Part shown: positions 1 to 64,000 of the stretch, piece by piece
Layout of the letters: every line of letters begins with the position of its first letter
How positions within the stretch are numbered: the stretch's first letter is position 1
From: Verrucomicrobiota bacterium
GTDB taxonomy: Bacteria > Verrucomicrobiota > Verrucomicrobiia > Palsa-1439
Assembly: GCA_003152315.1 (NCBI GenBank)
Contig: PLZV01000022.1
Span: forward strand, 1 to 64,000
DNA: 64,000 bases
Direction of reading: 5' to 3'
Translations under genes and position numbers: made by a program
Notes under the pieces: generated by a model
What the model was told of the DNA's origin: nothing
Database searches by the model: none
Seen by the model: the letters and a program-made list of their open reading frames with translations, nothing else

Positions 1-10
1 TTACGGGACT

Positions 11-32
11 TGTCGAGGAATCTCTGTCGTTT
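11..32 (-). repeat. Left inverted repeat flanking the GIY-YIG gene
   Basis: This 22-nt stretch matches the reverse complement of 326-347 at 19 of 22 positions; both share TCTCTGTCGTTT read on this strand. The two copies bracket the GIY-YIG gene in inverted orientation. The rest of bases 1-44 shows nothing else. Confidence 0.6.
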
Positions 33-44
33 CATCATCGGCAC

Positions 45-359
45 GTGCGGGACTACTATGTTTACATTCTGGGAAGCAAATCCGGCGTACTTTACATCGG
101 AGTCACGAATGATCTGTCTCGACGGCTCTTCGAGTATAAACAGAAGCTGATTGAGGGCTTCACTAGCAAATACAATGTGACGCGTTTGGTTTATTTTGAA
201 ACATTCGAGAATATAACGGATGCCATCAAGCGTGAAAAGCAACTCAAAGGTTGGCGGCGAGAGAAGAAAACTACCTTAATCGAATCGACGAATCCGATGT
301 GGCACGACCTCAGTGAAGAATGGACAAACGACAGAGACCCTTCGACAAGCTCAGGGTGA
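45..359 (+). CDS. GIY-YIG nuclease domain protein (UPF0213-like)
   Basis: This is a 104-residue single-domain GIY-YIG protein. It opens with YYVYILGSKSG and continues LYIGVTNDLSRR, which supplies the family tyrosines, the YIG motif and the catalytic arginine. A later AIKREKQLKGWRREKK segment supplies the conserved glutamate region. The start is GTG at 45, because the only nearby ATG (58) is out of frame and the domain begins at residue 4. Family members are small, often stand-alone DNA nucleases of unclear role. The C-terminal tail DRDPSTSSG is translated from a dispersed repeat (334-361), so the end of the protein was probably rewritten by repeat insertion. The next gene, dgt, converges and its stop lies 5 nt away. 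Confidence 0.85.
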   Translation: MRDYYVYILGSKSGVLYIGVTNDLSRRLFEYKQKLIEGFTSKYNVTRLVYFETFENITDAIKREKQLKGWRREKKTTLIESTNPMWHDLSEEWTNDRDPSTSSG

Positions 360-361
360 CA
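326..361 (+). repeat. Right inverted repeat, CCCTTCGACAAGCTCAGGG family
   Basis: Bases 326-347 are the inverted partner of 11-32. The outer part continues as CTCAGGGTGACA, which recurs at 49513-49524. It encodes the last residues of the GIY-YIG protein. From general knowledge, repeats ending AGGGTGAC or AGAATGAC and containing GCTCAGGG are common dispersed elements in many bacteria. Confidence 0.65.
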
Positions 362-364
362 CAG

Positions 365-1531
365 CTAATCTCGCATACAAATCCGCCGATATTCCTCCAA
401 CGCGAAACGGTCGGTCATGCCGGCGATGTAGTCGCAGATGGCGCGGTAGAGGCCGACCTTTTCCAGGCGGCGCTGGGTACTTTCGCCCATAAGGCGCGGG
501 TTGGCGGCGTAGGCGCGGAACAATTCGCCCATCGCGGCGACAGCGCGCTCGTGGGGCTTGTGGGCCACGGGGTTGAAGTAAAGATTCTTGTAAAGAAAAT
601 CGCGCAATTGCTGGTTCGCCTTCTTCAATTCCTTGCTATAGCTGACCAGCGGTTTGCTTAATTGGCGCACCTCGTCGGGGCTGGTCACCTCGGCCGCAAG
701 GATGTTGGCGGCACTCGTGGCGATCACGTCCGACACTTCGCGCTCGATCAATTCGCGGATGGTGAACGCGCACTGCCTTTCGCGATCCATGCCGGGATGT
801 TCGCGACTGACCCGCGCGAACGTCGTCTGCCAGATTCCGACCTCTTGAAGTTGTTCGACGGTAATGAGTCCCGCATCCAGGCCATCGTCAAGGTCGTGCG
901 AATAATAGGTGACTTCGTCCGCGACGTTGGCGATCTGCGCTTCGAGCGAAGACGACTTGAAGTTGAATTCCTCCAGATGCGTCGGCTTGTCATACTGCGT
1001 GTAATGTTTCGCCAAACCTTCGCGCGTTTCCCAGGTGAGATTCAGCCCGTTGAAGTCGGGGTATTTTTCTTCCAATTCGGTCACGACGCGTAGCGATTGC
1101 AGGTTGTGCTCGAATCCCCCGTGGTCTTTCATCAGTTTATCCAACATCACTTCGCCCGTGTGGCCGAACGGCGAATGCCCGAGGTCATGCGCCAGCGCGA
1201 TGCTCTCGGCCAGGTCCTCATTGAGCTGCAACGCGCGGGCGATGCCGCGGCTGATGCCCGCCACTTCCATCGTGTGCGTCAGGCGCGTGCGGAGATGGTC
1301 GCCGGTGCCGTTGAGGAAGACCTGGGTCTTGTATTCGAGCCGACGGAAGGCGCGGCTGTGGATGATACGGTCGCGGTCCCGCTGAAAATCCGTGCGCAGA
1401 CCGTGCTTGGGCTCCGGAAAGGCCCGTCCACGCGAGTCGGCGGCCTTCTGCGCATAGGGTGCGAGAAGTTTGTATTCGAGCTGTTCCAGTTCGACGCGGT
1501 CGCGCGGCATAACAGGATCGGAGTGTCGCAA
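365..1531 (-). CDS. dgt: Deoxyguanosinetriphosphate triphosphohydrolase-like protein
   Basis: This 388-residue HD-superfamily enzyme belongs to the dGTPase family, which hydrolyses dNTPs to the deoxynucleoside and tripolyphosphate and so influences nucleotide pools. The metal-binding HD signature is visible: H86 in RLTHTMEV, H115-D116 in AHDLGHSPFGH, and a later aspartate in ANVADEVTYYSHD. The N-terminal RDRDRIIHSRAFRRLEYKTQV segment is typical of the family. It starts at ATG 1531; M8 is an alternative. It stands alone on the minus strand, divergent from the M16 peptidase across about 135 bp with no clear signal. Confidence 0.93.
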   Translation of the reverse strand: MRHSDPVMPRDRVELEQLEYKLLAPYAQKAADSRGRAFPEPKHGLRTDFQRDRDRIIHSRAFRRLEYKTQVFLNGTGDHLRTRLTHTMEVAGISRGIARALQLNEDLAESIALAHDLGHSPFGHTGEVMLDKLMKDHGGFEHNLQSLRVVTELEEKYPDFNGLNLTWETREGLAKHYTQYDKPTHLEEFNFKSSSLEAQIANVADEVTYYSHDLDDGLDAGLITVEQLQEVGIWQTTFARVSREHPGMDRERQCAFTIRELIEREVSDVIATSAANILAAEVTSPDEVRQLSKPLVSYSKELKKANQQLRDFLYKNLYFNPVAHKPHERAVAAMGELFRAYAANPRLMGESTQRRLEKVGLYRAICDYIAGMTDRFALEEYRRICMRD

Positions 1532-1666
1532 ATCAAGTTCGCGGACGCAAGTGTTTGACCTGCGAGAACAGTGCGGTAATAATGTCCGAAATGAACCCCG
1601 GCGCCATCGATTTCATCTACGATCCACTGCGATATATGGCACCGGCTATGAGCCTCTGCGTCTATC

Positions 1667-2929
1667 ATGTTTAAGATCACACAACTTCCCAGCGGCGTGC
1701 GCGTCGCCACCGCCGAGATGCCGCATATGGACAGCATCTCGCTCGGCATGTGGGTGGGCGTGGGTGGCCGCTATGAATCCGCGCGCTTGAGCGGCGCTTC
1801 GCATTTCATCGAGCATCTGCTTTTCAAAGGCACGCGCCGCCGTAGCGCCAAACAGATCAGCCAGACCGTCGAAGGGGTCGGCGGTTACCTCAATGCCTTC
1901 ACGGGCGAGGAGACCACCTGCTACTATGCGAAGGCGAGCCACGACCATTTCGATACGCTGCTCGACGTGCTCGCGGACATGTATCTGCATTCCCGTTTCT
2001 CGGCTGCCGACATCCACAAAGAGCGCGGCGTGATCAAGGAAGAGCTGCTGATGTACCACGACCAGCCCGACCATTACGTGCACGAACTGCTCAACGAGAC
2101 GCTGTGGCCCGAACAGCCGCTTGGTCGCTCGCTCACCGGCACGGCCAAGTCGCTCGACGGCATGGATCGTGGCGGGCTCCTGAATTTCAAGCAGAAGAAG
2201 TACGTGGCCGCCAATACGGTCGTGGCGGTCGCCGGTCACTGCGAGCATAACGATATTGTCCAGCGCGTTGCGAAGGTGCTCGTGCTACCGAGGAATGGCC
2301 GCTCGCCAGGCTTCGAGCCGGCGCATGAAGCGCAGCGGGCCCCGCGCCTCCGCTTCTTCACCAAGAACTGCGAGCAGTCCCACCTCGCCATCGGGATTCG
2401 CGGATACTCACGCCATGACGCGCGGCGCTACGCCTTGAAATCGCTCAGCGTCATCCTCGGTGAGAATATGAGCTCGCGGCTATTTCAGGTGATCCGCGAA
2501 CGACACGGTCTAGCCTATTCCATCCAGTCATCGACGAGCTACCTCTCCGACACCGGCGCGCTGCTGATCTCCGCGGGCCTGGATACGAAGCGGTTGCACC
2601 GGGCGCTGGCATTGATTCTCACGGAGCTGCGCAAGATTTCCCGGCAACCTCCGTCCGCGATCGAATTGCAGCGCGCGAAGGATTACGCCATCGGTCAGAT
2701 GCGCCTGGGGCTGGAGAGCACCGCAAACCGCATGATGTGGTTGGGCGAACACTTGCTGGCTTACGGCTCGATCCAAACGCCCGCCGAAGTCGAGCGGCAT
2801 ATCGCCGGGGTCACGGCTACCGACGTGCAAAAGGCTGCGGCTGACATTTTTCGCGACAATCGCCTCAACGTCGCCGTCATCACCCCGAGCAAGGACGAGA
2901 AGGCGATTAGTTCCCTGTTGTCGTTCTGA
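1667..2929 (+). CDS. M16 family zinc peptidase (insulinase/processing-peptidase-like)
   Basis: This 420-residue single-unit M16 peptidase carries the inverted zinc motif HFIEHLLFKGT with H46, E49 and H50, and a downstream glutamate within HKERGVIKEEL. The second, inactive M16 half follows (ILGENMSSRLFQVIRERHGLAYSI). No signal peptide is evident, so it is probably cytoplasmic, like the YmxG/PqqL-type enzymes. Such enzymes cut peptides inside a closed clamshell chamber. It is not obviously in an operon; the 3' end overlaps the convergent membrane protein gene by 23 bp. A second, exported M16 protein lies at 12960-15566. Confidence 0.92.
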   Translation: MFKITQLPSGVRVATAEMPHMDSISLGMWVGVGGRYESARLSGASHFIEHLLFKGTRRRSAKQISQTVEGVGGYLNAFTGEETTCYYAKASHDHFDTLLDVLADMYLHSRFSAADIHKERGVIKEELLMYHDQPDHYVHELLNETLWPEQPLGRSLTGTAKSLDGMDRGGLLNFKQKKYVAANTVVAVAGHCEHNDIVQRVAKVLVLPRNGRSPGFEPAHEAQRAPRLRFFTKNCEQSHLAIGIRGYSRHDARRYALKSLSVILGENMSSRLFQVIRERHGLAYSIQSSTSYLSDTGALLISAGLDTKRLHRALALILTELRKISRQPPSAIELQRAKDYAIGQMRLGLESTANRMMWLGEHLLAYGSIQTPAEVERHIAGVTATDVQKAAADIFRDNRLNVAVITPSKDEKAISSLLSF

Positions 2930-3470
2930 TAACTACCCACGCGAGCGCCGGCAAGGCCCAGCCCCACGGGGCGCGAAAATCCCGCAGTTCATCCAGCGTT
3001 TTCGTCACCGCGTAGAGGTGGCGAAGCCGTTCGGGGCGGTCGTGGTAGTAGGTGACGAAATCGTACAACCAGACGCCCCAAAGTCCCCACGTCGCCAGGC
3101 GCGTTTGCCACGCGAAGATGACGAGCATGAGCACGCCATAGATCGCGAAATCAATTTTCCGTCTTGTCGGCAATTCGCGCAGCACGAGTAGCCGTTCCGA
3201 CGCGGCCATTTTGAAGCGCAATTCGAAGACTTTTACCACGAGCCCAAGCGGCATGGCCGCGATAATGAGCAGAACCACACCCAGCCAGTTCCAACCGTGC
3301 ACGCCAATCCAGAACAGTTGCGCAACGTTGAGCAGCGCGATGACCACGAACCCCACGTTCATCCAGCGCCGCCGTGTGCGATCGTGCTCGGCCTCGCTCG
3401 GATCGTGCATGCGCGTCGCGCCGTGCATGCCACCGGGCGCGGCATCCGATGGACGGGTAGATGGATTCAT
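2907..3470 (-). CDS. Hypothetical membrane protein, about four TM segments
   Basis: This is a 187-residue protein of unrecognised family. A charged N-terminus rich in R, D and E (residues 1-36) precedes hydrophobic segments around 38-60, 62-84, 108-128 and a weaker one near the C-terminus. The sequence between TM3 and TM4 (WLYDFVTYYHDRPERLRHLYAVTKTLDELRDF) is polar and probably cytosolic. The start at ATG 3470 gives the longest form; M15 is possible. It converges on the M16 peptidase gene and diverges from pabB by about 75 bp. Confidence 0.65.
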   Translation of the reverse strand: MNPSTRPSDAAPGGMHGATRMHDPSEAEHDRTRRRWMNVGFVVIALLNVAQLFWIGVHGWNWLGVVLLIIAAMPLGLVVKVFELRFKMAASERLLVLRELPTRRKIDFAIYGVLMLVIFAWQTRLATWGLWGVWLYDFVTYYHDRPERLRHLYAVTKTLDELRDFRAPWGWALPALAWVVIRTTTGN

Positions 3471-3545
3471 GGTTGGCCCGAATGATAACGGGGTATACTA
3501 TGGACGTAAACAAGAACCCAACCCGACAGCCCGCAGCCTGGCCCC

Positions 3546-4883
3546 GTGAGTCATCAACCCGTCGTACGAAAACAGCCGTGGACTGAACCGTGTGACCGCT
3601 TCGCCGAGTTCGCGGCGAAACCGCATGCGGTCTGGCTCGATACCGCTACCGGTACGACCGGTTATTCGATTCTTGCCGCCGGGCCGACGAAGATTATCCG
3701 CTCGAAGGGCAGCCACACCGACATCATCACCCCGACGGGCTCGACGGCTGCGAAGGGAAATCCCTTCGATATCCTGAGTGAACATCTCGCGCTTCACCAG
3801 CACGACGCCTCTGCTGATTTCCCTCTCGGCGCGGCCATTGGCTATTTCGGGTACGACCTCAAGAATTTCGTCGAGAAGCTTCCCGCCAAAGCGGTGGACG
3901 ACATTGGCTTGCCAGATTGCTGGTTCGGTTTCTATGACAGTCTGCTCGTCTTCGATCACAATGCCCGTCAGGTGTTTGAGGTAGGGCGCGCTGGCCCGGC
4001 GCGCCGTGCCGTTGATGATCGGCGCAGGTCTCCCGACCGCGCCGAACGTGACGCAGTTCTCCACTCCACTTTCACGCGCGACTCCTATCGCGCCGCAATT
4101 CTCCGCGCGAAGCAATACATCGCGGCCGGTGACATCTATCAGGTGAACCTTTCACAGCGGTTCCAGTGCGAAGTGGACGCTTCAGCGCCGGAGCTTTATC
4201 GGGCTCTCCGCGAATCGAATCCAGCGCCATACTGCGCGTACCTAGACATCGGGGAAGCACAAATCCTCTCCAGTTCTCCCGAATGCTTTCTGAATATCCA
4301 TGACCGTCATGTTGTCACACGTCCCATCAAAGGCACGCGTCCGCGTGGCGCAACAAGTGAAGAAGATACGCGCATCGCCGCCGAGTTGCTCGCTTCGCCA
4401 AAGGACAACGCCGAACTGGTGATGATCACGGACCTGGAGCGCAACGACCTCGGACGCGTCTGCGAATTCGGCAGCGTGCGCGTGAGTGAACTGGTGCGCG
4501 TCGAGACCTACGCCACCGTCCATCATCTGGTTTCGACGGTCGAAGGGCGGTTGCGCGGCGATGTGAGTCCTGTCGATTGCGTGCGCGCCTGCTTCCCCGG
4601 CGGTTCCATCACCGGCGCGCCGAAAATCCGCGCGATGGAGATCATTGATGAGTTGGAGCCGCATGCGCGCGGCGTGTACACGGGAGCGATTGGCTTTCTC
4701 GGCTACAACGGTCTGACCCACCTGAACGTTGCCATTCGCACCGTCGTGCAGCAGGGCAGGGAATTGACATTTCACGCCGGCGGCGGCATCGTGGCCGACA
4801 GCGAACCTGATGCCGAATACGACGAGACACTTGTGAAAGCACAGGGAATCCTCAATGCAATCGAACAATTACGCTTACGTTAA
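3546..4883 (+). CDS. pabB: Aminodeoxychorismate synthase component I
   Basis: This 445-residue chorismate-binding enzyme uses ammonia delivered by a PabA/TrpG-type amidotransferase to aminate chorismate to 4-amino-4-deoxychorismate for folate synthesis. The PIKGTRPRG motif has lysine at K262, the PabB-specific residue; anthranilate synthases have PIAGT instead. ERNDLGRVC and GGSITGAPK are the other chorismate-site motifs. It starts at GTG 3546. The 29-bp overlap with the next gene, an aminotransferase class IV enzyme, supports a pabB-pabC pair. No glutamine amidotransferase subunit is in the window. Confidence 0.93.
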   Translation: MSHQPVVRKQPWTEPCDRFAEFAAKPHAVWLDTATGTTGYSILAAGPTKIIRSKGSHTDIITPTGSTAAKGNPFDILSEHLALHQHDASADFPLGAAIGYFGYDLKNFVEKLPAKAVDDIGLPDCWFGFYDSLLVFDHNARQVFEVGRAGPARRAVDDRRRSPDRAERDAVLHSTFTRDSYRAAILRAKQYIAAGDIYQVNLSQRFQCEVDASAPELYRALRESNPAPYCAYLDIGEAQILSSSPECFLNIHDRHVVTRPIKGTRPRGATSEEDTRIAAELLASPKDNAELVMITDLERNDLGRVCEFGSVRVSELVRVETYATVHHLVSTVEGRLRGDVSPVDCVRACFPGGSITGAPKIRAMEIIDELEPHARGVYTGAIGFLGYNGLTHLNVAIRTVVQQGRELTFHAGGGIVADSEPDAEYDETLVKAQGILNAIEQLRLR

Positions 4884-5652
4884 CGGGCGGTTTCTTCCCG
4901 AGTCAGAAGCCACCGTATCCATCTTCGACCGCGGTTTTCTCTATGGGGATGGAGTCTTCGAGACCATGCGTGTGTATGGCGGCCGCATCTTCCGTGCGCT
5001 CGATCATTTTGACCGACTCTCCGCCGGACTGGAGGCATTGAAGATTCAGTCCCCGTTGACTCAAGAAGAATTGCGGGCTGCCTGTCGCGTCCTCATTGAG
5101 AGAAATGAAGTTGCGGAAGGTGTGGCAAGAGTTTACATCACCCGCGACTCGATCGTAGTGACCGTACGCCCCTACGCGATGCAACCAGTCGAACTACGGG
5201 CGATGATTTCCACAGTTCGGATTGATCCGCGATTGTCCAGGTACAAGACCGCGAATCGTCTCCCGTATCTGCTCGCACAACAGGAGGCAGTGGAGGCGAA
5301 TGTAAACGACGCGGTGCTGCTTAATACGGCCGGCCGCGTCGTCGAGTTTACTACCAGTAATCTATTTGTGGTGAAGGACGATGAATTGTTGACCCCACCG
5401 TTGTCCGACGGACCGTTGCCGGGCGTTACACGCCGAGTGGTGCTGGGATTGGCTGCGGAAAAGCGGATAGCCGTGCGCGAGCACAGTTTTGGGCAGGAAT
5501 TTCTTGAGAAGGTCGACGAGGTCTTCGCGACGAACAGCCTGATGGAAATCAGTTCCGTCGTGACGTGGAGCCGCTGGCCGAAAATAACCTTACGATTGCA
5601 GGACGCCTACCGGGTCTTGGTGGCGAATGAACTTAGTAAGCCCGGGCCATGA
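4855..5652 (+). CDS. pabC: Aminotransferase class IV, probable 4-amino-4-deoxychorismate lyase
   Basis: This 265-residue fold-type IV PLP enzyme has its Schiff-base lysine at K131 in [14 protein letters not shown], and the [10 protein letters not shown] strand and [11 protein letters not shown] cofactor-phosphate region of the family. Family members include branched-chain aminotransferases, D-amino-acid aminotransferases and ADC lyase (PabC), which releases pyruvate from aminodeoxychorismate to give p-aminobenzoate. The choice of PabC rests on the 29-bp overlap with pabB. The 3' end overlaps convergent proS by 20 bp. Confidence 0.82.
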
Positions 5653-7195
5653 TGACGCGCTGGGTTGATGGCTGACCCGTCAGGATGCATTTCCCTTCAC
5701 CTTTTGCCTCTTCGGGGATCTGGTCAGGAAAAGGAATGCAGCGGATCGTGGTTTCGAAACGCTTGGCCATTTCATCTTCCTGCTCGTGATTGCCGGCCCA
5801 ATGGACCCAGGCAAAGCCGCCACCGTCCTTGGCGAAATAGCTTTCAAACTCTTCCATGGTGTTGATGACACGCGATCGCTTGGTGCGGAAGACCCGGGCA
5901 CGTTCGAATAATTCGCGCTGCATGGTGTCGAGCGTGGGCTTGATCGAGGCAATGGCTTCCATGCGGGGGACGAACGTCTTGCGGCGCTTGCGGAGTTCCT
6001 GCTCGGTTTCGCCTTCTTTCTCCAACACGAACCGGCGAACGAGGCAGAGGCTGCCTTTCTCTAGATCTTTCGGGCCGACTTCGATACGGAGCGGCACACC
6101 TTTGGCTTCCCACTCGTAGTATTTCGCGCCCGGCATGATGCCATCGCGGTCGTCAAGTTTGACGGCGAGTCCCTGCGACTTGAGTTCGGCGGCGACTTTG
6201 GTGGCCTCTTCGAGGACAAGCGCCTTCTCCGCATCGGTCTTAAAGATCGGGATCACGACGACGTGGATCGGGGCGAGCTTCGGCGGCAACACGAGGCCGT
6301 TGTCATCGGAATGGGTCATGATCAGCGCGCCGACAAGGCGCGTGGAGACGCCCCAACTGGTGGCGTACACGTATTCGCGTTTGCCTTCCTTGCTGAGGAA
6401 GGTCACATCGCTGCTCTTGGCGAAATTCTGGCCGAGATAATGGCTCGTGCCCATCTGGAGAGCTTTGCCGTCCTGCATCAGGCCCTCGATGCACAGAGTG
6501 TCCAACGCGCCCGCGAAGCGTTCACCGGGCGTCTTGCGCCCCTTGATGACGGGTACGGCGGCGACGTTTTCCGCGAAGTCCGCGTACACGTCGAGCATGC
6601 GGGCAGTCTCTTCCACGGCCTCGGCCTCCGTGGCGTGGGCGGTGTGGCCTTCCTGCCAGAGAAACTCGGTGGTACGGAGAAACAAGCGGGTGCGCAATTC
6701 CCAGCGGACGACGTTGGCCCATTGATTGATGAGGATCGGCAGGTCACGGTAACTCTGGATCCAGTTCTTGTATTGCGCCCAGATGATGGTTTCACTGGTT
6801 GGACGAATGACCAGCGGTTCATCCAGTTTGGATTCGGGATCGACCACCACTTCGCCATTCACGGACTTCAGGCGGTGATGGGTGACGACGGCGCATTCCT
6901 TCGCGAAGCCCGCTGCGTGCTGCTCTTCCTTCGTGAGGAACGAGAGGGGAATGAACAGCGGGAAATAAGCGTTCACGTGTCCGGTGGCCTTGAAGCGGTC
7001 GTCCAACTCGCGTTGCATCTTCTCCCAAATCGCGTAACCGTGGGGTTTGATGACCATGCAGCCGCGCACGGGCGAATTCTCTGCCAGATCGCCGCGTTTG
7101 ATCACGTCGAGGTACCACTGTGGGTAGTTCGTCGCGCGTGGCGTCACGCTCGTGGTGTCAGTTGCGGCCGGCTTGTTGGTATTTTGTTGGCTCAT
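5633..7195 (-). CDS. proS: Prolyl-tRNA synthetase, eukaryote/archaeal-type (ProS type 3)
   Basis: This 520-residue class II aminoacyl-tRNA synthetase charges tRNA-Pro. The N-terminal [31 protein letters not shown], the [10 protein letters not shown] segment and the short C-terminal extension without the bacterial editing INS domain mark the archaeal/eukaryotic subtype, which also occurs in scattered bacteria. Motif 3 is in the [19 protein letters not shown] region. It starts at ATG 7195, after a short low-complexity N-terminal tail. It is transcribed divergently from tolQ. Confidence 0.95.
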
Positions 7196-7333
7196 TAAAG
7201 ATTGTCCCTCTGCAAACCGTGTTGTCTGTAACGCAGAGTGGGTGAGAATTCGAGCCGAAAAAAGTGCGTCGAGGCGAGAAACGTCCAGAGGCGATGAAAT
7301 GTCACAGTTTTCCTAAGAAATCCAAAGAAAGGT

Positions 7334-7362
7334 TTGACGGGACGGTGTAAAACTGTTTAAGT
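7334..7362 (+). promoter_or_regulatory. Possible tolQ promoter
   Basis: TTGACG (7334-7339) is followed after 17 nt by TTAAGT (7357-7362). The -35 match is good and the -10 match weak. It sits about 44 nt before the tolQ start. The rest of the 210-bp proS-tolQ spacer shows nothing clear. Confidence 0.3.
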
Positions 7363-7405
7363 GCTGATTGCCCTGAAGACCTTCGGGGCACAAGGAGGAT
7401 TGGGG

Positions 7406-8176
7406 ATGAATGTCGTTCTCGCAGCGGGTGGCATCTTGTACATTTTTGGACAAGCTGACTGGCCCGGCAAAGTAATCGTTGTGGTGTTGTGTCTTGGCTC
7501 GGCCTTTACCTGGTCGGTCATGCTCACCAAGTGGCAGCAACTCCGCCGCGCGCGTGGCACTGGCGAATCGTTCCTGGCGCAGTTTCGTCGCGAGCGCGAC
7601 CCGCTGCATCTTTTCATTAAAAATTTCGAGGTACCGGAGTGCCCGCTTTACAACATCTACCGCATGGGCGCGGAAGAAGTCTCCTCGCAGTTCGGGAATG
7701 GTAGCAATCCCCGCAAAGTCGCCGGCGGCTACAAGGCATTCGGCGGCAGCGGCACGACGACGCTCGCAGCAGTCGATACCGATGTCAGCATCTCTGATCG
7801 AACCGTTGTGAACCTCGATACACTGCGTGGCGCGTTGGGTCGCTCAATCGACGCCGAAGTGATGAAGCTCGAATCGCAAGTCAGTGTTCTCTCCACGGCG
7901 GTGACCGGCGGCCCATTCCTCGGCTTGCTCGGCAGCTCCTGGGGTGTGATGAGCGTTTTTGCCGCGATGGGTGAGTACGGAACCGTGCGGCTTGGCGCGG
8001 TGGCCCCGGGTATTTCCGCGGCGTTGCTGGCCACGGTCGTCGGCCTGCTGGTGGCGGTCCCGTCGCTGTTTGCCTACAACTGGCTCGCACAACGGATTCG
8101 GCACGCGACGATGGAAATGGAAAGCTTTGCCGACGAGTTCGTGAATGCCGTCGAGCACAACTACGTGACGAACTGA
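7406..8176 (+). CDS. tolQ: TolQ/ExbB/MotA-family proton channel subunit
   Basis: This 256-residue inner-membrane protein has a first TM segment near residues 15-35 and two more in the C-terminal third (LGLLGSSWGVMSVF and GISAALLATVVGLLVAVPSLFAYN), the conserved pair that lines the proton path. With TolR it forms the stator that uses proton motive force to drive the Tol-Pal envelope system. The start at ATG 7406 is chosen over GTG 7361 because AAGGAGG (7392-7398) lies 7 nt upstream. It is first in the tolQ-tolR-tolA-like-tolB-pal cluster, 3 nt before tolR. Confidence 0.92.
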   Translation: MNVVLAAGGILYIFGQADWPGKVIVVVLCLGSAFTWSVMLTKWQQLRRARGTGESFLAQFRRERDPLHLFIKNFEVPECPLYNIYRMGAEEVSSQFGNGSNPRKVAGGYKAFGGSGTTTLAAVDTDVSISDRTVVNLDTLRGALGRSIDAEVMKLESQVSVLSTAVTGGPFLGLLGSSWGVMSVFAAMGEYGTVRLGAVAPGISAALLATVVGLLVAVPSLFAYNWLAQRIRHATMEMESFADEFVNAVEHNYVTN

Positions 8177-8179
8177 TCC

Positions 8180-8620
8180 ATGAGACGCCCCTCGAATCGC
8201 GGAAAACGATACGGACATCTGCCCGAGTTGGGTGAGATCAACGTCATGCCGCTCGTGGATTTGTTCATGCAGTTGTTCATTGCGGTCATCATTTTCTTCC
8301 CTGTGGTCGAGTATGGGATGAATATCAATTTGCCAAAGGGCACCACCGACCAGATCAAGCGCGAACAGACGCGTACGCTCTCCGTGGACAAGCGCGGGAA
8401 GATCTACCTGAACGACATCGGACTGTCGCAGGCGCAATTACGGGGTGAATTGGCGAAACTGGCCCAGTCCGATCCACCCATCACGATCCTCGTCAAGGCC
8501 GATGAAGTGAACAATTACGGCGCCGTCATGGAAGTACTCAAGGAGTTGCACGCCGCCAAGATCACGCGCATCGCGCTCCTGACGCAGGAAGAATCGCCAC
8601 CGAAACTCGCGCGGAGATGA
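8180..8620 (+). CDS. tolR: TolR/ExbD-family protein
   Basis: This 146-residue protein has one N-terminal TM segment (about residues 20-45) carrying the conserved proton-relay aspartate D27 in NVMPLVDLFM, then a periplasmic domain with the family pattern TILVKADEVNNYGAVMEVLKELHAAKI. It pairs with TolQ as the motor stator. It begins 3 nt after tolQ, and its TGA overlaps the ATG of the next gene, so translation is probably coupled. Assignment to TolR rather than ExbD rests on the downstream tolB and pal. Confidence 0.92.
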   Translation: MRRPSNRGKRYGHLPELGEINVMPLVDLFMQLFIAVIIFFPVVEYGMNINLPKGTTDQIKREQTRTLSVDKRGKIYLNDIGLSQAQLRGELAKLAQSDPPITILVKADEVNNYGAVMEVLKELHAAKITRIALLTQEESPPKLARR

Positions 8621-9594
8621 GCACGATTGAGAAAAGGTTCCGTCGAAATTTCATTGTCGCGTGCCTCGTTCATATCGCGATCATCGGTGGGATTGTGGTC
8701 TTTGAAGGTGTCTTCAACAACGCCCACTCCAACGTTCCCGCAACGACTGAATTGATCATACCCGCTGACATCCTGGGCGATTTGCCGACTGGGACAGGGA
8801 CAGGACGGGGCAACTATGCTCCACCGCCTCCGGAACCAGCCGGCGAGAACGCCGGGCCCGCGGCCGGGCCAAGCGAGCCAGCCGCCAAACCCGAAGAGCC
8901 GGTCGCGCCGAAAGTGAAAGCGACTCTGCCGGAAGCAAAAGATCCGAACGAAATCGCGATTCCGAAGAAGCCTGTTCCCAAGGAGACCAAGAAACCGGTC
9001 GACGCGACCGCCAAGAAGACGGTGACGAGTGACAAGACAGCGGACAAGACTGTTGACAAGTCAACGGCCACCCCAAAAAAGACGGTTGCGAACGCGAAAT
9101 CATCTGGCAAGACCGGCTCGGCTGGCACGGCCGTCAGTGCCGACACAATTCGCCAGCGATTTGCGAGCGCACTTTCGGCATCCGAAGGCGGCACCCCGGG
9201 CGGTGACAATCGTGCCCCGGGCGGCGGCACGGGCGTGTCGAAATACGGACGTTTAGGTTCACCCGATGGCGCGGCGGACGGGATTGCGGGCGGAGTTGGC
9301 AAGGGTTCCCAATTCTGGTCGTACTACATGCACGTGCACGACAAAATGTACGAAGCGTGGGACCAGCCGGGAAAGGCCAATAGTCTCGATAGGAAGCTGG
9401 TGGCGACCTTGGTTTTGCATGTTGCACGCGATGGGCGAATTGAGGGCGTCCGCATGGAACGTTCGTCCGGTAATAAGTTGCTGGACGATTCCGTAATGAC
9501 GGCGGCGCACAGTGTGCCGCGACTGGATCCGTTGCCCGAAGGATTGGGCGGCGACTTTGCTGATATTTCTGTAAATTTCCGATTGGAGGGATAG
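8617..9594 (+). CDS. TonB/TolA-like energy-transducing protein
   Basis: This 325-residue protein has a single TM anchor near residues 12-32 and a long periplasmic Pro/Ala/Lys-rich stalk (about 45-160; PAKPEEPVAPKVKATLPE, then TKKPVDATAKKT repeats). A Gly-rich linker follows, then a C-terminal TonB-type domain (about 230-325; KLVATLVLHVARDGRIEGVRM). It fills the TolA position, linking the TolQR motor to TolB/Pal in the outer envelope. The ATGA overlap with tolR and the 4-nt gap to tolB support one operon. TolA and TonB are hard to separate by sequence; context favours TolA. Confidence 0.88.
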   Translation: MSTIEKRFRRNFIVACLVHIAIIGGIVVFEGVFNNAHSNVPATTELIIPADILGDLPTGTGTGRGNYAPPPPEPAGENAGPAAGPSEPAAKPEEPVAPKVKATLPEAKDPNEIAIPKKPVPKETKKPVDATAKKTVTSDKTADKTVDKSTATPKKTVANAKSSGKTGSAGTAVSADTIRQRFASALSASEGGTPGGDNRAPGGGTGVSKYGRLGSPDGAADGIAGGVGKGSQFWSYYMHVHDKMYEAWDQPGKANSLDRKLVATLVLHVARDGRIEGVRMERSSGNKLLDDSVMTAAHSVPRLDPLPEGLGGDFADISVNFRLEG

Positions 9595-9598
9595 AGGT

Positions 9599-10825
9599 AT
9601 GTTTCTACGGTTCAAGGGGCAGGCCGTCATCGCGCTAATACTGATTGGTACTGGAGCGACGCGTGTGTTTGGCGCGGATGTGGATGTAACGAAGGGAAGC
9701 CACATCTCGTTTGGCGTTTCGGGTTTCGGAGGCGATGCGTCGATTGCGGGACAAGTAACGGAGGTATTGAAGAACGATTTGCGGTTGTCGGGCTATTTTT
9801 CCCTGACCCCGGTGGGCGGCGCAAAATATGTACAGTCGGGTGCGGTGCGCGGTGACCGTAGCGGCGTGGTTATCGAATGCGTCGTAATGCAACAGGACAT
9901 GAAGAAGGTTGTGTTGTCAAAGACCTACCAGGGCAGCGGACAGGATTTGCGGCGCGCGGTGCACAAGCTGACGGATGACATTGTCCAGGCGATCACCAGC
10001 CAGCCGGGCATCGCGCAGACGAAGATCGCGTTCGTCTGGTCGCACGGCGGCGTGAAGGAATTGGCCGTAATGGATTACGACGGCTATAACGTGAAGCAAC
10101 TCACGTATGACCGTTCGATTAGTGTGCGCCCCCGCTGGTCGCCGGATGGCCGCAAGATCGTCTACACCAGTTATAAGAACCTCTTTCCGGATGTGCTGGA
10201 GGTGGACCTTTATACCGGCCAGCGGCTGCGTCTCGCGGCCTACCCGGGGCTGAACACCGGCGCGGCGTTTTCGCCCGATGGTTTGAGCATCGCCTTGACG
10301 CTGAGCAAAGGGGGGAATCCCGAATTATACACGATGAACGCCCAGGGGGGCGATTTGCGACAGTTGACCCACTCACGCGGCGGGGAATCGTCACCGACAT
10401 GGTCGCCCGATGGACGGGACATTGCGTACGTAAGTGATGAAAGTGGCGCGCCACAGATTTGGATGATGGGCAAGGACGGGGGCGCGGCGTCGCGGTTGAC
10501 AGTGTCGCCGAGCTACAATACAGAGCCCGACTGGTCGCGTCCACCGGCCAACTCGGATATGAAACCGATGTTGGCGCTGACGTCGCGGGTGGGTGGCAAG
10601 TTTCAGTTGGGAGTGTACGACCACGGCACCGGCGCGGTGACGCCCGTCGTGGCCGACAGTGCCGACAACGAAGATCCGTCCTGGGCACCGGATGGGCGAC
10701 ATCTGGTTTTTGGGAAGACGCAGCACTGGCGGACGCAGTTGTATCTGCTTGACGTTGTGACCGGCGAGCAAGTACAGTTGCCTGCTATCGAAGGGGGCGC
10801 GTCCGAACCCGCGTGGGGACCGTAA
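9599..10825 (+). CDS. tolB: Tol-Pal system protein TolB
   Basis: This 408-residue periplasmic protein has an N-terminal signal sequence (about 1-22, cleavage near VFGA), an N-terminal TolB domain (GAKYVQSGAVRGD) and a six-bladed beta-propeller. Blade repeats are visible as WSPDGRKIVYTSY, FSPDGLSIALTLS, WSPDGRDIAYVSD and WAPDGRHLVFGKT. TolB binds Pal and TolA and helps the envelope constrict at division. An RBS-like GGAGG lies just before the start. It is slightly shorter than typical proteobacterial TolB. Confidence 0.93.
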   Translation: MFLRFKGQAVIALILIGTGATRVFGADVDVTKGSHISFGVSGFGGDASIAGQVTEVLKNDLRLSGYFSLTPVGGAKYVQSGAVRGDRSGVVIECVVMQQDMKKVVLSKTYQGSGQDLRRAVHKLTDDIVQAITSQPGIAQTKIAFVWSHGGVKELAVMDYDGYNVKQLTYDRSISVRPRWSPDGRKIVYTSYKNLFPDVLEVDLYTGQRLRLAAYPGLNTGAAFSPDGLSIALTLSKGGNPELYTMNAQGGDLRQLTHSRGGESSPTWSPDGRDIAYVSDESGAPQIWMMGKDGGAASRLTVSPSYNTEPDWSRPPANSDMKPMLALTSRVGGKFQLGVYDHGTGAVTPVVADSADNEDPSWAPDGRHLVFGKTQHWRTQLYLLDVVTGEQVQLPAIEGGASEPAWGP

Positions 10826-10870
10826 GTTACGGACGCGAAGAAACAAATCGTTACAAGGAGAAAGCCTCTC

Positions 10871-11413
10871 ATGAGGAAGAAATTTTTAGTACAGATCATT
10901 TTGGCGACCGCGGTTGCGGCATTTGGATTGACGGGCTGCAAGAATAAGACCGGAACCGGCTCCGGCTCGAAGCAGCCTGGTGCGGAAGGGGGCGTACCGC
11001 CGCTCGGTTCTGGTTCGGACGTTACGAGCACGGGCGGCAACGGCGTTCGCCCGGAAGGCCTTTCCGGCGATCTTGCGCACGGACAATTTGCACCCGTTTA
11101 TTTTGACTACGACAGCGCACGCATTCGTCCCAGCGAGGGCCCGAAGCTCCAGGCAGTGGCCGCGTACTTGAAGTCAAATCCCGGCAAGCTGGTGGTGGAA
11201 GGCCATTGCGATGAACGGGGCACCGCTGAATTCAACCGGGCGCTGGGTGAACGACGCGCGCTGGCGGCCCGCGAGGAGCTGGTCAAGCAGGGCGCTGACG
11301 GTAGCCGGATCACGACCATCAGCTACGGCTCGGACCGACCCGCGGACATGGGTCACGACGAAGCGGCGTGGTCAAAGAACCGTCGCTGTGAGTTTGTGGT
11401 CGTGAATCAGTAG
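10871..11413 (+). CDS. pal: Peptidoglycan-associated lipoprotein Pal (OmpA-like)
   Basis: This 180-residue lipoprotein has a lipobox LTGC with acylated C23. A Gly/Ser linker follows, then an OmpA-type peptidoglycan-binding domain (about 73-180) with VYFDYDSARIRP, VVEGHCDERGTAEFNRALGERRA and NRRCEFVV. It tethers the outer membrane to the cell wall and closes the Tol-Pal cluster. AAGGAG lies about 8 nt upstream of ATG 10871. No cpoB/ybgF gene follows, unlike in proteobacteria; tatA comes next. Confidence 0.95.
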   Translation: MRKKFLVQIILATAVAAFGLTGCKNKTGTGSGSKQPGAEGGVPPLGSGSDVTSTGGNGVRPEGLSGDLAHGQFAPVYFDYDSARIRPSEGPKLQAVAAYLKSNPGKLVVEGHCDERGTAEFNRALGERRALAAREELVKQGADGSRITTISYGSDRPADMGHDEAAWSKNRRCEFVVVNQ

Positions 11414-11428
11414 ACTTTGGCTGCTTCG

Positions 11429-11471
11429 TTGACAGGTGGGAAACGCCGTAGTAGGGTGCACCTGTCAGGAG
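11429..11471 (+). promoter_or_regulatory. tatA promoter-like elements and hairpin at the ribosome binding site
   Basis: TTGACA (11429-11434) plus 17 nt plus TAGGGT (11452-11457) resembles a sigma-70 promoter. Overlapping it, TGACAGGTG (11430-11438) pairs perfectly with CACCTGTCA (11459-11467), placing a 9-bp stem against the AGGAG ribosome binding site (11467-11471) of tatA. If this stretch is transcribed from the pal side, the stem could limit tatA translation; a transcript started at the promoter would lack the left arm. Confidence 0.4.
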
Positions 11472-11477
11472 ACACGT

Positions 11478-11729
11478 ATGACACCTGTATTAGCCGTGTT
11501 GAGTGAGTGGCACATCTTCCTTGTGCTGATTATCGTTTTCTTGCTGTTTGGAGGCAAGAAGCTGCCGGAGTTGGCCCGAGGAATCGGCGAAGCGATGAAG
11601 GAGTTTAAAAAAGCCTCCCGCGACATTCACGATGACACTCCCCAAACGCCACCGCCGCCGCCTGCGCCGAGCAAGCCGGAAATCACCGCTACCAGCACTC
11701 AGCATCCGCCGGACACGAAACTGAACTAG
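11478..11729 (+). CDS. tatA: Sec-independent translocase subunit TatA/TatE
   Basis: This 83-residue protein has the Tat hallmark: a short N-terminal TM helix (EWHIFLVLIIVFLLF), the FGGKKLPELARGIGEAMKEFKKA amphipathic helix, then a Pro-rich polar tail. TatA oligomerises to permit passage of folded twin-arginine proteins. ATG 11478 is preferred over 11436 because AGGAG lies 6 nt upstream and the TM helix then starts near residue 9. tatC follows 21 nt later; no separate tatB is present, so this subunit may serve both roles. Confidence 0.9.
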   Translation: MTPVLAVLSEWHIFLVLIIVFLLFGGKKLPELARGIGEAMKEFKKASRDIHDDTPQTPPPPPAPSKPEITATSTQHPPDTKLN

Positions 11730-11750
11730 CTGTACGACTGATGGACGAGC

Positions 11751-12587
11751 TTGCTTAGATGGCTTGCGATATTGACGGGCTGGCTGGCCAAGCAACAGAA
11801 CCAAGATTCGCGCCAGGAACTCCAGGTCGTGTCCGAAGATGTGGAAGGTGAGAGCAAGTCCTTCCTTGAGCATCTGGAAGACCTCCGCAGCACGATAATC
11901 AAAATTGGCGTCGCGCTCTTCCTCGGCTTCAACATCTGCCTGGTGTTTGCCAATCACATCCTCGTATTCCTCGAAGAGCCGTGGCGGCGAATCGTGCCGG
12001 GCCCGGAAGGACAGCTCGTCAGCCTGAGGGTTACCGACGCCTTTTTCCTCTGGATGAAGTTGTCGTTTTATGGCGGGTTGGTGTTGGCCTCGCCGGCGGT
12101 CTGCTATTTCCTGGCGGACTTCATTCTTCCCGCGCTGAAGAAGAAGGAAAGGGCGCTGCTCATGCCCACTTTCATTTTTGGGACACTACTCTTCCTGTCC
12201 GGCGCAGCCATTTGCTATTACGTAATGATCCCGCAGACATTGAAAGTGTTCCTCAAGTATACCGATTGGTTGGAGATGAAGCGCCAATGGACAGCTGTGG
12301 ACTACGTCGGCTTCGTGACGAACTTCATGCTGTCGGTGGGGATCACGTTTGAAGTGCCGCTGGTCATCCTGATGTTGGTGCGGCTCGGCATCCTCAGCGC
12401 CAGCACGGTGGCGGGCGGACGTAAAATCATGATCGCTGGGGCGGTCATCCTTGCGGCCATCCTCGCGCCACCCGACCCATTTTCAATGGTTATGATGTCG
12501 CTCCCACTCGTCGTGATCTGCGAGATCACCATCTGGCTGGCGTGGTTCGTGGAGCGGCGGCGAAATAAACGGCTAATGAGAAGCTAG
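11751..12587 (+). CDS. tatC: Sec-independent translocase subunit TatC
   Basis: This protein of up to 278 residues has six predicted TM helices and the family signature FLEHLEDLRSTIIK before TM1, the site that recognises twin-arginine signal peptides. VGFVTNFMLSVGITFEVPLVILML and the IMIAGAVILAAILAPPDPFS segment are typical of the C-terminal half. The longest reading uses TTG 11751, adding an unusual 26-residue N-tail; GTG 11829, after AGGAACT, gives a more normal length of about 252. Its stop overlaps the convergent DUF1844 gene by 4 bp. Confidence 0.93.
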   Translation: MLRWLAILTGWLAKQQNQDSRQELQVVSEDVEGESKSFLEHLEDLRSTIIKIGVALFLGFNICLVFANHILVFLEEPWRRIVPGPEGQLVSLRVTDAFFLWMKLSFYGGLVLASPAVCYFLADFILPALKKKERALLMPTFIFGTLLFLSGAAICYYVMIPQTLKVFLKYTDWLEMKRQWTAVDYVGFVTNFMLSVGITFEVPLVILMLVRLGILSASTVAGGRKIMIAGAVILAAILAPPDPFSMVMMSLPLVVICEITIWLAWFVERRRNKRLMRS

Positions 12588-12958
12588 TCGTAGGTCTTGC
12601 GGAACTTGACCTTCGGATCGTCGGCTGCGCCTTCCGCAGGTTTGGCCGGTTCGGAAGGTTTCTCGGGTGTTTGGGGTGACTTGGTTTCCTCGACGAACAT
12701 CAGTCGCAAGTCGGTGAGCGTGGCGCGGAGCACCTTGGTTTCGTCAGAGTTGAGGTTGCCTTTGGTTTTGCTCTCGAGCATCTCGAGTGTGTCAATGAAA
12801 AGACGGGCGGCCGGCAGGTTCTTTTCGGCTTTCCCGGTGGCGGGGTTGGCGAGTTTGCCGAGGGCGATCATCGCCTGCGTGCCGAACAAGCCAACCATGT
12901 CCAGAAAGCGGAGTGTGTCCTCGGTTGAACCCTGCGTGTCTTGTTGAACTTCGGCCAT
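12584..12958 (-). CDS. DUF1844 domain protein
   Basis: This 124-residue soluble protein has the DUF1844 core LRFLDMVGLFGTQAMIALGKLANPATGKAEKNLPAARLFIDTLEML (about 16-60), followed by helices and an acidic, Pro-rich C-terminal tail. The family is widespread in PVC and Acidobacteria; its function is unknown. The start codon lies 1 nt after the stop of the double M16 peptidase, so the two are probably co-translated. Confidence 0.85.
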   Translation of the reverse strand: MAEVQQDTQGSTEDTLRFLDMVGLFGTQAMIALGKLANPATGKAEKNLPAARLFIDTLEMLESKTKGNLNSDETKVLRATLTDLRLMFVEETKSPQTPEKPSEPAKPAEGAADDPKVKFRKTYD

Positions 12959-12959
12959 G

Positions 12960-15566
12960 TTATTTCTTCTCCTCTGCCGGCGTTACCACGACGACAGCAT
13001 GCGGCTTGTTGTTGAAGTACCGATTCGCCACCCGCTTGATGTCATCGAGCGTCACCGCGCGGTACTTATCATCCATCGTCCTGAAATAATTATAACCGAG
13101 GCCGGACAACTCGTCCATTCCCACCATCAGGCTCAACTCGGAGTTATCCTGCATATGAACGCGACGCTGCCCGATGATACCGTTCCTGGCGCGGGTCAAC
13201 TCTTCCTCATTCAACCCGTTCGCTTCCAATTTCTCAAGCTCGGCGAAGATCTCTTTTTCGCAAGTGCCGACGTTCTGTGGTGTCGTGCCGACGTAAAAAG
13301 CGAAATAGCCGGGATCAAGGCCCAGCAACTGGTACGCGCCAACATAGTAGCACAGGCCCAGTTCGTCGCGGAGACGACGGAAGACCCGTGAGCCTTGTCC
13401 GGTATACGCTTCGCTGAGCAACTCGAGGGCGAAGCGGTCCTTGCTGAAAATATCCGCGCCGCTGTAACCAATGAGCAGGACGGCCTGCTCCTTTGGGACA
13501 TTCTGCAGCTTGCGCATGTCGGCGAGGAGCGGCTCTGGGCCCGACTGCGGGAATTCCAGCTTCACCGATCGCATGACGCCGAACTTCGCCTCGACTTTCT
13601 TGCGCACCTCCTCGGCGTTCACATTACCGAACACGGTGAGCACGAGGTTATTCGGCACGACAAAGCGGCGATGAAAATCAACGAGATCGGCGCGGGCGAG
13701 TTTCCCAACCGCATCCGGGTTCCCCAGGGGGTTAAGGCGATAGGGATGCCGGGTAAAAAGCGATTCGCGGAGAGTTTGCTGGCCCTTGCGCAGGATCTGG
13801 TCCTGTTCGGCCTTGAACTCCGAGAGTTGCACCGTGCGCTCGCGGGCCAGCATGTCATCCGGAAACGTCGGATTCTGGAGTACATCGGCCAACAGGTCGA
13901 GTGTGCGATCGAAATCCTCGCTTAACGACTGCGCCGCAATGCCGAAACTATTGTTGCCTGAAAAATGGTTAATGGCCCCGCCGACGGACTCCATCGTCTC
14001 CGCAATCTGCTCCGCGGTGCGCGTCTTCGTGCCTTTCAGCAGCATACGCGCGGTCAACTTCGTAAGGCCGTTGTTTGCTCCGGTCTCGGCGATGACGCCA
14101 CCCTTTAGGATGGCATGGAAATCCACGAGCGGCAGCTTCGGATCTTCGCGCACGAGCAGGCGGAGTCCGTTCGAGAACTCAAACTTCTTGATCGTGATTT
14201 CAGTTTTGACCGCCGCTGCAACTGTTGGTTTGGCCAGCGTACCCGTCGGGTTGAGCGAGGTGATGGTGAGATTGTTGTCCGTGAAGTACGTCTGAATCAC
14301 GCGTTGCAAATCGTCACGGGAGACCTTGCGCAGGTTCTCCAGGTACACATCCGAGAAGTTCGGATCCCCCACGAGAAATTCATTTTGCGCGATGTCCGAG
14401 GCCTGACCTTGCATCGTCTTGAGCCGCTCGAGGTAATTGCTCGTGCTGATTTTGATAGCCTTGTGCAATTCTTCTTCGGTGACGGGTTGTTCGGCGAGAT
14501 GCTTCACCTGCTCGCGAATCGCCGCAATGGCCGCTTCCCGCTTGTCGGGGTCGGCGCTGGCTTCAATGACGAAAATTCCCGGATAGCCGGGCGTGTAGCT
14601 GCCGGCGCCAATTCCATGCACCAAACCGCGCTTTTGACGAAGTTCGCGGTACAGACGCGAGCTATTGCCCTGGCCGAGAACAATCGCCAGCACGTCGAGC
14701 GGGTAGACATCGGGATGCGTGACCGCGGGAATGTGCCAGGCCAGATGGATCTGGGAGAGTTGCATCGGCATCTCTTCGTGGTATTCGCGCAGACTGAGCT
14801 GGGGAGGTTCGAGCGGGACGAAAGCCGGCGCGACCGCGCCCATAGCGGCGTCCTTCGTTTGGTCGCGCACTTCTTGCTCGACCTTTGCTGCATCCACGTC
14901 ACCGACGACAACGAACACGATGTTGTTGGGTACGTAATGTTCCTTGTAGTAGGCGACCACGTCGTTGCGGCTGAGGCGATTGTAAATGTCGGGATAGCCG
15001 ATGACGGGGAAACGGTACGGGTGGGTCGTGAATGCCGTCGCCCATAGCGTACGATTGGCACGCCGCCCGGGGTCGTCGTTATTCATCGCCATCTCGCGGA
15101 GAATTACCCGTTTCTCTTTCAGCAGCTCCGGCTCGGGAATGGATGCATGCTGCATGCAGTCGGCCAGGATGTCGACGGCGGTTTGCCAGTTTTCCGACGG
15201 GAGATTGATGTAGAAGACGGTCTGTTCAAAGGAGGTGTAGGCGTTGATATAGCCGCCCTTGCGCTCGATCTCCTGGGCGATTTGCGATACGCCGCGGGTG
15301 GTCGTGCCCTTGAAGAGCATGTGCTCCAGGACATGCGAGAGGCCGGCACCCATCCACGGACCTTCGGTGATGCTGCCAGCCCGCACCCAGGCCTGGGCGG
15401 TGACGACCGGCGCGCTGTGGTCTTCGCGCACCAGAAGGGTGAGCCCGTTATCGAGGACGACCTTGTGAACGGGCGGGGACTGGAGAGTTTGGGCTTGAGT
15501 CATGGAAGTACCTGCGGTGAATAGGAGCGCGACCGCAAGGCTGCGCCGGAGGCAGTGGGATCGCAT
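12960..15566 (-). CDS. Exported M16 zinc peptidase, tandem-domain type
   Basis: This 868-residue protein has an N-terminal signal peptide (about 1-25, SMTQAQ) and two fused M16 units. The first has the complete zinc motif H78-V-L-E81-H82 in SHVLEHMLFKGT. The second, from about residue 440, has LTKLTARMLLKGT at the equivalent place and lacks zinc ligands, so it is the structural half. The layout resembles pitrilysin-type M16 enzymes such as periplasmic PqqL. It degrades peptides, probably in the periplasm. It lies 14 nt after the Minf_1886 gene and 1 nt before DUF1844 in a minus-strand operon. Confidence 0.93.
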   Translation of the reverse strand: MRSHCLRRSLAVALLFTAGTSMTQAQTLQSPPVHKVVLDNGLTLLVREDHSAPVVTAQAWVRAGSITEGPWMGAGLSHVLEHMLFKGTTTRGVSQIAQEIERKGGYINAYTSFEQTVFYINLPSENWQTAVDILADCMQHASIPEPELLKEKRVILREMAMNNDDPGRRANRTLWATAFTTHPYRFPVIGYPDIYNRLSRNDVVAYYKEHYVPNNIVFVVVGDVDAAKVEQEVRDQTKDAAMGAVAPAFVPLEPPQLSLREYHEEMPMQLSQIHLAWHIPAVTHPDVYPLDVLAIVLGQGNSSRLYRELRQKRGLVHGIGAGSYTPGYPGIFVIEASADPDKREAAIAAIREQVKHLAEQPVTEEELHKAIKISTSNYLERLKTMQGQASDIAQNEFLVGDPNFSDVYLENLRKVSRDDLQRVIQTYFTDNNLTITSLNPTGTLAKPTVAAAVKTEITIKKFEFSNGLRLLVREDPKLPLVDFHAILKGGVIAETGANNGLTKLTARMLLKGTKTRTAEQIAETMESVGGAINHFSGNNSFGIAAQSLSEDFDRTLDLLADVLQNPTFPDDMLARERTVQLSEFKAEQDQILRKGQQTLRESLFTRHPYRLNPLGNPDAVGKLARADLVDFHRRFVVPNNLVLTVFGNVNAEEVRKKVEAKFGVMRSVKLEFPQSGPEPLLADMRKLQNVPKEQAVLLIGYSGADIFSKDRFALELLSEAYTGQGSRVFRRLRDELGLCYYVGAYQLLGLDPGYFAFYVGTTPQNVGTCEKEIFAELEKLEANGLNEEELTRARNGIIGQRRVHMQDNSELSLMVGMDELSGLGYNYFRTMDDKYRAVTLDDIKRVANRYFNNKPHAVVVVTPAEEKK

Positions 15567-15580
15567 GCCGTTTCAGACAC

Positions 15581-16072
15581 CTAGTTCGAACCGCCGCTCA
15601 ATTTCTTCGCGTCGGCGGTCCGGCTCGGCACGCTGTGATAACGCTCAGTGGCGTCCTGATGACTGGCGGGACGACAGCTGCGCGTGCCCGGGGGCGGCTG
15701 GTAGGGTTTGACGAAGGCCTCGTCGAAATCGTAACCGCCCTTGAAATCTTCGCGGGTATCCTGTTCGGTCTTGCCGAGAATGCCTTTGTCCACCATGCAG
15801 AAGACAATCTCGCCGAAATCCTCGCATTGCTTCACGCCCCAAAAGCTGAGCACGGTCTTCGCCATCGGGCCAAACTGATCGATCGCGAAACGCCGCAGAC
15901 CGTCGAGCAATTCCTGGCCACTGACATGCCGTCCCACGCCGCGCGATTCTTTTTTGAGTAATTTGATGGTGAAGTCGAGGCCCTCGCGCACGAAGTAGTA
16001 CGCGTCACGGTCGTAGCGGCCATCCGCTCGCGCGATCTCGTCGACTGCCTCGGGCAAATTCAGCTTTTGCAT
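15581..16072 (-). CDS. Minf_1886 family protein
   Basis: This 163-residue protein matches the uncharacterised Minf_1886 family (named from Methylacidiphilum) by its MQKLNLPEAVDEIA start, YYFVREGLDFTIKLL, GQELLDGLRRFAIDQFG, VLSFWGVKQCEDFGEIVF and EDFKGGYDFDEAFV segments. The family is common in Verrucomicrobia and relatives. The start at 16072 is chosen because the upstream gene stop overlaps it as TAATG and the family normally begins here; an in-frame extension to 16132 would be non-homologous. The function is unknown. Confidence 0.88.
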   Translation of the reverse strand: MQKLNLPEAVDEIARADGRYDRDAYYFVREGLDFTIKLLKKESRGVGRHVSGQELLDGLRRFAIDQFGPMAKTVLSFWGVKQCEDFGEIVFCMVDKGILGKTEQDTREDFKGGYDFDEAFVKPYQPPPGTRSCRPASHQDATERYHSVPSRTADAKKLSGGSN

Positions 16073-16212
16073 TAGCGGCCCCTCATTTCCGATGTTGCGA
16101 CGCTGGCGGCCTTTGGATGCCGCGCGCGCCATTCCCTCACCGCTGTTCCCAACAGGAGCGCCGACAAGCAGAACGCCACGATGTATTGCTCCTGTCTCGT
16201 CAACTTGAACAT
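16072..16212 (-). CDS. Small single-TM protein upstream of the Minf_1886 gene
   Basis: This is a 46-residue ORF beginning MFKLTRQEQYIVAFCLSALL, with one TM helix (about residues 9-24), then a basic segment (REWRARHPK). Its TAA overlaps the Minf_1886 ATG as TAATG, suggesting translational coupling. AGGAGCAGG lies upstream, though far from the ATG. The sequence resembles the N-terminal membrane anchors of ComEA-like proteins I recall from this phylum, but no helix-hairpin-helix domain follows. Existence is supported mainly by the overlap and composition. Confidence 0.5.
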   Translation of the reverse strand: MFKLTRQEQYIVAFCLSALLLGTAVREWRARHPKAASVATSEMRGR

Positions 16213-16352
16213 AGCGACCTCACTCACCTGCTCCTGTACAGAATATAGCGGAGTTTCGCCGCGTCTCAACTAGAATCTGGCATTCGCTTCAAATGCCCCG
16301 GCGCAGTTGTTACGGGATTTCGCGACTTGCCGGAATCCGGAGATCGGGCTCA

Positions 16353-18977
16353 TTACGATGCGGCGATGTTAACCAACTTCCCCGGGACAACAATGATTTT
16401 TTTAATTTGTTTGCCCGCGAGGTGCTCCTGCACGCGTTCGTTTGCGAGCGCTATCTTCTCCAGGTCCTCCCGCGAGATCTGCGCGGGGACGTCCAGCCGG
16501 TCGCGGAGCTTCCCGTTGACCTGCAGAATGATGGTGACGGTATCCTCTTTGAGGAGCGCCTCATCGAATGCCGGCCACGGCTCGTAGGCGAGCGTTTGCT
16601 TGTGGCCGAGCTTCTCCCAGAGTTCTTCCGCCAAATGCGGCGCGTAGGGCGCGAGCGCGAGCACGAATGGTTCGAGGAGCTTGCGCGGACGCTTCTCCTG
16701 CGCGGTGACCTCGTTGACGAAGATCATCATCTGGGAAATGGCGGTATTGAAGGCGAGCGTATCCGTGTCCTCGCCGACTTTCTTGATGGTTTGATGCAGG
16801 GCTTTGAGAAGCGCTGCTGATGGCTCGCTGTCGTCGAGGATGAGCGTTCCGTCCTCGTTGCAGTACAATCGCCACACGCGGCCGAGGAAGCGATAGACGC
16901 CTTCGAGTCCCTGCGTGTTCCACGGCTTGGTCGCTTCCAGCGGGCCCATGAACATCTCGTACATACGCAAGGCGTCTGCGCCATAGTCGCGGACCACGTC
17001 GTCGGGGGTGATCACATTGCTCCCGCCGCGCGACTTGGACATCTTCTGGTTGTCCTCGCCGAGGATCATGCCCTGGTTCACGAGCTTCATGAATGGCTCC
17101 GGCGTGGACACGTGGCCGAGATCGAAGAGGACCTTGTGCCAGAACCGCGAGTAGAGCAGGTGCAACACGGCATGCTCCGCGCCGCCGATGTAGAGATCGA
17201 CCGGCATCCAGTATTTTTCCTTCTCCTTCGCGACGAACGCCTGGTCGTTGTGGGGATCGATGTAGCGCAGGAAATACCAGCACGAGCCCGCCCATTGCGG
17301 CATCGTGTTCGTCTCGCGTGTAGCCGGGGCGTCGCATTGCGGGCATTTCGTATTGACCCAATCCGTCGCCTTGGCCAACGGCGGCTCCGCATTGCCCGCC
17401 GGCGTGTAATCCTTCATCTCCGGCAACTGCAATGGCAATTCACGTTCCGGCACCGCCACGGCGCCATGCTCCGGACAATGCACAATCGGAATTGGTTCGC
17501 CCCAGTAACGTTGTCGCGAGAACAGCCAGTCGCGAAGCTTGTACTGGACGGTTGGTTTGCCCAGCTTCTTTTCTTCGAGCCAGGCGGTGATCTTCTTCTT
17601 GGCTTCGGGTGTCGGAAGGCCGGTGATCGGGCCGCTGTTTACGGATGTACCATCGCCGGTGAATCCCTGTGGGTCAATTCCAGCGGGTGATTGAACAACG
17701 GTGCGAATCTCCAGGCCAAACTTCTTGGCGAACTCGAAATCGCGGGTATCGTGGGCGGGAACGGCCATGATCGCGCCGGTGCCGTAACCCATCATCACGT
17801 AGTCGGCCACCCAGATCGGAATCTTCTCATTATTGACCGGGTTAATGGCGTAACCGCCGGTGAAAACGCCGGTCTTTTCCTTCTCCAACTGCGTGCGTTC
17901 CAACTCGCTCTTCGTTGCCGCGTTTGTACGGTAGGCGTCCACGGCGGCGCGCTGTTGCGCTGGCGTGACTTTCTCCACGAGCGAATGTTCTGGCGCTAGC
18001 ACCATGTACGTTGCACCGAAAAGTGTGTCCGGCCGCGTTGTGAAGATGCGGAGCCTATCGCCGGCTTCGGTCTTGAAATCGACTTCCGCACCCTCGCTCC
18101 GGCCAATCCAGTTGCGCTGTTGTTCCTTGATCGACTCGGGCCAATCGACCAACTCCAAATCTTTCAATAACCGGTCGGCGTATTTCGTGATGCGGAGAAT
18201 CCACTGACGGAGTGGCCGGCGGTAAACTTCCTTGTGACCTTTGCGATCGCACGTGCCGTCCGCATTGACCTCTTCGTTGGCGAGGACGGCCTTGCAGCCC
18301 TCACACCACCAGACGGGCACTTCGGATTCGTAGGCGAGTCGCATTTTGGGGATGAAAAGTTGACGTACCAGATCGCGTGCCCCCACTTCCGATTTCCCGA
18401 AGAACCCTTTTCGGGTGCCGGCAAGAAAGGGGTTGTCCTTCCATTCGTCTTGCCGCTGCGGCGTTTCGGCAAGTGCGTCCTGAAGGAGGGCGATTGGCTG
18501 CGCTTTCTCGAGTTCAGGGTCATAGTAAGAATTGAAAAGCTGCAGGAAAATCCACTGGGTCCACTTGTAGTAGCCTGGATCTGTGGTATCGACTTCGCGG
18601 TCCCAGTCGTAACTGAGGCCGAGCATCTGGATCTGGCGGCGGAAGTTGTCAATATTCTTGCGCGTGGTGATCGACGGATGCGTGCCGGTGTCGATGGCGT
18701 ATTGTTCGGCGGGGAGGCCGAACGCGTCCCAGCCCATCGGATGAAGCACGTTGCAGCCGCGCATCCGCTGGAAGCGGCTGTAGATGTCGGTGGCGGTATA
18801 GCCTTCGGGATGGCCCACGTGCAGGCCGGCGCCGCTGGGGTAGGGGAACATGTCGAGGACGTAGAGCTTTTTCCCGGCAGAATCGTCGCGCGGGGCGAAC
18901 GTTTTGTGTTCCGCCCAATAGCGCTGCCACTTCGGCTCAATCTTGTCGAACGGATATTTCTTACGGAGTTCCGGCAT
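16353..18977 (-). CDS. leuS: Leucyl-tRNA synthetase
   Basis: This 874-residue class I synthetase charges tRNA-Leu. The HIGH-type motif is H53-V-G-H56 in [15 protein letters not shown]; the KMSKS loop is residues 645-649. Between them lies the CP1 editing domain ([19 protein letters not shown], and the [18 protein letters not shown] editing pocket). A zinc-ribbon-like [22 protein letters not shown] segment precedes KMSKS. The anticodon-binding and C-terminal domains are complete. It starts at ATG 18977. It is first of a minus-strand run that continues, after a 140-nt gap, into the small TM protein and Minf_1886 genes. Confidence 0.97.
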
Positions 18978-19021
18978 AAAGCGAGGAGACTATACCGGCT
19001 GGCATATGTCTAGGCAAGCGT

Positions 19022-19226
19022 AGCTCAACATTCAATCCAACCGTGGTAATGCAATCGTTTGTATAGTAGGGATTTGAGCTTGAGCAATTTCCAACATCCC
19101 CTTGATATGGCGGATCGAATGTAATCCGTGGCCTTGATTGTCTGTGACAACAACCTTGACAGTGCAATCGTTTGTATGATAGGAGATAAGCGCTAGGCAA
19201 TTGCCAGCACCCCGTTCGTGCGGAGC
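19022..19226 (+). promoter_or_regulatory. Duplicated operator-like units upstream of the GH16 gene
   Basis: TGCAATCGTTTGTAT occurs identically at 19050-19064 and 19163-19177, 113 bp apart. TGCAATCGTTTGTA fits the LacI/GalR-type operator pattern TGNAANCGNTTNCA at all but one fixed position. Each copy is followed by a similar tail (TAGG, then CAATT-CCA-CA-CCC), so a unit of about 65 bp is duplicated. AGCTCAACATTCAA at 19022-19035 also recurs within the downstream gene at 19365-19378. No LacI-family gene is in the window. Confidence 0.45.
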
Positions 19227-19270
19227 AGTCTATAGCCCGAGAAGGCCCATTCCGAAAAGGATCATTTACG

Positions 19271-22200
19271 ATGAACGTCGCCATGAAGCGAACATTCCCC
19301 ATCCATTTGGCAGCGATCGCCCTGGTATTTATTATCGGTACGGGTGTGAGCAGAGCACAAGTGCAGCTCAACATTCAACCCGGCGCTCAGTTGAGCTGGC
19401 CGACACTTAATACGACCAATACCTATCATCTGCAATGGTCGCCCAGCTCCGGCGACGCGTGGAGCGATCTCGTCGCGGCGGTCCCCGGCAATGGAACCAC
19501 GCACACAAACATCGATATCGTCCCCAGTGGTAGTCGACAGTATCAGGATCTGGAAATCATTCCGGGTACAGCCCCGACTACTCCAATGCCCGCGAATGGG
19601 GGATTTGAAAACGGAAGCGGAAGCGGCGCCACCAGTTGGACTGTGGATACGGCGGCCGGCGGCCCCGTGTATGGGGTTCGCACGAACGACAGCCCGCACA
19701 GCGGCTCATTTAACTTTCTAGTCCATCTGGCCAGCACTGGTGCTGGTCCGGTGGTTCAGTTTAACCAGGCCGGAGTGCCGGTGACGGGAGGAACAACCTA
19801 CCCGTTTAACTTCTATTCCAAAGCTCTGACGGGCAACTCGGGACAAAACCCACAGTGGCGAATTCTGTGGAATGCCGGAGGGGACACGGGTTACCAAACT
19901 TTCACTCCCGGAGCCAACACCTACGCCTTGTTTACCACCTCCGTTACCGCGCCTGCCGCCGCGACGTCGGCGACCATCTTTTTCCACTTTGCTGGCTCGG
20001 CGACGGCGGGCGTGACGGCCGATATTGATATTGATGACGTCGTATTCGGGAGCGGCGGTTCTACCCCCGGCACTCCCGCTGTGACCAACGTCCTGCAGGT
20101 GGCGACCCTGCCGGTCGCCCAAATCAGTTGGCAATCCACATTAGGTGTTCAGTATTACCCCGAATCAACCACCAATCTTACCGCGGGAACCTGGACCAAT
20201 ACCTTTGGCATGATGATGGGAAATGGCGGCACCATGTCGATCGTGTCTCCGATGACGAACAGCGCGATGTTCTTCCACTTGCGAATTCCGCCCGTTGCTG
20301 TCCTGCCGCCGACAAATCTGCACCAGGTCCCGTCGGGATCCACAAACTCCGTCGACGTCGCCTGGACTGCCAGCCTTTCGCCCGGGATAACCAACTACCG
20401 CATGTTCTACGGTGACATCAGCGGAACCACAACCAATACGGTGGACCTCGGGAACGTGAGCAGCACCGTCATCTCCGGCTTGACGTCGGGCGTCACTTAT
20501 TTCGTGTCCCTCATCGCAATCTCTCCCAACGGCCAGAGCCAGGCGTCCGACGCCACCATCCAGGTTCAAGTTTCTACCAACAGTGGCGGTGTCGTGTGGT
20601 CGGATGAGTTCAACGGCAGCGTGATCGATACCACTACGTGGACGTATGACTACGGCGGCGGAGGCTTTGGCAATGGCCAATTCGAATATGACACCGCCCG
20701 CCACGAGAATTCTTACATTACGAACGGAAATCTCGTGATCGAGGCCCGCCGTGAGAATTATCTCGGAAACTCTTTCACGTCCGCACGGATGATGACCCAG
20801 GGACGATTCGCCTTCCTATACGGTGATCTCGAAGCCCGGATCAAGCTCCCGAATACCGCCAATGGTTTGTGGCCGGCTTTCTGGATGATGGGCAACAATG
20901 CCGGTGCCATCGTCTGGCCGGCTTGTGGCGAGGTGGACATTACCGAGATGGGCGGCGCCGCGGGGATCGCTCAGGGTCTTCAGCAGAAGCTAATCGACAG
21001 TGCTGTGCACTACTCCAATGTCACCAATGGCTATAGCAACTATGTTACGTGGGACACGGCCCCGGTTGACCTGACCCTCGATTACCATCTCTACAAGATG
21101 TCGTGGACACCGACAGCCATCATGTTCTACCTCGATGAGGTCCCCATCGGGTCCATGGATATCACCGCGGATTATCTCAGCGAATTTCATCAGCCGATGT
21201 TTCCGATTCTGAACATTGCCATCGGCGGCTACAATCCCTCCTATACGGGCGTCTACAGTCCTGGCGCAGTCACGGCCACTTTCCCGGCAAGGATGTACGT
21301 CGACTGGATCCGCCTTACTGACAATGGGTATACGCAGCTATCTCTCGGCGATGATAACGCGGAAACCGGCAACTTCGGGGTTTTTACCGAAACCACGCCG
21401 GTGAACCACTCCCTGGTCTACGGAACCGGCTCTGAACCGGGGTTTGAATACGGTACCAATGCCGCGCTGTACATCTGGGAGAACATGGTTCCTTCCTTGA
21501 CACCGCCGCCAGCTTCCGAGGGAACCACCTGCTGGTCGTTCAATATTGCCGGGGGCGACTGGTTTGGCATGGGCGTCTTCCTGCCGAATTTCCGAAACAT
21601 GAAGAACTACTCGGATGGGAATCTTCACTTTGACCTTCGGACCACCAGTACCGTGGCCATGCAAGTCGGAATCAAAAGTTGCCGGGGCGGCGAGTTCTGG
21701 CTGCCGGTGGGAGACCAGACAGCGGAGTTCGGGTTCGCTCGTGATGGCCAATGGCATTCGCTCACGATTCCCTTGAACCGATTTGCCAACACTGATTTCC
21801 GCACCTTGAGCCAGATGTTCATGATCTCCAGTGTCGTTAACCCGACGGCGGCACTGAACCTGTCCATCGACAATGTTTGGTATGAACCCAGCGTAGCCAG
21901 GGCAACCCCTCAAAATGGCAATTTCGGGGTTTACACGGAGACGGCATCTCACATGAACGCGGGATCATTTACGTTGGGGGTTCAAGGTAACTTTTTCATC
22001 TGGGCGAACACGATGGCGGCAGGCACGCAACAGCCCTATGAGGGTGCCCAAGATATCAGTCTTGTATCGGCCGGACTCGGTTGGACGGGCCTGGCCTTTA
22101 CGCCGAACGTAAAATACAATCTAACGGCCTTCCAATACCCGGGTTGCCAATTGCGATTCGCCATGAAGACCACCACCACTACCCCTTTCATGCTCGGCAT

Positions 22201-22450
22201 GAAGAGCGGCAACATCGATGGGGTCGGGCAGAAATGGATCACCTTCCAGGCGGGCAGCGATCCCTACGGATTTCTCCGGGACGGTCAATGGCATGTGGTC
22301 AGCATCCCGATGTCCGACTTTGCCCCGGAAGTTGACCTTAGTGCGGTCAGCCAATTCTTCGAGATCTTGAGCAGCGCCGCGGCGATCTCTAATATCGAGC
22401 TGGATGATATCCACTTTACCAACGGCGGAGTGGCCTCACCACCCGATTGA
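19271..22450 (+). CDS. Secreted GH16 family glycoside hydrolase, multidomain
   Basis: This 1059-residue exported enzyme has a signal peptide (about 1-31, ending SRAQ), a carbohydrate-binding-like beta domain (about 105-260; NGGFENGSGSGATSW start), an FN3 domain (about 350-435), a GH16 catalytic domain (about 442-690) and two tandem C-terminal beta modules (about 695-875 and 876-1055; each starting GNFGV-TE and containing FRDGQWH or LRDGQWH). The catalytic signature is E554-V-D556-I-T-E559, the nucleophile/acid-base pair of laminarinase-type GH16 enzymes. It probably cleaves a beta-1,3 or mixed-linkage glucan or related polysaccharide outside the cell; the exact substrate cannot be read. It stands alone, behind a duplicated operator-like region. 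Confidence 0.9.
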   Translation: MNVAMKRTFPIHLAAIALVFIIGTGVSRAQVQLNIQPGAQLSWPTLNTTNTYHLQWSPSSGDAWSDLVAAVPGNGTTHTNIDIVPSGSRQYQDLEIIPGTAPTTPMPANGGFENGSGSGATSWTVDTAAGGPVYGVRTNDSPHSGSFNFLVHLASTGAGPVVQFNQAGVPVTGGTTYPFNFYSKALTGNSGQNPQWRILWNAGGDTGYQTFTPGANTYALFTTSVTAPAAATSATIFFHFAGSATAGVTADIDIDDVVFGSGGSTPGTPAVTNVLQVATLPVAQISWQSTLGVQYYPESTTNLTAGTWTNTFGMMMGNGGTMSIVSPMTNSAMFFHLRIPPVAVLPPTNLHQVPSGSTNSVDVAWTASLSPGITNYRMFYGDISGTTTNTVDLGNVSSTVISGLTSGVTYFVSLIAISPNGQSQASDATIQVQVSTNSGGVVWSDEFNGSVIDTTTWTYDYGGGGFGNGQFEYDTARHENSYITNGNLVIEARRENYLGNSFTSARMMTQGRFAFLYGDLEARIKLPNTANGLWPAFWMMGNNAGAIVWPACGEVDITEMGGAAGIAQGLQQKLIDSAVHYSNVTNGYSNYVTWDTAPVDLTLDYHLYKMSWTPTAIMFYLDEVPIGSMDITADYLSEFHQPMFPILNIAIGGYNPSYTGVYSPGAVTATFPARMYVDWIRLTDNGYTQLSLGDDNAETGNFGVFTETTPVNHSLVYGTGSEPGFEYGTNAALYIWENMVPSLTPPPASEGTTCWSFNIAGGDWFGMGVFLPNFRNMKNYSDGNLHFDLRTTSTVAMQVGIKSCRGGEFWLPVGDQTAEFGFARDGQWHSLTIPLNRFANTDFRTLSQMFMISSVVNPTAALNLSIDNVWYEPSVARATPQNGNFGVYTETASHMNAGSFTLGVQGNFFIWANTMAAGTQQPYEGAQDISLVSAGLGWTGLAFTPNVKYNLTAFQYPGCQLRFAMKTTTTTPFMLGMKSGNIDGVGQKWITFQAGSDPYGFLRDGQWHVVSIPMSDFAPEVDLSAVSQFFEILSSAAAISNIELDDIHFTNGGVASPPD

Positions 22451-22493
22451 TAAAGTGGCGTCTGATACCGGGCGCACGACAGCGCCGCAAGTC

Positions 22494-22817
22494 TTACGCG
22501 TGAGGACAGCCCAGCGATTCGAGGACCGCTGACAGCAGTTTCCATTCGCAACGATATTGGTCCAGCACACGCCGACCGCGGGTGCTGACGCGGTAGTACC
22601 TTCTGTCCCGGCCCGAAACGCTCTGGCGTCTCGACGTGATCAAGCGCGCGCGCTGCATTCGGCCCAGCAGGGGATACAGCGGACCCTCCTGAATCGGGAA
22701 CAGACCCTTCGACTTCTCGAACACCTCGCGTCGTAGACCGTACCCGTACAGCTCACCGCGTTTTTCCAGCACTGCCAACACAATCCAGGCTGTTGTGCCC
22801 TTTCGCATCTGCGCCAT
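22494..22817 (-). CDS. PadR-family transcriptional regulator
   Basis: This 107-residue winged-helix repressor begins MAQMRKGTTAWIVLAVLEKRGELYGYGL and contains the family core FPIQEGPLYPLLGRMQRARLI and YYRVSTRGRRVLDQY. PadR proteins usually repress their own gene and a transporter or stress gene. The short reading from ATG 22817 fits the family; the longer frame upstream is not homologous. A palindrome at 22923-22943 is a probable operator. Its only neighbours are the convergent GH16 gene and a non-coding stretch, so no target is evident. Confidence 0.88.
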   Translation of the reverse strand: MAQMRKGTTAWIVLAVLEKRGELYGYGLRREVFEKSKGLFPIQEGPLYPLLGRMQRARLITSRRQSVSGRDRRYYRVSTRGRRVLDQYRCEWKLLSAVLESLGCPHA

Positions 22818-22922
22818 CAGGTCGCCCGTTGCAGGCTGTCTGCGTCCCCGGAGCGAAGACCTCGGAAAGAAGCCGGCCGAGAACGCATTCTCTCGACCCT
22901 TCCGTCCGTGCGATTGGGGATA

Positions 22923-22943
22923 ATACATATCTAAGATATGTAT
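22923..22943 (-). promoter_or_regulatory. Palindromic operator upstream of padR
   Basis: ATACATATCT (22923-22932) and AGATATGTAT (22934-22943) form a perfect 10-bp inverted repeat around one base. Operators of PadR proteins are typically AT-rich palindromes containing ATAT halves; the position 106 bp upstream of the padR ATG suggests autoregulation. Confidence 0.6.
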
Positions 22944-23117
22944 CATCGAATGCGCACGAAGGCAAGAAGGAAGATGCGTAACTGTGGGAAGTTGGTGGGG
23001 AATGGTGAGTGCGTGACGAACGCAGAAAGGCAGGGGGATAGCTGGCAACCCTGAGGGGAACGCGAACTCCTTGCAGGAAACGCGACAAACGTCGATGTAT
23101 CGGTACGCGATAAATGT

Positions 23118-23405
23118 GCTGGACACGGTGTAATGGGCTAGGTATAGTCGGGACAGTTCTTTGACAAGGGATCACTCTTCGCGAGTCGCTGCGGCGCGAC
23201 AAGTTGGCGCGAACCTGCTTCGTAAGGACGCTACCAAGACCAAGAAAAGGGCACCTATACGTTTCTGCGAAACGAACCCATTTCGTTTTCTCATAGTTGT
23301 TGATGGATCACTTTTCTTCGCAGAGACTTACACGGTTTGCAGCGACGTTTGCAAATGGGTTCGTTCTCCGAAAACGAACCCATTTTGGGAGGTATTTAGG
23401 GGGCA
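23118..23405 (+). ncRNA. Promoter plus boxA-like plus hairpin element, copy A
   Basis: The element is laid out in order. TGGACA (23120-23125), 17 nt and TATAGT (23143-23148) make a near-consensus promoter. GTTCTTTGACA (23156-23166), similar to rRNA-type boxA, starts about where transcription should begin. GTTTCTGCGAAACGAACCCA is at 23261-23280. A perfect 13-bp hairpin has arms AAATGGGTTCGTT (23353-23365) and AACGAACCCATTT (23373-23385). AGGGGGCA is at 23398-23405. A second copy with the same order is at 39434-39839. No convincing ORF and no T-tract terminator are present. It points toward the 3' end of glgA. Whether it is transcribed is inferred from the promoter only. Confidence 0.5.
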
Positions 23406-23443
23406 AACTATGCAGTCAGGCCACCTTTTGGGAGCTGTGTCGC

Positions 23444-25009
23444 CTATGCCGGGGCAGCCAGTTTCTTCCGCAAGGCGTGCCGGTAGACATCAACGTAGTG
23501 CTGCGCGGAGACGGTCCAATCGAAGTTTTGTGCCATGGCTTGTTGACGCAGTTGGAGAATGTGTTGGGGTCGGTCGAACCAGGTTGCGACGGCCCAGCCG
23601 ATGCAATAGTACAGCGCACGACCGGCGGGTTCCCAGAATTTGAATCCCGTGCCGTTGCCGGTCGCTTCGTCATAATTCTGCACGGTGTCGTCGAGGCCGC
23701 CCGTGGCGCGGACGACGGGCAAGGTGCCATACTTGAGAGAGTAAATCTGGTTGAGTCCGCAGGGCTCGTACAGCGACGGCATGAGGAAGAAATCGCAGCC
23801 GGCTTCGATGAGGTGGCTGAGTTCGGGGGAGAACCCGATGTGCGCGCCGACGCGACCGGGATACGCTCCGGCCAGATAGCGAAAAAAGTTCTCGGTGTCC
23901 ATATCGCCGTTGCCGAGGACGACGAACTGCATGACCATGTTATCGAGAGCGGAGGGGAGCGCCTCGCGCAGGAGGCTGAATCCTTTCTGGTGGACAAAGC
24001 GGCTGACAACACCGAACAGCGGGACATCGGCGCGCTCTTCGAGGTGAAAATGATTTTGAAGCGCGGCCTTGCAGACCGCCTTGCCCCGAAGCGAGTTCGG
24101 GGTGAAGTGCGCGGAAATGGATTTATCGGTCGCGGGATTCCACTGCGAGTAGTCCACACCGTTGAGGATGCCGAAGAGATCGGCGCGGCGATTGTTCAGG
24201 AACATCGCGAGACCCATGCCGCCCACCGGCTCAATGATTTCCTTCGCGTGTGTCGGCGAAACGGTAGTCAACGCATCCGCGAACGAGACGCCCGCCTTGA
24301 GCAAGTTGGCCTTGCCGTGGTCCTCAAACTTATCGGGAGTGAAGTGTTCCGCGCCCAGGCCAAGATACGGCATGACGTTCGCGTTGTAGACGCCCTGATA
24401 GCCGATATTGTGGATCGTCAGCACGCTGGCTGTGTTCGACAGTGGCGAGAGCACCCGGTCCCAAGTTTTCAGAAACACCGGCAGGGTGGCGGTCGGCCAG
24501 TCATGGGCATGCATGATGTGCGGGATGAAATTCTGGTCCTTGCAAATCTGCAGGGCGGCCTTCGACAACAACGCGAAGCGAAACGCGTTGTCCATATAAT
24601 GGCCCGTCGGCCCGTCGTAGATGCCCGGCCGCCCGAAGTAGGCGTCGAATTCGACGAACCACACCGGCACTTCCCCGTCGAGGAGGGCGGTATGCAACCC
24701 GATCCAATGTTCCATGCCGGCGCCCATGTGCACACAGGCGGGGCCGACGAACTTGATGCCGTACAGGGCGCGGTCGATAAGCGAATACAAGGGGATGATG
24801 ATGCGCACGTCGTGGCCCAGCCGCCGCAACGCCTTCGACAAGCCGCCAACCACGTCGGCGAGGCCGCCGACCTTCGCAAACGGCACGCACTCGGACGAGA
24901 CGAAGAGGATCTTCAATCCATCCTCGTGCTCACCGTTCGTCGGGGGCGGATTCCGCGCCGCGGGTTCTTGGCGCGGCACTGGTGTTCTGATTTTTGCTAC
25001 AGGGGGCAT
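23444..25009 (-). CDS. glgA: Glycogen synthase (ADP-glucose type, GT5)
   Basis: This 521-residue GT-B glycosyltransferase extends alpha-1,4-glucan chains from ADP-glucose. The family N-terminal motif KVGGLADVVGGL follows KILFVSSECVPFA, and the C-terminal donor-site region has PSLYEPCGLNQIYSLKYGTLPVVRATGGLDDTV with the conserved glutamate. The start is uncertain: ATG 25009 adds a Pro-rich tail of about 30 residues; a start at 25123 would overlap the divergent transporter. No glgB, glgC or glgP is nearby, so glycogen genes are scattered in this genome. Confidence 0.93.
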   Translation of the reverse strand: MPPVAKIRTPVPRQEPAARNPPPTNGEHEDGLKILFVSSECVPFAKVGGLADVVGGLSKALRRLGHDVRIIIPLYSLIDRALYGIKFVGPACVHMGAGMEHWIGLHTALLDGEVPVWFVEFDAYFGRPGIYDGPTGHYMDNAFRFALLSKAALQICKDQNFIPHIMHAHDWPTATLPVFLKTWDRVLSPLSNTASVLTIHNIGYQGVYNANVMPYLGLGAEHFTPDKFEDHGKANLLKAGVSFADALTTVSPTHAKEIIEPVGGMGLAMFLNNRRADLFGILNGVDYSQWNPATDKSISAHFTPNSLRGKAVCKAALQNHFHLEERADVPLFGVVSRFVHQKGFSLLREALPSALDNMVMQFVVLGNGDMDTENFFRYLAGAYPGRVGAHIGFSPELSHLIEAGCDFFLMPSLYEPCGLNQIYSLKYGTLPVVRATGGLDDTVQNYDEATGNGTGFKFWEPAGRALYYCIGWAVATWFDRPQHILQLRQQAMAQNFDWTVSAQHYVDVYRHALRKKLAAPA

Positions 25010-25081
25010 CCGGAGCGGGAGTGTAACAGGGCACCGAAGCGCCCGCAAGCATCGGGCTGGACGGGCCCGAGGAGACGATGA

Positions 25082-26071
25082 ATGAGTTGCCGCGCGTGGC
25101 ATATATCCGCTAGCCTCCCGCACGTGGAGGAGCGCAAACGACTACGGGCGGTCTGGATGCTCTTGCTGGCGACAGTCTGCTGGGGGATGAGTTTCCCGTT
25201 GATGAAAGGGCTGGTCCTGCTGCAAGAGCACTTGCTGCCCGATGCGAACGTGTGGTTCATCACGGCACAGACGTCGACGGTGCGCTTTGCGCTCGCGGCC
25301 ATTGTGCTGGCGCTAATCTGCGCGCGGCGCATGCGAGGATTCACGCGGCTCGACCTGAAACTTGGCGTGGGGCTCGGGTTCTTCGCGGGAACCGGCACCC
25401 TGCTGCAGATGGCGGCGCTGAGCCAGACGCTCGCGTCCACATCGGCGTTTCTGACACAATTCTATGTGCTGCTGCTGCCGTTATGGGTGGTGTTGTGGCA
25501 GCGCCGCCGGCCATCGTTGCTACTGTGCTTTTGTTGCGCCCTCGTAGTCGCGGGCATGGGGGTGCTGTGCGGTCTGCGGTGGAATGATTGGAAACTCGGG
25601 CGGGGTGAATGGCTGACGTTGCTGGCTGCGGTATTGTTCACGGGTGACATCCTGTGGCTCGACCATCGTGAATTCGCGTCCGCCGACAAGGTGCGAGCAA
25701 CGGTGGCAATGTTTGCGTCGATGGCCATCATCCTCTTGCCCGTGGCCATCTGGCAGGCGCCAGTGCAGGGTGACTGGTGGCGCGTTTATCTTTCGCCTGG
25801 CATGTCCGTGATGTTGCTCGCGCTGCTGGGCGCCTCCACGCTGGTGGCCTACACGCTGATGAATGTGTGGCAACCGCACCTGCAACCGACGCACGCGGGC
25901 CTGATCTATTGCGCCGAGCCGGTGTTCGCGAGTCTGTACGCGCTATTTACGCCCGCGCTCCTGGCGCACCTAGGCGCGTTTACCTACGCGAACGAATCGG
26001 TGACGGGGAACCTGTTTGTGGGCGGCGCGTTGATCACGCTGGCCAACGTCCTCGTGCAATATGACCGCTGA
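25082..26071 (+). CDS. EamA/DMT-superfamily transporter
   Basis: This 329-residue membrane protein has about ten TM helices in two EamA repeats. The first begins VWMLLLATVCWGMSFPLMKG; the second begins around LGRGEWLTLLAAVLFTGDILWL. The C-terminal repeat has AGLIYCAEPVFASLYA, matching the A-x-x-x-x-x-E-P signature typical of RhaT/YdcZ-type exporters. Substrates in this family range from amino acids to nucleotides and cannot be predicted. GAGGAG just upstream supports ATG 25082. It is divergent from glgA with overlapping 5' regions. Confidence 0.88.
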   Translation: MSCRAWHISASLPHVEERKRLRAVWMLLLATVCWGMSFPLMKGLVLLQEHLLPDANVWFITAQTSTVRFALAAIVLALICARRMRGFTRLDLKLGVGLGFFAGTGTLLQMAALSQTLASTSAFLTQFYVLLLPLWVVLWQRRRPSLLLCFCCALVVAGMGVLCGLRWNDWKLGRGEWLTLLAAVLFTGDILWLDHREFASADKVRATVAMFASMAIILLPVAIWQAPVQGDWWRVYLSPGMSVMLLALLGASTLVAYTLMNVWQPHLQPTHAGLIYCAEPVFASLYALFTPALLAHLGAFTYANESVTGNLFVGGALITLANVLVQYDR

Positions 26072-26193
26072 GCTGTTCGAGTTTGCCAACGGGACTCCAT
26101 CAGCCTCGATGCTCTGTCCACGGCGCGGAGGAATATCTACACTGAAAAACCGTGGGCGCGCCGCCAGGCTGTGGTATCATCGACGACAACGCT

Positions 26194-27135
26194 ATGTACC
26201 GTTTGGTGTTTCAGAATGCTGTCGCAGCGAGGGAGCCGGTGGTCGTTGAGTTGCCATCGCTCGTCATCGGTCGCGATGTCGGTTGCAACGTACAGCTTGT
26301 CGAACCCGGCGTGTGCGGGCGGCATGCTGCCATCGAACGACAGACGGGCGGTTACTACCTCCACGATCTGGACAGTGGTGGCGGAGTTTGCGTCAACGGC
26401 AAGCCGGTGAGGGAGAGCCGCCTGGCTTCCGGCGACGAACTGGAGATTGGTGGCGCGCGCCTTCGCTTTGAAATTATTCATGGCACGGGCGGCAAACGAC
26501 AGCGTCGTCCTATCGACCTGCTCCAGGTCCTGGCGATTACCATTGTCCTGCTGGTGATCGGTGGTCAGGTCATGTTGCTCAGTTCGATGTTCTCCGAGGA
26601 GCGACCGAGGAAAGTGAAATTGGAAACGGCCCTGGTCACGCACACGGATCAGGCGGCGACCGCGCCCGCCGAGCCAATGGCAACCAATCCGTTGGCATTG
26701 AGTGAGCCGCGTCCGCGGGCGGCAGCGGTCGCGTCGGCGCCACCGGTTGCCGAGCCGGCCGTGTGGAATCGCATGATTCGTATTGCGCGCGTGGACCGCA
26801 GCGAAAGCGGTGGCACGGTGAGCATCAACATTCAAGCGAAGGCGCAGGTGGGCGAGCGCGAACTCAGCACGGGTGCGGTGGCCATCTGCGTCCAGTTCGC
26901 CGCCCTGGATGGCACGGGGTCGAAGGTCGTTTGGCGGGAACCGAGCTGGTTGCCAATTCCACAGTGGGAGAATTTCTCGACCAAGTCGTTTGCCGTTCGC
27001 TTTCCTGGTGCGCCGCGCGAATTCGTCGGTTTCGTTGTGCGCACGTACTATCGCAAGCAGATGCAGGACATCGCCGCGACACCGCCGTCATTGCGCCCGC
27101 TGGCTCCCCTTCCACTGCTGGGAGGCGCGTCGTGA
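26194..27135 (+). CDS. FHA-domain membrane protein
   Basis: This 313-residue protein has an N-terminal FHA domain (about 1-95) with the phosphothreonine-binding residues in place: G26-R27 (VIGRD), GRHAAIE and VNGKPV. A single TM helix follows (about 109-130, LAITIVLLVIGGQVMLL), then a Pro/Ala-rich linker and a C-terminal domain of beta character (about 190-300) of unknown family. The start ATG 26194 begins right at the domain (MYRLVFQN). Its TGA overlaps the GTG start of the pseudokinase-like gene, implying that the two products work together. Confidence 0.87.
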   Translation: MYRLVFQNAVAAREPVVVELPSLVIGRDVGCNVQLVEPGVCGRHAAIERQTGGYYLHDLDSGGGVCVNGKPVRESRLASGDELEIGGARLRFEIIHGTGGKRQRRPIDLLQVLAITIVLLVIGGQVMLLSSMFSEERPRKVKLETALVTHTDQAATAPAEPMATNPLALSEPRPRAAAVASAPPVAEPAVWNRMIRIARVDRSESGGTVSINIQAKAQVGERELSTGAVAICVQFAALDGTGSKVVWREPSWLPIPQWENFSTKSFAVRFPGAPREFVGFVVRTYYRKQMQDIAATPPSLRPLAPLPLLGGAS

Positions 27136-27971
27136 CGGAGCCGACGCCCGCGCCCGACCCGCTCATCGGCCGGACGCTTCGTGCGTACGAGCTTCAGGAA
27201 GAGATTGGCATCAGCCGCTGGGGCAAAGTCTATCGCGCGATTCAGACGTCGACGAACCGCACGGTCGCGGTACGCATCCTCTCACCGGAGCTGGCGGCCA
27301 TGGCCGGCAAGACCAACCACTTTCTTGAGGAATCACGGACCGACGCGGCGCTCGTTCACCCGAATCTGGTGGCCGTGTACGAAGCCGGGCAGGCGGAGGG
27401 CATTTATTTCTGCGCGATGGAATATATGGACGGCCCGCCGTTGTCGCAGTTCCTTTGCAGGGACGGCGGGGTGGACGAACACCGCCTCCTGCTGGCGCTC
27501 GTCGGAGTGGCGCGCGCGCTGGATTTTTTTTGGCAGCGCCAGATTCCCCACCAGCCGCCGCAGGACAAGAATGTACTGACGAATGCCGACGGTACCGTCA
27601 AGCTTATCAACGTCGAACCCATCGAGATGCAACCCAGCCAGTCGCCCCGCGAGGATGTGTTGAATCTCGCTGTGATGTTCGCCACCCTTGCCAATGACAT
27701 CGCCCCGGTGAGTAAATCCATCAGCGAGTTCGTCGAGACCATGATGGTGAGGGAGGGCCACAAACAGTTTGCTTCGCCAGGCGAAGTGGCCGACGCCGCC
27801 GAGGCACTCGACCGCAAACTCTTTCCACCCGTCAAGGTCGTTAGATCGAGAATCAGCCAGATCCGACCAGCACACATCAGCCCCGCGGCCGCAGCCGCGC
27901 TCGGGTTGCTTGCACTCGCCCTGGTTGCGATTGTGGCCTGGTTTTGGTGGCACGCACACCATCCACGTTGA
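27132..27971 (+). CDS. Ser/Thr kinase-like pseudokinase with C-terminal TM anchor
   Basis: This 279-residue protein has a kinase fold signature: glycine-loop remnant G26-ISRW-G31, GKVYRAIQ, HPNLVAVYEAG, AMEYMDGPPLSQFL and DKNVL. The catalytic positions are altered: the VAIK lysine is R48 (VAVR), HRD is H140-Q-P, and DFG reads N160-V-E. Catalysis by the usual mechanism is therefore very unlikely. The C-terminus is a TM helix (about 250-273) and a short basic tail, so the kinase-like domain is cytosolic. The GTG start at 27132 overlaps the FHA gene stop. It may be a scaffold or ATP-binding sensor acting with the FHA protein; this is inference. Confidence 0.8.
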   Translation: MTEPTPAPDPLIGRTLRAYELQEEIGISRWGKVYRAIQTSTNRTVAVRILSPELAAMAGKTNHFLEESRTDAALVHPNLVAVYEAGQAEGIYFCAMEYMDGPPLSQFLCRDGGVDEHRLLLALVGVARALDFFWQRQIPHQPPQDKNVLTNADGTVKLINVEPIEMQPSQSPREDVLNLAVMFATLANDIAPVSKSISEFVETMMVREGHKQFASPGEVADAAEALDRKLFPPVKVVRSRISQIRPAHISPAAAAALGLLALALVAIVAWFWWHAHHPR

Positions 27972-27979
27972 GGCGGCCG

Positions 27980-29464
27980 CTACGACTCCGGTTGAGGAGC
28001 GGTCCAGTGGCGGACAAGGTCGGGAAACTGGCATTGGCGGCAGGCGGATTTATCGTTGAGGCAGAAATCCTGGAAGATTTGCATCAAGCCTTGTTGCTGG
28101 CGGGTGGTCTTAATGTAACGGCGGGCAGATGATGGCTGTTCGAAAAGCTGACAACTCGCCAGGCGGATGATGCTGTTCGACGGCGCGGCGGGCAACCCTG
28201 CGTACCGGGCTTTCGCAGTCTCGTGAAGCTTTCGGTCGCCATCATTTTCCGCGTAGGCGGCAACGAATGGCAGGACGATGTTGGCGACGATCTCCCGCGC
28301 GCGGTTCTCGCCGATCAATTCACTTGCTCGTGACTGTGTCTTGCTGCCCAACGTGAAGTGATGGTTCCAATAATCGTCGCGGATTTCCGAAAACAACTTC
28401 GCGGGATCGCCGCCGCTTTGGATCGCGCCGACAACTTTCTCCATGAAGTGCGGATCCTTCTTCAGCAAGGCGACTGCGGCGCCGAGGCGTCGGTGCGGAT
28501 GGTTCGCCGGTCGCACGCCGCCGAACCGCCACGTTTCAGGTGAAAGAATTCGCGCCTCGAAATCGGGGCGAAGTTTCCACCACGTGTTCCAGAGTCGCTT
28601 GACATAGCGCGCTGCTGCCGAGTCGCGGGACTGCGGCACACCGGTCGGCAGAAAATTGGCCACGCCGAAGAGAATGGACGCCAGTTGCGAGCGCTGGTCG
28701 TTCAACTCGGCCAAGGGTACTCGCCGGGCCAAGGTGCGAAACGCCAGCTTGTTTCCTTTGTAGCCGAGCGCTTCCATCCAGCCCTCGTAGAAGGCCTGTT
28801 CCGGGCCGCCGCGATGAATCCAGCGCGTGAAACGCCGTACTTTGGCGGCGAACCGTTCATCTCCCGCGGCATCGAGCATCGCGGCCAACGAGCCGGTGGG
28901 CAGCGCGCGCAGCACTTGCGCGCATTGGCCGTGATGATTGCCAGCGTTGTGCGGATAGGAATCGAGGTCGATCTCGTCGTACAGTTGCTCGAGCGCGGTA
29001 TCCAACTGATGCTGGATGACAATCTGCGGAATGATTTGGCCGGCGCGCGTCCGTGGGACGTGCTGGCTGCCCGCTTCCCAGAGGACGACGTGGAGGATCA
29101 CATCGTTGAAGTGCGCGTCATGTTCGTGCCCGTGATGGTTCCAATCCTCGGCTCGCAGATGCAACTCAATATCGCCGGTGCGCTCCGCATCGTCGCCAAT
29201 CTGGACCGTCGCATGACGAAAGTCGGGCCCGGCTTCCAGGTTCCACCAGCCCTGGAAAATGATGCGCATCGGGCGGCCATCGGTCGTTTGCAGCGCATCG
29301 AGTTTCAGCCGCTGGTCATACCAGATGCACTGCACAAGACGCTCGCTGATCGGGATGGGGACGTAATTGCTGTCAGCGTCGCGCAGGACGGCTGGTGCGA
29401 AGACGTTCGGAAAGTTTTGGCGCATTAATTGGTTGCGTAGTTCGCCGTAGCGGGTCAATGCCAT
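27980..29464 (-). CDS. DUF2851 family protein
   Basis: This 494-residue protein matches the DUF2851 family: the GRPMRIIFQGWWNLEAGPDFRHATVQIGD segment, GDIELHLRAEDWNHHGHEHDAHFNDVILHVVLWE, and a C-terminal CYS-rich end (CLNDKSACRQCQFPDLV). The family occurs in Bacteroidetes and Verrucomicrobia and has no established role; the conserved D, E and H residues in the N-terminal part suggest a nuclease-like or metal-binding site. ATG 29464 (MALTRYGEL) is preferred to the longer frame, which would run under the htrA start. It is convergent with the pseudokinase gene and divergent from htrA. Confidence 0.83.
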   Translation of the reverse strand: MALTRYGELRNQLMRQNFPNVFAPAVLRDADSNYVPIPISERLVQCIWYDQRLKLDALQTTDGRPMRIIFQGWWNLEAGPDFRHATVQIGDDAERTGDIELHLRAEDWNHHGHEHDAHFNDVILHVVLWEAGSQHVPRTRAGQIIPQIVIQHQLDTALEQLYDEIDLDSYPHNAGNHHGQCAQVLRALPTGSLAAMLDAAGDERFAAKVRRFTRWIHRGGPEQAFYEGWMEALGYKGNKLAFRTLARRVPLAELNDQRSQLASILFGVANFLPTGVPQSRDSAAARYVKRLWNTWWKLRPDFEARILSPETWRFGGVRPANHPHRRLGAAVALLKKDPHFMEKVVGAIQSGGDPAKLFSEIRDDYWNHHFTLGSKTQSRASELIGENRAREIVANIVLPFVAAYAENDGDRKLHETAKARYAGLPAAPSNSIIRLASCQLFEQPSSARRYIKTTRQQQGLMQIFQDFCLNDKSACRQCQFPDLVRHWTAPQPES

Positions 29465-29505
29465 CGCTTGCCTCACCGAATGATAGTGGAATATACTGCG
29501 GCGTG

Positions 29506-30873
29506 ATGAAAATGCGAACTGGATTTTGCAGGGGACTGGCCGTCGGCGTTTTTTTTGCTTTCGGCGCACAGGCGGCGTCGCTGGTCGATGAGCCCACGTC
29601 CGACGCGGCGCGCGATCCGGTTGTTCTCGCAGTGCAGAGGGTTCTTCCGGCAGTCGTCAATATCAGCACGGAACGAATCGTCGAGCGTGAATTCAACGAT
29701 CCCTTCGAAGAACTGTTTCAACAATTCTTTCACCAGCCGCACCGCCCGCAAGTGCGGGGCGTGCAGAGCCTCGGTTCGGGCGTGATCGTGGACGAAGACG
29801 GCTGGATCGTCACCAACTGGCATGTCGTGCAACGCGCGACGAAAATCAACGTCATCCTTGCGGACGGATCGCATTACGACGCCCAATACGTGAGCGGCGA
29901 TGACAAGAATGACTTGGCGTTGCTGAGGATCCAGCCGAAGAAGCCGTTAACGGCAGTCGAGATCGCCAGTGAGAGCCAGACCATGCTGGGTGAGACGGTA
30001 GTGGCCATTGGCAATCCATTCGGGTTTGACCACACGGTGACCAAAGGCGTCATCAGCGCGAAAGATCGGAGTTGGCCGCCCGAGAACCCCCAGTTTGAAG
30101 ACGTGTTGCAGACCGACGCGGCGATCAACCCGGGCAACTCGGGCGGACCACTCATCAATACGCGTGGACAACTTGTCGGCATCAACATGGCAATCCTCTC
30201 TCAAGCCCAGGGCATCGGCTTTGCAATCCCTGCCCGGCGCGTCGCGAATCTACTGGCGACATGGTTTACACCCGAGAAGCGTTCCCGTCTTTGGCTCGGG
30301 GCACGGTTTGGTCGAGAGGACGGCGGGATTGTGGTGACCGATGTGCAGGCCAACAGCCCCGCGGCGTTAGCGGGGGTGCAAAAGAAGGACAAGGTGGTGG
30401 CGTTCGATGGGCAGGAAGTCACGGACGTATTGTCCCTCCAGCGCTGGCTCATTCGTAAGAAGGCCGGTGACGTGGTGAAGTTCGATATCGAGCGGGGAGG
30501 GGCGGCGAAATCCTTTGCCGTAAAACTTACCGCTCTCCCGGTATTGTCGGTGAGAGAGATGATGCTCAAGAAGTTTGGCGTGCAAGTCCAGGCCCTCACA
30601 CGCGACCTGGCGCAGGGACTGGGCATCCCGTTTACGCAGGGCTTGCTCGTGGCCGATGTGGAGCCGGGCAGCCCCGGCGCGGCGGCGCAGTTCCAGCGCG
30701 GGATTGTGATCACGCAGGTCGCCGGCGAGGGGGTCGCGTCGATGGATCGCGTGGCCGAACAACTGGAGGACGTGAAGGCGGGTGACATGGTGAGCATGGC
30801 AGTGGTCGTCACCGAACGTCGCGGCAGTATCCTGCTGCAACAGACGGCAAACGTCTCGCTAAAATCGCGGTAG
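29506..30873 (+). CDS. htrA: HtrA/DegP-like periplasmic serine protease with two PDZ domains
   Basis: This 455-residue protein has a signal peptide (about 1-23), a trypsin-like domain with catalytic H106 (TNWHVV), D136 (NDLALL) and S212 (GNSGGPL), PDZ1 (about 265-345, SRLWLGARFGREDGGIVV) and PDZ2 (about 360-450). DegP-type enzymes degrade or refold damaged envelope proteins. ATG 29506 gives a normal exported N-terminus. It is likely monocistronic or co-transcribed with the FMN reductase 16 nt downstream. Confidence 0.93.
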   Translation: MKMRTGFCRGLAVGVFFAFGAQAASLVDEPTSDAARDPVVLAVQRVLPAVVNISTERIVEREFNDPFEELFQQFFHQPHRPQVRGVQSLGSGVIVDEDGWIVTNWHVVQRATKINVILADGSHYDAQYVSGDDKNDLALLRIQPKKPLTAVEIASESQTMLGETVVAIGNPFGFDHTVTKGVISAKDRSWPPENPQFEDVLQTDAAINPGNSGGPLINTRGQLVGINMAILSQAQGIGFAIPARRVANLLATWFTPEKRSRLWLGARFGREDGGIVVTDVQANSPAALAGVQKKDKVVAFDGQEVTDVLSLQRWLIRKKAGDVVKFDIERGGAAKSFAVKLTALPVLSVREMMLKKFGVQVQALTRDLAQGLGIPFTQGLLVADVEPGSPGAAAQFQRGIVITQVAGEGVASMDRVAEQLEDVKAGDMVSMAVVVTERRGSILLQQTANVSLKSR

Positions 30874-30889
30874 CAATGGAAGGCGAACA

Positions 30890-31522
30890 ATGGCAGCCAA
30901 AGTAGCGAACAAAGTTCGTGCGGTGGGGATTTGTGGCAGTTTGCGCAAGGAGAGCTACACACGCATGGCGCTGAAGGTGGCGTTGCACGGCGCGGAGGAA
31001 GCGGGCGCGGAGGCACAGTTGATCGATCTGCGCGATTATCAACTCGTCTTCTGTGATGGCGGCGACCGTGGCGGCGAACTGCCAAAGGACGTGGTGCGTT
31101 TGTACGATGAAGTGAGGCATGCCCAGGGCATCCTGCTCGCCACACCGGAGTACCACGGAGGCTACAGCGGTGTGCTGAAGAACGCGCTCGACTTGATGGG
31201 CTTCGACGAGTTTGAGGGCAAGATGATCGGGCTGGTCGGCGTCTCGGGCGGCAACATGGGTGCGTTCGACGCGCTGAGCGCCTTGCGCAGTGTCGGGCGG
31301 GCGTTGCATGCGTGGGTGGTGCCCGAGCAGGCGGCGGTAGCGAACGTGGACGAGGTCTTTGACGACAGGGGCGAGTGCAAAGACGAGGCGATTGAGAGAC
31401 GGTTGAAGGCCGTGGGCCGCCAGGTGGCGAAGTTCGCCAGCCTGCATAATTCTGAACAAGCCAGGGAGTTTCTCCAGTTTTGGGAAGCGGCAGCCGAGAA
31501 TCCGGGCGGCGGGAACACGTAA
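30890..31522 (+). CDS. NADPH-dependent FMN reductase family protein
   Basis: This 210-residue flavodoxin-like enzyme has the FMN phosphate loop GICGSLRKESYTRMA near the start and the family motif TPEYHGGYSGVLKNALD (about 84-100). GLVGVSGGNMGAFDALSALR follows. Relatives reduce FMN, quinones, azo dyes or chromate using NAD(P)H. It lies 16 nt after htrA on the same strand. The substrate is not predictable. Confidence 0.9.
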   Translation: MAAKVANKVRAVGICGSLRKESYTRMALKVALHGAEEAGAEAQLIDLRDYQLVFCDGGDRGGELPKDVVRLYDEVRHAQGILLATPEYHGGYSGVLKNALDLMGFDEFEGKMIGLVGVSGGNMGAFDALSALRSVGRALHAWVVPEQAAVANVDEVFDDRGECKDEAIERRLKAVGRQVAKFASLHNSEQAREFLQFWEAAAENPGGGNT

Positions 31523-31582
31523 GCCAATAATATCCGTTCCCAACGGGTCTTGCTGGCATATTCGCTGCTCATCATATGGTGG

Positions 31583-33232
31583 ATGAGCCAACACTCTGTG
31601 AAGTTCGTGTGTGTGTGGATTATTCTCTGCGCTTTCGGTTGCGTGCAGCAGAAAGTCGAAGAACCCACGCGGTCGGTCGAAATCAGCCTCCAAGCGGTGG
31701 ACACGTCGGTCGTTGGCGTTCCCGTGAAGATCATCGACGAATTGGCAGCCGCCAAGGCGATCGTCCCACTGGCTTCCAGTGAAGATCTTCCAACCGGAAT
31801 TCCCGAAGCGAGCTATGGAGCTTTCTTCAAGGCGCTCAGACCCGTGGACGGGTCGGATACCTCCACGACCGATCACAACGGGAAGGCGGTCATCAATCGG
31901 CTCCGGGCCCAGCACTTCATCGTCGGCTGTGACGGACGGCATCTATGGGTAGCCGCTGCGAGCGAGACACGGGACCGGAAGCTGCAACTTGGCCATGAGA
32001 ACTCGGGAGGTCAACACGCGTTAGACGTCCTCGTAGTGCAGCCGGCAGTCCTTCGCGCACTAACGGCCGCCACGCTGGAGTCGATACGCGGTGGGAGATT
32101 TGACCAGGCGCGCAGAATCGCACGCTGCGCCCGGTCGCGGGTACTTTTGACCGAGGTGGATCGTGCAGAGGCCACCGCGTTGCTCGCGCAGGCGGAACAA
32201 GCGATGCAACAGAAGGACTACGACACCGCGGCGCGACTGGCAGCGCGCGCGGACACGGAGAGTCCAAATCAGCCGCAAACGAAGGAATTGCTCCAGAAGA
32301 TTATGGTCGAATACGGCGGTGAGTTGCGCGTGTTCACGGGAGACAAAGGTGCTGTAACCACGGTTGCCTACAGCCCGGACGGCAAATCGGTCCTGAGCGG
32401 CGGCGAGGATCAGACGTTGACATTGTGGGATGCAACCAGTGGCAAGGAGGTGCGGACGTTCACCGGACATCAAGGCGCTGTCACAAGCGTCGCGTTCAGT
32501 CCGGATGGCAGGATGGCGCTCAGCGGTAGCAGCGACAGCACGTTGCGGCTTTGGGAAGTCGCGTCGGGGCACGAACTGCACGCGACCGAAAGCCTGGGCT
32601 GGAAGGTGACCAGCGTGGCCTTCAGTCCCGACGGAAAATTCGTCGTGAGCGCCGCCGACGATAATCAAGTGAAGCTGTGGGCGTTGCCGAAAATGGAACG
32701 GGTGCGCGCGTTTGCTGGACATAGCTGGCGGGTGACGAGTGTCGCATTCAGCCCGGATGGAAATTTCTCACTGACAGGGAGTGAGGATGATTCCCTGAAA
32801 CTGTGGGACGTGGCGAAGGGCCAGGAGGTGCGCTCCTTCCGCAACGGCCTGGCGGATGTGACGTGTGTGGCGTTCAGTCCCGATGGCCGATTCGGGTTGA
32901 GCGGCAGCCGGGACAAAGCGGTGAAGCTGTGGAATCTCGCCAGCGGACGCGTAGTTCAGCAATTCGACGGGCACAGCCAACCGGTGCGGAGCGTGGCGTT
33001 TACGCATGACGGACGCTTTGCGGTCAGCGCGAGCGAAGACGGAACGATCAAGGTCTGGGACTTGGGTACGGGAAAGGAATTTCGCACATTCCGTGGACAT
33101 ACAGCGGCGGTGACGAGCGTCGCCGTGAGCCCGGACGGTCACAATCTTGCCAGCAGCAGCACTGACGGCTCCGTGAGGATTTGGCAATTACCGCATCCGG
33201 TTTGGCCCATTCTCGAAGAGGCCAGGAAGTAA
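31583..33232 (+). CDS. WD40-repeat protein, seven-bladed propeller, exported
   Basis: This 549-residue protein begins with a hydrophobic export segment (about 8-19) ending LCAFGC, a weak lipobox, so it may be a lipoprotein. Residues 25-160 are of unknown fold, followed by a short helical repeat region (about 160-240). From about 245, seven consecutive WD40 repeats follow, each with a SPDG-type turn and an LWD/LWE/VWD-like end, enough for one closed propeller. WD40 proteins act as protein-binding platforms. The ATG 31583 start is preferred to 31550. A strong terminator follows at 33262-33291. Confidence 0.88.
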   Translation: MSQHSVKFVCVWIILCAFGCVQQKVEEPTRSVEISLQAVDTSVVGVPVKIIDELAAAKAIVPLASSEDLPTGIPEASYGAFFKALRPVDGSDTSTTDHNGKAVINRLRAQHFIVGCDGRHLWVAAASETRDRKLQLGHENSGGQHALDVLVVQPAVLRALTAATLESIRGGRFDQARRIARCARSRVLLTEVDRAEATALLAQAEQAMQQKDYDTAARLAARADTESPNQPQTKELLQKIMVEYGGELRVFTGDKGAVTTVAYSPDGKSVLSGGEDQTLTLWDATSGKEVRTFTGHQGAVTSVAFSPDGRMALSGSSDSTLRLWEVASGHELHATESLGWKVTSVAFSPDGKFVVSAADDNQVKLWALPKMERVRAFAGHSWRVTSVAFSPDGNFSLTGSEDDSLKLWDVAKGQEVRSFRNGLADVTCVAFSPDGRFGLSGSRDKAVKLWNLASGRVVQQFDGHSQPVRSVAFTHDGRFAVSASEDGTIKVWDLGTGKEFRTFRGHTAAVTSVAVSPDGHNLASSSTDGSVRIWQLPHPVWPILEEARK

Positions 33233-33261
33233 TCATCTTCTATGTTGCTGTAACCCCGTCT

Positions 33262-33291
33262 GGACAGGCCTTGATGCCTGTCCTTTCTTTT
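33262..33291 (+). terminator. Rho-independent terminator after the WD40 gene
   Basis: GGACAGGC (33262-33269), loop CTTGAT, and GCCTGTCC (33276-33283) form a perfect 8-bp stem, followed by TTTCTTTT. Confidence 0.9.
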
Positions 33292-33414
33292 GTCTGTTGA
33301 ACATTCCGTGGCTTGCCAAGGTCTATGCCAATATGCTAGAAGTCTCAGTGCTTTCCTGATTGAAGAGATAAAGGAGGAAGTTGACGGATTTCGGGAGCGC
33401 TTTCTGGCTGTGTT

Positions 33415-34404
33415 ATGCAACCGATGATCAAAGTGGAAAACCTGACGAAGCGCTACGCGGGCGTCACCGCGTTGAATGGCGTTTCCTTCGAGGTGCAACG
33501 CGGGGAGATTGTCGGCTTTCTCGGCCCGAACGGCGCTGGCAAGAGCACGACGATGCGCATTTTGACCGGTTTCATCCCCGCGTCATCGGGACGCGTCGAG
33601 GTGGCGGGGCTGGACGTGTTTGAGAACTCTCTCGAAGTGCGCGAGCGTGTGGGGTACATGCCGGAGAATAACCCGCTCTACGTGGACATGCGCGTGAGCG
33701 AGTACCTGAAGTTCCGCTCGAAACTCAAGGGCCTGCCGCGTGTCGAGCGCAAGGAACGCATTCCGGAAGTCCTGGAGATGTGCGGCCTGACGGATGTTTC
33801 GCACCGCATCATCGGCCAGCTCTCGAAGGGCTATCGCCAACGCGTCGGCCTGGCGGACGCGCTGTTGGCCGAGCCGGACCTGCTGATTCTGGACGAGCCG
33901 ACGATTGGTCTCGACCCCGTGCAGATTCGCCAGGTGCGGCAACTCATCAAGGACCTGGGCAAGCGGCACACCATTTTGCTTTCGACGCACATCCTGCCGG
34001 AAGTGGAGATGACCTGCAATCGGGTGATCATTATCCACCATGGACGCATCCTGGCCTCGGATACGCCGGACAATTTAATGAAGACGCTGCATGCGGGCGG
34101 GCTGATTCAAGTGGAAGTGCGCGGTCCCGGTTCAGATGTGCAAGCCAAGCTGCGCGCGGTCGAGGGCGTGGAATCGATCAGCGCCAAGCTTATCGAGGAC
34201 GGCTGCGTGCGGGTGGCGGTGACGCCGAAGCCGGGAGATGATCCACGCGAGGGAATTTACCAGACTGTGGCGGCCAACGGATGGACGTTGCGCGAACTGA
34301 CGCGGACGCGGACGACGCTGGAAGACATCTTCGTCCAAATCACGCACGAAGAGGACGAGGCGGAAGAGGAGCGGCGCGAGCAGCGGAGGAGCGTGCTGCG
34401 ATGA
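33415..34404 (+). CDS. ABC transporter ATP-binding protein, GldA/NatA-like
   Basis: This 329-residue ATPase has Walker A GPNGAGKST (about 39-47), signature LSKGYRQRVGLADALL, Walker B LLILDEPTIGLD and the H-loop STHILPEVEM. A C-terminal domain of about 100 residues after the ATPase is typical of ABC-2 exporters with DUF4162-like tails. With the next genes it forms a Gld-like export complex (ATPase, ABC-2 permease, GldG-like protein, DUF4340 protein). Its stop overlaps the permease start (ATGA). M4 (33424) is an alternative start. Confidence 0.93.
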   Translation: MQPMIKVENLTKRYAGVTALNGVSFEVQRGEIVGFLGPNGAGKSTTMRILTGFIPASSGRVEVAGLDVFENSLEVRERVGYMPENNPLYVDMRVSEYLKFRSKLKGLPRVERKERIPEVLEMCGLTDVSHRIIGQLSKGYRQRVGLADALLAEPDLLILDEPTIGLDPVQIRQVRQLIKDLGKRHTILLSTHILPEVEMTCNRVIIIHHGRILASDTPDNLMKTLHAGGLIQVEVRGPGSDVQAKLRAVEGVESISAKLIEDGCVRVAVTPKPGDDPREGIYQTVAANGWTLRELTRTRTTLEDIFVQITHEEDEAEEERREQRRSVLR

Positions 34405-35147
34405 GGAATGTGCCGGCCTTGTTGCGACGGGAATTGAACGCGTATTTCGCGTCGGTCTTGGGATACATCGTCATCATGTTTTTCCTGGTGGTGATGGGAG
34501 TCAGTTTCGTTTCGATTGTGGGCGAGCTACTCTCGCGTGGGTCAACGCAACTGACGGTGATGGAGGGCTTTTTTAGTTGGTTTTGGCTGCCGTCGCTGTT
34601 TCTCGTGCCGGCGATCACGATGCGGTTGCTAGCGGAAGAAAAGCGCGCCGGCACGCTCGAAATGTTGATGACTGCGCCGGTGACGGATTTTGAGGTGGTC
34701 CTGGCGAAGTGGTTGGGCGCGGTGGCGTTGTACACATTGATGTGGGCGGCCACGGGATTCTACATCGTGATCTTGCGGCATTTCTCGGGAGGACAAACCG
34801 CGTTGGACCTCGGCCCAATCTTCAGCGGATACCTGGGGATCGTGGTAATCGGACAGTTTCTGATCGCGGTTGGATTGATGACGTCCGCCATGACCCGCAA
34901 CCAAGTGACGGCCTTCTTGATCGCGTTTGCCCTGCTGTTCCTGTACCTGATCGCGATCTGGTTTGGGTATTACTTCACTCGCGGGACAGCCGCCGGGAAA
35001 GTTTTTGAATTTCTGTCGGCCTTCGAGCAGATGAATGACTTTCAACGGGGCGTGGTGGACCTGCGGCCGCTGGTGCTGTACGCGAGCGGTACGGTGCTGG
35101 CATTATTCGTGACGACCCGCGTGGTCGAATCCAGGAAGTGGAGGTAA
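34401..35147 (+). CDS. ABC-2 type permease, GldF-like
   Basis: This 248-residue membrane protein has six TM helices and begins MRNVPALLRRELNAYFASVLGYIV, the usual start of GldF/NosY-like permeases. MRLLAEEKRAGTLEMLMTAPVTDFEVVLAKWLG is the conserved cytosolic loop that contacts the ATPase. The ATG overlaps the ATPase stop. In Bacteroidetes, GldA/F/G are linked to gliding; in PVC bacteria the role is unknown. Confidence 0.92.
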   Translation: MRNVPALLRRELNAYFASVLGYIVIMFFLVVMGVSFVSIVGELLSRGSTQLTVMEGFFSWFWLPSLFLVPAITMRLLAEEKRAGTLEMLMTAPVTDFEVVLAKWLGAVALYTLMWAATGFYIVILRHFSGGQTALDLGPIFSGYLGIVVIGQFLIAVGLMTSAMTRNQVTAFLIAFALLFLYLIAIWFGYYFTRGTAAGKVFEFLSAFEQMNDFQRGVVDLRPLVLYASGTVLALFVTTRVVESRKWR

Positions 35148-35152
35148 CAGCC

Positions 35153-36661
35153 GTGGCGAGCGAGACCCCGCGAGGCGACAAACCCCCGACGCTGCGCCAC
35201 CGGCGACTGGTCATTGGCGCCAACGTCCTGGTGCAGATCGTGGCGCTGCTGGCGGTCGTGGTCATGGTCAACTGGCTGGCGTCACGGCATTACGTTCGCT
35301 TCGACTGGACGAAAGCGGGTTATTACCAACTGGCCGGAAAGACCAAGCAGGTACTCATGAGTTTGAAGAACCCTGTCGAGTTGATTGTCTTCCTGCCGCC
35401 CAACGACCACCGCGATTACGTCGAGAAAATCCTCGATGATGTGCGCAACCTACTGAAGGAATTTCAGTTTTACGGTAAAGAGAAGCTGCATGTGGAGTAC
35501 GTCGATCCGCAGCGCGACCTGGCGCGTGCGCAGCAGTTGGTCAAGCAGTACACGCTTGACTCCCCGGATGTGATCATTTTCGCCAGTCGCGGGCATCACA
35601 AATACGTGCGGCTCGATGAAATGGTCGATCTTGATACCCAAAGCCAGGAGATGGGTGAAAGCCGCGTCAAGGCGTTCAAGGGGGAAGGCCTGTTTCTTTC
35701 CGCGATCCAGACCGTGACGGAGGAAGAGTCGCCCAAGGTCTATTTCCTGACGGGCCATGGTGAGCGGGATCCCGAAGATTTCGACCAACGCGAGGGCTAT
35801 TCGGAACTCGCGCGCTACATCAAACGGGACAACATCCTCGTGCAGAAATGGAATTTGCTGGAGAACCAGGCATTGCCGACGGATGCGAGCGCGATTGTCA
35901 TCGCCGGCCCGCACCAGGCGTTCGCGCCAACCGAATTGAACGCGCTGGAGCAGTACCTGAAAGGCAATGGGCGGTTGCTGATTCTGCTCGACCCACACAC
36001 CCAGACCGGTCTCGAGGCATTTCTCAAGCGCTGGGGTGTGCAGGTGGACGACGACCTGGCGATGCGCCAGGCGGGGGTGCTGCTCGGCACGCAGATGCTC
36101 GATGTCAACGCCGTGGCCGCCGATTACGCCGCGCATCCGATTACCGCCAAGCTTGCCGACACGAACACGGAATTCCCCTACGCGCGGTCGGTTCGCCGCT
36201 CGCCGCAGACGGAAGGCGGGACGCCGGATCAGCCGCGGGTCACTGAGTTGGCAAAGGCGGCTCCCGCGTATTGGGGCGAGACCGATCCGGACACGGAGCA
36301 TGCGACCTTCGACCCAGCGACGGACATTGCGGGACCGCTCCCGCTGGCGGTGGCGGTCGAGACGAGCAAGCCACACGGGGTGGACGTGGACATCGGCGTC
36401 ACACGCCTGGTGGTCATCGGCACTTCGCGGTTTGTGGACAATAGCAGCCTCGGCGGCGGCAATCTCGACTTCTTCATGAACTCGGTGAACTGGCTGCTCC
36501 AACGCGAGCAACTGATGGCCGTCAGCCCGAAGGTGCCCGATGAATTCCGTCTCGACATGTCGCCGAGCCAGCAGCATGCCGTCTATATGCTCGTGATTGG
36601 CGGCTTGCCGCTGCTCGTGGCGATTCTGGGCAGTGTGGTCTGGCTGAGCCGCCGCAAGTGA
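35153..36661 (+). CDS. GldG-like ABC transporter auxiliary protein
   Basis: This 502-residue protein has TM helices near the N-terminus (about 22-43) and at the C-terminus (about 479-500, YMLVIGGLPLLVAILGSVVWLSRR) and a large periplasmic domain between. That domain has the family features KQVLMSLKNPVELIVFLPP, YFLTGHGERD and AIVIAGPHQAFAPTELNALEQYLKGNGRLLILLDP. GTG 35153, 8 nt after GGAGG, is preferred to GTG 35138. It overlaps nothing from this start but follows the permease by only 5 nt. It probably binds or presents the exported substrate. Confidence 0.9.
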   Translation: MASETPRGDKPPTLRHRRLVIGANVLVQIVALLAVVVMVNWLASRHYVRFDWTKAGYYQLAGKTKQVLMSLKNPVELIVFLPPNDHRDYVEKILDDVRNLLKEFQFYGKEKLHVEYVDPQRDLARAQQLVKQYTLDSPDVIIFASRGHHKYVRLDEMVDLDTQSQEMGESRVKAFKGEGLFLSAIQTVTEEESPKVYFLTGHGERDPEDFDQREGYSELARYIKRDNILVQKWNLLENQALPTDASAIVIAGPHQAFAPTELNALEQYLKGNGRLLILLDPHTQTGLEAFLKRWGVQVDDDLAMRQAGVLLGTQMLDVNAVAADYAAHPITAKLADTNTEFPYARSVRRSPQTEGGTPDQPRVTELAKAAPAYWGETDPDTEHATFDPATDIAGPLPLAVAVETSKPHGVDVDIGVTRLVVIGTSRFVDNSSLGGGNLDFFMNSVNWLLQREQLMAVSPKVPDEFRLDMSPSQQHAVYMLVIGGLPLLVAILGSVVWLSRRK

Positions 36662-36708
36662 CGGTTTCCGGGATGTTTCGCGGGTCTGAAGATGACGAAT
36701 GATTGGAT

Positions 36709-38595
36709 ATGAAATCGCGCACGACATCGTTCCTGGTTATGATGGCCCTGGTGATTGGCGCGCTGGCCGCCCTTGATTACTACTGGGGCACTTCCACCCA
36801 TGATTTGCTGGCCAAGAGCAAGCGCGTCCTCGATTTCCAGTCGAAGGACATCACCGGCTTGAAGATCGATTTGACGAACCAGGTTTACACGCTCGAAAGA
36901 TCGGGTGACCAATGGCAAATCAAACAGCCTCTCAACGTCCGCGCCAATTACAGCACGGTCAGCTCGATTCTGGACGAACTGGAGTTTGCCGAGCGCAACC
37001 GTTCGATCACTGAGAAGGAACTCAAGGGATTGTCTCCAAACGACTTCGGGCTGGAGATTCCACGCGTCCGACTGACATTGCAGAACAAGAAAGGGAGCGT
37101 GGTCCTGCTCATCGGCAACGAGACGCCAACAAAGGACGCAGTCTACGCCCAGTTGCAGGGGAAGAAGGGCGTACTGGTTGTGCCGAAGTCGATTTATGAG
37201 CGGGTAGACCGCACCTTGGACGACCTCCGTGATCGGACCGTTATTGATTTCCAGGCTGCGTCAGCCACTCGCGTCGAGATCAAGAGCGCCGACCGCGTGA
37301 TCGAATTGGCGAAGTCGGCCATCACTACGAATGCGGAACCACGCTGGGCGCTCACGCGTCCGCTCGCCGCTCGCGCCGATCAACGCAAAGTCGGCGAACT
37401 ACTTGCCGATTTGGGCGGCCTGCGCGTGACGGACTTCGTCAGCGAAAGCCCGCGGGACATCCCCGCGTATCAGTTGGATGAGCCGGAGCGCGAAGTCACG
37501 GTGTGGACGGGTGAATCCGGCAAGACGTTGCAAATTGGCCGCGCCTCGACCAACGACCCAAGCAAGGTGTACGCAAAACTCAAGAGCACCGACTCGATTT
37601 ATACCGTGCCCTCCGCCAGCGTGCAGAAGTTTGCGGTCCAAGCCAATGATTTGCGCGACGCGCAGGTGCTCGTGTTCGCGGAGGGTGACGTGCATGGGAT
37701 CGAAGTGTTGCACGGCACCGACAGGATTTCCCTCGCGTATACCGATGCCACATGGAGGATCGCCGCACCGGTTGCCGCCGCTGCGGACGATGCCGCTGTG
37801 GAGCAGTTGTTGAGACACCTCGGCGGGCTGAATGCCCGGCAATTTACCGCGGATGTTGCGACTGATCTGGATAAGTACGGGTTGGCGGCGCCAATGGCGA
37901 CCGTGAGCCTGCGCGGGGAGGGGACAAACCTGCTGGCGCAACTGCTGGTCGGCGCGTTGGATCCGTCGAATACGGTCCGCTTCGTGAAACGGGTTGACGA
38001 GCCGTTTGTCTACGGTGTCGAGACCAACATTGCCGGCTGGTTGCACGCAAACTGGCTGACGCTACGCGCGCGGGAGTTGGTCGATATGAAGCCGGACCAG
38101 ATTACGAAGCTGACGATTGAGAAGAAGTCGGAAAAGGTGATCTTGCAACGTGACGCGGACAAGAAGTGGAAACTGCTCGAGCCCGTCCAAGGGGTGATCG
38201 ACAACGATGCCCTGCAGCGCTTGCTCGACGAATTCGCGGCGTTGCCCGCCGAGGAGTTTGTGCGCGAAGGGCGTGACAACCTGGCCGAGTTCGGCCTCGA
38301 CCAACCCGAGGCGACGCTCGCCGCGACCGTGGGCGACAAGACGTACACCCTCGTGCTTGGCAAGCCGCAGGATGCCGAGAGGGAGTACGCATTCTGGAGC
38401 GATCCGCCACTGGTTTTCACGATCTGGACGAGCCGGGCGAATACGTTGGTGCGAGACGTTGTCACGCAGTCCAATCCACCGGCCGCGCCCGCCGTGACAA
38501 ACATTTTACCTGCAACCGCCGCTCCGTCTGTGATCCCGGTCACTACGTTGCCGGCTGCAACGCCAGTAGCGACGAATGGGCCGGCCAAACAGTAA
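36709..38595 (+). CDS. DUF4340 domain protein
   Basis: This 628-residue protein has an N-terminal TM helix (about 5-25) and repeated DUF4340-type units (segments such as SKRVLDFQSKDITGLKIDL, LNVRANYSTVSSILDELEF and LLGNE-like turns, recurring around 25-190, 190-400 and 440-590). The C-terminal tail is Pro/Ala/Thr rich. DUF4340 proteins regularly follow GldG-like genes and are presumed periplasmic partners of that exporter. ATG 36709 is preferred to TTG 36703. The stop codon lies in the loop of a hairpin (38581-38608). Confidence 0.87.
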   Translation: MKSRTTSFLVMMALVIGALAALDYYWGTSTHDLLAKSKRVLDFQSKDITGLKIDLTNQVYTLERSGDQWQIKQPLNVRANYSTVSSILDELEFAERNRSITEKELKGLSPNDFGLEIPRVRLTLQNKKGSVVLLIGNETPTKDAVYAQLQGKKGVLVVPKSIYERVDRTLDDLRDRTVIDFQAASATRVEIKSADRVIELAKSAITTNAEPRWALTRPLAARADQRKVGELLADLGGLRVTDFVSESPRDIPAYQLDEPEREVTVWTGESGKTLQIGRASTNDPSKVYAKLKSTDSIYTVPSASVQKFAVQANDLRDAQVLVFAEGDVHGIEVLHGTDRISLAYTDATWRIAAPVAAAADDAAVEQLLRHLGGLNARQFTADVATDLDKYGLAAPMATVSLRGEGTNLLAQLLVGALDPSNTVRFVKRVDEPFVYGVETNIAGWLHANWLTLRARELVDMKPDQITKLTIEKKSEKVILQRDADKKWKLLEPVQGVIDNDALQRLLDEFAALPAEEFVREGRDNLAEFGLDQPEATLAATVGDKTYTLVLGKPQDAEREYAFWSDPPLVFTIWTSRANTLVRDVVTQSNPPAAPAVTNILPATAAPSVIPVTTLPAATPVATNGPAKQ

Positions 38596-38613
38596 TGACT
38601 GCGGCCGGTCTTT
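38581..38613 (+). terminator. Terminator-like hairpin over the DUF4340 stop codon
   Basis: CCGGCC (38581-38586) pairs with GGCCGG (38603-38608), with inner CAG/CTG pairing and the TAA stop in the loop. A short T run (TCTTT) follows. It would end the exporter operon. Confidence 0.5.
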
Positions 38614-38846
38614 GAATAGCCGTCTCTCGAAAGCGGTGGCAGCGGCGCTCCTGTACTTGCCAAGTTGGGTGATGACTACAAACAGGCGATTATGCGGCCC
38701 TTTCCGTAAACCTTGCTAGTTGGGTGGCGGGCTGTTAGGCTTTCGGTTCTTCGGAGGCCCCATGCGAAAAGATTCACAGCAAGTTCGCTACGACTAAAAT
38801 CAAATTCCTTGAGTATGACGACCTGATTCGACTGATCGACAAATAC

Positions 38847-39286
38847 ATGGGACACTACTGGACGTTGGTTGATGTGCCGGTCGGCGAATACCTGAATTCC
38901 ATTGATCACCAGACACAAGAAGAGGACGCGATACGGTCTTTTCTGCCTAGGACGGCAGAGCAGTTCTACGTGGAGCTTACACTTTCACCTTGTGAAATAG
39001 AGTTTGAGGATCGACGGACAGCAGAAGGTCGCTCCCGGAACTTGATGGAGCTTATGTCCTTTTCTTCGGTGGCTTATTCTACGGTCTTGCGACCACATCC
39101 ACAGCCGTGCAGAGCACTCCACCCGGAACTTTTCCCGATGTCGGGCATACGATGGCGCACATGTTAATGTGGGTGTTTGCGGGGTTCGGTCCGCTGTTAC
39201 TGGGTTTACTTGCGGGAGCATCGGGATTCTTCCTCAGCATCTATTCGCTCATTATGCACTTCTGTAGAACCGAAGATGCGAGATGA
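38847..39286 (+). pseudogene. Possible frameshifted gene with membrane C-terminus
   Basis: Two overlapping reading frames each look protein-like. The first (from ATG 38847 or slightly upstream, reading KIKFLEYDDLIRLIDKYMGHYW before and through it) is polar to about 39030. The second (39008-39286, no start codon) encodes two TM stretches, AYVLFFGGLFYGLATTSTAV and MLMWVFAGFGPLLLGLLAGA, and stops at 39284-39286. A single frameshift near 39030-39045 would join them into one protein of about 150 residues. I do not recognise the family. It could be a decayed gene or a sequencing error. Confidence 0.4.
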
Positions 39287-39330
39287 AGGGGAAAGGCGGC
39301 GAACGGGGATGGAAAGGGCGATGCGCGACC

Positions 39331-39400
39331 GCAGGCAGGGACGCCTGCGCCACCATAAGCCGGAATCATTTCAACACGGCGAGACGCCCGCGCCACTACA
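39331..39400 (+). repeat. Two short GACGCC-GCGCCAC repeats
   Basis: GGGACGCCTGCGCCACC (39338-39354) and GAGACGCCCGCGCCACT (39381-39397) are variants of one short GC-rich motif. The first lies in a GCAGGC/GCCTGC hairpin and the second overlaps GGCG-AGA-CGCC. They sit in a gene-free stretch. Confidence 0.45.
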
Positions 39401-39433
39401 GTGAATTGCCCGCATATCGTAAAGCGATTATTT

Positions 39434-39839
39434 CACTGGACAGCGTGATGTGAGAGGGGTATAGTCGAGGCGGTTCTTTGACAGCCTACTTCGCGAGGAC
39501 GCTTCCTCCGTCGCTAAAGCTATGGAGGACGTGACGAAGGCCAAGTAAGGGAAAGAAGGAAAGCGGGAAGCGCAGAGCGGAAAGGTTGAAAGCGAAAGGA
39601 CGAATCCGCCTTCACTAAAGCTTCGGCGCGATACTTGGGGCGGAGCTATGCGGGGAAAAAGTCTCTTGTGTAAAATCGAGGGTTCACAAAACATGGTTTC
39701 TGCGAAACGAACCCACCGTTTTGTGAGCGCTGTTTTGATGTAAGCACCTATGAATAGAAGTGTTGCGGCGGAATGTTACGGAAAAAATCGGTGGGTTCGT
39801 TTTGGAAAACGAACCCACCGGAGGCCACAAGAGGGGGCA
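39434..39839 (+). ncRNA. Promoter plus boxA-like plus hairpin element, copy B
   Basis: The order is the same as in copy A. TGGACA (39437-39442), 17 nt and TATAGT (39460-39465) form the promoter. GTTCTTTGACA is at 39473-39483, again 7 nt after the -10. GTTTCTGCGAAACGAACCCA is at 39696-39715. A perfect 13-bp hairpin has arms CGGTGGGTTCGTT (39789-39801) and AACGAACCCACCG (39808-39820). AGGGGGCA is at 39832-39839. It is about 118 nt longer than copy A because two CTAAAG-loop hairpins lie in the middle. No convincing ORF is inside. The AsmA-like gene starts 245 nt downstream on the same strand. Confidence 0.5.
39503..39628 (+). repeat. Two CTAAAG-centred hairpins inside element B
   Basis: TCCTCCGTCGCTAAAGC followed by TATGGAGGA (39504-39529) folds as TCCTCC/GGAGGA plus GC/GC around TAAA. 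CGCCTTCACTAAAGCTTC followed by GGCG (39607-39628) is a second, weaker version. Both share the (C)CTAAAGCT core and are absent from element A, so they look like a separate insertion family. Confidence 0.45.
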
Positions 39840-40084
39840 TTTTGAGCGTCGGAGGGCCAGATTTTGGGTTCGTTTGTTGCAGAAGCACAGCGCGCGCGGT
39901 GTCATCAGACTCGGCTCGTCTGGCTCGGCTCCGTCAGATTCGGCCTGCAGCCAGGAGAAGACTTTGGCCGGGATGAAGTTCTCCGACAGGCGCGTGGGAA
40001 ACGGGGTAAGTTTTCTGTGAGATACTGATGGGCACCGGGAATCACGTTGACGGGCCGAGACGGTACGATTAAGAATCACGCGTC

Positions 40085-42421
40085 GTGAAATTCCTGTACA
40101 GGCTTTTTGTTCGCTTGCTGATGCTGGTGGTGCTTCTCTTAGTACTGTCACTCGGCTACCTGCACTTCTACGGTTTCCCCGATCGTCTCAAGCAGCTTCT
40201 TCTGAGTGAGTTGAATCGGGTGGGCTATGCCGCCCAGTTCACCTCGATTCGCCTCGACCTCTTTCGCGGGGTTGTGGCCACCGATGCGACGTTTGCGGAC
40301 GCGAAGACGCCCGATCAACCGCTGGCGCAAATCGACGAGTTGGAAATGCAGTTCAGCGTGAAGCGTCTTCTCCACAAGCAGCCCTTCATCCGTGCCATCC
40401 ATATCGCCAACGCAGTTATTGCCATACCCACGCCTCCGGATGAGAACGGCCCGGCCAAGTTTACGGCAAAAGATGCATACGCCACTTTCAAATTTGAAGA
40501 TGACGGCTCGATTCGGGTGGATCGGCTTACGGGTGTTTACTGCGGGATTCGCTTGAACGTCTCGGGGCGCATCAAACCCCGTTCGGCCTTCAGGACAACG
40601 GCAACCCCAGCCACGGCAAATGTTCTCACGGGTGGAGGACAGTTTCTCTTCCTCACCAAGGCCGTGCGCGAGTTGAACCAGATTCAGGTCACGCTCCCGC
40701 CGCAGCTCGACCTGGATTTTGACCTCGATTTGGCGCAACCTCTCGCGGGGCATGTCCTGGCGAAGTTGCGCGGCAACCAGCTTCAGTATCGCAACCTGCA
40801 GCTTGACTCGGCGGGCGTGGATATTGAGATGAGCGGCGGCGCGATCGAGGTGCGTCGCTGCGAAGCCTCGCTGTACGGCGGCGAAATCGACATTCATGGC
40901 CGCTATGACCTCGCCATGGGACAGTTCGATATGGCGTTGTCCAGTACGACCGATCCTGCAGCCATCGTTCCGTTGTTCATCAAGGAGGCCGGGCCAATAC
41001 TGCGCGATCTCCATGTCGAGGAGAATCCAAAGATCCTGGCGCGCTACCGGCTGAGTCCTGAGACAGGGAGCCTGCCCGAGTTGACGGGCACCGTGCAAAC
41101 CGGAGGGCTGGCCATTCGGGGTGTCGAATTTCGCTCGATCAAGTTTGCCTTTGAAGACCGCGGCCCGCAGGTCAAGTTTAACGGCGTCGAAATCGTCACG
41201 CCGGAAGGTCGGCTGGACGGCCATGGTGAATACCACATCGAGAGCACCGATTTTGCCTACGAGTTCGATAGTACACTCGACCCGACGAAGCTCCAGCCAT
41301 TGATGACCAACTACGTGCGGCAGATCGTCGAGCCAGCGTGGTTCGAAACACCGCCGCACATTGTCGCGAAAGTCAGCGGCGATTTTGTCGATCCGGATGC
41401 GCTTGCGTACGATGCCCGCCTCGACGCTCACCGCTGCAGCTATCGTGGCGTTGGACTCGAAGGCGCGTCGGCGAGGTTGCGTCTCCGCGAGAGCCGGCTC
41501 GATGTGCGGGATTTGCGGCTGGAGCGGCGGGAGGGCGATGTCCGCGGCACGTTGTTTGCCGACTTCAACCGTCATCGCGTCAACTTCGATCTGGCGGCCC
41601 GGGCGAACCCCTCGGAAATCGCCGGTTTGCTGGGTGAGAAGGCGGTGAAGACGATGACGCCCTACCGGTTTGGCCCGCGCACCGATGCGAACGCACGTGG
41701 TGTAATCGATTTCGACAAACCTGAGGGCACACTTTGGGCCGCACACGTCGTCAACGAGGGTTTCTCGTACTGGAAGTTCACTGCCGACCGGGCACAGGCA
41801 ACGCTTGTGTTCACGAACAACACCATGCAAATCAATGGTTTTGACGCGGATTTCTACAGCGGTAGACTGCGGGGCCACGCCGGCTTTATCTTCTCGGATA
41901 CCGATCCATCGTATAACTTCGAGTTCTCGGTCGATCGTGCGGACGTGCGCAACCTGCTCAGCGCGGTTGAGGACCGCGAGAGCACCGTCACCGGGTTGCT
42001 GACCGGTCAGGCGACGATCGACGGGCGCGGGACCGATTTGGGCGCGCTGAGTGGGAAGGGGCAACTCAACGTGGCGGATGGCATCCTCTGGCAGGCTCCT
42101 GTCTTTGGCATTTTCTCGGAGGTCCTTGGCAAGACCAAGGCGACGCGCGCACAGGCCTCGTTCACCATCACCAATCAGGCCGTGAGCACGGAAGACATGC
42201 AAATCGCCGCCGGCGCGTTCACCGCCCAGAGTCGCGGCCAGCTTGGTTTCGACGGCAAGCTGGATTTCCGAGTCGAGGCCCAGTTCCTGCGCGCGTGGCC
42301 CGGCATTGGGTGGATTTCACCACTCATCGGCAAGCTTCTCGAATACAAAGTCGGTGGCACAATCGGCGATCCGAAGTATCGCCCGGTCAACCTGCCAAAA
42401 GAATTGCTGCCGAACCGGTGA
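40085..42421 (+). CDS. AsmA/TamB-like envelope protein
   Basis: This 778-residue protein has an N-terminal TM anchor (about 6-27, LLMLVVLLLVLSLGYL) followed by a long beta-rich periplasmic region with the AsmA pattern of repeated short beta strands (LPELTGTVQTGGLAIRGVEF; GVIDFDKPEGTLWA; GRGTDLGALSGKGQLNVADG). The AsmA_2-type C-terminus FRVEAQFLRAWPGIGWISPLIGKLLEYKVGGTIGDPKYRP is clear. Family members are bridge-like lipid-transfer or outer-membrane assembly factors. It starts at GTG 40085. TTGACG (40047) upstream is a weak promoter candidate. Confidence 0.85.
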   Translation: MKFLYRLFVRLLMLVVLLLVLSLGYLHFYGFPDRLKQLLLSELNRVGYAAQFTSIRLDLFRGVVATDATFADAKTPDQPLAQIDELEMQFSVKRLLHKQPFIRAIHIANAVIAIPTPPDENGPAKFTAKDAYATFKFEDDGSIRVDRLTGVYCGIRLNVSGRIKPRSAFRTTATPATANVLTGGGQFLFLTKAVRELNQIQVTLPPQLDLDFDLDLAQPLAGHVLAKLRGNQLQYRNLQLDSAGVDIEMSGGAIEVRRCEASLYGGEIDIHGRYDLAMGQFDMALSSTTDPAAIVPLFIKEAGPILRDLHVEENPKILARYRLSPETGSLPELTGTVQTGGLAIRGVEFRSIKFAFEDRGPQVKFNGVEIVTPEGRLDGHGEYHIESTDFAYEFDSTLDPTKLQPLMTNYVRQIVEPAWFETPPHIVAKVSGDFVDPDALAYDARLDAHRCSYRGVGLEGASARLRLRESRLDVRDLRLERREGDVRGTLFADFNRHRVNFDLAARANPSEIAGLLGEKAVKTMTPYRFGPRTDANARGVIDFDKPEGTLWAAHVVNEGFSYWKFTADRAQATLVFTNNTMQINGFDADFYSGRLRGHAGFIFSDTDPSYNFEFSVDRADVRNLLSAVEDRESTVTGLLTGQATIDGRGTDLGALSGKGQLNVADGILWQAPVFGIFSEVLGKTKATRAQASFTITNQAVSTEDMQIAAGAFTAQSRGQLGFDGKLDFRVEAQFLRAWPGIGWISPLIGKLLEYKVGGTIGDPKYRPVNLPKELLPNR

Positions 42422-42472
42422 GACGCGCCGCGCCGTTTGACTTTGCTCAACCCCTTCGCTAGGCTCGCTCAC

Positions 42473-43696
42473 GTGAGGGTCGAACTCATCAACACTGGTA
42501 GCGAGCTGATGCTTGGCTTCACGGTTAATACGCATCTGAGCTACATCGCCCGCCAACTCGCCGGCATCGGCCTGCGCCTCGACCGCCAGGTCACCGTTGC
42601 CGACGACCGCGCGGAAATGCGGAGCGCGATTGGGGAGGCAATGCAACGTAGCGATGTCCTGATCATTACCGGTGGACTAGGCCCGACCTCTGACGATTTC
42701 ACGCGCGACGTTGTCGCGGAACTGCTGGACCGCAAACTCGTGCGCGACGAAGCGGTCGCGAGCCACATTGCCGAGCGCATTCGCAGGCGGCGGATTCGCT
42801 TACCGGAATCTATTTACGTCCAGGCTTTGGTACCCGTCGGCGCGCAAGTGCTCCCGAACCGCAACGGCACGGCCCCCGGCCTGGTCATCGACGAGGGAGG
42901 TAAGCTGGTTTTGTTGCTGCCTGGTCCCCCACGTGAACTCAAGCCGATGTTTGAGGAATACGTCTTGCCGGTCTTGGAGAAGCACTTTGGTGCACAACCG
43001 CGGTTCGATTGCCGCACGTTCAAGGTCGTCGGGCTTGCCGAGTCAATCGTCGAAGAAAAAGTCGCTCCCGTATTGGCGGATTTGCCGGACCTCGAACTCG
43101 GCTATAGCGCGAAGATGGGCGAAGTCGAGGTGCGGATAATCTCCGATCTCAAATCGACTGCGGATGAAGCCGAGAAGCGAATTCGGACGGCTCTGGCGGA
43201 CAACATCTATGGGGTTGGTGATGCCAGACTCGAAGAAGTCGTGGTGAAGATGCTGACGGCAACTCGCCAGACAATTGCCGTCGCCGAATCGTGCACGGGT
43301 GGTTTGATTGCCAACCGCATCACGAATGTGAGCGGCTCGAGCGAGGTTTTCATCAATGGTTGTGTGACCTACTCGAACGAATCGAAGACCCGGCTGCTCG
43401 GTGTGTCGGAGAAAACCTTGGCGTCGCATGGCGCAGTGAGCGAGGAGGTCACGCGGGAAATGGCCGAAGGTGTCCGCACGCGCAGTGGCGCAGGGTTCGG
43501 TGTCAGCACGACGGGAATTGCCGGGCCAACGGGCAGCACGCCGGACAAACCCGTGGGTCTGGTCTATATCGGCTTCGCCACCTCCAAAGGCACCACCGTC
43601 CAGCGCCATGTCCTGACTTTCGACCGCGAAACCTTCAAGTTCTTCGTTGCGCAATACGCACTCGATGCAGTCCGGCGCGAGTTTCTCAAGAAATGA
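42473..43696 (+). CDS. cinA: CinA family protein (competence/damage-inducible)
   Basis: This 407-residue protein has an N-terminal MoCF-type nucleotide domain (MRVELINTGSELMLGFTVNTH, GGLGPTSDDFTRD) linked to ADP-ribose pyrophosphatase activity, and a C-terminal CinA domain (AESCTGGLIANRITNVSGSSEVFINGCVTYSNESK, STTGIAGPTGSTPDKPVGLVY) linked to NMN deamidase activity. GTG 42473 matches the family N-terminus. The cinA-thpR-recA order is common; the stop overlaps thpR. Confidence 0.93.
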   Translation: MRVELINTGSELMLGFTVNTHLSYIARQLAGIGLRLDRQVTVADDRAEMRSAIGEAMQRSDVLIITGGLGPTSDDFTRDVVAELLDRKLVRDEAVASHIAERIRRRRIRLPESIYVQALVPVGAQVLPNRNGTAPGLVIDEGGKLVLLLPGPPRELKPMFEEYVLPVLEKHFGAQPRFDCRTFKVVGLAESIVEEKVAPVLADLPDLELGYSAKMGEVEVRIISDLKSTADEAEKRIRTALADNIYGVGDARLEEVVVKMLTATRQTIAVAESCTGGLIANRITNVSGSSEVFINGCVTYSNESKTRLLGVSEKTLASHGAVSEEVTREMAEGVRTRSGAGFGVSTTGIAGPTGSTPDKPVGLVYIGFATSKGTTVQRHVLTFDRETFKFFVAQYALDAVRREFLKK

Positions 43697-44268
43697 TGCG
43701 CGTATTTATTGCCATCGACCTTTCCGACGACGTGCGCGCTGCCATTGAGGAGGCGCAAACGCGGTTGAAACAGTCGCCCATCGGCGTGAAGATTTCGTGG
43801 ACCAAGGTCGCGAACCTCCATCTTACGTTGCAATTTCTCGGCGATGTTGAGGAAGTGGTCGTTGACAAGCTCAAGCCAGCCTTGCAGTCGGTCGCGGCCC
43901 AGTATCAACCCTTCGACGTATCGGTGCGGGGCGCGGGAGCGTTCCCGGATGAGAAGCGCCCGCGTGTGGTCTGGATTGGATGCGGTGACGCCGGGAACAG
44001 GTTGCAAGCACTGGCGCGGGCGGTGCAGGACGCGGTGCAGCCATTCGGGTTTACCCCTGAATACCACGAGTTTTCGGCTCACCTGACGCTCGGACGGATT
44101 AAATCGCCGCGCCCGGACGCTGCGTTGACAAGGGCCATCGATTCCCTTAAAGATACAACCTTCGGGACGTTGCGGGTGGAGGCCATTCATCTATTCGAGA
44201 GCCAGCTTCATCCCGAAGGTTCGATTTACACGAAGCTTTCGTCACACGCTCTGGGAGCGCACAACTAA
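43693..44268 (+). CDS. thpR: RNA 2',3'-cyclic phosphodiesterase
   Basis: This 191-residue 2H phosphoesterase has both catalytic motifs, HLTLQFLG (about residue 40) and HLTLGRIK (about residue 132). The family opens 2',3'-cyclic phosphate ends of RNA to 2'-phosphates. It starts at ATG 43693, overlapping the cinA TGA; ATG 43696 follows immediately. recA begins 13 nt downstream. Confidence 0.93.
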
Positions 44269-44281
44269 AAGGAGATTCACC

Positions 44282-45358
44282 ATGTCGGTCAAAGTTGAAA
44301 CCAAGGAAAAAGAATCCGCAGCGAGCAAGGCCGGCGCGCTGAAGGACAAGAACCTACAGGCGGCGCTTGCGGCCATTGAGAAGCAATATGGCAGCGGCTC
44401 CATCATGCGCCTCGGCGACGAGATGTCGCACGTGGACATTCCAGTCATTCCCACGGGTGCGTTTGCGCTCGATTTGGCGCTCGGCGTCGGCGGCATCCCG
44501 CGCGGACGCATTACCGAGGTGTTTGGTCCCGAGAGCAGCGGCAAGACGACGTTGATGCTCAGCGTAATCGCCAGCGCGCAGCGCGCGGGCGGCCTGGCGG
44601 CGTTCGTGGATGCCGAGCACGCGGTGGATCCCTCCTACGCCAGGCGCATCGGCGTGAACCTTGACGATTTGTTGATCAGCCAGCCCGACAGCGGTGAGGA
44701 AGCGTTAACGATCGCTGAAACGCTCATTCGCAGCAATGCGGTGGACGTGGTGGTGATCGATTCCGTCGCGGCCCTGGTACCACGCGCCGAATTGGAAGGG
44801 CAGATGGGCGATGCCACCGTTGGCGCGCAGGCACGGTTGATGAGCCAGGCGATGCGCAAGCTGACCTCCTGCATTCACAAGGCCAAGACCGCGTGCATCT
44901 TCACCAACCAGATTCGCGAGAAGATCGGTGTGATGTTTGGTAGTCCCGAGACCACGCCTGGCGGACGGGCGCTGAAGTTTTATTCCAGCGTGCGCATCGA
45001 TATGCGTCGCGTGAATGTCATCAAGGATCCGGCGGGCAAAGTGGTCGGCAGCCATGTGCGCGCCAAAGTTGTGAAGAACAAGGTCGCGCCGCCGTTTTGC
45101 GAGTCTGAGTTCGACATCATGTATGACGTGGGCATCTCGAAGGAAGGCTCGGTCATCGACGTGGCCACTGACATCGGCGTGATCGAAAAGAAGGGCTCGT
45201 GGCTGGCGTTCGATGGCCAGCAAATCGGGCAGGGCCGTGAATCCGCGAAGGATTTCTTGCGCGAGAACGGCAAGATGCTGGAGCAGATTATCATCGGCGT
45301 GAAAGCCAAGATGGCCACGGGCGTCAGCCTGGGGAAACGCATCGGCGGCACCGAATAA
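44282..45358 (+). CDS. recA: Recombinase A
   Basis: This 358-residue DNA strand-exchange protein carries Walker A GPESSGKT (about 81-88), [22 protein letters not shown] and the MAW-like/DNA loop regions [44 protein letters not shown] is 8 nt upstream of ATG 44282. I see no LexA-type palindrome upstream; transcription may come through cinA-thpR. The C-terminus is short and basic-neutral rather than strongly acidic. Confidence 0.98.
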
Positions 45359-45388
45359 CCGTCTCTCCCCGGGCGAATTGCCGGATTT

Positions 45389-48133
45389 ATGACTTCCGCT
45401 GAAATACGCCAGAGCTTTCTGGATTTCTTCCGCGAAAAACAGCATACCATCGTGCCGTCCAGTTCGTTGCTGCCGGATGCGCCGAACTTGCTGTTCACGA
45501 ATGCGGGGATGAACCAGTTTGTGCCGATCTTTCTCGGCCAGGTGAAGCCGGAGTGGAACCCGGCGCGCACGGCGGACACACAGAAGTGCATCCGTGCGGG
45601 TGGCAAGCACAACGACCTCGAAGAGGTCGGACTCGACACGTATCACCATACGTTCTTCGAGATGCTCGGTAATTGGAGCTTCGGCGATTATTTCAAAAAG
45701 GAAGCCATCGATTGGGCGTGGGAACTCGTCGTCGAGCGGTGGCATTTCCCGAAGGAGAGGCTCTATGCGACCTACTTCGGCGGCGACGACAAGATTGCCG
45801 CTGATACAGAGGCGCGCGATTTGTGGCTATGCTATTTGCCAGCCGATCATGTGCTTCCCGGCAATCGCAAAGATAATTTCTGGATGATGGGCGACACGGG
45901 CCCCTGCGGTCCCTGCAGCGAAATCCATGTTGATCTTACCCCCAATGGGGACGGGGGACCGAAACTCGTCAATTCGGGTTCGCCACTGAGCATTGAAATC
46001 TGGAACCTGGTCTTCATCCAATTCAACGCCAACCCCGACGGTTCACTCGCGCCGCTGGCTGCCAGGCACGTAGACACCGGCATGGGCTTTGAACGCGTCA
46101 CCTCGATGATCCAATGCACTAACGGCTTTAAGGGTTTCACAAAGCGTATCTCGAACTACGAAACGGATGTTTTCAGTCCGATCTTCCGTGAATTGGAAAA
46201 GCTTAGCGGGAAGAAATACACCAGCACCCTTCCGTCCGACAACGCGGGCGAACAGGGCAAGGTGGACATCGCCTTCCGCGTCATCGCCGACCACATTCGC
46301 TGCCTGAGTTTTGCGATTGCTGATGGAATTCAACCTTCGAACGAAGGCCGTGGCTACGTGTTGCGCCGCATACTTCGGCGGGCTGTAAGATACGGTCGGA
46401 ACCTGGGATTTCGTGAGCCGTTTTTTTACAGACTTGTGGATGTGGTCGCCGTGAACTTTGGTGATGTCTTCCCGGAATTACGCCGCAATAAAGCCAAGGT
46501 GGAGAATACCTTGCGAGTGGAGGAGGAGTCGTTTAACAGGACACTGGATGTCGGAATCAAACATTTCGAAGATGCGGCTGACAATGCATTATTCGGGGGT
46601 CGCACGGTTTTGATTGGCGGACATCCTGCTCGGGTCGGTCGTAGCTCAAAGTCCGGTTCAACTTCGGGTTCGCATTCTGGTTCTGTTTCCCATTCTGCCA
46701 CGGGAACGAGAGCGACATCAGGACCAGCTGTTTCCATTTCAGCAGCGGATGCGTTTGAACTCTACGACACCTTTGGTTTCCCGCTCGATTTGACAGAACT
46801 TATGGCGCGTGAGCGCGGATTGACGGTGGATATCGGTGGCTTCGAGATGTTGATGGAACAGCAGCGCCAGCGGGCTCGTGAGGACCACCATAAGAAGAAG
46901 TCGGTAATCAGCGTTTCTGCCGAGGATTTGCAGGTCGAGCCGACGAAGTTTCTCGGGTATGACAATCTTGAACTCGAAGCTGTGGTGGAAGCGGTATCGC
47001 TGGGCGCGGAGAAGACTTTTGATGTCATTCTCGACAAGACACCATTTTATGCGGAGATGGGCGGTCAGGTTGGGGATACGGGGCTGATTGCCTCGGCAAA
47101 GGTGCTCGATACTCAGAAGCAGGGGAATGTGTATGTGCATCGCTCGGCTGCGCCGCTTGAGCAAGGACAAACAGTTCGTGCGTCGGTGGATGTTCCGAGG
47201 CGAGCCAATATCCAGCGGCATCACACCGTTACACATCTTTTCCACTGGGCGTTGCATGAGGTCGTGAGTAAGGACGCGCGACAGAAGGGTTCGCTCGTCG
47301 CGCCGGACCGATTTCGCTTTGATTTCAATCAACCCGAGAAACTCAGTGACCAGCAGATTGCGGACATTGAGAAGCTCGTGAACGAGCGGATCAAGGAAAC
47401 TTTACCCGTCTATTGGTTTGAAATGCTTTTTGCGGAGGTGCGCGGGAAGCCAAACATCATGCAGTTTTTCGGCGATAAGTACGGTGACGTCGTCCGCATC
47501 GTGCAGATTGGTGGACACGACAAGGCGCTGGATGGATTCTCCATGGAACTTTGTGGTGGTACGCACACGAAGACCACGGGTGAGATTGGCTTGTTCAAAA
47601 TCATGCGAGAATCGGCAGTTGCGGCGGGGATTCGGCGCGTCGAAGCGGTCTGCGGACAGTTTGCCCGGGAATTCATTGCGAAGCAAGGTGACCAGGAAAA
47701 GGCTGACGCCGAGAAAGCCAAGGCACGCGAGCTGGATAAGGAGTTGGCCAAGCAACGCCAGGCCGCTGTGGAATCGCAGGCCCCCGCCATGGCCGAGCAG
47801 TTGCTCGCGAAATTGCAGGGCAAGTTGCTCGTGAGTAATCTTGGTGACGCCAACGCCGATCTGTTGCGCGCCGTCGTCAACGTGCTCAAGCCGAAGCTGA
47901 CAAGCGGGATTGTGGTTCTGGGTGGCGTGGCTGAAGGCAAAGTCTCGCTCATCTGTTTGGTTACCCCCGACCTGGTCAAAGAGGGCAAGAATGCCGGCAA
48001 GATCGTCGGCGAACTGGCCAAGATTTGCGGCGGCGGCGGTGGTGGGAAACCTGATCTGGCCCAAGCCGGTGGCAAGCAACCCGAGAAATTGGCTGAAGCC
48101 CTGGCGGCGGCGCCGAAAATCATAGGCTCCTGA
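45389..48133 (+). CDS. alaS: Alanyl-tRNA synthetase with Ser-X repeat insertion
   Basis: This 914-residue class II synthetase charges tRNA-Ala. The aminoacylation domain starts TSAEIRQSFLDFF and has RKGGKHNDLEEVG-like motif 2 (RAGGKHNDLEEVG). The editing domain has HHTVTHLFHWAL and the CGGTHTKTTGEIG zinc site. DHHA1-like C-terminal GGGGGGKPDLAQAGG is present. Between the aminoacylation domain and DAFELYDTFGFPLDL there is an extra low-complexity segment: residues 420-436 have Ser at every second position (SKSGSTSGSHSGSVSHS). This makes it longer than the usual length of about 870-880. Confidence 0.96.
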   Translation: MTSAEIRQSFLDFFREKQHTIVPSSSLLPDAPNLLFTNAGMNQFVPIFLGQVKPEWNPARTADTQKCIRAGGKHNDLEEVGLDTYHHTFFEMLGNWSFGDYFKKEAIDWAWELVVERWHFPKERLYATYFGGDDKIAADTEARDLWLCYLPADHVLPGNRKDNFWMMGDTGPCGPCSEIHVDLTPNGDGGPKLVNSGSPLSIEIWNLVFIQFNANPDGSLAPLAARHVDTGMGFERVTSMIQCTNGFKGFTKRISNYETDVFSPIFRELEKLSGKKYTSTLPSDNAGEQGKVDIAFRVIADHIRCLSFAIADGIQPSNEGRGYVLRRILRRAVRYGRNLGFREPFFYRLVDVVAVNFGDVFPELRRNKAKVENTLRVEEESFNRTLDVGIKHFEDAADNALFGGRTVLIGGHPARVGRSSKSGSTSGSHSGSVSHSATGTRATSGPAVSISAADAFELYDTFGFPLDLTELMARERGLTVDIGGFEMLMEQQRQRAREDHHKKKSVISVSAEDLQVEPTKFLGYDNLELEAVVEAVSLGAEKTFDVILDKTPFYAEMGGQVGDTGLIASAKVLDTQKQGNVYVHRSAAPLEQGQTVRASVDVPRRANIQRHHTVTHLFHWALHEVVSKDARQKGSLVAPDRFRFDFNQPEKLSDQQIADIEKLVNERIKETLPVYWFEMLFAEVRGKPNIMQFFGDKYGDVVRIVQIGGHDKALDGFSMELCGGTHTKTTGEIGLFKIMRESAVAAGIRRVEAVCGQFAREFIAKQGDQEKADAEKAKARELDKELAKQRQAAVESQAPAMAEQLLAKLQGKLLVSNLGDANADLLRAVVNVLKPKLTSGIVVLGGVAEGKVSLICLVTPDLVKEGKNAGKIVGELAKICGGGGGGKPDLAQAGGKQPEKLAEALAAAPKIIGS

Positions 48134-48175
48134 CGCGCTTGCTCTGGCGCGCGCCTCGCCGTATCATCCGTTCCC

Positions 48176-49456
48176 ATGCTCGACATCAAACTCATTCGCG
48201 AAAAACCTGATTTCGTGCGCCAGCGACTCGCCACGCGCGGTCGCGGCGACGAGGCGCGGATCGCGGATATCGCCGTGTTGGATGAGCAGCGACGCAAGCT
48301 GATTAGCGAAGGGGACAACCTCAAGGCCGAGCGCAATACCGTTAGCAAGCAAATCGGCGCGCTGAAGTCGAAGGGAGAGGACGCGAGCGTGCAGATGGCC
48401 GCGATGAAACAGGTCGGTGAACGCATCACGGCGCTCGATGCTGAGGTTGCGACCCTGGACGCCAAGTTGCAGGACATCCTTCTTATGATCCCCAACCTGC
48501 CGCACGAAGGCGTCGCGGTGGGGAAGGAGGCGGCGGACAACCCAGAGGTGAAACACTGGGGTGATGCGCCGAAGTTTGCGTTTCAGCCGAAGGCGCATTG
48601 GGACATCGGCGAACAACTCGGCATTTTGGATTTCGCACGAGCGGCGAAGATTTCCGGCAGTGGATTTATTCTCTACAAAGGCGCGGGCGCGCGTTTGGAG
48701 CGGGCCTTGATCAATTTCCTGCTCGACCTGCACACGAGTGAGCACGGCTACACGGAAGTTTTTCCACCATTTCTCATCAACCGCAATGCAATGATCGGCA
48801 CAGGTCAGTTGCCGAAGTTCGAAGAGGACATGTACCGGCTGCGCGATGAGGAAATGTATCTGGCACCTACCGCAGAGGTACCTGTGGCGAACATTCACCG
48901 CGACGAGATTCTCCGTGAGGAGCAGTTACCGATTTATTATTGCGCTTATACGCCCTGCTTTCGCCGTGAAGCGGGCGCCGCAGGTAAGCAGACACGAGGC
49001 ATGATTCGCGTCCATCAGTTCGACAAGGTCGAGATGATCAAGTTCGTGAAGCCCGAGAACAGCTACGAGGAGTTGGAGAAGATGCTCGCGAACGCCGAGC
49101 ACGTTCTACAGTTGCTCGGGTTGCATTACCGCGTTGTCCTGCTGTGCACCGGCGAGGTGGGGTTTGCCAGCGCCAAGACCTACGATATCGAAGTCTGGGC
49201 GCCGGGTCAGAACGCCTATCTCGAAGTATCGAGTTGCTCGAATTGTGAGGATTTCCAGGCGCGCCGGGCCAACATTCGTTTTAAGGGCAGCGACGGCAAG
49301 AACCGTTTCGTTCATATTCTCAACGGCAGCGGCACGGCGCTGGCGCGTTTGTACGTCGCGCTGCTGGAGACCTATCAGCAGGCCGATGGCACAGTGAAAA
49401 TTCCGGAACCACTGGTGCCATATATGGGCGGACTGCGGGAAATACGGCCTGCTTAG
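48176..49456 (+). CDS. serS: Seryl-tRNA synthetase
   Basis: This 426-residue class II synthetase charges tRNA-Ser (and tRNA-Sec where present). The N-terminal coiled-coil arm (about 25-100) contacts the tRNA extra arm. Motif 2 is YCAYTPCFRREAGAAGKQTRGMIRVHQFDKVE and motif 3 is NGSGTALARLYVALLETYQ. It starts at ATG 48176, 42 nt after alaS. A dispersed repeat follows the stop directly. Confidence 0.97.
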   Translation: MLDIKLIREKPDFVRQRLATRGRGDEARIADIAVLDEQRRKLISEGDNLKAERNTVSKQIGALKSKGEDASVQMAAMKQVGERITALDAEVATLDAKLQDILLMIPNLPHEGVAVGKEAADNPEVKHWGDAPKFAFQPKAHWDIGEQLGILDFARAAKISGSGFILYKGAGARLERALINFLLDLHTSEHGYTEVFPPFLINRNAMIGTGQLPKFEEDMYRLRDEEMYLAPTAEVPVANIHRDEILREEQLPIYYCAYTPCFRREAGAAGKQTRGMIRVHQFDKVEMIKFVKPENSYEELEKMLANAEHVLQLLGLHYRVVLLCTGEVGFASAKTYDIEVWAPGQNAYLEVSSCSNCEDFQARRANIRFKGSDGKNRFVHILNGSGTALARLYVALLETYQQADGTVKIPEPLVPYMGGLREIRPA

Positions 49457-49459
49457 GCT

Positions 49460-49523
49460 GTCATTCTTATCGAGGCGAAGCATCTCGTTAGGGAGCGAGA
49501 CCCTTCGCTCCGCTCAGGGTGAC
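49460..49523 (+). repeat. Palindromic dispersed repeat between serS and tilS
   Basis: GTCATTCT and AGGGTGAC mark the ends. Inside, GCGAAG (49475-49480) and TCTCG (49483-49487) pair with CGAGA (49496-49500) and CTTCGC (49503-49508) around an 8-nt loop. The right end, GAGACCCTTCG then GCTCAGGGTGACA, matches the repeat next to the GIY-YIG gene (334-361). Confidence 0.7.
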
Positions 49524-50868
49524 AACAGAATCAGTCATACTCTCCAAAGTGCAAGCCGCTCTGGCAAAAACACTCGCGCCGGGCGAGGCTCTACTCGTCG
49601 GTGTGTCAGGTGGCGCGGATTCCGTTGCCTTGCTCAGTGTCCTTGTCGAAGTCGGCTGGCAACCGCACGTCTGTCATCTCAATCACCAATTGCGCGGCGC
49701 GGACAGCGATGGGGATGCCGAGTTTGTGCGGCAACTTGCGACACGGTACGGTTTGCCAAGTTCCATTGAGGCGTGCACGGTTGCGCGGGATGAAGATAGC
49801 GCGCGTCGTGCGCGGCAGGAGTTTTTTGGACGCGTGGCCGAACGCACCGGCCTCAAGAAGCTCGTGCTCGCGCACACTGCCGACGATCAGGTTGAAACAT
49901 TCTTGATGCGGCTTCTACGTGGCGCCGGCGTGCCCGGATTGGTTGGCATTTGGCCGGAACGCCAACTGGGGACGTTGCGCGTGATTCGACCGCTGCTGAA
50001 GGTACGGCGGCTGGAAATCATGGAATACCTAACGGCGAAGAAGCTCTCGTATCGCGAAGATAAGTCGAATGCCGACACCCGATTCACCCGCAATCGAATC
50101 CGCCACGAGTTGCTGCCGTTGCTTGAGCGCGAGTACAACCCCGCGATCCGCGACGTCCTCCTCAGCACGGCCGAGATTTTGCGGGACGAGGATTTCTATC
50201 TATTGCATCACGTCGCGCAACGATTCTACATGGCGGCCTGCCAGAACGACGCGGTGAATGTGAAGACATTGGCGAATTACCCGACGGCCATCCAGCGGCG
50301 CGTCTTGCGGTTTTGGCTCGGGGGTGACTCCGAGAGCGGGCCGAGTTTCACCTTTGGTCAAATCGAGGCTGTGCGACATGCGGCGCTTGGTGATGCGCCC
50401 AGCGCGGCCATTGATCTGCCGGATGATTTGGTCGTGTACCGCGAGTACGAGTGGTTGCAGAAAGCGCAGCGGAAAGACCTGGAGCCTGTGAAGGGAAAGT
50501 GGGCCCTGAGCTTGTCAGGTGAGACGATTATCCGAGAGTTGGGCGTGCGGTTTGTTTTGGAGTGCGGTGACGAATCGGCTCATCCCAAAGAACGCTTCGA
50601 TGCTGCTGCACTCGGCGAGGGACTATTCGTCCGCACGTGGGAGAATGGTGACCGTTTTCAGCCGCTGGGGATGAGTGAGACGAAGAAGTTGCAGGACTTC
50701 TTTGTGGATGAGAAAGTGCCACGATTACAGCGCGGTCGTGTGCCGCTGGTTTGCACAGCCGACGGACGCATCGCGTGGATCGTCGGCCAGCGAATCGCCG
50801 AACCGTTCAAGGTAAACGACGATACATGTCGTATCCTGCGCATGAGAGCCGAGTCGATTCAAGGTTGA
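49519..50868 (+). CDS. tilS: tRNA(Ile)-lysidine synthetase
   Basis: This 449-residue ATP-pyrophosphatase modifies the wobble C34 of tRNA-Ile2 to lysidine, changing decoding from AUG to AUA. PP-loop SGGADS is near residues 31-36 (VGVSGGADSVALLSV), and HLNHQLRGADSDGDAEFV and DKSNADTRFTRNRIRHELLPLLE are family hallmarks. The C-terminal TilS domain (NGDRFQPLGMSETKKLQDFFVDEKVPR) is complete. The upstream-most start, GTG 49519, lies inside the dispersed repeat; GTG 49549 is an alternative. aroB follows 39 nt later. Confidence 0.95.
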   Translation: MTTESVILSKVQAALAKTLAPGEALLVGVSGGADSVALLSVLVEVGWQPHVCHLNHQLRGADSDGDAEFVRQLATRYGLPSSIEACTVARDEDSARRARQEFFGRVAERTGLKKLVLAHTADDQVETFLMRLLRGAGVPGLVGIWPERQLGTLRVIRPLLKVRRLEIMEYLTAKKLSYREDKSNADTRFTRNRIRHELLPLLEREYNPAIRDVLLSTAEILRDEDFYLLHHVAQRFYMAACQNDAVNVKTLANYPTAIQRRVLRFWLGGDSESGPSFTFGQIEAVRHAALGDAPSAAIDLPDDLVVYREYEWLQKAQRKDLEPVKGKWALSLSGETIIRELGVRFVLECGDESAHPKERFDAAALGEGLFVRTWENGDRFQPLGMSETKKLQDFFVDEKVPRLQRGRVPLVCTADGRIAWIVGQRIAEPFKVNDDTCRILRMRAESIQG

Positions 50869-50907
50869 CAAGTCCCGGCGCGGCGGGTTGTAATCTGCCG
50901 CAATCCC

Positions 50908-52017
50908 ATGAGTGCGAAAAAAACAGGCGTTCCCGAGCGGGTGCGCGTCGAATTGGGTGAACGTAGTTACGACATCTTGATCGGCAAAGGCTTGCTGTCG
51001 CAAGTCGTTGAGTACTTGCGTCCGCTGAAACTGGGCAAGCACGGCGTCATCATCACGGACACGAACGTGGAGCCGCTGTATGCAGGGGCAATGTGCGACG
51101 CGTTGGGAAAGGGCGGGTTTGCCGCCGAAGTGCTCAGCGTGCCGGCGGGCGAGGCGTCGAAATCACTGCGGCAAGCCAATCGGCTCTTCGAGAAACTGCC
51201 GTCGCATGGATTGGATCGTCAATCGTTTGTCATCGCCCTCGGGGGCGGCGTGGTGGGTGATCTGGCCGGCTTCGTGGCCGCCAGCTATTTGCGCGGTCTG
51301 GCGCTGGTGCAGGTGCCGACGAGCTTGCTGGCGCAGGTTGACAGCTCGGTCGGCGGCAAGACGGGCGTGAACCTACCGCAAGGCAAGAACCTGGTCGGCG
51401 CGTTCTACCAACCGAAACTTGTGCTCGCCGACATCGATACTCTTGGGACATTGCCCGAGCGCGAACTGCGTAGCGGCTTCGCTGAAGTGATCAAGCATGG
51501 TGCGATTCGCGACGCGGAATTCTTCGTATGGCTGGAACGGGAATTCAAGCGGGTTCTGGCGCTCGATCCGAAAGCGGTGACGCACGTGGTGCGGCGTTGT
51601 TGCGAGATCAAAGCGGAGGTCGTCAGTGCGGACGAACGTGAGTCGGGGTTGCGCGCGATCCTTAATTTAGGCCACACGGTGGGCCACGCGATGGAGACGT
51701 TGTCGGATTACAGCGGCCTGCTCCACGGGGAAGCGATTTCGATGGGCATGTGCTGCGGGGCGCGGTTGTCCATCAAGCGCGCCGGCCTGAGCAAAGCGGA
51801 TGCGCAACGGTTGTGCGACCTGATTGCGGCCAGCGGTCTGCCAACACGTCTGGGCAAGACCTTCAAGCTGGGAGAGTTGCTGGAAGCGGCGCGTCTTGAC
51901 AAAAAGGCCCGCGACGGCAAGCTGCGGTTCGTGTTACTGAAACGCCTCGGTGAAGCGTTTGTCTCGGACGCGGTGACGGACGTGGACATCAGGGAGGTCG
52001 TGGATGTCTGCCGTTGA
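50908..52017 (+). CDS. aroB: 3-dehydroquinate synthase
   Basis: This 369-residue enzyme performs the second shikimate step, converting DAHP to 3-dehydroquinate with NAD+ and a divalent metal. ALGGGVVGDLAGFVAASYLRGL (NAD site), PTSLLAQVDSSVGGKTGVN and NLGHTVGHAMETLSDYSGLLHGEAISMGM (metal histidines) are all intact. It starts at ATG 50908. The stop region overlaps the next ORF by 14 bp. Confidence 0.97.
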   Translation: MSAKKTGVPERVRVELGERSYDILIGKGLLSQVVEYLRPLKLGKHGVIITDTNVEPLYAGAMCDALGKGGFAAEVLSVPAGEASKSLRQANRLFEKLPSHGLDRQSFVIALGGGVVGDLAGFVAASYLRGLALVQVPTSLLAQVDSSVGGKTGVNLPQGKNLVGAFYQPKLVLADIDTLGTLPERELRSGFAEVIKHGAIRDAEFFVWLEREFKRVLALDPKAVTHVVRRCCEIKAEVVSADERESGLRAILNLGHTVGHAMETLSDYSGLLHGEAISMGMCCGARLSIKRAGLSKADAQRLCDLIAASGLPTRLGKTFKLGELLEAARLDKKARDGKLRFVLLKRLGEAFVSDAVTDVDIREVVDVCR

Positions 52018-52609
52018 CGAGAACATCGTTCGCGAATATTTCGAGTTACATGGCTTCCTGGTTTGTCAGCGGCGCAAGTATATCGTCCAGGCGCGACAGA
52101 AGAGCGCTGATGAGGAAGTGGATCTAATCGTACTGAATCCGGCTGTCCCACCGGAAGCGGTGCCGGCCGAGTTCGAGATCACTTCCAGGACATTGTCGCA
52201 AGTGTCGCGAGCGATCGTTGCGGTGAAGGGGTGGCACACCGGAGTGTTCGCGCCGGGCGTGCTGGCGAACCAGCCGAAGATTTTTCGGTTTGTGGAGAAA
52301 CGGGTCATCGAAGAGGCGCAGCGGCTGGTCGGGAGCGAAGGCTTGGTAAAAATCCTGATTGTGCCCGGACTGCCGCGCGAGGCAAAAACGCGGCAGCGCA
52401 GCATCGAGGTGTTGCGGTCGAAGGGGGTCGACGGCGTGATCTCGTTTCGGTCGATTTTGCAGGAATTGGTTGCGAGCGTGGCGATCAATCACAACTACCG
52501 AAAATCGGATTTGCTGCAGATTCTGCGGTTGCTGAAGAACTATGAGTTGCTGAAGGAACCGCAGTTGGAATTCGGGTGGAAGCGGCGCAGCCGGAAGGTG
52601 GCGTCGTAA
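52004..52609 (+). CDS. Unknown protein, possible PD-(D/E)xK-like nuclease fold
   Basis: This 201-residue soluble protein matches no family I recognise with certainty. The N-terminal part reads REYFELHGFLVCQRRKY, EEVDLIVLNP and VAVKGWHTG, with E11, D40 and K75 spaced as in some restriction-endonuclease-like folds (helix with E, strand with D, strand with K). The C-terminal part (about 140-200) is helical and basic. The 14-bp overlap with aroB and the 10-nt gap to dprA suggest co-expression and, with dprA, topA and xerC downstream, a DNA-related role. The fold call is inference. Confidence 0.6.
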   Translation: MSAVDENIVREYFELHGFLVCQRRKYIVQARQKSADEEVDLIVLNPAVPPEAVPAEFEITSRTLSQVSRAIVAVKGWHTGVFAPGVLANQPKIFRFVEKRVIEEAQRLVGSEGLVKILIVPGLPREAKTRQRSIEVLRSKGVDGVISFRSILQELVASVAINHNYRKSDLLQILRLLKNYELLKEPQLEFGWKRRSRKVAS

Positions 52610-52619
52610 ACAGGTCGCG

Positions 52620-53774
52620 GTGTCTCGGGTGGCGGAAGCGCGTATGACTTCGCGCGAAGCGTACATTGCCCTCAACATGGTCGACGGCGTCGGACCGATC
52701 CGTGTCCGCGCCTTGCGGGATCGATTTGGCGAGGCACAGGCGATTCTGGCGGCGTCGAAAACCGAGTTGATGCAGGTCGAGGGCGTGGGCGAAGAAGTCG
52801 CGCGGAGCATCATGGGTTGGCGGGAGAAGGTCGATCTCGATGCGGAATTGCAGCGGGTTGAGAAGGCGGGAGTGCGCGTCGTTTGCCGGGACGACGCGGA
52901 ATACCCGAAGAATTTGCGGGAGATTTACGACCCGCCGCTTGTGTTGTACGTGAAGGGAAAGTTGACGGAGCGCGACGCGCTGGCGATTGCTGTGGTCGGG
53001 TCGCGTCGCACGACGCTCTATGGGCAGGATATGGCGCGAAAGCTGGCTTTTCAGTTGGCGCGGGTCGGCGTGACGGTAGTGAGCGGTTTGGCGCGCGGAA
53101 TCGATACCGCGGCGCATAATGGCGCGCTGCAGGCGAAAGGAAGAACGGTGGCCGTGATCGGTTGCGGAATCGATATTGTCTATCCCACGGAGAACAAGAA
53201 GTTGGCCGACGAGATCGTGGAGAAGGGTGGGGCGGTGGTGACAGAGTTTCCGTTCGGCGTGCAGCCCGACCGCCAGAATTTCCCGATGCGGAATCGCATT
53301 ATCAGCGGTTGGTCGCTTGGCGTCGTGGTAGTGGAGGCAAACTTGAAGAGCGGGGCATTGATTACAGCAAATCAGGCGGGGGAGCAGGGTCGGCAGGTGT
53401 TTGCGGTGCCGGGGCGGGCCGATTCAATTTTGTCCAAGGGCGCGAACAAATTGATCAAGGATGGTGCAAAATTGACCGAGGATGTGGAGGATATCCTCAG
53501 CGAATTTGAGTACTTGCTACCGAAAATGGCCACCGAGCCCGCGGAACCGGGCTTGGGGGGTGGGGGTACCAAACCTGCTTTGCAATTGAGCGAAACGGAG
53601 GAGAAGGTGATGGCGCAAGTCGGCAACGAGGAGGTTGCCATCGACGAGATCATTCGAGCCAGCGGTTTGACAACGGCGTGTGTTTCCGCCACGTTATTAG
53701 CGCTGGAGATGAAGCGGCTCGTGAGACAGCTCCCCGGCAAGCAGTACGTGCGTAATGCGGCCTTCGGGTCTTAA
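52620..53774 (+). CDS. dprA: DNA processing protein DprA/Smf
   Basis: This 384-residue protein loads RecA on single-stranded DNA during transformation. An N-terminal helix-hairpin-helix-like segment (NMVDGVGPIRVRALRDRFG), the Rossmann domain (AVVGSRRTTLYGQDMARKLA, SGLARGIDTAAHNGAL, NRIISGWSLGVVVVEANLKSGALITANQAGEQGR) and a C-terminal winged-helix (about 315-375) are all present. The GTG 52620 start gives MSRVAEARM; ATG 52644 is equally plausible. Confidence 0.95.
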   Translation: MSRVAEARMTSREAYIALNMVDGVGPIRVRALRDRFGEAQAILAASKTELMQVEGVGEEVARSIMGWREKVDLDAELQRVEKAGVRVVCRDDAEYPKNLREIYDPPLVLYVKGKLTERDALAIAVVGSRRTTLYGQDMARKLAFQLARVGVTVVSGLARGIDTAAHNGALQAKGRTVAVIGCGIDIVYPTENKKLADEIVEKGGAVVTEFPFGVQPDRQNFPMRNRIISGWSLGVVVVEANLKSGALITANQAGEQGRQVFAVPGRADSILSKGANKLIKDGAKLTEDVEDILSEFEYLLPKMATEPAEPGLGGGGTKPALQLSETEEKVMAQVGNEEVAIDEIIRASGLTTACVSATLLALEMKRLVRQLPGKQYVRNAAFGS

Positions 53775-53784
53775 GAAGAAAAGC

Positions 53785-56217
53785 ATGGCAAAAAAACTGG
53801 TCATCGTTGAATCGCCCGCGAAAGCGAAGACGATCAACAAGTATTTGGGCTCGGACTTCAGCGTGAAGGCGTCCATGGGTCACGTCCGGGATTTGCCCGA
53901 GCGCAAGTTCGGTGTCGAGATCGAGAAGGACTTCAAGCCCACATACCAGATCTCCGCCAAGCGGAAAGCGCTGGTCACCGAATTGCAGAAGACCGCAGAG
54001 AGTGCCGAGCAAGTTTACCTGGCGACCGACCCGGATCGCGAAGGGGAGGCGATTGCCTGGCATTTGCGGGAAATCCTGAAGAGCAAGAAAAACGGCCCCA
54101 AGTTTTTCCGCGTCCAGTTCAACGAAATCACGAAGAACGCCGTACGCGCCGCTTTCGATCATCCCGGCCAGGTCGACATGAAACTGGTCGATTCACAACA
54201 GGCGCGACGCATTCTGGATCGGATTGTGGGCTACAAGATTTCGCCTTTGCTGAACAAGCGCGTAGCGCGCGGCTTAAGCGCCGGGCGCGTGCAATCCGTC
54301 GCGGTGCGGCTGGTGGTCGAGCGGGAGCGTGAGATTCGCGCGTTCAAGCCGCAGGAGTATTGGTCGGTCGAGGCGGAACTGCGCAAGCTTATCGACCCGA
54401 AGGATCATTTCCTTGCCCGCTTGATCCAGGTGGGTGACAAGAAGGTCAGGTCACCCAACGGCGAAGCTACGAAGGCGGACATCATGATCATCGATGGCAA
54501 GGAACAGGCCGATGCCATCCTGTCTGATCTGCAGCAATGCGAGTACAAGGTCGCGAAGATCGATATCAAATCGAAGAAGCGTAGTTCGCCGCCGCCGTTC
54601 ACGACAAGCACGCTGCAACAGTCCGCGTCGAAAGCCCTCGGCATGGGCACCTCGAAGACGATGATCGTAGCGCAGCAACTCTACGAAGGCGTTGAGATCG
54701 GTGAGGAAGGCGCAGTCGGTTTGATCACCTACATGCGTACGGATTCCTTTAACATTTCGAAAGAGGCGCAGGACGAGGCGTTGGCGTTTATCCGCGAGAC
54801 CATCGGGAACGACTACGCGCCGGCGACGCCGAATTTATACAAGTCCAAGAAAGATTCGCAGGGCGCGCACGAAGCGGTCCGCCCCTCGTCGGTGCGGCGC
54901 ACACCCGAAAGCCTGCGGAGCTACCTCGATCACGACCAATTCCGTCTTTACAAATTGATTTGGGAACGATTTGTCGCCAGCCAGATGACGCCGGCGGAGA
55001 TGAAGGTGACCAGCATCGATATCGACGCGCGGCGCGACCCGAAGTTTTTCCTGTTCCGCGCAACGGCCACGGAGGTCGTGTTCGCGGGCTGGTTGAAGAT
55101 TTACGGTATCGAGGAAGAGGCCGAGAAGAAGGCGGAACCGGAGAAGCCGTCGGAGGAGGAGGAGAACAAGAAGTTGCCGCCATTGAGTGAGAGTGAGCGG
55201 TTGCACCTGGTCAAGCTGCTGCCCGCGCAACATTTTACAGAGCCCCCGCCGCGCTTCAGTGAGGCGACACTGGTCAAGGCACTGGAAGAACTTGGTATCG
55301 GACGCCCAAGCACCTATGCCCCGACGATTGCGACGGTCCAGAAGCGCCACTACGTCAACAAAGACAAGGGTCGCCTCGCGCCGACGCAATTGGGCGAAAT
55401 CACGACCGACGTGCTGGTGAAGCATTTCACGAAACTGCTTGATGTCCAGTTCACGGCGCATATGGAGGAACTGCTCGACGAAATTGAAGAGGGCAAGGTC
55501 GGGTGGCAGGAAATGCTCGGCGAATTCTACAAGGATTTCGAGCCGACCCTGAAGGCCGCGAGCGAGAACATGGAAGACGTACGGCCGAAGCCCGTTCCGA
55601 TTGGCATCAAATGTGAACTTTGCGGTGAAGTGTTGGTCACCCGTCCCGGTAAGAATGGTGAATTCATCGCGTGTTCAGCGTACCCGAAATGCAAGAACAC
55701 AAAGAACTTCAAACGTGGTGAAGATGGGAGCATTCAGATCGTGGAAAAGGAAGAGACTGGTATCAAGTGCGAGAAATGCGGTTCGCCGATGGTCATCAAG
55801 GCGGGCAAACGCGGCGAGTTCCTGGCGTGTTCGGGTTACCCCGAGTGCAAGAACGCGAAATCATTTACGCGCGATGTCACGGGTAAGATTACGGTCGTTG
55901 AAAAGCCGGCGCCGGTGATGACCGACGTGAAATGCGAGAAGTGCGGCTCGCCGATGTTGATCCGCAACAGTCGCCGCGGACCATTCCTGGCCTGCTCCGG
56001 CTATCCGAAATGTCGCAACGCCAAAACGCTGCCGGACGAATTGAAAGACAAAGCGCCGCCGCCTCCGCCCAAAGAAGAGCCCGTGCTGACCGACGAGAAG
56101 TGCGAGAAGTGCGGTTCGCCCATGGCGAAGCGTCGTGGTCGCTTTGGTGAATTTCTCGGCTGCACCGGCTATCCGAAGTGCAAGAACATCAAAAAACTGG
56201 CGCCGGCGGAGGCGTAG
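53785..56217 (+). CDS. topA: DNA topoisomerase I
   Basis: This 810-residue type IA topoisomerase relaxes negative supercoils. The TOPRIM domain has KLVIVESPAKAKTI and TDPDREGEAIAW; the active-site tyrosine is Y316 in GLITYMRTDS. The C-terminus has four C4 zinc fingers of the CEKCGSPM...CSGYPKCKN type (about 608-810). ATG 53785 (MAKKLVIVES) is preferred to the longer frame. It follows dprA by 10 nt, the same order seen in Firmicutes (dprA-topA-...-xerC). Confidence 0.97.
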   Translation: MAKKLVIVESPAKAKTINKYLGSDFSVKASMGHVRDLPERKFGVEIEKDFKPTYQISAKRKALVTELQKTAESAEQVYLATDPDREGEAIAWHLREILKSKKNGPKFFRVQFNEITKNAVRAAFDHPGQVDMKLVDSQQARRILDRIVGYKISPLLNKRVARGLSAGRVQSVAVRLVVEREREIRAFKPQEYWSVEAELRKLIDPKDHFLARLIQVGDKKVRSPNGEATKADIMIIDGKEQADAILSDLQQCEYKVAKIDIKSKKRSSPPPFTTSTLQQSASKALGMGTSKTMIVAQQLYEGVEIGEEGAVGLITYMRTDSFNISKEAQDEALAFIRETIGNDYAPATPNLYKSKKDSQGAHEAVRPSSVRRTPESLRSYLDHDQFRLYKLIWERFVASQMTPAEMKVTSIDIDARRDPKFFLFRATATEVVFAGWLKIYGIEEEAEKKAEPEKPSEEEENKKLPPLSESERLHLVKLLPAQHFTEPPPRFSEATLVKALEELGIGRPSTYAPTIATVQKRHYVNKDKGRLAPTQLGEITTDVLVKHFTKLLDVQFTAHMEELLDEIEEGKVGWQEMLGEFYKDFEPTLKAASENMEDVRPKPVPIGIKCELCGEVLVTRPGKNGEFIACSAYPKCKNTKNFKRGEDGSIQIVEKEETGIKCEKCGSPMVIKAGKRGEFLACSGYPECKNAKSFTRDVTGKITVVEKPAPVMTDVKCEKCGSPMLIRNSRRGPFLACSGYPKCRNAKTLPDELKDKAPPPPPKEEPVLTDEKCEKCGSPMAKRRGRFGEFLGCTGYPKCKNIKKLAPAEA

Positions 56218-57107
56218 CAGACTCGCTGGTTGACGGGTTTCTTGGCCACCTGCATGCCGAGCGTGATGCTTCCCCGCTGACCATCCGCAATTACTCGGCC
56301 GACATCGCGGCGTTTGGTACGTGGTTCGAGGAAAAGTACAAGCAGCCGTGCGCGTGGGTGCCGGTCGATTCATTTCATTTACGCGGCTATCTGGTCCACC
56401 TCACCGAGCGTCAATTCGACCGCGCCACGATTCACCTCAAGATGTCCGCGCTCCGCAGTTTCTTCAAATGGTTGGTGCGCACGGAGCGCGTGAAACTGAA
56501 TCCACTGGTGGGGTTGACCCTTCCAAAAAAAGCCCGGAAACTGCCGAAGTTCCTGACGATCCAGCAGGTCGAGGCGCTGCTCGAAGCGCCATTGAAGGAA
56601 AACGCGAAGGACAAGCCGTTCGCGTGGCGTGACAAGGCGATTCTGGAAACTCTCTACAGCGCCGGGCTACGCATTCACGAACTCGTTCAACTTAATGATG
56701 ACGACCTGGATGTGCTCGGCGAAGTCGTTCGTGTTCGTGGCAAAGGCAAGAAGGAGCGGTTGGCCGCGCTCGGCGGTCCGGCCATTGAAACACTGCAGAA
56801 ATACCTCGAAATACGCGCGCGTAGTATACGCGGCCCGCTATTTGTGAATCGATTTGGCGGACGCATGACCGCGCGGAGCATGCAACGAATGTTGAAGAAG
56901 TATCTTATTGCCGCCGGACTGGACCCATCGCTGACACCGCACAAACTCCGACACAGCTTTGCAACGCATATGCTCGATGCCGGCGCCGATTTACGAAGCG
57001 TGCAGGAACTCCTCGGCCACGCCAACCTTTCCACCACGCAGATCTACACGCACATCACGCCGGAACGCTTGAAGAAGGTGTACGAGAAGGCGCATCCACG
57101 GGCGTAG
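56178..57107 (+). CDS. xerC: Tyrosine recombinase XerC/XerD
   Basis: This 309-residue recombinase resolves chromosome dimers at dif. The N-terminal SAM-like domain (about 15-105) is followed by the catalytic domain with R165 (SAGLRIHEL), K in GKGKKERL, H-x-x-R in HKLRHSFATHML, H in LLGHANLS and nucleophile Y290 in TTQIYTHI. The GTG 56178 start lies 40 nt inside topA; a later start would trim only the non-conserved tail. XerC rather than XerD is chosen from the dprA-topA context. A REP palindrome begins immediately after the stop. Confidence 0.9.
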   Translation: MQEHQKTGAGGGVADSLVDGFLGHLHAERDASPLTIRNYSADIAAFGTWFEEKYKQPCAWVPVDSFHLRGYLVHLTERQFDRATIHLKMSALRSFFKWLVRTERVKLNPLVGLTLPKKARKLPKFLTIQQVEALLEAPLKENAKDKPFAWRDKAILETLYSAGLRIHELVQLNDDDLDVLGEVVRVRGKGKKERLAALGGPAIETLQKYLEIRARSIRGPLFVNRFGGRMTARSMQRMLKKYLIAAGLDPSLTPHKLRHSFATHMLDAGADLRSVQELLGHANLSTTQIYTHITPERLKKVYEKAHPRA

Positions 57108-57109
57108 TT

Positions 57110-57138
57110 TTGGAGTGCGGCGACTTGTCGCCGCTTTG
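57110..57138 (+). repeat. REP palindrome 1
   Basis: GCGGCGAC (57117-57124), loop TT, and GTCGCCGC (57127-57134) form a perfect 8-bp stem preceded by TTGGAGT and followed by TTTG. It belongs to the same family as three further copies at 57711-57738, 58304-58330 and 58362-58393. Confidence 0.8.
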
Positions 57139-57233
57139 TCGTTGGCGTTTATCCTACTGATTGACAATAGCGGGAGGCGGTCTATTTTGTACGCTAGGGC
57201 AGCAGGTTTCAGAACGTAAGGAATAGGTGCGCA

Positions 57234-57410
57234 ATGCGTAAAAGAAACAGCCGTCAGATTCGGCAAGCGTCAGGGTCTGTAGCGGCATCTGGTAGCACGC
57301 TGTGTCGTGGTGGTTGTGGAGAATTGGTTTTCCAAGATGGGTCCTATGCCGCCAAACACGGTTATCATCAGAAGTGCCTTGAAGCCGCGATGCACGGCAA
57401 GAAGAGTTGA
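57234..57410 (+). CDS. Small putative zinc-binding protein
   Basis: This 58-residue ORF has a basic, Ser-rich N-terminus (RKRNSRQIRQASGS) and a cluster of metal-ligand residues: C24-x3-C28, H42, H45 and C48 (CRGGCGELV, then GYHQKCLEAA). AAGGA lies 11 nt before ATG 57234. A strong hairpin (57428-57464) follows 17 nt after the stop, as a terminator would. I do not recognise the family. Confidence 0.55.
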   Translation: MRKRNSRQIRQASGSVAASGSTLCRGGCGELVFQDGSYAAKHGYHQKCLEAAMHGKKS

Positions 57411-57427
57411 CTAGAGGGTCAGACCGA

Positions 57428-57464
57428 GAAAGGGGGCTACGGGTTTTGCCGTAGCCCCTTTCTT
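57428..57464. terminator. Strong hairpin, bidirectional terminator candidate
   Basis: GAAAGGGGGCTACGG (57428-57442) pairs with CCGTAGCCCCTTTC (57449-57462) with one bulged G and a 6-nt loop. TTTCTT lies at the right edge and AAGAAAGG on the opposite strand. It sits between the small zinc-protein gene and the minus-strand ORF whose stop codon lies within the stem. Confidence 0.75.
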
Positions 57465-57679
57465 GTGGCGAAGTCGTCGAGGAGGTTGACCAACTCCTGT
57501 CCGGCATGGAACCAGCGACAGTGTGGAACATCTTTCGCTCCGTTGATCTTGTAACAACCTTTGGTGAGTTTCCATCTGCCACCAATTAAGCGCTTCACAT
57601 CGTCTGGTTCGAGCCAGCACCCTGCCGACGGGTGGCCATGCAGGAGTACTATCGCCCACGGCTTTCTCCGTAGCCGTTT
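57437..57679 (-). pseudogene. Start-less ORF, probable gene remnant cut by a REP
   Basis: This open frame of 80 codons is preceded by an in-frame TGA and has no ATG or GTG near its beginning. The translation KRLRRKPWAIVLLHGHPSAG continues CWLEPDDVKRLIGGRW and GQELVNLLDDFATRKG, which has protein-like composition with C21, C42 and C54. The 5' side abuts REP 2 (57711-57738), so the N-terminal part may have been lost to rearrangement. I recognise no family. The stop codon falls in the terminator stem. Confidence 0.4.
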
Positions 57680-57710
57680 TCAACACGTTGTGGCGGGCGA
57701 TTGCTACCGG

Positions 57711-57738
57711 CAAATCGCCGACGAGTCGGCGCACTCCA
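57711..57738 (-). repeat. REP palindrome 2
   Basis: CGCCGAC (57716-57722), loop GA, and GTCGGCG (57725-57731) form a perfect 7-bp stem. On the minus strand it reads TGGAGTGCGCCGAC, the same head as REP 1 in inverted orientation. It lies 40 nt beyond the 3' end of the RAYT gene. Confidence 0.8.
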
Positions 57739-57778
57739 TACCGGAAACGGTGGTGAGACGAAGCGAGCGTGATCCAAA

Positions 57779-58348
57779 TCAGAAGTCGTCGGGGACTGTA
57801 AGTTGGTCGCTTTTGAAGGTGTAGACCATTTTCACTGTCGCTGGCGGGCATGTGCGCTCGAACCATGCGGCGGAGCACCACCGGTATTGATTTGCCACCG
57901 GCGCGAGTTGATGGTGTACGGGATTCTGATGGACATAGTTGAGCCGCGCAAGGTAGGAGCGTTCAAATGTCAGGCGAGTATCCCAAAAGTTGTGCCATAC
58001 CTTACGGACGGGCTCGTTGTTCAGCTTGTTTATCTTGCGTGCAGTATCGGCATGAAGATGCGTGATGAATTCTCGTAATGACTCAGCATTCGCCGGCGAT
58101 CTTCCGACGAAGTGGTAATGATTGCTGAATACCGCCCACGCTTCCAGTTGCCAGCCGTATTGTTTGGCCAAGCGCAAGAGTGTTGATTCGAGAACGTCGA
58201 GCGCGTCATCGCCTCGAAAGAAGTGGTCCTTGTGATACGTTCCGGCCGTGACCATGTAGACGCCTGCTTCGGACAGCCGGTGAACAGGTGCATGCGGCCA
58301 ATCTTTGGAGCGCGGCGACCTGTTGCCGTTTTCTTGTTCCTCATCCAT
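57779..58348 (-). CDS. REP-associated tyrosine transposase (RAYT, Y1_Tnp)
   Basis: This 189-residue IS200/IS605-like single-strand transposase has the HUH pair H77-x-H79 in NHYHFVGRSP and a catalytic tyrosine Y138 in LNYVHQNPVHH. RAYTs are single-copy, non-IS transposases thought to spread REP palindromes. Four REP copies surround it: 1 and 2 beyond its 3' end, 4 just upstream, and 3 inside the first codons. ATG 58348 is preferred; the longer frame would use a TTG that is itself the head of REP 4. Residues 7-15 (NGNRSPRSK) are the translation of REP 3. Confidence 0.87.
   Translation of the reverse strand: MDEEQENGNRSPRSKDWPHAPVHRLSEAGVYMVTAGTYHKDHFFRGDDALDVLESTLLRLAKQYGWQLEAWAVFSNHYHFVGRSPANAESLREFITHLHADTARKINKLNNEPVRKVWHNFWDTRLTFERSYLARLNYVHQNPVHHQLAPVANQYRWCSAAWFERTCPPATVKMVYTFKSDQLTVPDDF
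58304..58330 (+). repeat. REP palindrome 3, inside the RAYT coding start
   Basis: CGGCGAC (58313-58319), loop CT, and GTTGCCG (58322-58328) form a 7-bp stem with one G-T pair, preceded by TTTGGAGCG. It is read in frame by the RAYT gene. Confidence 0.7.
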
Positions 58349-58361
58349 AGTCTGGGCTGAA

Positions 58362-58393
58362 CGGCAAAGCGCTGACGAGTCAGCGCACTCCAA
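58362..58393 (-). repeat. REP palindrome 4
   Basis: GCGCTGAC (58369-58376), loop GA, and GTCAGCGC (58379-58386) form a perfect 8-bp stem. On the minus strand it reads TTGGAGTGCGCTGAC. With REP 3 it makes an inverted pair at the 5' side of the RAYT gene. Confidence 0.8.
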
Positions 58394-58404
58394 GAGAAAA
58401 CGGA

Positions 58405-58962
58405 TCAGACACGATTCAAGTACTTGCCGGTGCGGGTGTCGACGCGGATGCTGTCGCCGGGGTTGATGAAGATGGGGACGGCGACTTCGATGCCGGTCTC
58501 GACTTTGGCTTGTTTAGTGACGTTCGTGGCCGTGTCGCCGCGGATGCCGGGCGGGGCTTCGAGGACCTTGAGGTCAACGGCGGGTGGGAGCTCGAGTTCG
58601 GCGATCTTGCCTTCGACTTCGGTCAAGGTGCAGCGCAGATTCTCCGTGAGGTAGTTCTTGGCATCGCCAATAAACTCTTCGTTGAGAGTGGTCGTCTCAT
58701 ACGTTTCGGGGTCCATGAAATGGTAGCCGGCCTGGTCTTTGAAGCTGAAGTCCACGGGTTTGGTATTCTTGGAAACGGCCACGATCGATTCGGTCGAGGC
58801 GAAGCGGACATTGGACGATTTGCCCGTTTTCAGGCTGCGCAAGGTGGCCTGGACGAACGCGCGGAGGTTGCCCGGTGTGCGGTGTTGCATGTCCAACACG
58901 ACGCAGACGTCGTTGTTGTACTTGATGGCCATTCCCTTTCGGAGATCGTTGGCTGACGGCAT
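58405..58962 (-). CDS. efp: Translation elongation factor P
   Basis: This 185-residue three-domain factor relieves ribosome stalling at polyproline. The N-terminal KOW-like domain holds the tip loop HRTPGNLRAFV; by alignment to PGKGQAF of E. coli EF-P, the modified lysine position (K34) is Asn32 here. The OB domains 2 and 3 are complete (GDTATNVTKQAKVETGIEVAVPIFINPGDSIRVDTRTGKYLNRV). It lies 18 nt after kdsD on the minus strand, so probably an operon. Confidence 0.95.
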   Translation of the reverse strand: MPSANDLRKGMAIKYNNDVCVVLDMQHRTPGNLRAFVQATLRSLKTGKSSNVRFASTESIVAVSKNTKPVDFSFKDQAGYHFMDPETYETTTLNEEFIGDAKNYLTENLRCTLTEVEGKIAELELPPAVDLKVLEAPPGIRGDTATNVTKQAKVETGIEVAVPIFINPGDSIRVDTRTGKYLNRV

Positions 58963-58980
58963 GGTTGTGTGTCCTCTCGG

Positions 58981-59952
58981 TTACAGTAGTTTAAATTTCG
59001 GCAGGTCCTGTGAATCCACGATGCCCACGGGACGCTTCTTCTCATCGACCACAATCAAATCGTCGATCTGCCGCTGCTCGAAAATACGGAGTGCTTCCAT
59101 GGCCAAGGCATCCTGGCGGATCGTGACCGGGTTGGGCGTCATCACCTTGTCGATCGGCACCTGAAGCACCTCGGGGTCGCGCGCGATGTGACGGCGAAAA
59201 TCTCCGTCCGTGAAGACTCCGGCAATGCGCCCTTGTTTGTTGACGACGCTGATCGTGCCGGACTTCGCCTTGGTCATGGCGAGCAACGCATCCTTCACGC
59301 TGCGGTAATCGGCGATCACGGCGTTGCGATTGCCCGTCCGCATGATGTCCTTGATCTGCACCAGCATCGTGCGGCCAATCGCACCAGCGGGGTGCAAGCG
59401 GGCATAGTCGGACTTCTTGAAACCGCGGGCGTCCAGAACGCACATGGCGAGTGCGTCGCCGAGGGCAAGCATGGCCGTGGTGCTTGAGGTCGGGGCGAGG
59501 TTGAAGGGGCAGGCTTCTTTCTTCACGTACACGTTCAACACAATGTCGCTGTGACGCGCGAGACTGGATTTCGCGTGTGCGGTCATGGAGATGATCGTGA
59601 CGTCAAAGCGTTTGATTGCCGGGAGAATGCGGCTGAGTTCCTCGGTTTCCCCGGAGTAGCTGAGGGCGAGGACGCAGTCGCCGTCATTGATGACGCCGAG
59701 GTCGCCATGCAGGGCGTCCACGGAATTCAGGAGCACGCTGGTGGTGCCTGTGCTGGTGAGCGTGGCGGCGATCTTGTGGCCAATGTTGCCGGACTTGCCG
59801 ACACCGGTCACGACCACTTTGCCACGATTCCGGAGGCACTTCACGATCACCTCGACGGCCTTGGAGAAACTCTCGTCGAGACGGGCGCGCGTGTGGCGCA
59901 AGCCGTCGATCTCGATGTCGAAGACAGTCTTTGCAAGCTTGACGTAACTCAT
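58981..59952 (-). CDS. kdsD: Arabinose-5-phosphate isomerase (KpsF/GutQ family)
   Basis: This 323-residue enzyme interconverts ribulose-5-phosphate and arabinose-5-phosphate, the first step to Kdo for lipopolysaccharide. The SIS domain has VVVTGVGKSGNIGHKIAATLTSTGT, DALHGDLGVI and SYSGETEEL; two C-terminal CBS domains (about 205-320) follow. ATG 59952 (MSYVKLAK) matches the family; the longer frame is spurious. It implies Kdo-containing LPS, consistent with the Tol-Pal system. Confidence 0.95.
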   Translation of the reverse strand: MSYVKLAKTVFDIEIDGLRHTRARLDESFSKAVEVIVKCLRNRGKVVVTGVGKSGNIGHKIAATLTSTGTTSVLLNSVDALHGDLGVINDGDCVLALSYSGETEELSRILPAIKRFDVTIISMTAHAKSSLARHSDIVLNVYVKKEACPFNLAPTSSTTAMLALGDALAMCVLDARGFKKSDYARLHPAGAIGRTMLVQIKDIMRTGNRNAVIADYRSVKDALLAMTKAKSGTISVVNKQGRIAGVFTDGDFRRHIARDPEVLQVPIDKVMTPNPVTIRQDALAMEALRIFEQRQIDDLIVVDEKKRPVGIVDSQDLPKFKLL

Positions 59953-60062
59953 GAAAGCACGGGAAGGACAGGATAGTGGATGTGATTGCGTTTGGCAAGG
60001 ATAGGGCAACAGCCCACGTCAGTGCGTCGCGGCCGATGACGACCCAAATCCTCGGCAATTAC

Positions 60063-60172
60063 ATCACACTCAATTGGCAGTTGGCACCGTGGGAGCGAAC
60101 GTGACCTCTTACATGGACTCGGGGCTCGGCTCCTCCACGACGTATTACTATCAGGTCGCCGCATTCAACTAG
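60063..60172 (+). pseudogene. Decayed copy of the FN3 gene tail
   Basis: This stretch matches the last 180 nt of the FN3-repeat gene (63713-63892) but lacks 70 nt after TGGCAG, which shifts the frame. The remaining part (GGGAGCGAACGTGACCTCTTAC, then a tail ending in the codons for QVAAFN and a stop) is about 90 percent identical. Similarity continues past the stop into GAAACGAATA. The rest of 59953-60176 shows nothing else. Confidence 0.75.
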
Positions 60173-60176
60173 ACGC

Positions 60177-60563
60177 ATGACACGAAACGAATACTATAAT
60201 CGCATGATGTTCAAAAACTTCATCAGTCTGCAGCTTGTCAGACGAGTTTGCGGCAGCGTCGTCGCGTTTGTTCACGGGATGCCCGAAGCCGACGTGAAGA
60301 AGAAACTGGCTGATGCAGAGGAGATACGGGCCATTGCCGACAAGGAGAAGGCGTCGGCTGAAAAACTTCGAGCGCAAGCGGCAACTGAGTGGGCAAGGGC
60401 GTTGAGGGAGAATGTTAAAGCAATCAGTGAGATGTCAAAAGTCTTCAAGCGTCTTGGCTATACGGACGAGCAGATCAAGCGGGCCGTTATCGCACCGAAA
60501 TTCTTGGAATCTGTGCACGAAACTGAAGAAAAGATCTCGCCCGGGACTTCGCCTCATTCGTAA
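60177..60563 (+). CDS. Small coiled-coil protein of unknown function
   Basis: This 128-residue ORF has a long charged helix with heptad-like spacing (about 38-90, DVKKKLADAEEIRAIADKEKASAEKL), then MSKVFKRLGYTDEQIKRAVIAPKF, a small helical end. Starts at ATG 60177, 60204 or 60207 are all possible and none has a strong ribosome site. I know no family. It follows directly after the FN3-tail remnant. Confidence 0.45.
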   Translation: MTRNEYYNRMMFKNFISLQLVRRVCGSVVAFVHGMPEADVKKKLADAEEIRAIADKEKASAEKLRAQAATEWARALRENVKAISEMSKVFKRLGYTDEQIKRAVIAPKFLESVHETEEKISPGTSPHS

Positions 60564-61120
60564 CCACTCTTCTATTTGTAGCTGATCTTCTCCCCGCCGA
60601 CTCCTCCTCGTCTTGTCGCGCGGAAAGAGCCCTGCATTGCTAATCTGAAGCCTTAGGGCATGGCCCTTGTCAATTGTTGCGGCAATAACGGCCCAAATCC
60701 TCGTCGGCGCATGCCCGCGGAATACGCTGTGGAGCAGTTAAATTCTAGGTTTGGGGAGGGTCGGATCGCCTACAGGATGTCACGAAAGTTTTCACGGGTG
60801 GAAAGAAAGTTGCCACTGATCAAGCAGTCAATGACTACGGGTGCGACCGTTTGCGAGTTTTCTCAAGTATCAATAGTGGTTAAGAAGTACCATCAGGGAT
60901 GGCTGCGTATCGGTTGTCAGTAATTACGTATAGCCATGCAAGGCAGTAAATTACTGGGCTATAAGTCCATGTGTTTTCGAAATAAGTTGCCTGGAAATCC
61001 GCGATATCACTCTGAATTACTCCCCGGATCGAGTGAATCCCCATGTGCCGGCAGGGTGCTGGCACACCGCCTGCGTTTCTCCCATCTGCAAGTTCAGGGA
61101 GTCTGTCTAGGGAATTCGTA
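60564..61120 (+). other. 557-bp gene-free stretch before the FN3 gene
   Basis: No convincing gene is present. A short start-less frame around 60755-60885 reads DRLQDVTKVFTGGKKVATDQ and may be a gene remnant. A nested palindrome lies at 60929-60963: TATAGCC pairs with GGCTATA, enclosing CAGTAA-A-TTACTG, with a CAGTAATTAC copy just before it. It may be a regulatory site or RNA structure. Confidence 0.35.
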
Positions 61121-63892
61121 ATGCAGGCAACAAAAATCCGTTTCGAAGGGTTGTCGAAAGTAGCCGTAGATGCGAGCGCCAGAACGTCGTTTCTGAGAAG
61201 CTTTTTTCATCACTGCGGGTTACTTTCACTTCTGACCGTCCTCATATTTGGGGCAGCGGTGGTCCGCGCGGACACCATCACCAACGCAGCCGGTGCCATC
61301 GAGGCACAAGTATCTCCGTTGTTGGACAGTCTGACGGAGGCTTCGGTCAGCGTGGCGCAATCTGACCGGACTACCGGCTCGACGCAACTCGGTTTGACCA
61401 TTAGCCTGGCGGACGGCCTCATGGCGACAGTACAGTCGCCGGAGATGACGGTCGCGCTGGGAAAGAAGAGCAGGTTGATGCAGAGGAGACTTTCCCTTTT
61501 CCAGAGCCAGCTCTTGAAGGCGAAGTCTGCGGTGGACAACTCCACCATCACGGACGTGGCGGCCTTGCGGGCGATGTTGAGAGCAGTGACCAATGGGAAG
61601 CAGTTGAAGGCCCTCCTGCCGACTCTCCCGTCCTCTGGTACGGTCGTCATGCTCAGTGAAGCCAGATCCAGCGTAATCGCCCTGCATTATGCAGGTGATA
61701 CGGTTTGCTTGCACGTGGACATCCTGAATGCTGGCAGCGACCCTTCCTGTGGCCCCGTGAATGTGTCGGTTGACCGCGTGGGCGGCGACCCGACAGATGT
61801 GGTGGTCATTGGAACGCCTGACTTGTCGAGCGCGACCGATTTCTGCCTGACCATGGGACCGGACGCCGGCACGCTTCGCGTCACCGTAAGCACCTGCAAC
61901 CAGACCAACAGCTTGCTTCTCTATAATTATGGCGTGCCGAAAAAGAAAGGGCCAGAGCTGCCGGCGCCAGCAGGCCTCAACGCCCCTGCGAACACTTTTA
62001 ACACGATCCAATTGGCCTGGTCTTACACTGCTGCGGGCGCTGCTGGCTTCAAGGTTGAGCGGGGTCCGACGCCAACCGGGCCATGGGCTCCCGTTGGTAT
62101 CACCAGCTCGACGACGACTTATGCGGACACGGGGTTGTCCGGCTCGACGGTCTATTATTATCGCCTTCGCGCCTACAATAAGAAGGGGTACTCGCTTTAC
62201 TCGAACAACGCGACCCGAAAGACCTCGGCCAAGACGGATAACACCCCGCCGTCTGTTCCAGGTGGACTCAACACCGTGGCGGTAGGTTCGAGCCAGATCA
62301 ATATCTCCTGGAGTGCAGCCACCGACACGGGCGGATCCGGCATGGGTGGCTACCGCCTCTATACCAATGGCGTGCAGTTCGCCACGACAACAGCCACGAG
62401 CTACTCTTGGACGAATCTGACGGCCAGCACGCAATACTGCGTTACGGTCGCCGCCTACGACAAGGCGGCCAACGTGTCGGCGCAAAGCAGCCAGGTTTGT
62501 GTCACAACGCTGGCCGCAGCGCCCCTGACGCCGACCGCACTGCTTGCGGCAGCCGTTTCCGACACGCAAATCAACCTGATTTGGACGGACAACTCCAATA
62601 ACGAACTCGGGTTCGTTGTCGAAGGCGCGCCCGCCGCAGGTGGCCCGTGGACGGGAATCGCCACGCTGGGGCCGAACGTAACCACGTACGTGCAAATGGG
62701 CCTAATGGGGCTAAGTACCTACTATTTCCGCGTTCACGCCTACAACAACGTCGGCAACTCGCCGTATTCGAATGTCGCTGGCGGCACCACCCTGGCAGGG
62801 CCGGACATTGTTGCACCCTCGATCCCTTCCGTACTGATTGCGAGCGCCATTTCCGGCAACCAGATCAACCTGAGTTGGGTCGCAGCGACTGATTCCGGCG
62901 GTTCCGGCGTAGCCGGGTATCAAGTGTATCGCGACGGAACGCAAATCGCCACAGTGACGACGGCAAGCTACTCGGCGACGGGACTTTCACCGAACACCCA
63001 ATACTGTTTCACAATCTCCGCATATGATTATGCGGCCAATATCTCAGCCCAATGCAGCCCAGCGTGCGCGACCACTCTCGGCACGGTCCCGGTGGCACCT
63101 TCGGGCCTGGTGGCCCTGACTGTTTCTTCGAGCCAGATCAACATCACTTGGCAGGACAACTCCAGCGATGAGAGCGGGTTTATGGTCCAACGTGCCAGTA
63201 GCTCCAGTGGCCCGTGGACGCAAATCGGGATTGTGGGCGCTAATGTGACATCGTGCGCCCACACGGGACTTACCGCATCGACGACGTATTACTATCGGGT
63301 CTGTGCCTACAATGCTTCCGGCAATTCCGTCTTCTCAAGTGTGACCAGCGCCGTTACCCCGGCGGCTCCCGACACTACCGCACCATCGATCCCGACCGGG
63401 GTCATCGCGACCGCCACTTCGACATCGCAAGTCAGCGTAAGCTGGAATGTCTCAACCGACTCCGGCGGCTCCGGTGTGGCTGGTTACCAGGTCTATCGCG
63501 ACGGCACCTTAATCACTACGACAACGGCAGCCAGTTACGCCGATAGCGGTTTGTCAGCCACCACGCTGTACTGCTACACAATTGTCGCCTCGGACAATGC
63601 CGGCAACAACTCGTCGGCAAGTTCAGTCGCCTGTGTGACGACGCCTTCGGGGTCGTCGACAGATCCTGCACCGCCTTCCAATCTGGCGACGATGGCTGTG
63701 ACTTCCACCTCCATCACGCTCAACTGGCAGGACAACTCGAACAACGAACTTGGATTTCAAATCCAGCGGGCGACATCGTCTGGCGGGCCATGGAGTGTTG
63801 TTGGCTCCGTGGGAGCGAACGTGACCTCTTACCTGGACGCGGGACTCAACTCCTCCACGACGTTTTACTATCAGGTCGCAGCATTTAACTAG
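61121..63892 (+). CDS. Exported protein with seven fibronectin type III domains
   Basis: This 923-residue protein has an export signal around residues 30-50 (LLSLLTVLIFGAAVVRADT), a helical then beta N-terminal region of unknown family (about 51-275), and seven FN3 domains from about 280 to the end. The domains from the second on alternate between two types: one with ATDTGGSGMGGY or ATDSGGSGVAGY, the other with WQDNSNNELGF or similar. The last domain stops at YYQVAAFN, about one strand short of the others. AGGG lies 8 nt before ATG 61121. It is probably a surface or secreted adhesin-like or polysaccharide-binding protein. No enzyme domain or PEP-CTERM anchor is visible. Confidence 0.87.
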   Translation: MQATKIRFEGLSKVAVDASARTSFLRSFFHHCGLLSLLTVLIFGAAVVRADTITNAAGAIEAQVSPLLDSLTEASVSVAQSDRTTGSTQLGLTISLADGLMATVQSPEMTVALGKKSRLMQRRLSLFQSQLLKAKSAVDNSTITDVAALRAMLRAVTNGKQLKALLPTLPSSGTVVMLSEARSSVIALHYAGDTVCLHVDILNAGSDPSCGPVNVSVDRVGGDPTDVVVIGTPDLSSATDFCLTMGPDAGTLRVTVSTCNQTNSLLLYNYGVPKKKGPELPAPAGLNAPANTFNTIQLAWSYTAAGAAGFKVERGPTPTGPWAPVGITSSTTTYADTGLSGSTVYYYRLRAYNKKGYSLYSNNATRKTSAKTDNTPPSVPGGLNTVAVGSSQINISWSAATDTGGSGMGGYRLYTNGVQFATTTATSYSWTNLTASTQYCVTVAAYDKAANVSAQSSQVCVTTLAAAPLTPTALLAAAVSDTQINLIWTDNSNNELGFVVEGAPAAGGPWTGIATLGPNVTTYVQMGLMGLSTYYFRVHAYNNVGNSPYSNVAGGTTLAGPDIVAPSIPSVLIASAISGNQINLSWVAATDSGGSGVAGYQVYRDGTQIATVTTASYSATGLSPNTQYCFTISAYDYAANISAQCSPACATTLGTVPVAPSGLVALTVSSSQINITWQDNSSDESGFMVQRASSSSGPWTQIGIVGANVTSCAHTGLTASTTYYYRVCAYNASGNSVFSSVTSAVTPAAPDTTAPSIPTGVIATATSTSQVSVSWNVSTDSGGSGVAGYQVYRDGTLITTTTAASYADSGLSATTLYCYTIVASDNAGNNSSASSVACVTTPSGSSTDPAPPSNLATMAVTSTSITLNWQDNSNNELGFQIQRATSSGGPWSVVGSVGANVTSYLDAGLNSSTTFYYQVAAFN

Positions 63893-63929
63893 TCTTATGG
63901 CACAGAAACGAATAAAGTACGCGTGTTTT

Positions 63930-64000
63930 ATGAAACCTCGCCTCCGAATGTTGGCTTTCTCGGGACTCCTCGCGCTCTATAGCTGCGAGGCGCAGGCGGG
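63930..64000 (+). CDS. N-terminus of an exported protein (cut by window end)
   Basis: The frame MKPRLRMLAFSGLLALYSCE continues AQAG to the edge. It has a basic n-region, hydrophobic core and AQA-type cleavage site, typical of a Sec signal peptide; YSC could alternatively be a weak lipobox. Nothing more can be said. Confidence 0.5.
   Translation, partial: MKPRLRMLAFSGLLALYSCEAQA

Follow-up and report, generated by a model that had tools for sequence, protein, structure and literature searches.

Two segments of the 64,000-nucleotide stretch of DNA analysed here (the window) share a promoter-like sequence, a boxA-like tag and a hairpin, and the question raised by this locus is what kind of element they represent and how widely it occurs. 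The initial annotation had described a two-copy element, and every feature it described was recovered. Both segments contain TGGACA-N17-TATAGT, GTTCTTTGACA follows the -10 box with its start at 7 nt in each, and the identical 20-mer GTTTCTGCGAAACGAACCCA was located at 23261 and 39696. Element 1 has 13 pairs, and element 2 has 14, in the hairpin formed by the parts here called arm 2 and arm 3, and AGGGGGCA follows this hairpin after 12 nt and 11 nt (position 39832 in element 2), respectively. The count of 36 of 50 positions in two aligned 50-bp blocks also held, but the second block starts at 39435 rather than 39434. The palindrome ATCG-N5-CGAT before each -35 box and the copies elsewhere in the genome had been overlooked, as had arm 1, which lies upstream of arm 2 and pairs with it across ~70 nt. 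Each element holds one of the only two palindrome sites that the window contains, and the only two sites of GTTCTTTGA(C/A)A are both inside the elements. No tRNA was found in the window. The features of both elements are given in Table 1.

Table 1. Positions of the features of elements 1 and 2 in the window.
Feature	Position	Strand	Remarks
Element 1 palindrome ATCG-N5-CGAT	23099–23111	+	Upstream of -35 box; candidate operator
Element 1 class I promoter TGGACA-N17-TATAGT	23120–23148	+	
Element 1 GTTCTTTGACA, boxA-like	23156–23166	+	7 nt past -10 box; equals rRNA operon spacer boxA of G196
Element 1 variable leader	23167–23249	+	~83% identity to orthologous leader in G196
Element 1 type A cassette left flank (..CCTATAC)	23250–23260	+	
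Element 1 hairpin cassette, ATTT arm type	23261–23366	+	Model R1, 75.2 bits
Element 1 cassette parts	arm 1 23270–23283; arm 2 23353–23366	+	Interior lies between the arms
Element 1 third arm	23371–23385	+	Alternative partner of arm 2, in place of arm 1
Element 1 AGGGGGCA	23398–23405	+	Variant of the G-rich tail found with type A cassettes
Element 2 palindrome ATCG-N5-CGAT	39416–39428	+	Upstream of -35 box; candidate operator
Element 2 class I promoter TGGACA-N17-TATAGT	39437–39465	+	
Element 2 GTTCTTTGACA, boxA-like	39473–39483	+	7 nt past -10 box
Element 2 variable leader	39484–39695	+	Includes outer-helix left strand CTTGTG (39665–39670) and ACATG flank (type B)
Element 2 hairpin cassette, ACCG arm type	39696–39802	+	Arm 1 39705–39718, arm 2 39789–39802; model R1, 83.7 bits
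Element 2 third arm	39807–39820	+	Alternative partner of arm 2, in place of arm 1
Element 2 CACAAG	39826–39831	+	Outer-helix right strand; common to six copies from two species

The host genome of the window (G000; 4.9 Mb in 62 contigs) was found to contain 156 matches to an 18-mer core with up to two mismatches (1 for the reversed-pattern control) and 111 matches to a pattern requiring both paired arms (0 for the control). The element is thus present in more than 100 copies rather than two, and the absence of further copies, which the initial annotation had named as grounds for abandoning its proposal, was not observed. The covariance model search that it had recommended for the genome and its relatives was performed with a model of the cassette (R1), and recovered further copies in G000 (at least 68) and in two genomes of the same genus, G196 (at least 68) and G195 (60), the genomes analysed being incomplete metagenome assemblies, with G000 and G196 each ~95% complete. 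No match to the R1 model was found in 54 other genomes, eight of them from the same family, and a pattern search of viral contigs revealed no family copies. Nearly all units are intergenic, and no same-strand runs of units were seen along the chromosome. The family therefore has the high copy number, intergenic location and confinement to one species group of a BOX-type repeat. The G196 16S rRNA includes the EUB338-III and VER47 probe sites, a mark of Verrucomicrobia.

Further afield, a related inverted repeat is present in an Acidobacteriaceae MAG. A true cassette copy adjoining runs of N (L071) was detected in a Hyphomicrobiales MAG (contig PMAF01000280.1; coordinates 5450–5605), and this contig, assigned to another phylum, is probably a misjoined or misbinned scaffold. 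Genome G210, from another family of the class, carries direct repeats of the form (G)CAAAACGAA(C/G)CCAAAT, ~100 nt apart (L093, L105, L114 and L118), which are possibly distant relatives of the cassette arms.

The Rfam 15 covariance models gave no match at gathering or relaxed thresholds, which is in keeping with the suggestion of the initial annotation that the family is a candidate undescribed one and speaks against a riboswitch or known ncRNA. No paper describing the element was found in the literature, and a family of more than 100 dispersed units with exchangeable 3' cassettes has apparently not been described before. On the reading that we favour, with a probability of roughly 0.55, these would be genus-specific, high-copy, intergenic non-coding transcription units of the BOX/Correia kind, parasitic or regulatory, each with its own promoter module of ribosomal type.

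Association of the promoter with the cassette was assessed in 66 cassettes fetched by the hairpin alone, excluding twenty loci fetched by the promoter. TGGACA-N17-TATAGT (up to two mismatches) was found in the same orientation within 700 nt upstream of 53 of these, compared with 0 upstream in antisense, 2 downstream in sense and 0 downstream in antisense. The promoter block lies ~70–600 nt upstream of the inverted-arm cassette, with order and orientation fixed. The full set comprises 84 cassettes, some of which were fetched by promoter. Of the promoters, 46 have ATCG-N5-CGAT before the -35 box (class I), 25 have the palindrome inside the spacer (class II) and 4 were not assigned. Matches to the class II pattern number 42 in G000 and 23 in G196, and 37 other genomes, G195 included, have none. 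Family promoters with no cassette within 560 nt were seen at L073 and L078, the former pointing to an open reading frame. Several leaders (L074, L080, L083 and others) are mosaics of further short palindromic repeats, such as TCCGCC..GGCGGA blocks, which look frequent between genes and are seemingly separate repeat families nested in the units.

The resemblance of the tag to boxA, proposed in the initial annotation, was borne out in that GTTCTTTGACA exactly matches the boxA found in G196 between the 16S and 23S rRNA genes, where the rRNA operon carries GTTCTTTGAAAATTG ~200 nt before the 16S rRNA gene and GTTCTTTGACAATTG in the spacer, and in that its register is fixed. A boxA-like sequence (at least 8 of 11 positions of GTTCTTTGACA, no more than 25 nt from the -10 box) was carried by 31 of 75 units (41%), compared with 1.4% of shuffles, and when promoter-baited loci were left out, 23 of 62 carried one, 7 of them exact. 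In G195, boxA likewise follows the promoter in copies L192 and L112. The boxA of the lineage thus occurs in the expected transcribed leader of ~40% of units, as at rRNA operons, and because the remainder carry no such match it is a frequent module rather than a defining or universal feature. Its weakness or absence in about half of the units counts against the favoured reading. Taken together, the sequences establish a conserved predicted promoter accompanied by the palindrome, a boxA that many units carry at a constant distance, where the RNA would be expected to begin, and a leader that changes freely.

The 3' cassette is ~105 nt long, and its predicted arms keep their pairing while their sequence changes. 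Between arms 1 and 2 there are 14 pairs; 97.4% of the cells are paired, 89 changes affect both sides, and the covariation score was 0.323, compared with 0.094 for shuffles (0 of 500) and at most 0.073 when the arms were slid. One-sided (G-U) intermediates are nearly absent, a scarcity that fits palindromes acting at the DNA level as well as it fits RNA. The interior contains a few near-invariant positions and revealed no supported helix and no covariation beyond that predicted by base composition; a fixed RNA fold within the arms is thus unsupported, and a conserved one was rejected. A protein-coding cassette is likewise unsupported, as lengths are mostly 104, 105 or 106 nt and the reading frame is therefore not kept. 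Signals resembling intrinsic terminators were found in 15 of 84 cassettes, a minority that rules out such a terminator as the general identity of the cassette.

A third arm, which often competes for arm 2, is present in 51 of the 84 cassettes. It accompanies the type A left flank (C-rich..TATAC) in 34 of 34 cases and the type B flank (ACATG) in 15 of 47, and flank, arms and third arm thus travel together. AGGGGGCA is just one variant of a G-rich tail that is loosely defined. Where paralogues are similar, the block they share begins at about -10/-15 and ends at about +125/+190 relative to the cassette; the most similar pair among those listed is 92% identical over 116 bp, and no near-identical recent copies were seen. 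A short form of the cassette, which retains TTCTGCGAAACGAA and has CCCCC..GTTAGG..GGGGG-like arms over ~60 nt, was observed in G000 (L005, L027 and L041) and G196 (L167, L177 and L211), L211 being preceded by a boxA-bearing class II promoter.

Comparison with the other genomes of the genus separates the history of the loci from that of the cassettes. Element 1 adjoins glgA, and a unit occupies the same place in G196 and G195. The leader of the G196 orthologue is ~83% identical and its hairpin is of another type, and the G195 site holds a different cassette with the arms ACGAAGCCA/TGGCTTCGT; in the G195 copies read with this arm type both sides of the arms have changed. The site of element 2 is empty in both relatives, with 22 bp between the flanking genes in G196 and ~70 bp in G195, compared with 1.4 kb here, and element 2 thus appears to be a newly gained locus. 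At 19 loci shared by G000 and G196, which were drawn from the loci at hand and are not a random sample, 14 of the 15 pairs that could be scored have the same promoter class, and at ~13 of the 19 the stem interiors are as dissimilar as those of paralogues drawn at random (95% quantile 0.73). At the L161/L033 locus both the interior and arm 3 were kept, and arms 1 and 2 had changed in concert. The comparison indicates that loci and promoter classes are inherited vertically, and that leader and cassette are replaced from a pool. The description of the element as mobile or repeated, transcribed and provided with its own promoter was correct as to repetition and the presence of a promoter, and its mobility is what we infer from this comparison.

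Under the favoured reading of BOX/Correia-like transcription units, RNA polymerase would start at boxA, and in copies that carry boxA, NusB/S10 may load on the RNA and shield the untranslated transcript from Rho. The 3' hairpin would stabilise or end the RNA. Cassettes could spread between copies by recombination or gene conversion, with the shared flanks and arms supplying the homology. Weighing against this reading are the lack of covariation in the cassette interior, the scarcity of one-sided changes in the arms, the small number of terminator-like signals and the failure to find near-identical recent copies.

Several known systems are comparable in part. BOX elements of Streptococcus pneumoniae are high-copy, interspersed and strongly structured repeats of one species group, some of which are expressed, and are seen as parasitic (PMC3049150). 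The present family resembles them in copy number, interspersed location, strong secondary structure and restriction to one species group, features for which no relationship of sequence is claimed, but its units have their own promoter and palindrome, often with a ribosomal boxA, and exchange of the 3' cassette leaves the promoter where it is. Correia elements of Neisseria, of which there are also more than 100, are small and bear inverted repeats and sigma-70-like promoters, which have been shown to lie on the element (reviewed in PMC10969869), whereas here the sigma-70-type promoter is upstream of the cassette in fixed order and orientation and no transposase could be linked to the units in the search for Y1 genes. 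As in boxA antitermination of rRNA operons (PMC5725501) and the boxA of CRISPR leaders (Stringer et al. 2020, as cited in PMC7862264), GTTCTTTGACA directly follows a promoter on an apparently untranslated RNA and matches the rRNA spacer boxA of the genus; however, the present units are short and dispersed, lack rRNA, tRNA or a CRISPR array, and carry the tag in only ~40% of cases. REP/BIME elements, which are associated with RAYT (Y1) transposases (PMC2817692, PMC3733652), are likewise dispersed intergenic palindromes, and Y1 genes are present in the genome, but the units described here are much longer and oriented with respect to a promoter.

A regulon of small RNAs serving the host would explain part of the evidence. 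One DNA-binding regulator would act at ATCG-N5-CGAT and activate about a hundred related sRNAs, the variable parts of which pair with different targets. The palindrome has equal spacing in class I, before the -35 box, and in class II, within the spacer, and the locus positions and promoter classes kept between species are also as expected of such a regulon. However, leaders and cassettes have been replaced at most shared loci, so that few loci retain a specific RNA sequence, and no conserved seed was seen except the arms and a few single positions. A host-serving regulon is rather unlikely.

A true MITE, that is a short inverted-repeat cassette moved in trans by a transposase preferring the ends of these transcription units, is similarly doubtful. 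The ~105-bp units have terminal inverted repeats in the form of the 14-pair arms, similarity blocks end at the cassette, and cassettes are replaced at fixed sites. G000 has 11 matches to the Y1 transposase domain, and several Y1 genes are within 2 kb of a unit. (The window contains a match to a Y1-type, IS200-like transposase domain at 57974–58234, far from both elements.) Against a MITE, most copies face the same way and sit at the same place with respect to the promoter, and the single empty site available, that of element 2, differs by the 1.4-kb block with no evident target duplication. Y1 counts also disagree with copy numbers, as G196 has one Y1 gene and at least 68 copies whereas no copies accompany the nine Y1 matches of G197, and in the seven genomes compared copy number was not tied to the RAYT gene as it would be for REP elements. 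A RAYT was therefore rejected as the mover despite the Y1 genes near units, and Y1 transposases are a weak lead.

A bolder proposal, which we hold to be distinctly improbable, is that about a hundred fixed promoter sites, sharing one regulator and ribosomal antitermination, would serve as docking points for hairpin RNA cassettes moved by a dedicated exchange machinery that is neither integron, retron nor CRISPR.

It is very unlikely that the units act in cis on the adjacent gene as leaders or attenuators that alternate between arm1:arm2 and arm2:arm3 pairing. The third arm does give a bistable fold, arm1:arm2 being preferred in 27 and arm2:arm3 in 23 of the 51 cassettes that have it, and the downstream gene is more often co-directional (47) than opposed (27). 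But a third of the downstream genes, including glgA at element 1, are convergent, and this mixed orientation of the neighbours speaks against a cis-regulatory leader; the distance to the next gene varies from 24 to more than 600 nt, and at the G195 site of element 1 the arm recurs a third time as a direct rather than an inverted repeat, which is incapable of an arm2:arm3 hairpin.

An integron-, retron- or CRISPR-like system, though a fixed promoter with replaceable, oriented cassettes follows the logic of an integron or CRISPR leader, can be dismissed almost entirely, as integron integrase scores were at best 92 bits or lower (cut-off 265) in G000, G195 and G196 while relatives without the family have an integrase, no reverse transcriptase domain that would indicate a retron or group II intron was found in G000 or G196, no repeat-spacer arrays were seen, and the cassette end, G(G/C)TTCGTTT, does not match the attC R' box GTTRRRY.

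If transcribed, the family would represent a highly abundant unit of non-coding transcription in uncultured Verrucomicrobia, in which the ribosomal boxA would have been put to use on dispersed short RNAs. The combination of a promoter that is kept and a hairpin that is swapped amounts to a natural experiment in the spread of small repeats in bacteria and in which of their parts is under selection, and the set of promoters with ATCG-N5-CGAT is a ready starting point from which to look for a regulator.

Follow-up and report, generated by a model that had tools for sequence, protein, structure and literature searches.

A dispersed inverted-repeat family with predicted promoters and subfamily tags, found in one Verrucomicrobiota genus

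Promoters, and RNase III binding or cleavage next to genes, have been reported for the Correia repeat enclosed elements (CREE/NEMIS) of Neisseria (PMC2649163). REP/REPIN sequences consist of many palindromic intergenic copies and include subfamilies with alternative complementary residues in the stem (PMC3733652), and the BOX and RUP repeats of Streptococcus pneumoniae are small interspersed intergenic repeats, some of which are transcribed (PMC3049150). Reports on replication template switching describe it as homogenising the arms of inverted repeats and as generating and preserving hairpins (PMC8604942, PMC8794818). Here we describe a repeat unit that is present at two loci, A and B, in a 64,000-nucleotide stretch of a Verrucomicrobiota genome (positions 1 to 64,000 of contig PLZV01000022.1; the window), and at many other places in the same genome (G000) and in two further species (G001 and G002). 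The unit has inverted-repeat ends that enclose a core of fixed length, which is the arrangement of a miniature inverted-repeat element of the Correia/NEMIS type.

At both window loci a 13-mer, made up of AACGAACCCA and a following triplet, occurs in three copies (forward, inverted and forward) that carry one triplet per locus (Table 1). The 10-mer itself was found 7 times in the window compared with 0.10 expected, a count that no shuffle reached, and 272 times in the genome compared with 10 for a reversed control pattern. The palindrome TGGGTTCGTT-N3..12-AACGAACCCA occupies 71 places in the genome and the control pattern none. An earlier note on this DNA had described tagged, complementary hairpins at both loci; the coordinates and the excess of the 10-mer over shuffles and control bear this out. 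A fourth, isolated inverted copy of the 10-mer at locus B had been overlooked. Only about 14% of loci have a motif copy in the corresponding area.

Table 1. Positions of the repeat copies, predicted promoters and adjoining genes at loci A and B of the window
Feature	Position	Strand	Sequence or remark
Locus A promoter	23120-23148	+	TGGACA-N17-TATAGT
Locus A copy 1	23271-23283	+	AACGAACCCATTT = AACGAACCCA+TTT
Locus A copy 2	23353-23365	- (inverted)	AAATGGGTTCGTT = AAA+TGGGTTCGTT
Locus A copy 3	23373-23385	+	AACGAACCCATTT = AACGAACCCA+TTT
Convergent glycogen/starch synthase gene adjoining locus A	23444-25123	-	Pfam PF08323, E 5.6e-75
Locus B promoter	39437-39465	+	TGGACA-N17-TATAGT
Locus B outer inverted repeat, left half	39663-39670	+	CTCTTGTG; confined to the subclass of locus B
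Locus B conserved left flank	39690-39705	+	AACATGGTTTCTGCGA; alignment and family logos
Locus B copy 1	39706-39718	+	AACGAACCCACCG = AACGAACCCA+CCG
Locus B interior, 70 bp	39719-39788	+	Weak shared motif ..TGTAA..//..GTTGC.. in family logos
Locus B copy 2	39789-39801	- (inverted)	CGGTGGGTTCGTT = CGG+TGGGTTCGTT
Locus B copy 3	39808-39820	+	AACGAACCCACCG = AACGAACCCA+CCG
Locus B outer inverted repeat, right half	39826-39833	+	CACAAGAG
Locus B fourth, isolated inverted 10-mer copy	39865-39874	-	Tag AAA (read on the + motif) compared with CCG: mismatch
Gene downstream of locus B, co-directional, AsmA family	40085-42421	+	Pfam PF05170, E 7.9e-13

In a typical unit a predicted promoter (TGGACA-N17-TATRRT) is followed by a leader of roughly 80-280 nt and then by an element of 95-98 bp, which is bounded by an 11-18 bp inverted repeat. 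The element, counted from the first base of copy 1 through the last of copy 2, spans 95-98 bp in all collected entries from the three species; this collection includes some elements from both strands, and counts taken from it are therefore upper limits. A set of 84 palindrome loci was collected and oriented, 49 from this genome and 35 from the sister species G002. In these loci copies 1 and 2 are 85-88 bp apart and are followed by a centre of 6-7 bp and then by copy 3.

A covariance model built from copy 1, the interior, copy 2 and copy 3 gave at least 150 matches in G000 (some near-palindromes match on both strands), about 118 in G002 and 64 in G001; eight genomes from other genera in the same family had no match. 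A pattern search returned 107 matches in this genome and none in 386 other sampled genomes of the phylum. We conclude that this genome contains at least 100 units and that the family is restricted to one genus among the genomes searched. Palindrome hits were also present in four other records, two of them without a model match; the one strong match (L088; PMAF01000280.1, about 5400-5600) is a single perfect unit in a Hyphomicrobiales MAG scaffold, adjoining N-gaps and a perfect palindrome, and the bin contains no further unit. The scaffold is probably chimeric, stray or mis-binned and derived from a relative of this genus. Rfam gave no match in the window at gathering score, and the search of seven unit loci returned a single chance-level hit far under the gathering score of its family. 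The repeat family is apparently undescribed.

Promoters near the loci were sought as TGGACA-N17-TATRRT with at most one mismatch. A predicted promoter lay upstream on the same strand at 54 of 104 G000 loci, with one on the reverse strand and one downstream, and at 28 of 45 G002 loci; the two species had 1-2 on the reverse strand and 1 downstream. The exact pattern has 65 matches in the G000 genome and 0-2 in other genera. A known element follows within 500 bp downstream of 34 of these 65 matches, and an antisense element follows none. Of the remaining matches, 20 were inspected: 15 have an element with different arms where one would be expected, two (L239, L255) have an element farther off and three (L241, L246, L253) have no recognised element. 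Some detected units have no exact promoter match. From the sequence we infer that these sites have promoter activity.

Genes were called by codon score, without annotation. The downstream gene was on the same strand as the unit at 69 of 82 loci, about six standard deviations from one half by hand calculation, and on the opposite strand at 13 (about 16% convergent), while the corresponding counts for the upstream gene were 23 and 22. The position of a riboswitch or attenuator, in the leader of a co-directional gene, is thus that of most units. Because of this bias in direction, the units are likely to exert a regulatory action on the downstream gene. No functional relatedness was found among the downstream genes, which include rpoN and genes for a TPP enzyme, gcvT, RtcB, SppA, T2SSE, a DEAD helicase, GDE and a U32 peptidase. 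Locus A faces the 3' end of the glycogen synthase gene, and a unit is present there in equal orientation in all three species (L220, L158).

Other sequences recur around the units. A palindrome, ATCGTA..CGATA (TGGACATCGTATTCCGATAGTGGTATGAT), is placed either ahead of TGGACA or between the two promoter hexamers at L055, L062 and L243 and at about 23100-23118 of the window; it looks like a putative operator for a repressor or activator. Further dispersed intergenic repeats (GGTTGCCGCGA..GACTCGG, CCGCCTTCGCCAAGGCTACGGCGCGACTCGCTG and GACGGCTGGGCCAGCCGTC) occur at L032, L033, L044, L059, in many leaders and at about 39480-39560 of the window. The leader varies in length partly because such repeats lie within or beside units.

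The triplets were compared in 83 loci from two species, with 5000 shuffles giving the chance level. All three triplets were equal in 53 loci, compared with a shuffled mean of 9.6 and a shuffle maximum of 22. By pairs, copies 1 and 2 agreed in 61 loci, copies 1 and 3 in 66 and copies 2 and 3 in 56. At least one mismatch was present in 30 loci, mostly in the form of whole other tags that make the locus a mosaic (e.g. CCG/CCG/ATT or ATT/CCG/ATT). Pairing and identity of the copies extended over exactly 13 bp and then ended, with 1:2 pairing at the next position in 11%. Tag agreement within loci is far above chance and is not strict. The earlier proposal that every locus has three matched copies therefore describes a strong tendency but not a rule, and the within-locus comparison of triplets that had been put forward to check it yielded agreement above shuffles together with 30 non-matching loci. 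Selection for RNA pairing of the tag, which had also been suggested, left no signature, i.e. only 1 of 25 tag mismatches between copies 1 and 2 and 6 of 39 between copies 2 and 3 were G-U, not above random.

The arms in G001 differ from those at the window loci (AACGAAGCCA, AACAAAGCCA and AACAAACCCA), and further arm families were present inside G000 (AACGAACCCGAAT, AACGAACCGGATT and AACGAAGCCATTTGT); copies 1 and 2 are complementary in each. Subfamilies and species are distinguished by their arm and tag sequences. The claim that complementarity of copies 1 and 2 has been kept is well supported, as arms with several different sequences show this internal complementarity in G000, G001 and G002 alike. 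Copies 1 and 2 are found throughout the family, whereas copy 3 is not. It has the forward orientation in 99% of the AACGAACCCA families; the AACGAACCCG/AACGAACCGG (CCCG/CCGG) families lack it, and 91% of the G001 set have it inverted. Switching between 1:2 and 2:3 pairing therefore cannot be a shared general function, and on paper the mutually exclusive folds that had been envisaged could form only in the AACGAACCCA families. At four G001 loci (L146, L152, L158, L165) the inverted copy 3 has a longer match to copy 1 than copy 2 has; the perfect inverted repeat at these loci is therefore 1:3.

An outer repeat characterises one subclass. Of 10 loci with CCACAA on the downstream side, 9 have CTTGTG upstream, compared with 0 of 74 others (p=3e-11), and the subclass (CTTGTGG/CCACAAG) comprises ten loci, including locus B, with differing tags. 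A general outer stem (CCCC/GGGG) was rejected, its complementarity being no higher than in permuted loci, and long terminal inverted repeats of 34 bp proved to be an artefact of reading both strands.

RNAalifold selected the 2:3 hairpin, in which the three tag pairs were the only pairs that varied. Covariation in the stem formed by copies 1 and 2 (P1) amounted to 36 cells compared with 14.1 after shuffling. As the loci in this set had been selected for exact matches to copies 2 and 3, its ten inner pairs could not vary; the different arm families constitute independent evidence for pairing. No covarying pairs were found outside the arms, and folding of the interior on both strands gave z-scores of about 0 relative to shuffled sequence, i.e. 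no excess structure. A structured-RNA interior was rejected on these grounds; the structured aptamer or interior helices expected of a riboswitch or attenuator were not found in the unit. A short coding sequence spanning the element was likewise rejected, as the reading frame is not kept because element lengths differ by single bases. Stop-free frames were commoner than with a shuffled interior, but the excess extended across all three forward frames and was therefore not read as coding.

About 22 of about 43 G002 loci have a neighbouring gene in common with a G000 locus, usually in the same relative direction. Six further G002 loci were probed through their downstream gene; in G000, three of these positions have a unit whose arms differ and three have no unit. 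At conserved gene positions the sister species often has different arms and tags, and these tags are internally matched. Among 25 position-matched pairs, the counterpart interior was the best match in only 2, and several ranked near the bottom. At locus A the leaders of G000 and G002 are 79% alike and the interiors 49%, which is under the 60% background, and length, arm and tags differ together. The leader was recognisably conserved in 4 of 21 G000-G002 pairs, and because intergenic DNA diverges fast, the interior turnover in many pairs could be ordinary divergence. In-place replacement is shown at locus A, the sole clean case, and is only plausible elsewhere. No clean empty site, target-site duplication or responsible transposase was found for the units, and for this reason past mobility is something that we infer; at three G000 sites without a unit the flanks were too diverged to align at the insertion boundary. 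In several cases (L266-L270, L273) a Y1_Tnp (PF01797) gene or gene fragment is no more than about 1.1 kb from a unit. The window contains a Y1_Tnp (PF01797) fragment at 57974-58234 on the reverse strand, with no unit beside it.

One explanation of these results is a cis-acting RNA switch in the 5' leader, in which copy 2 would pair either with copy 1 (a long-loop stem) or with copy 3 (a short hairpin) and thereby control downstream transcription or translation, the tags being kept by selection for pairing. The dedicated upstream promoter, the 69 co-directional genes as against 13, the compensated arm families in three species and the P1 covariation are consistent with such a switch. However, the AACGAACCCG/AACGAACCGG families lack copy 3 and G001 has it inverted, tag agreement is lowest for the 2:3 pair that would form the short hairpin, and G-U pairs are as scarce among the tag mismatches as described above. 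As the interior shows no excess structure on either strand, the downstream genes are functionally unrelated and the gene faced by about 16% of units is convergent, we consider this explanation unlikely. A REP/REPIN-like palindrome moved by a RAYT-type Y1 (HUH) transposase appears improbable to us. Y1_Tnp matches number 11 in G000, 3 in G001 and 1 in G002, and several of the genes are close to a unit, but no recognised unit lies within about 1.5 kb of either of two intact Y1_Tnp genes (L271, L272), and genera without the element also carry Y1_Tnp. The span of 95-98 bp and the unit's own promoter are also unlike a short REP stem (PMC3733652), and a terminal GTAG/CGTC tag on a short stem was not found in the flanks, the left flank being NATNYGTTTCTGCGA and the right flanks having no conserved tag.

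The joint change of arms and tags might also be a mutational by-product, in which template switching during replication between the inverted arms corrects imperfect palindromes without selection. This mechanism has been reported for inverted-repeat arms (PMC8604942, PMC8794818), and mismatched loci differ by whole triplets rather than single bases. It predicts the highest agreement in the nearest pair, 2:3, yet agreement there was the lowest (56, compared with 61 for 1:2 and 66 for 1:3). It also predicts spacer inversions, of which none was clearly seen in a list that held some strand duplicates, and it leaves unexplained both the invariant genome-wide 10-mer and the sharp end of agreement at 13 bp; we judge it improbable as the main cause. 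The sharp limit at exactly 13 bp would be expected if the arms around the 6-7 bp centre were sites for DNA binding or recombination, with the tag read by a protein for specificity, and the invariant core in many loci, the fixed spacing and the species-specific arms point the same way. Against such sites, inverted interiors were again not clearly seen, copy 3 is optional and no candidate protein was identified, and we regard this reading as very improbable. A somewhat less doubtful, still clearly unlikely proposal is that the units are more than 100 promoter-driven leader elements forming one set across the genus, and that their 13-mer, tag included, would be a specificity code for a trans-acting factor, the arms and tags of each subfamily changing in concert with that factor.

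We favour, at about an even chance of being right, a dispersed and partly domesticated inverted repeat that carries a promoter, is Correia-like and undergoes block exchange among its members. One ancestral promoter-plus-hairpin repeat would have dispersed, with all units descending from it, and units would have been retained mainly where they read into a gene, so as to be now partly domesticated in the 5' leader. Agreement of tags within a locus would reflect mainly joint inheritance of the copies and their replacement in blocks, through recombination or gene conversion that joins members at the invariant 10-mers, perhaps with help from template switching between the inverted arms. Once transcribed, the 1:2 stem or the 2:3 hairpin would be double-stranded and could influence processing or elongation ahead of the gene, an effect that has been reported for Correia elements. 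The matching tags look mainly like markers of subfamilies, passed on and exchanged block by block, and not like proof of a finely tuned RNA switch. Among the processes raised in the earlier note, copying or exchange is the best supported, by the mosaic loci and by sister species with different, internally matched tags. A dispersed repeat with block exchange is the simplest account that covers the promoter, the fixed length, the restriction to one genus, the direction bias, the shared positions, the subfamily tags and the mosaics.

The family occupies the leaders of more than 100 genes in one lineage, with position conserved and content exchanged. It provides a natural test of the homogenisation of dispersed repeats in bacteria, and also of whether changes that look compensatory always mean selection on RNA structure. 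If the units set the expression of their genes, much of the regulation in this genus would operate through one repeat family.

Like BOX and RUP, the unit is a small interspersed intergenic repeat of one lineage. BOX and RUP differ from it in sequence and module arrangement and are set apart by description. With attenuators and riboswitches that have exclusive stems it has in common a promoter-proximal leader and, in the AACGAACCCA families only, one strand that can pair with either of two others; unlike them, it has no conserved interior structure, unrelated genes downstream and a third strand that is not family-wide. REP/REPIN sequences are similar in their many palindromic intergenic copies and in subfamilies with alternative complementary stems, whereas the unit described here has a longer span, invariant 10-mer arms, a dedicated promoter and no consistent RAYT linkage. 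The unit is like CREE/NEMIS in being a high-copy intergenic element with inverted-repeat ends and a conserved core (PMC2649163), a likeness judged by description. It is unlike CREE/NEMIS in that its promoter lies outside the repeat, in most cases by 109-310 bp, and in its strong bias toward the downstream gene, its third copy and its locus tags.
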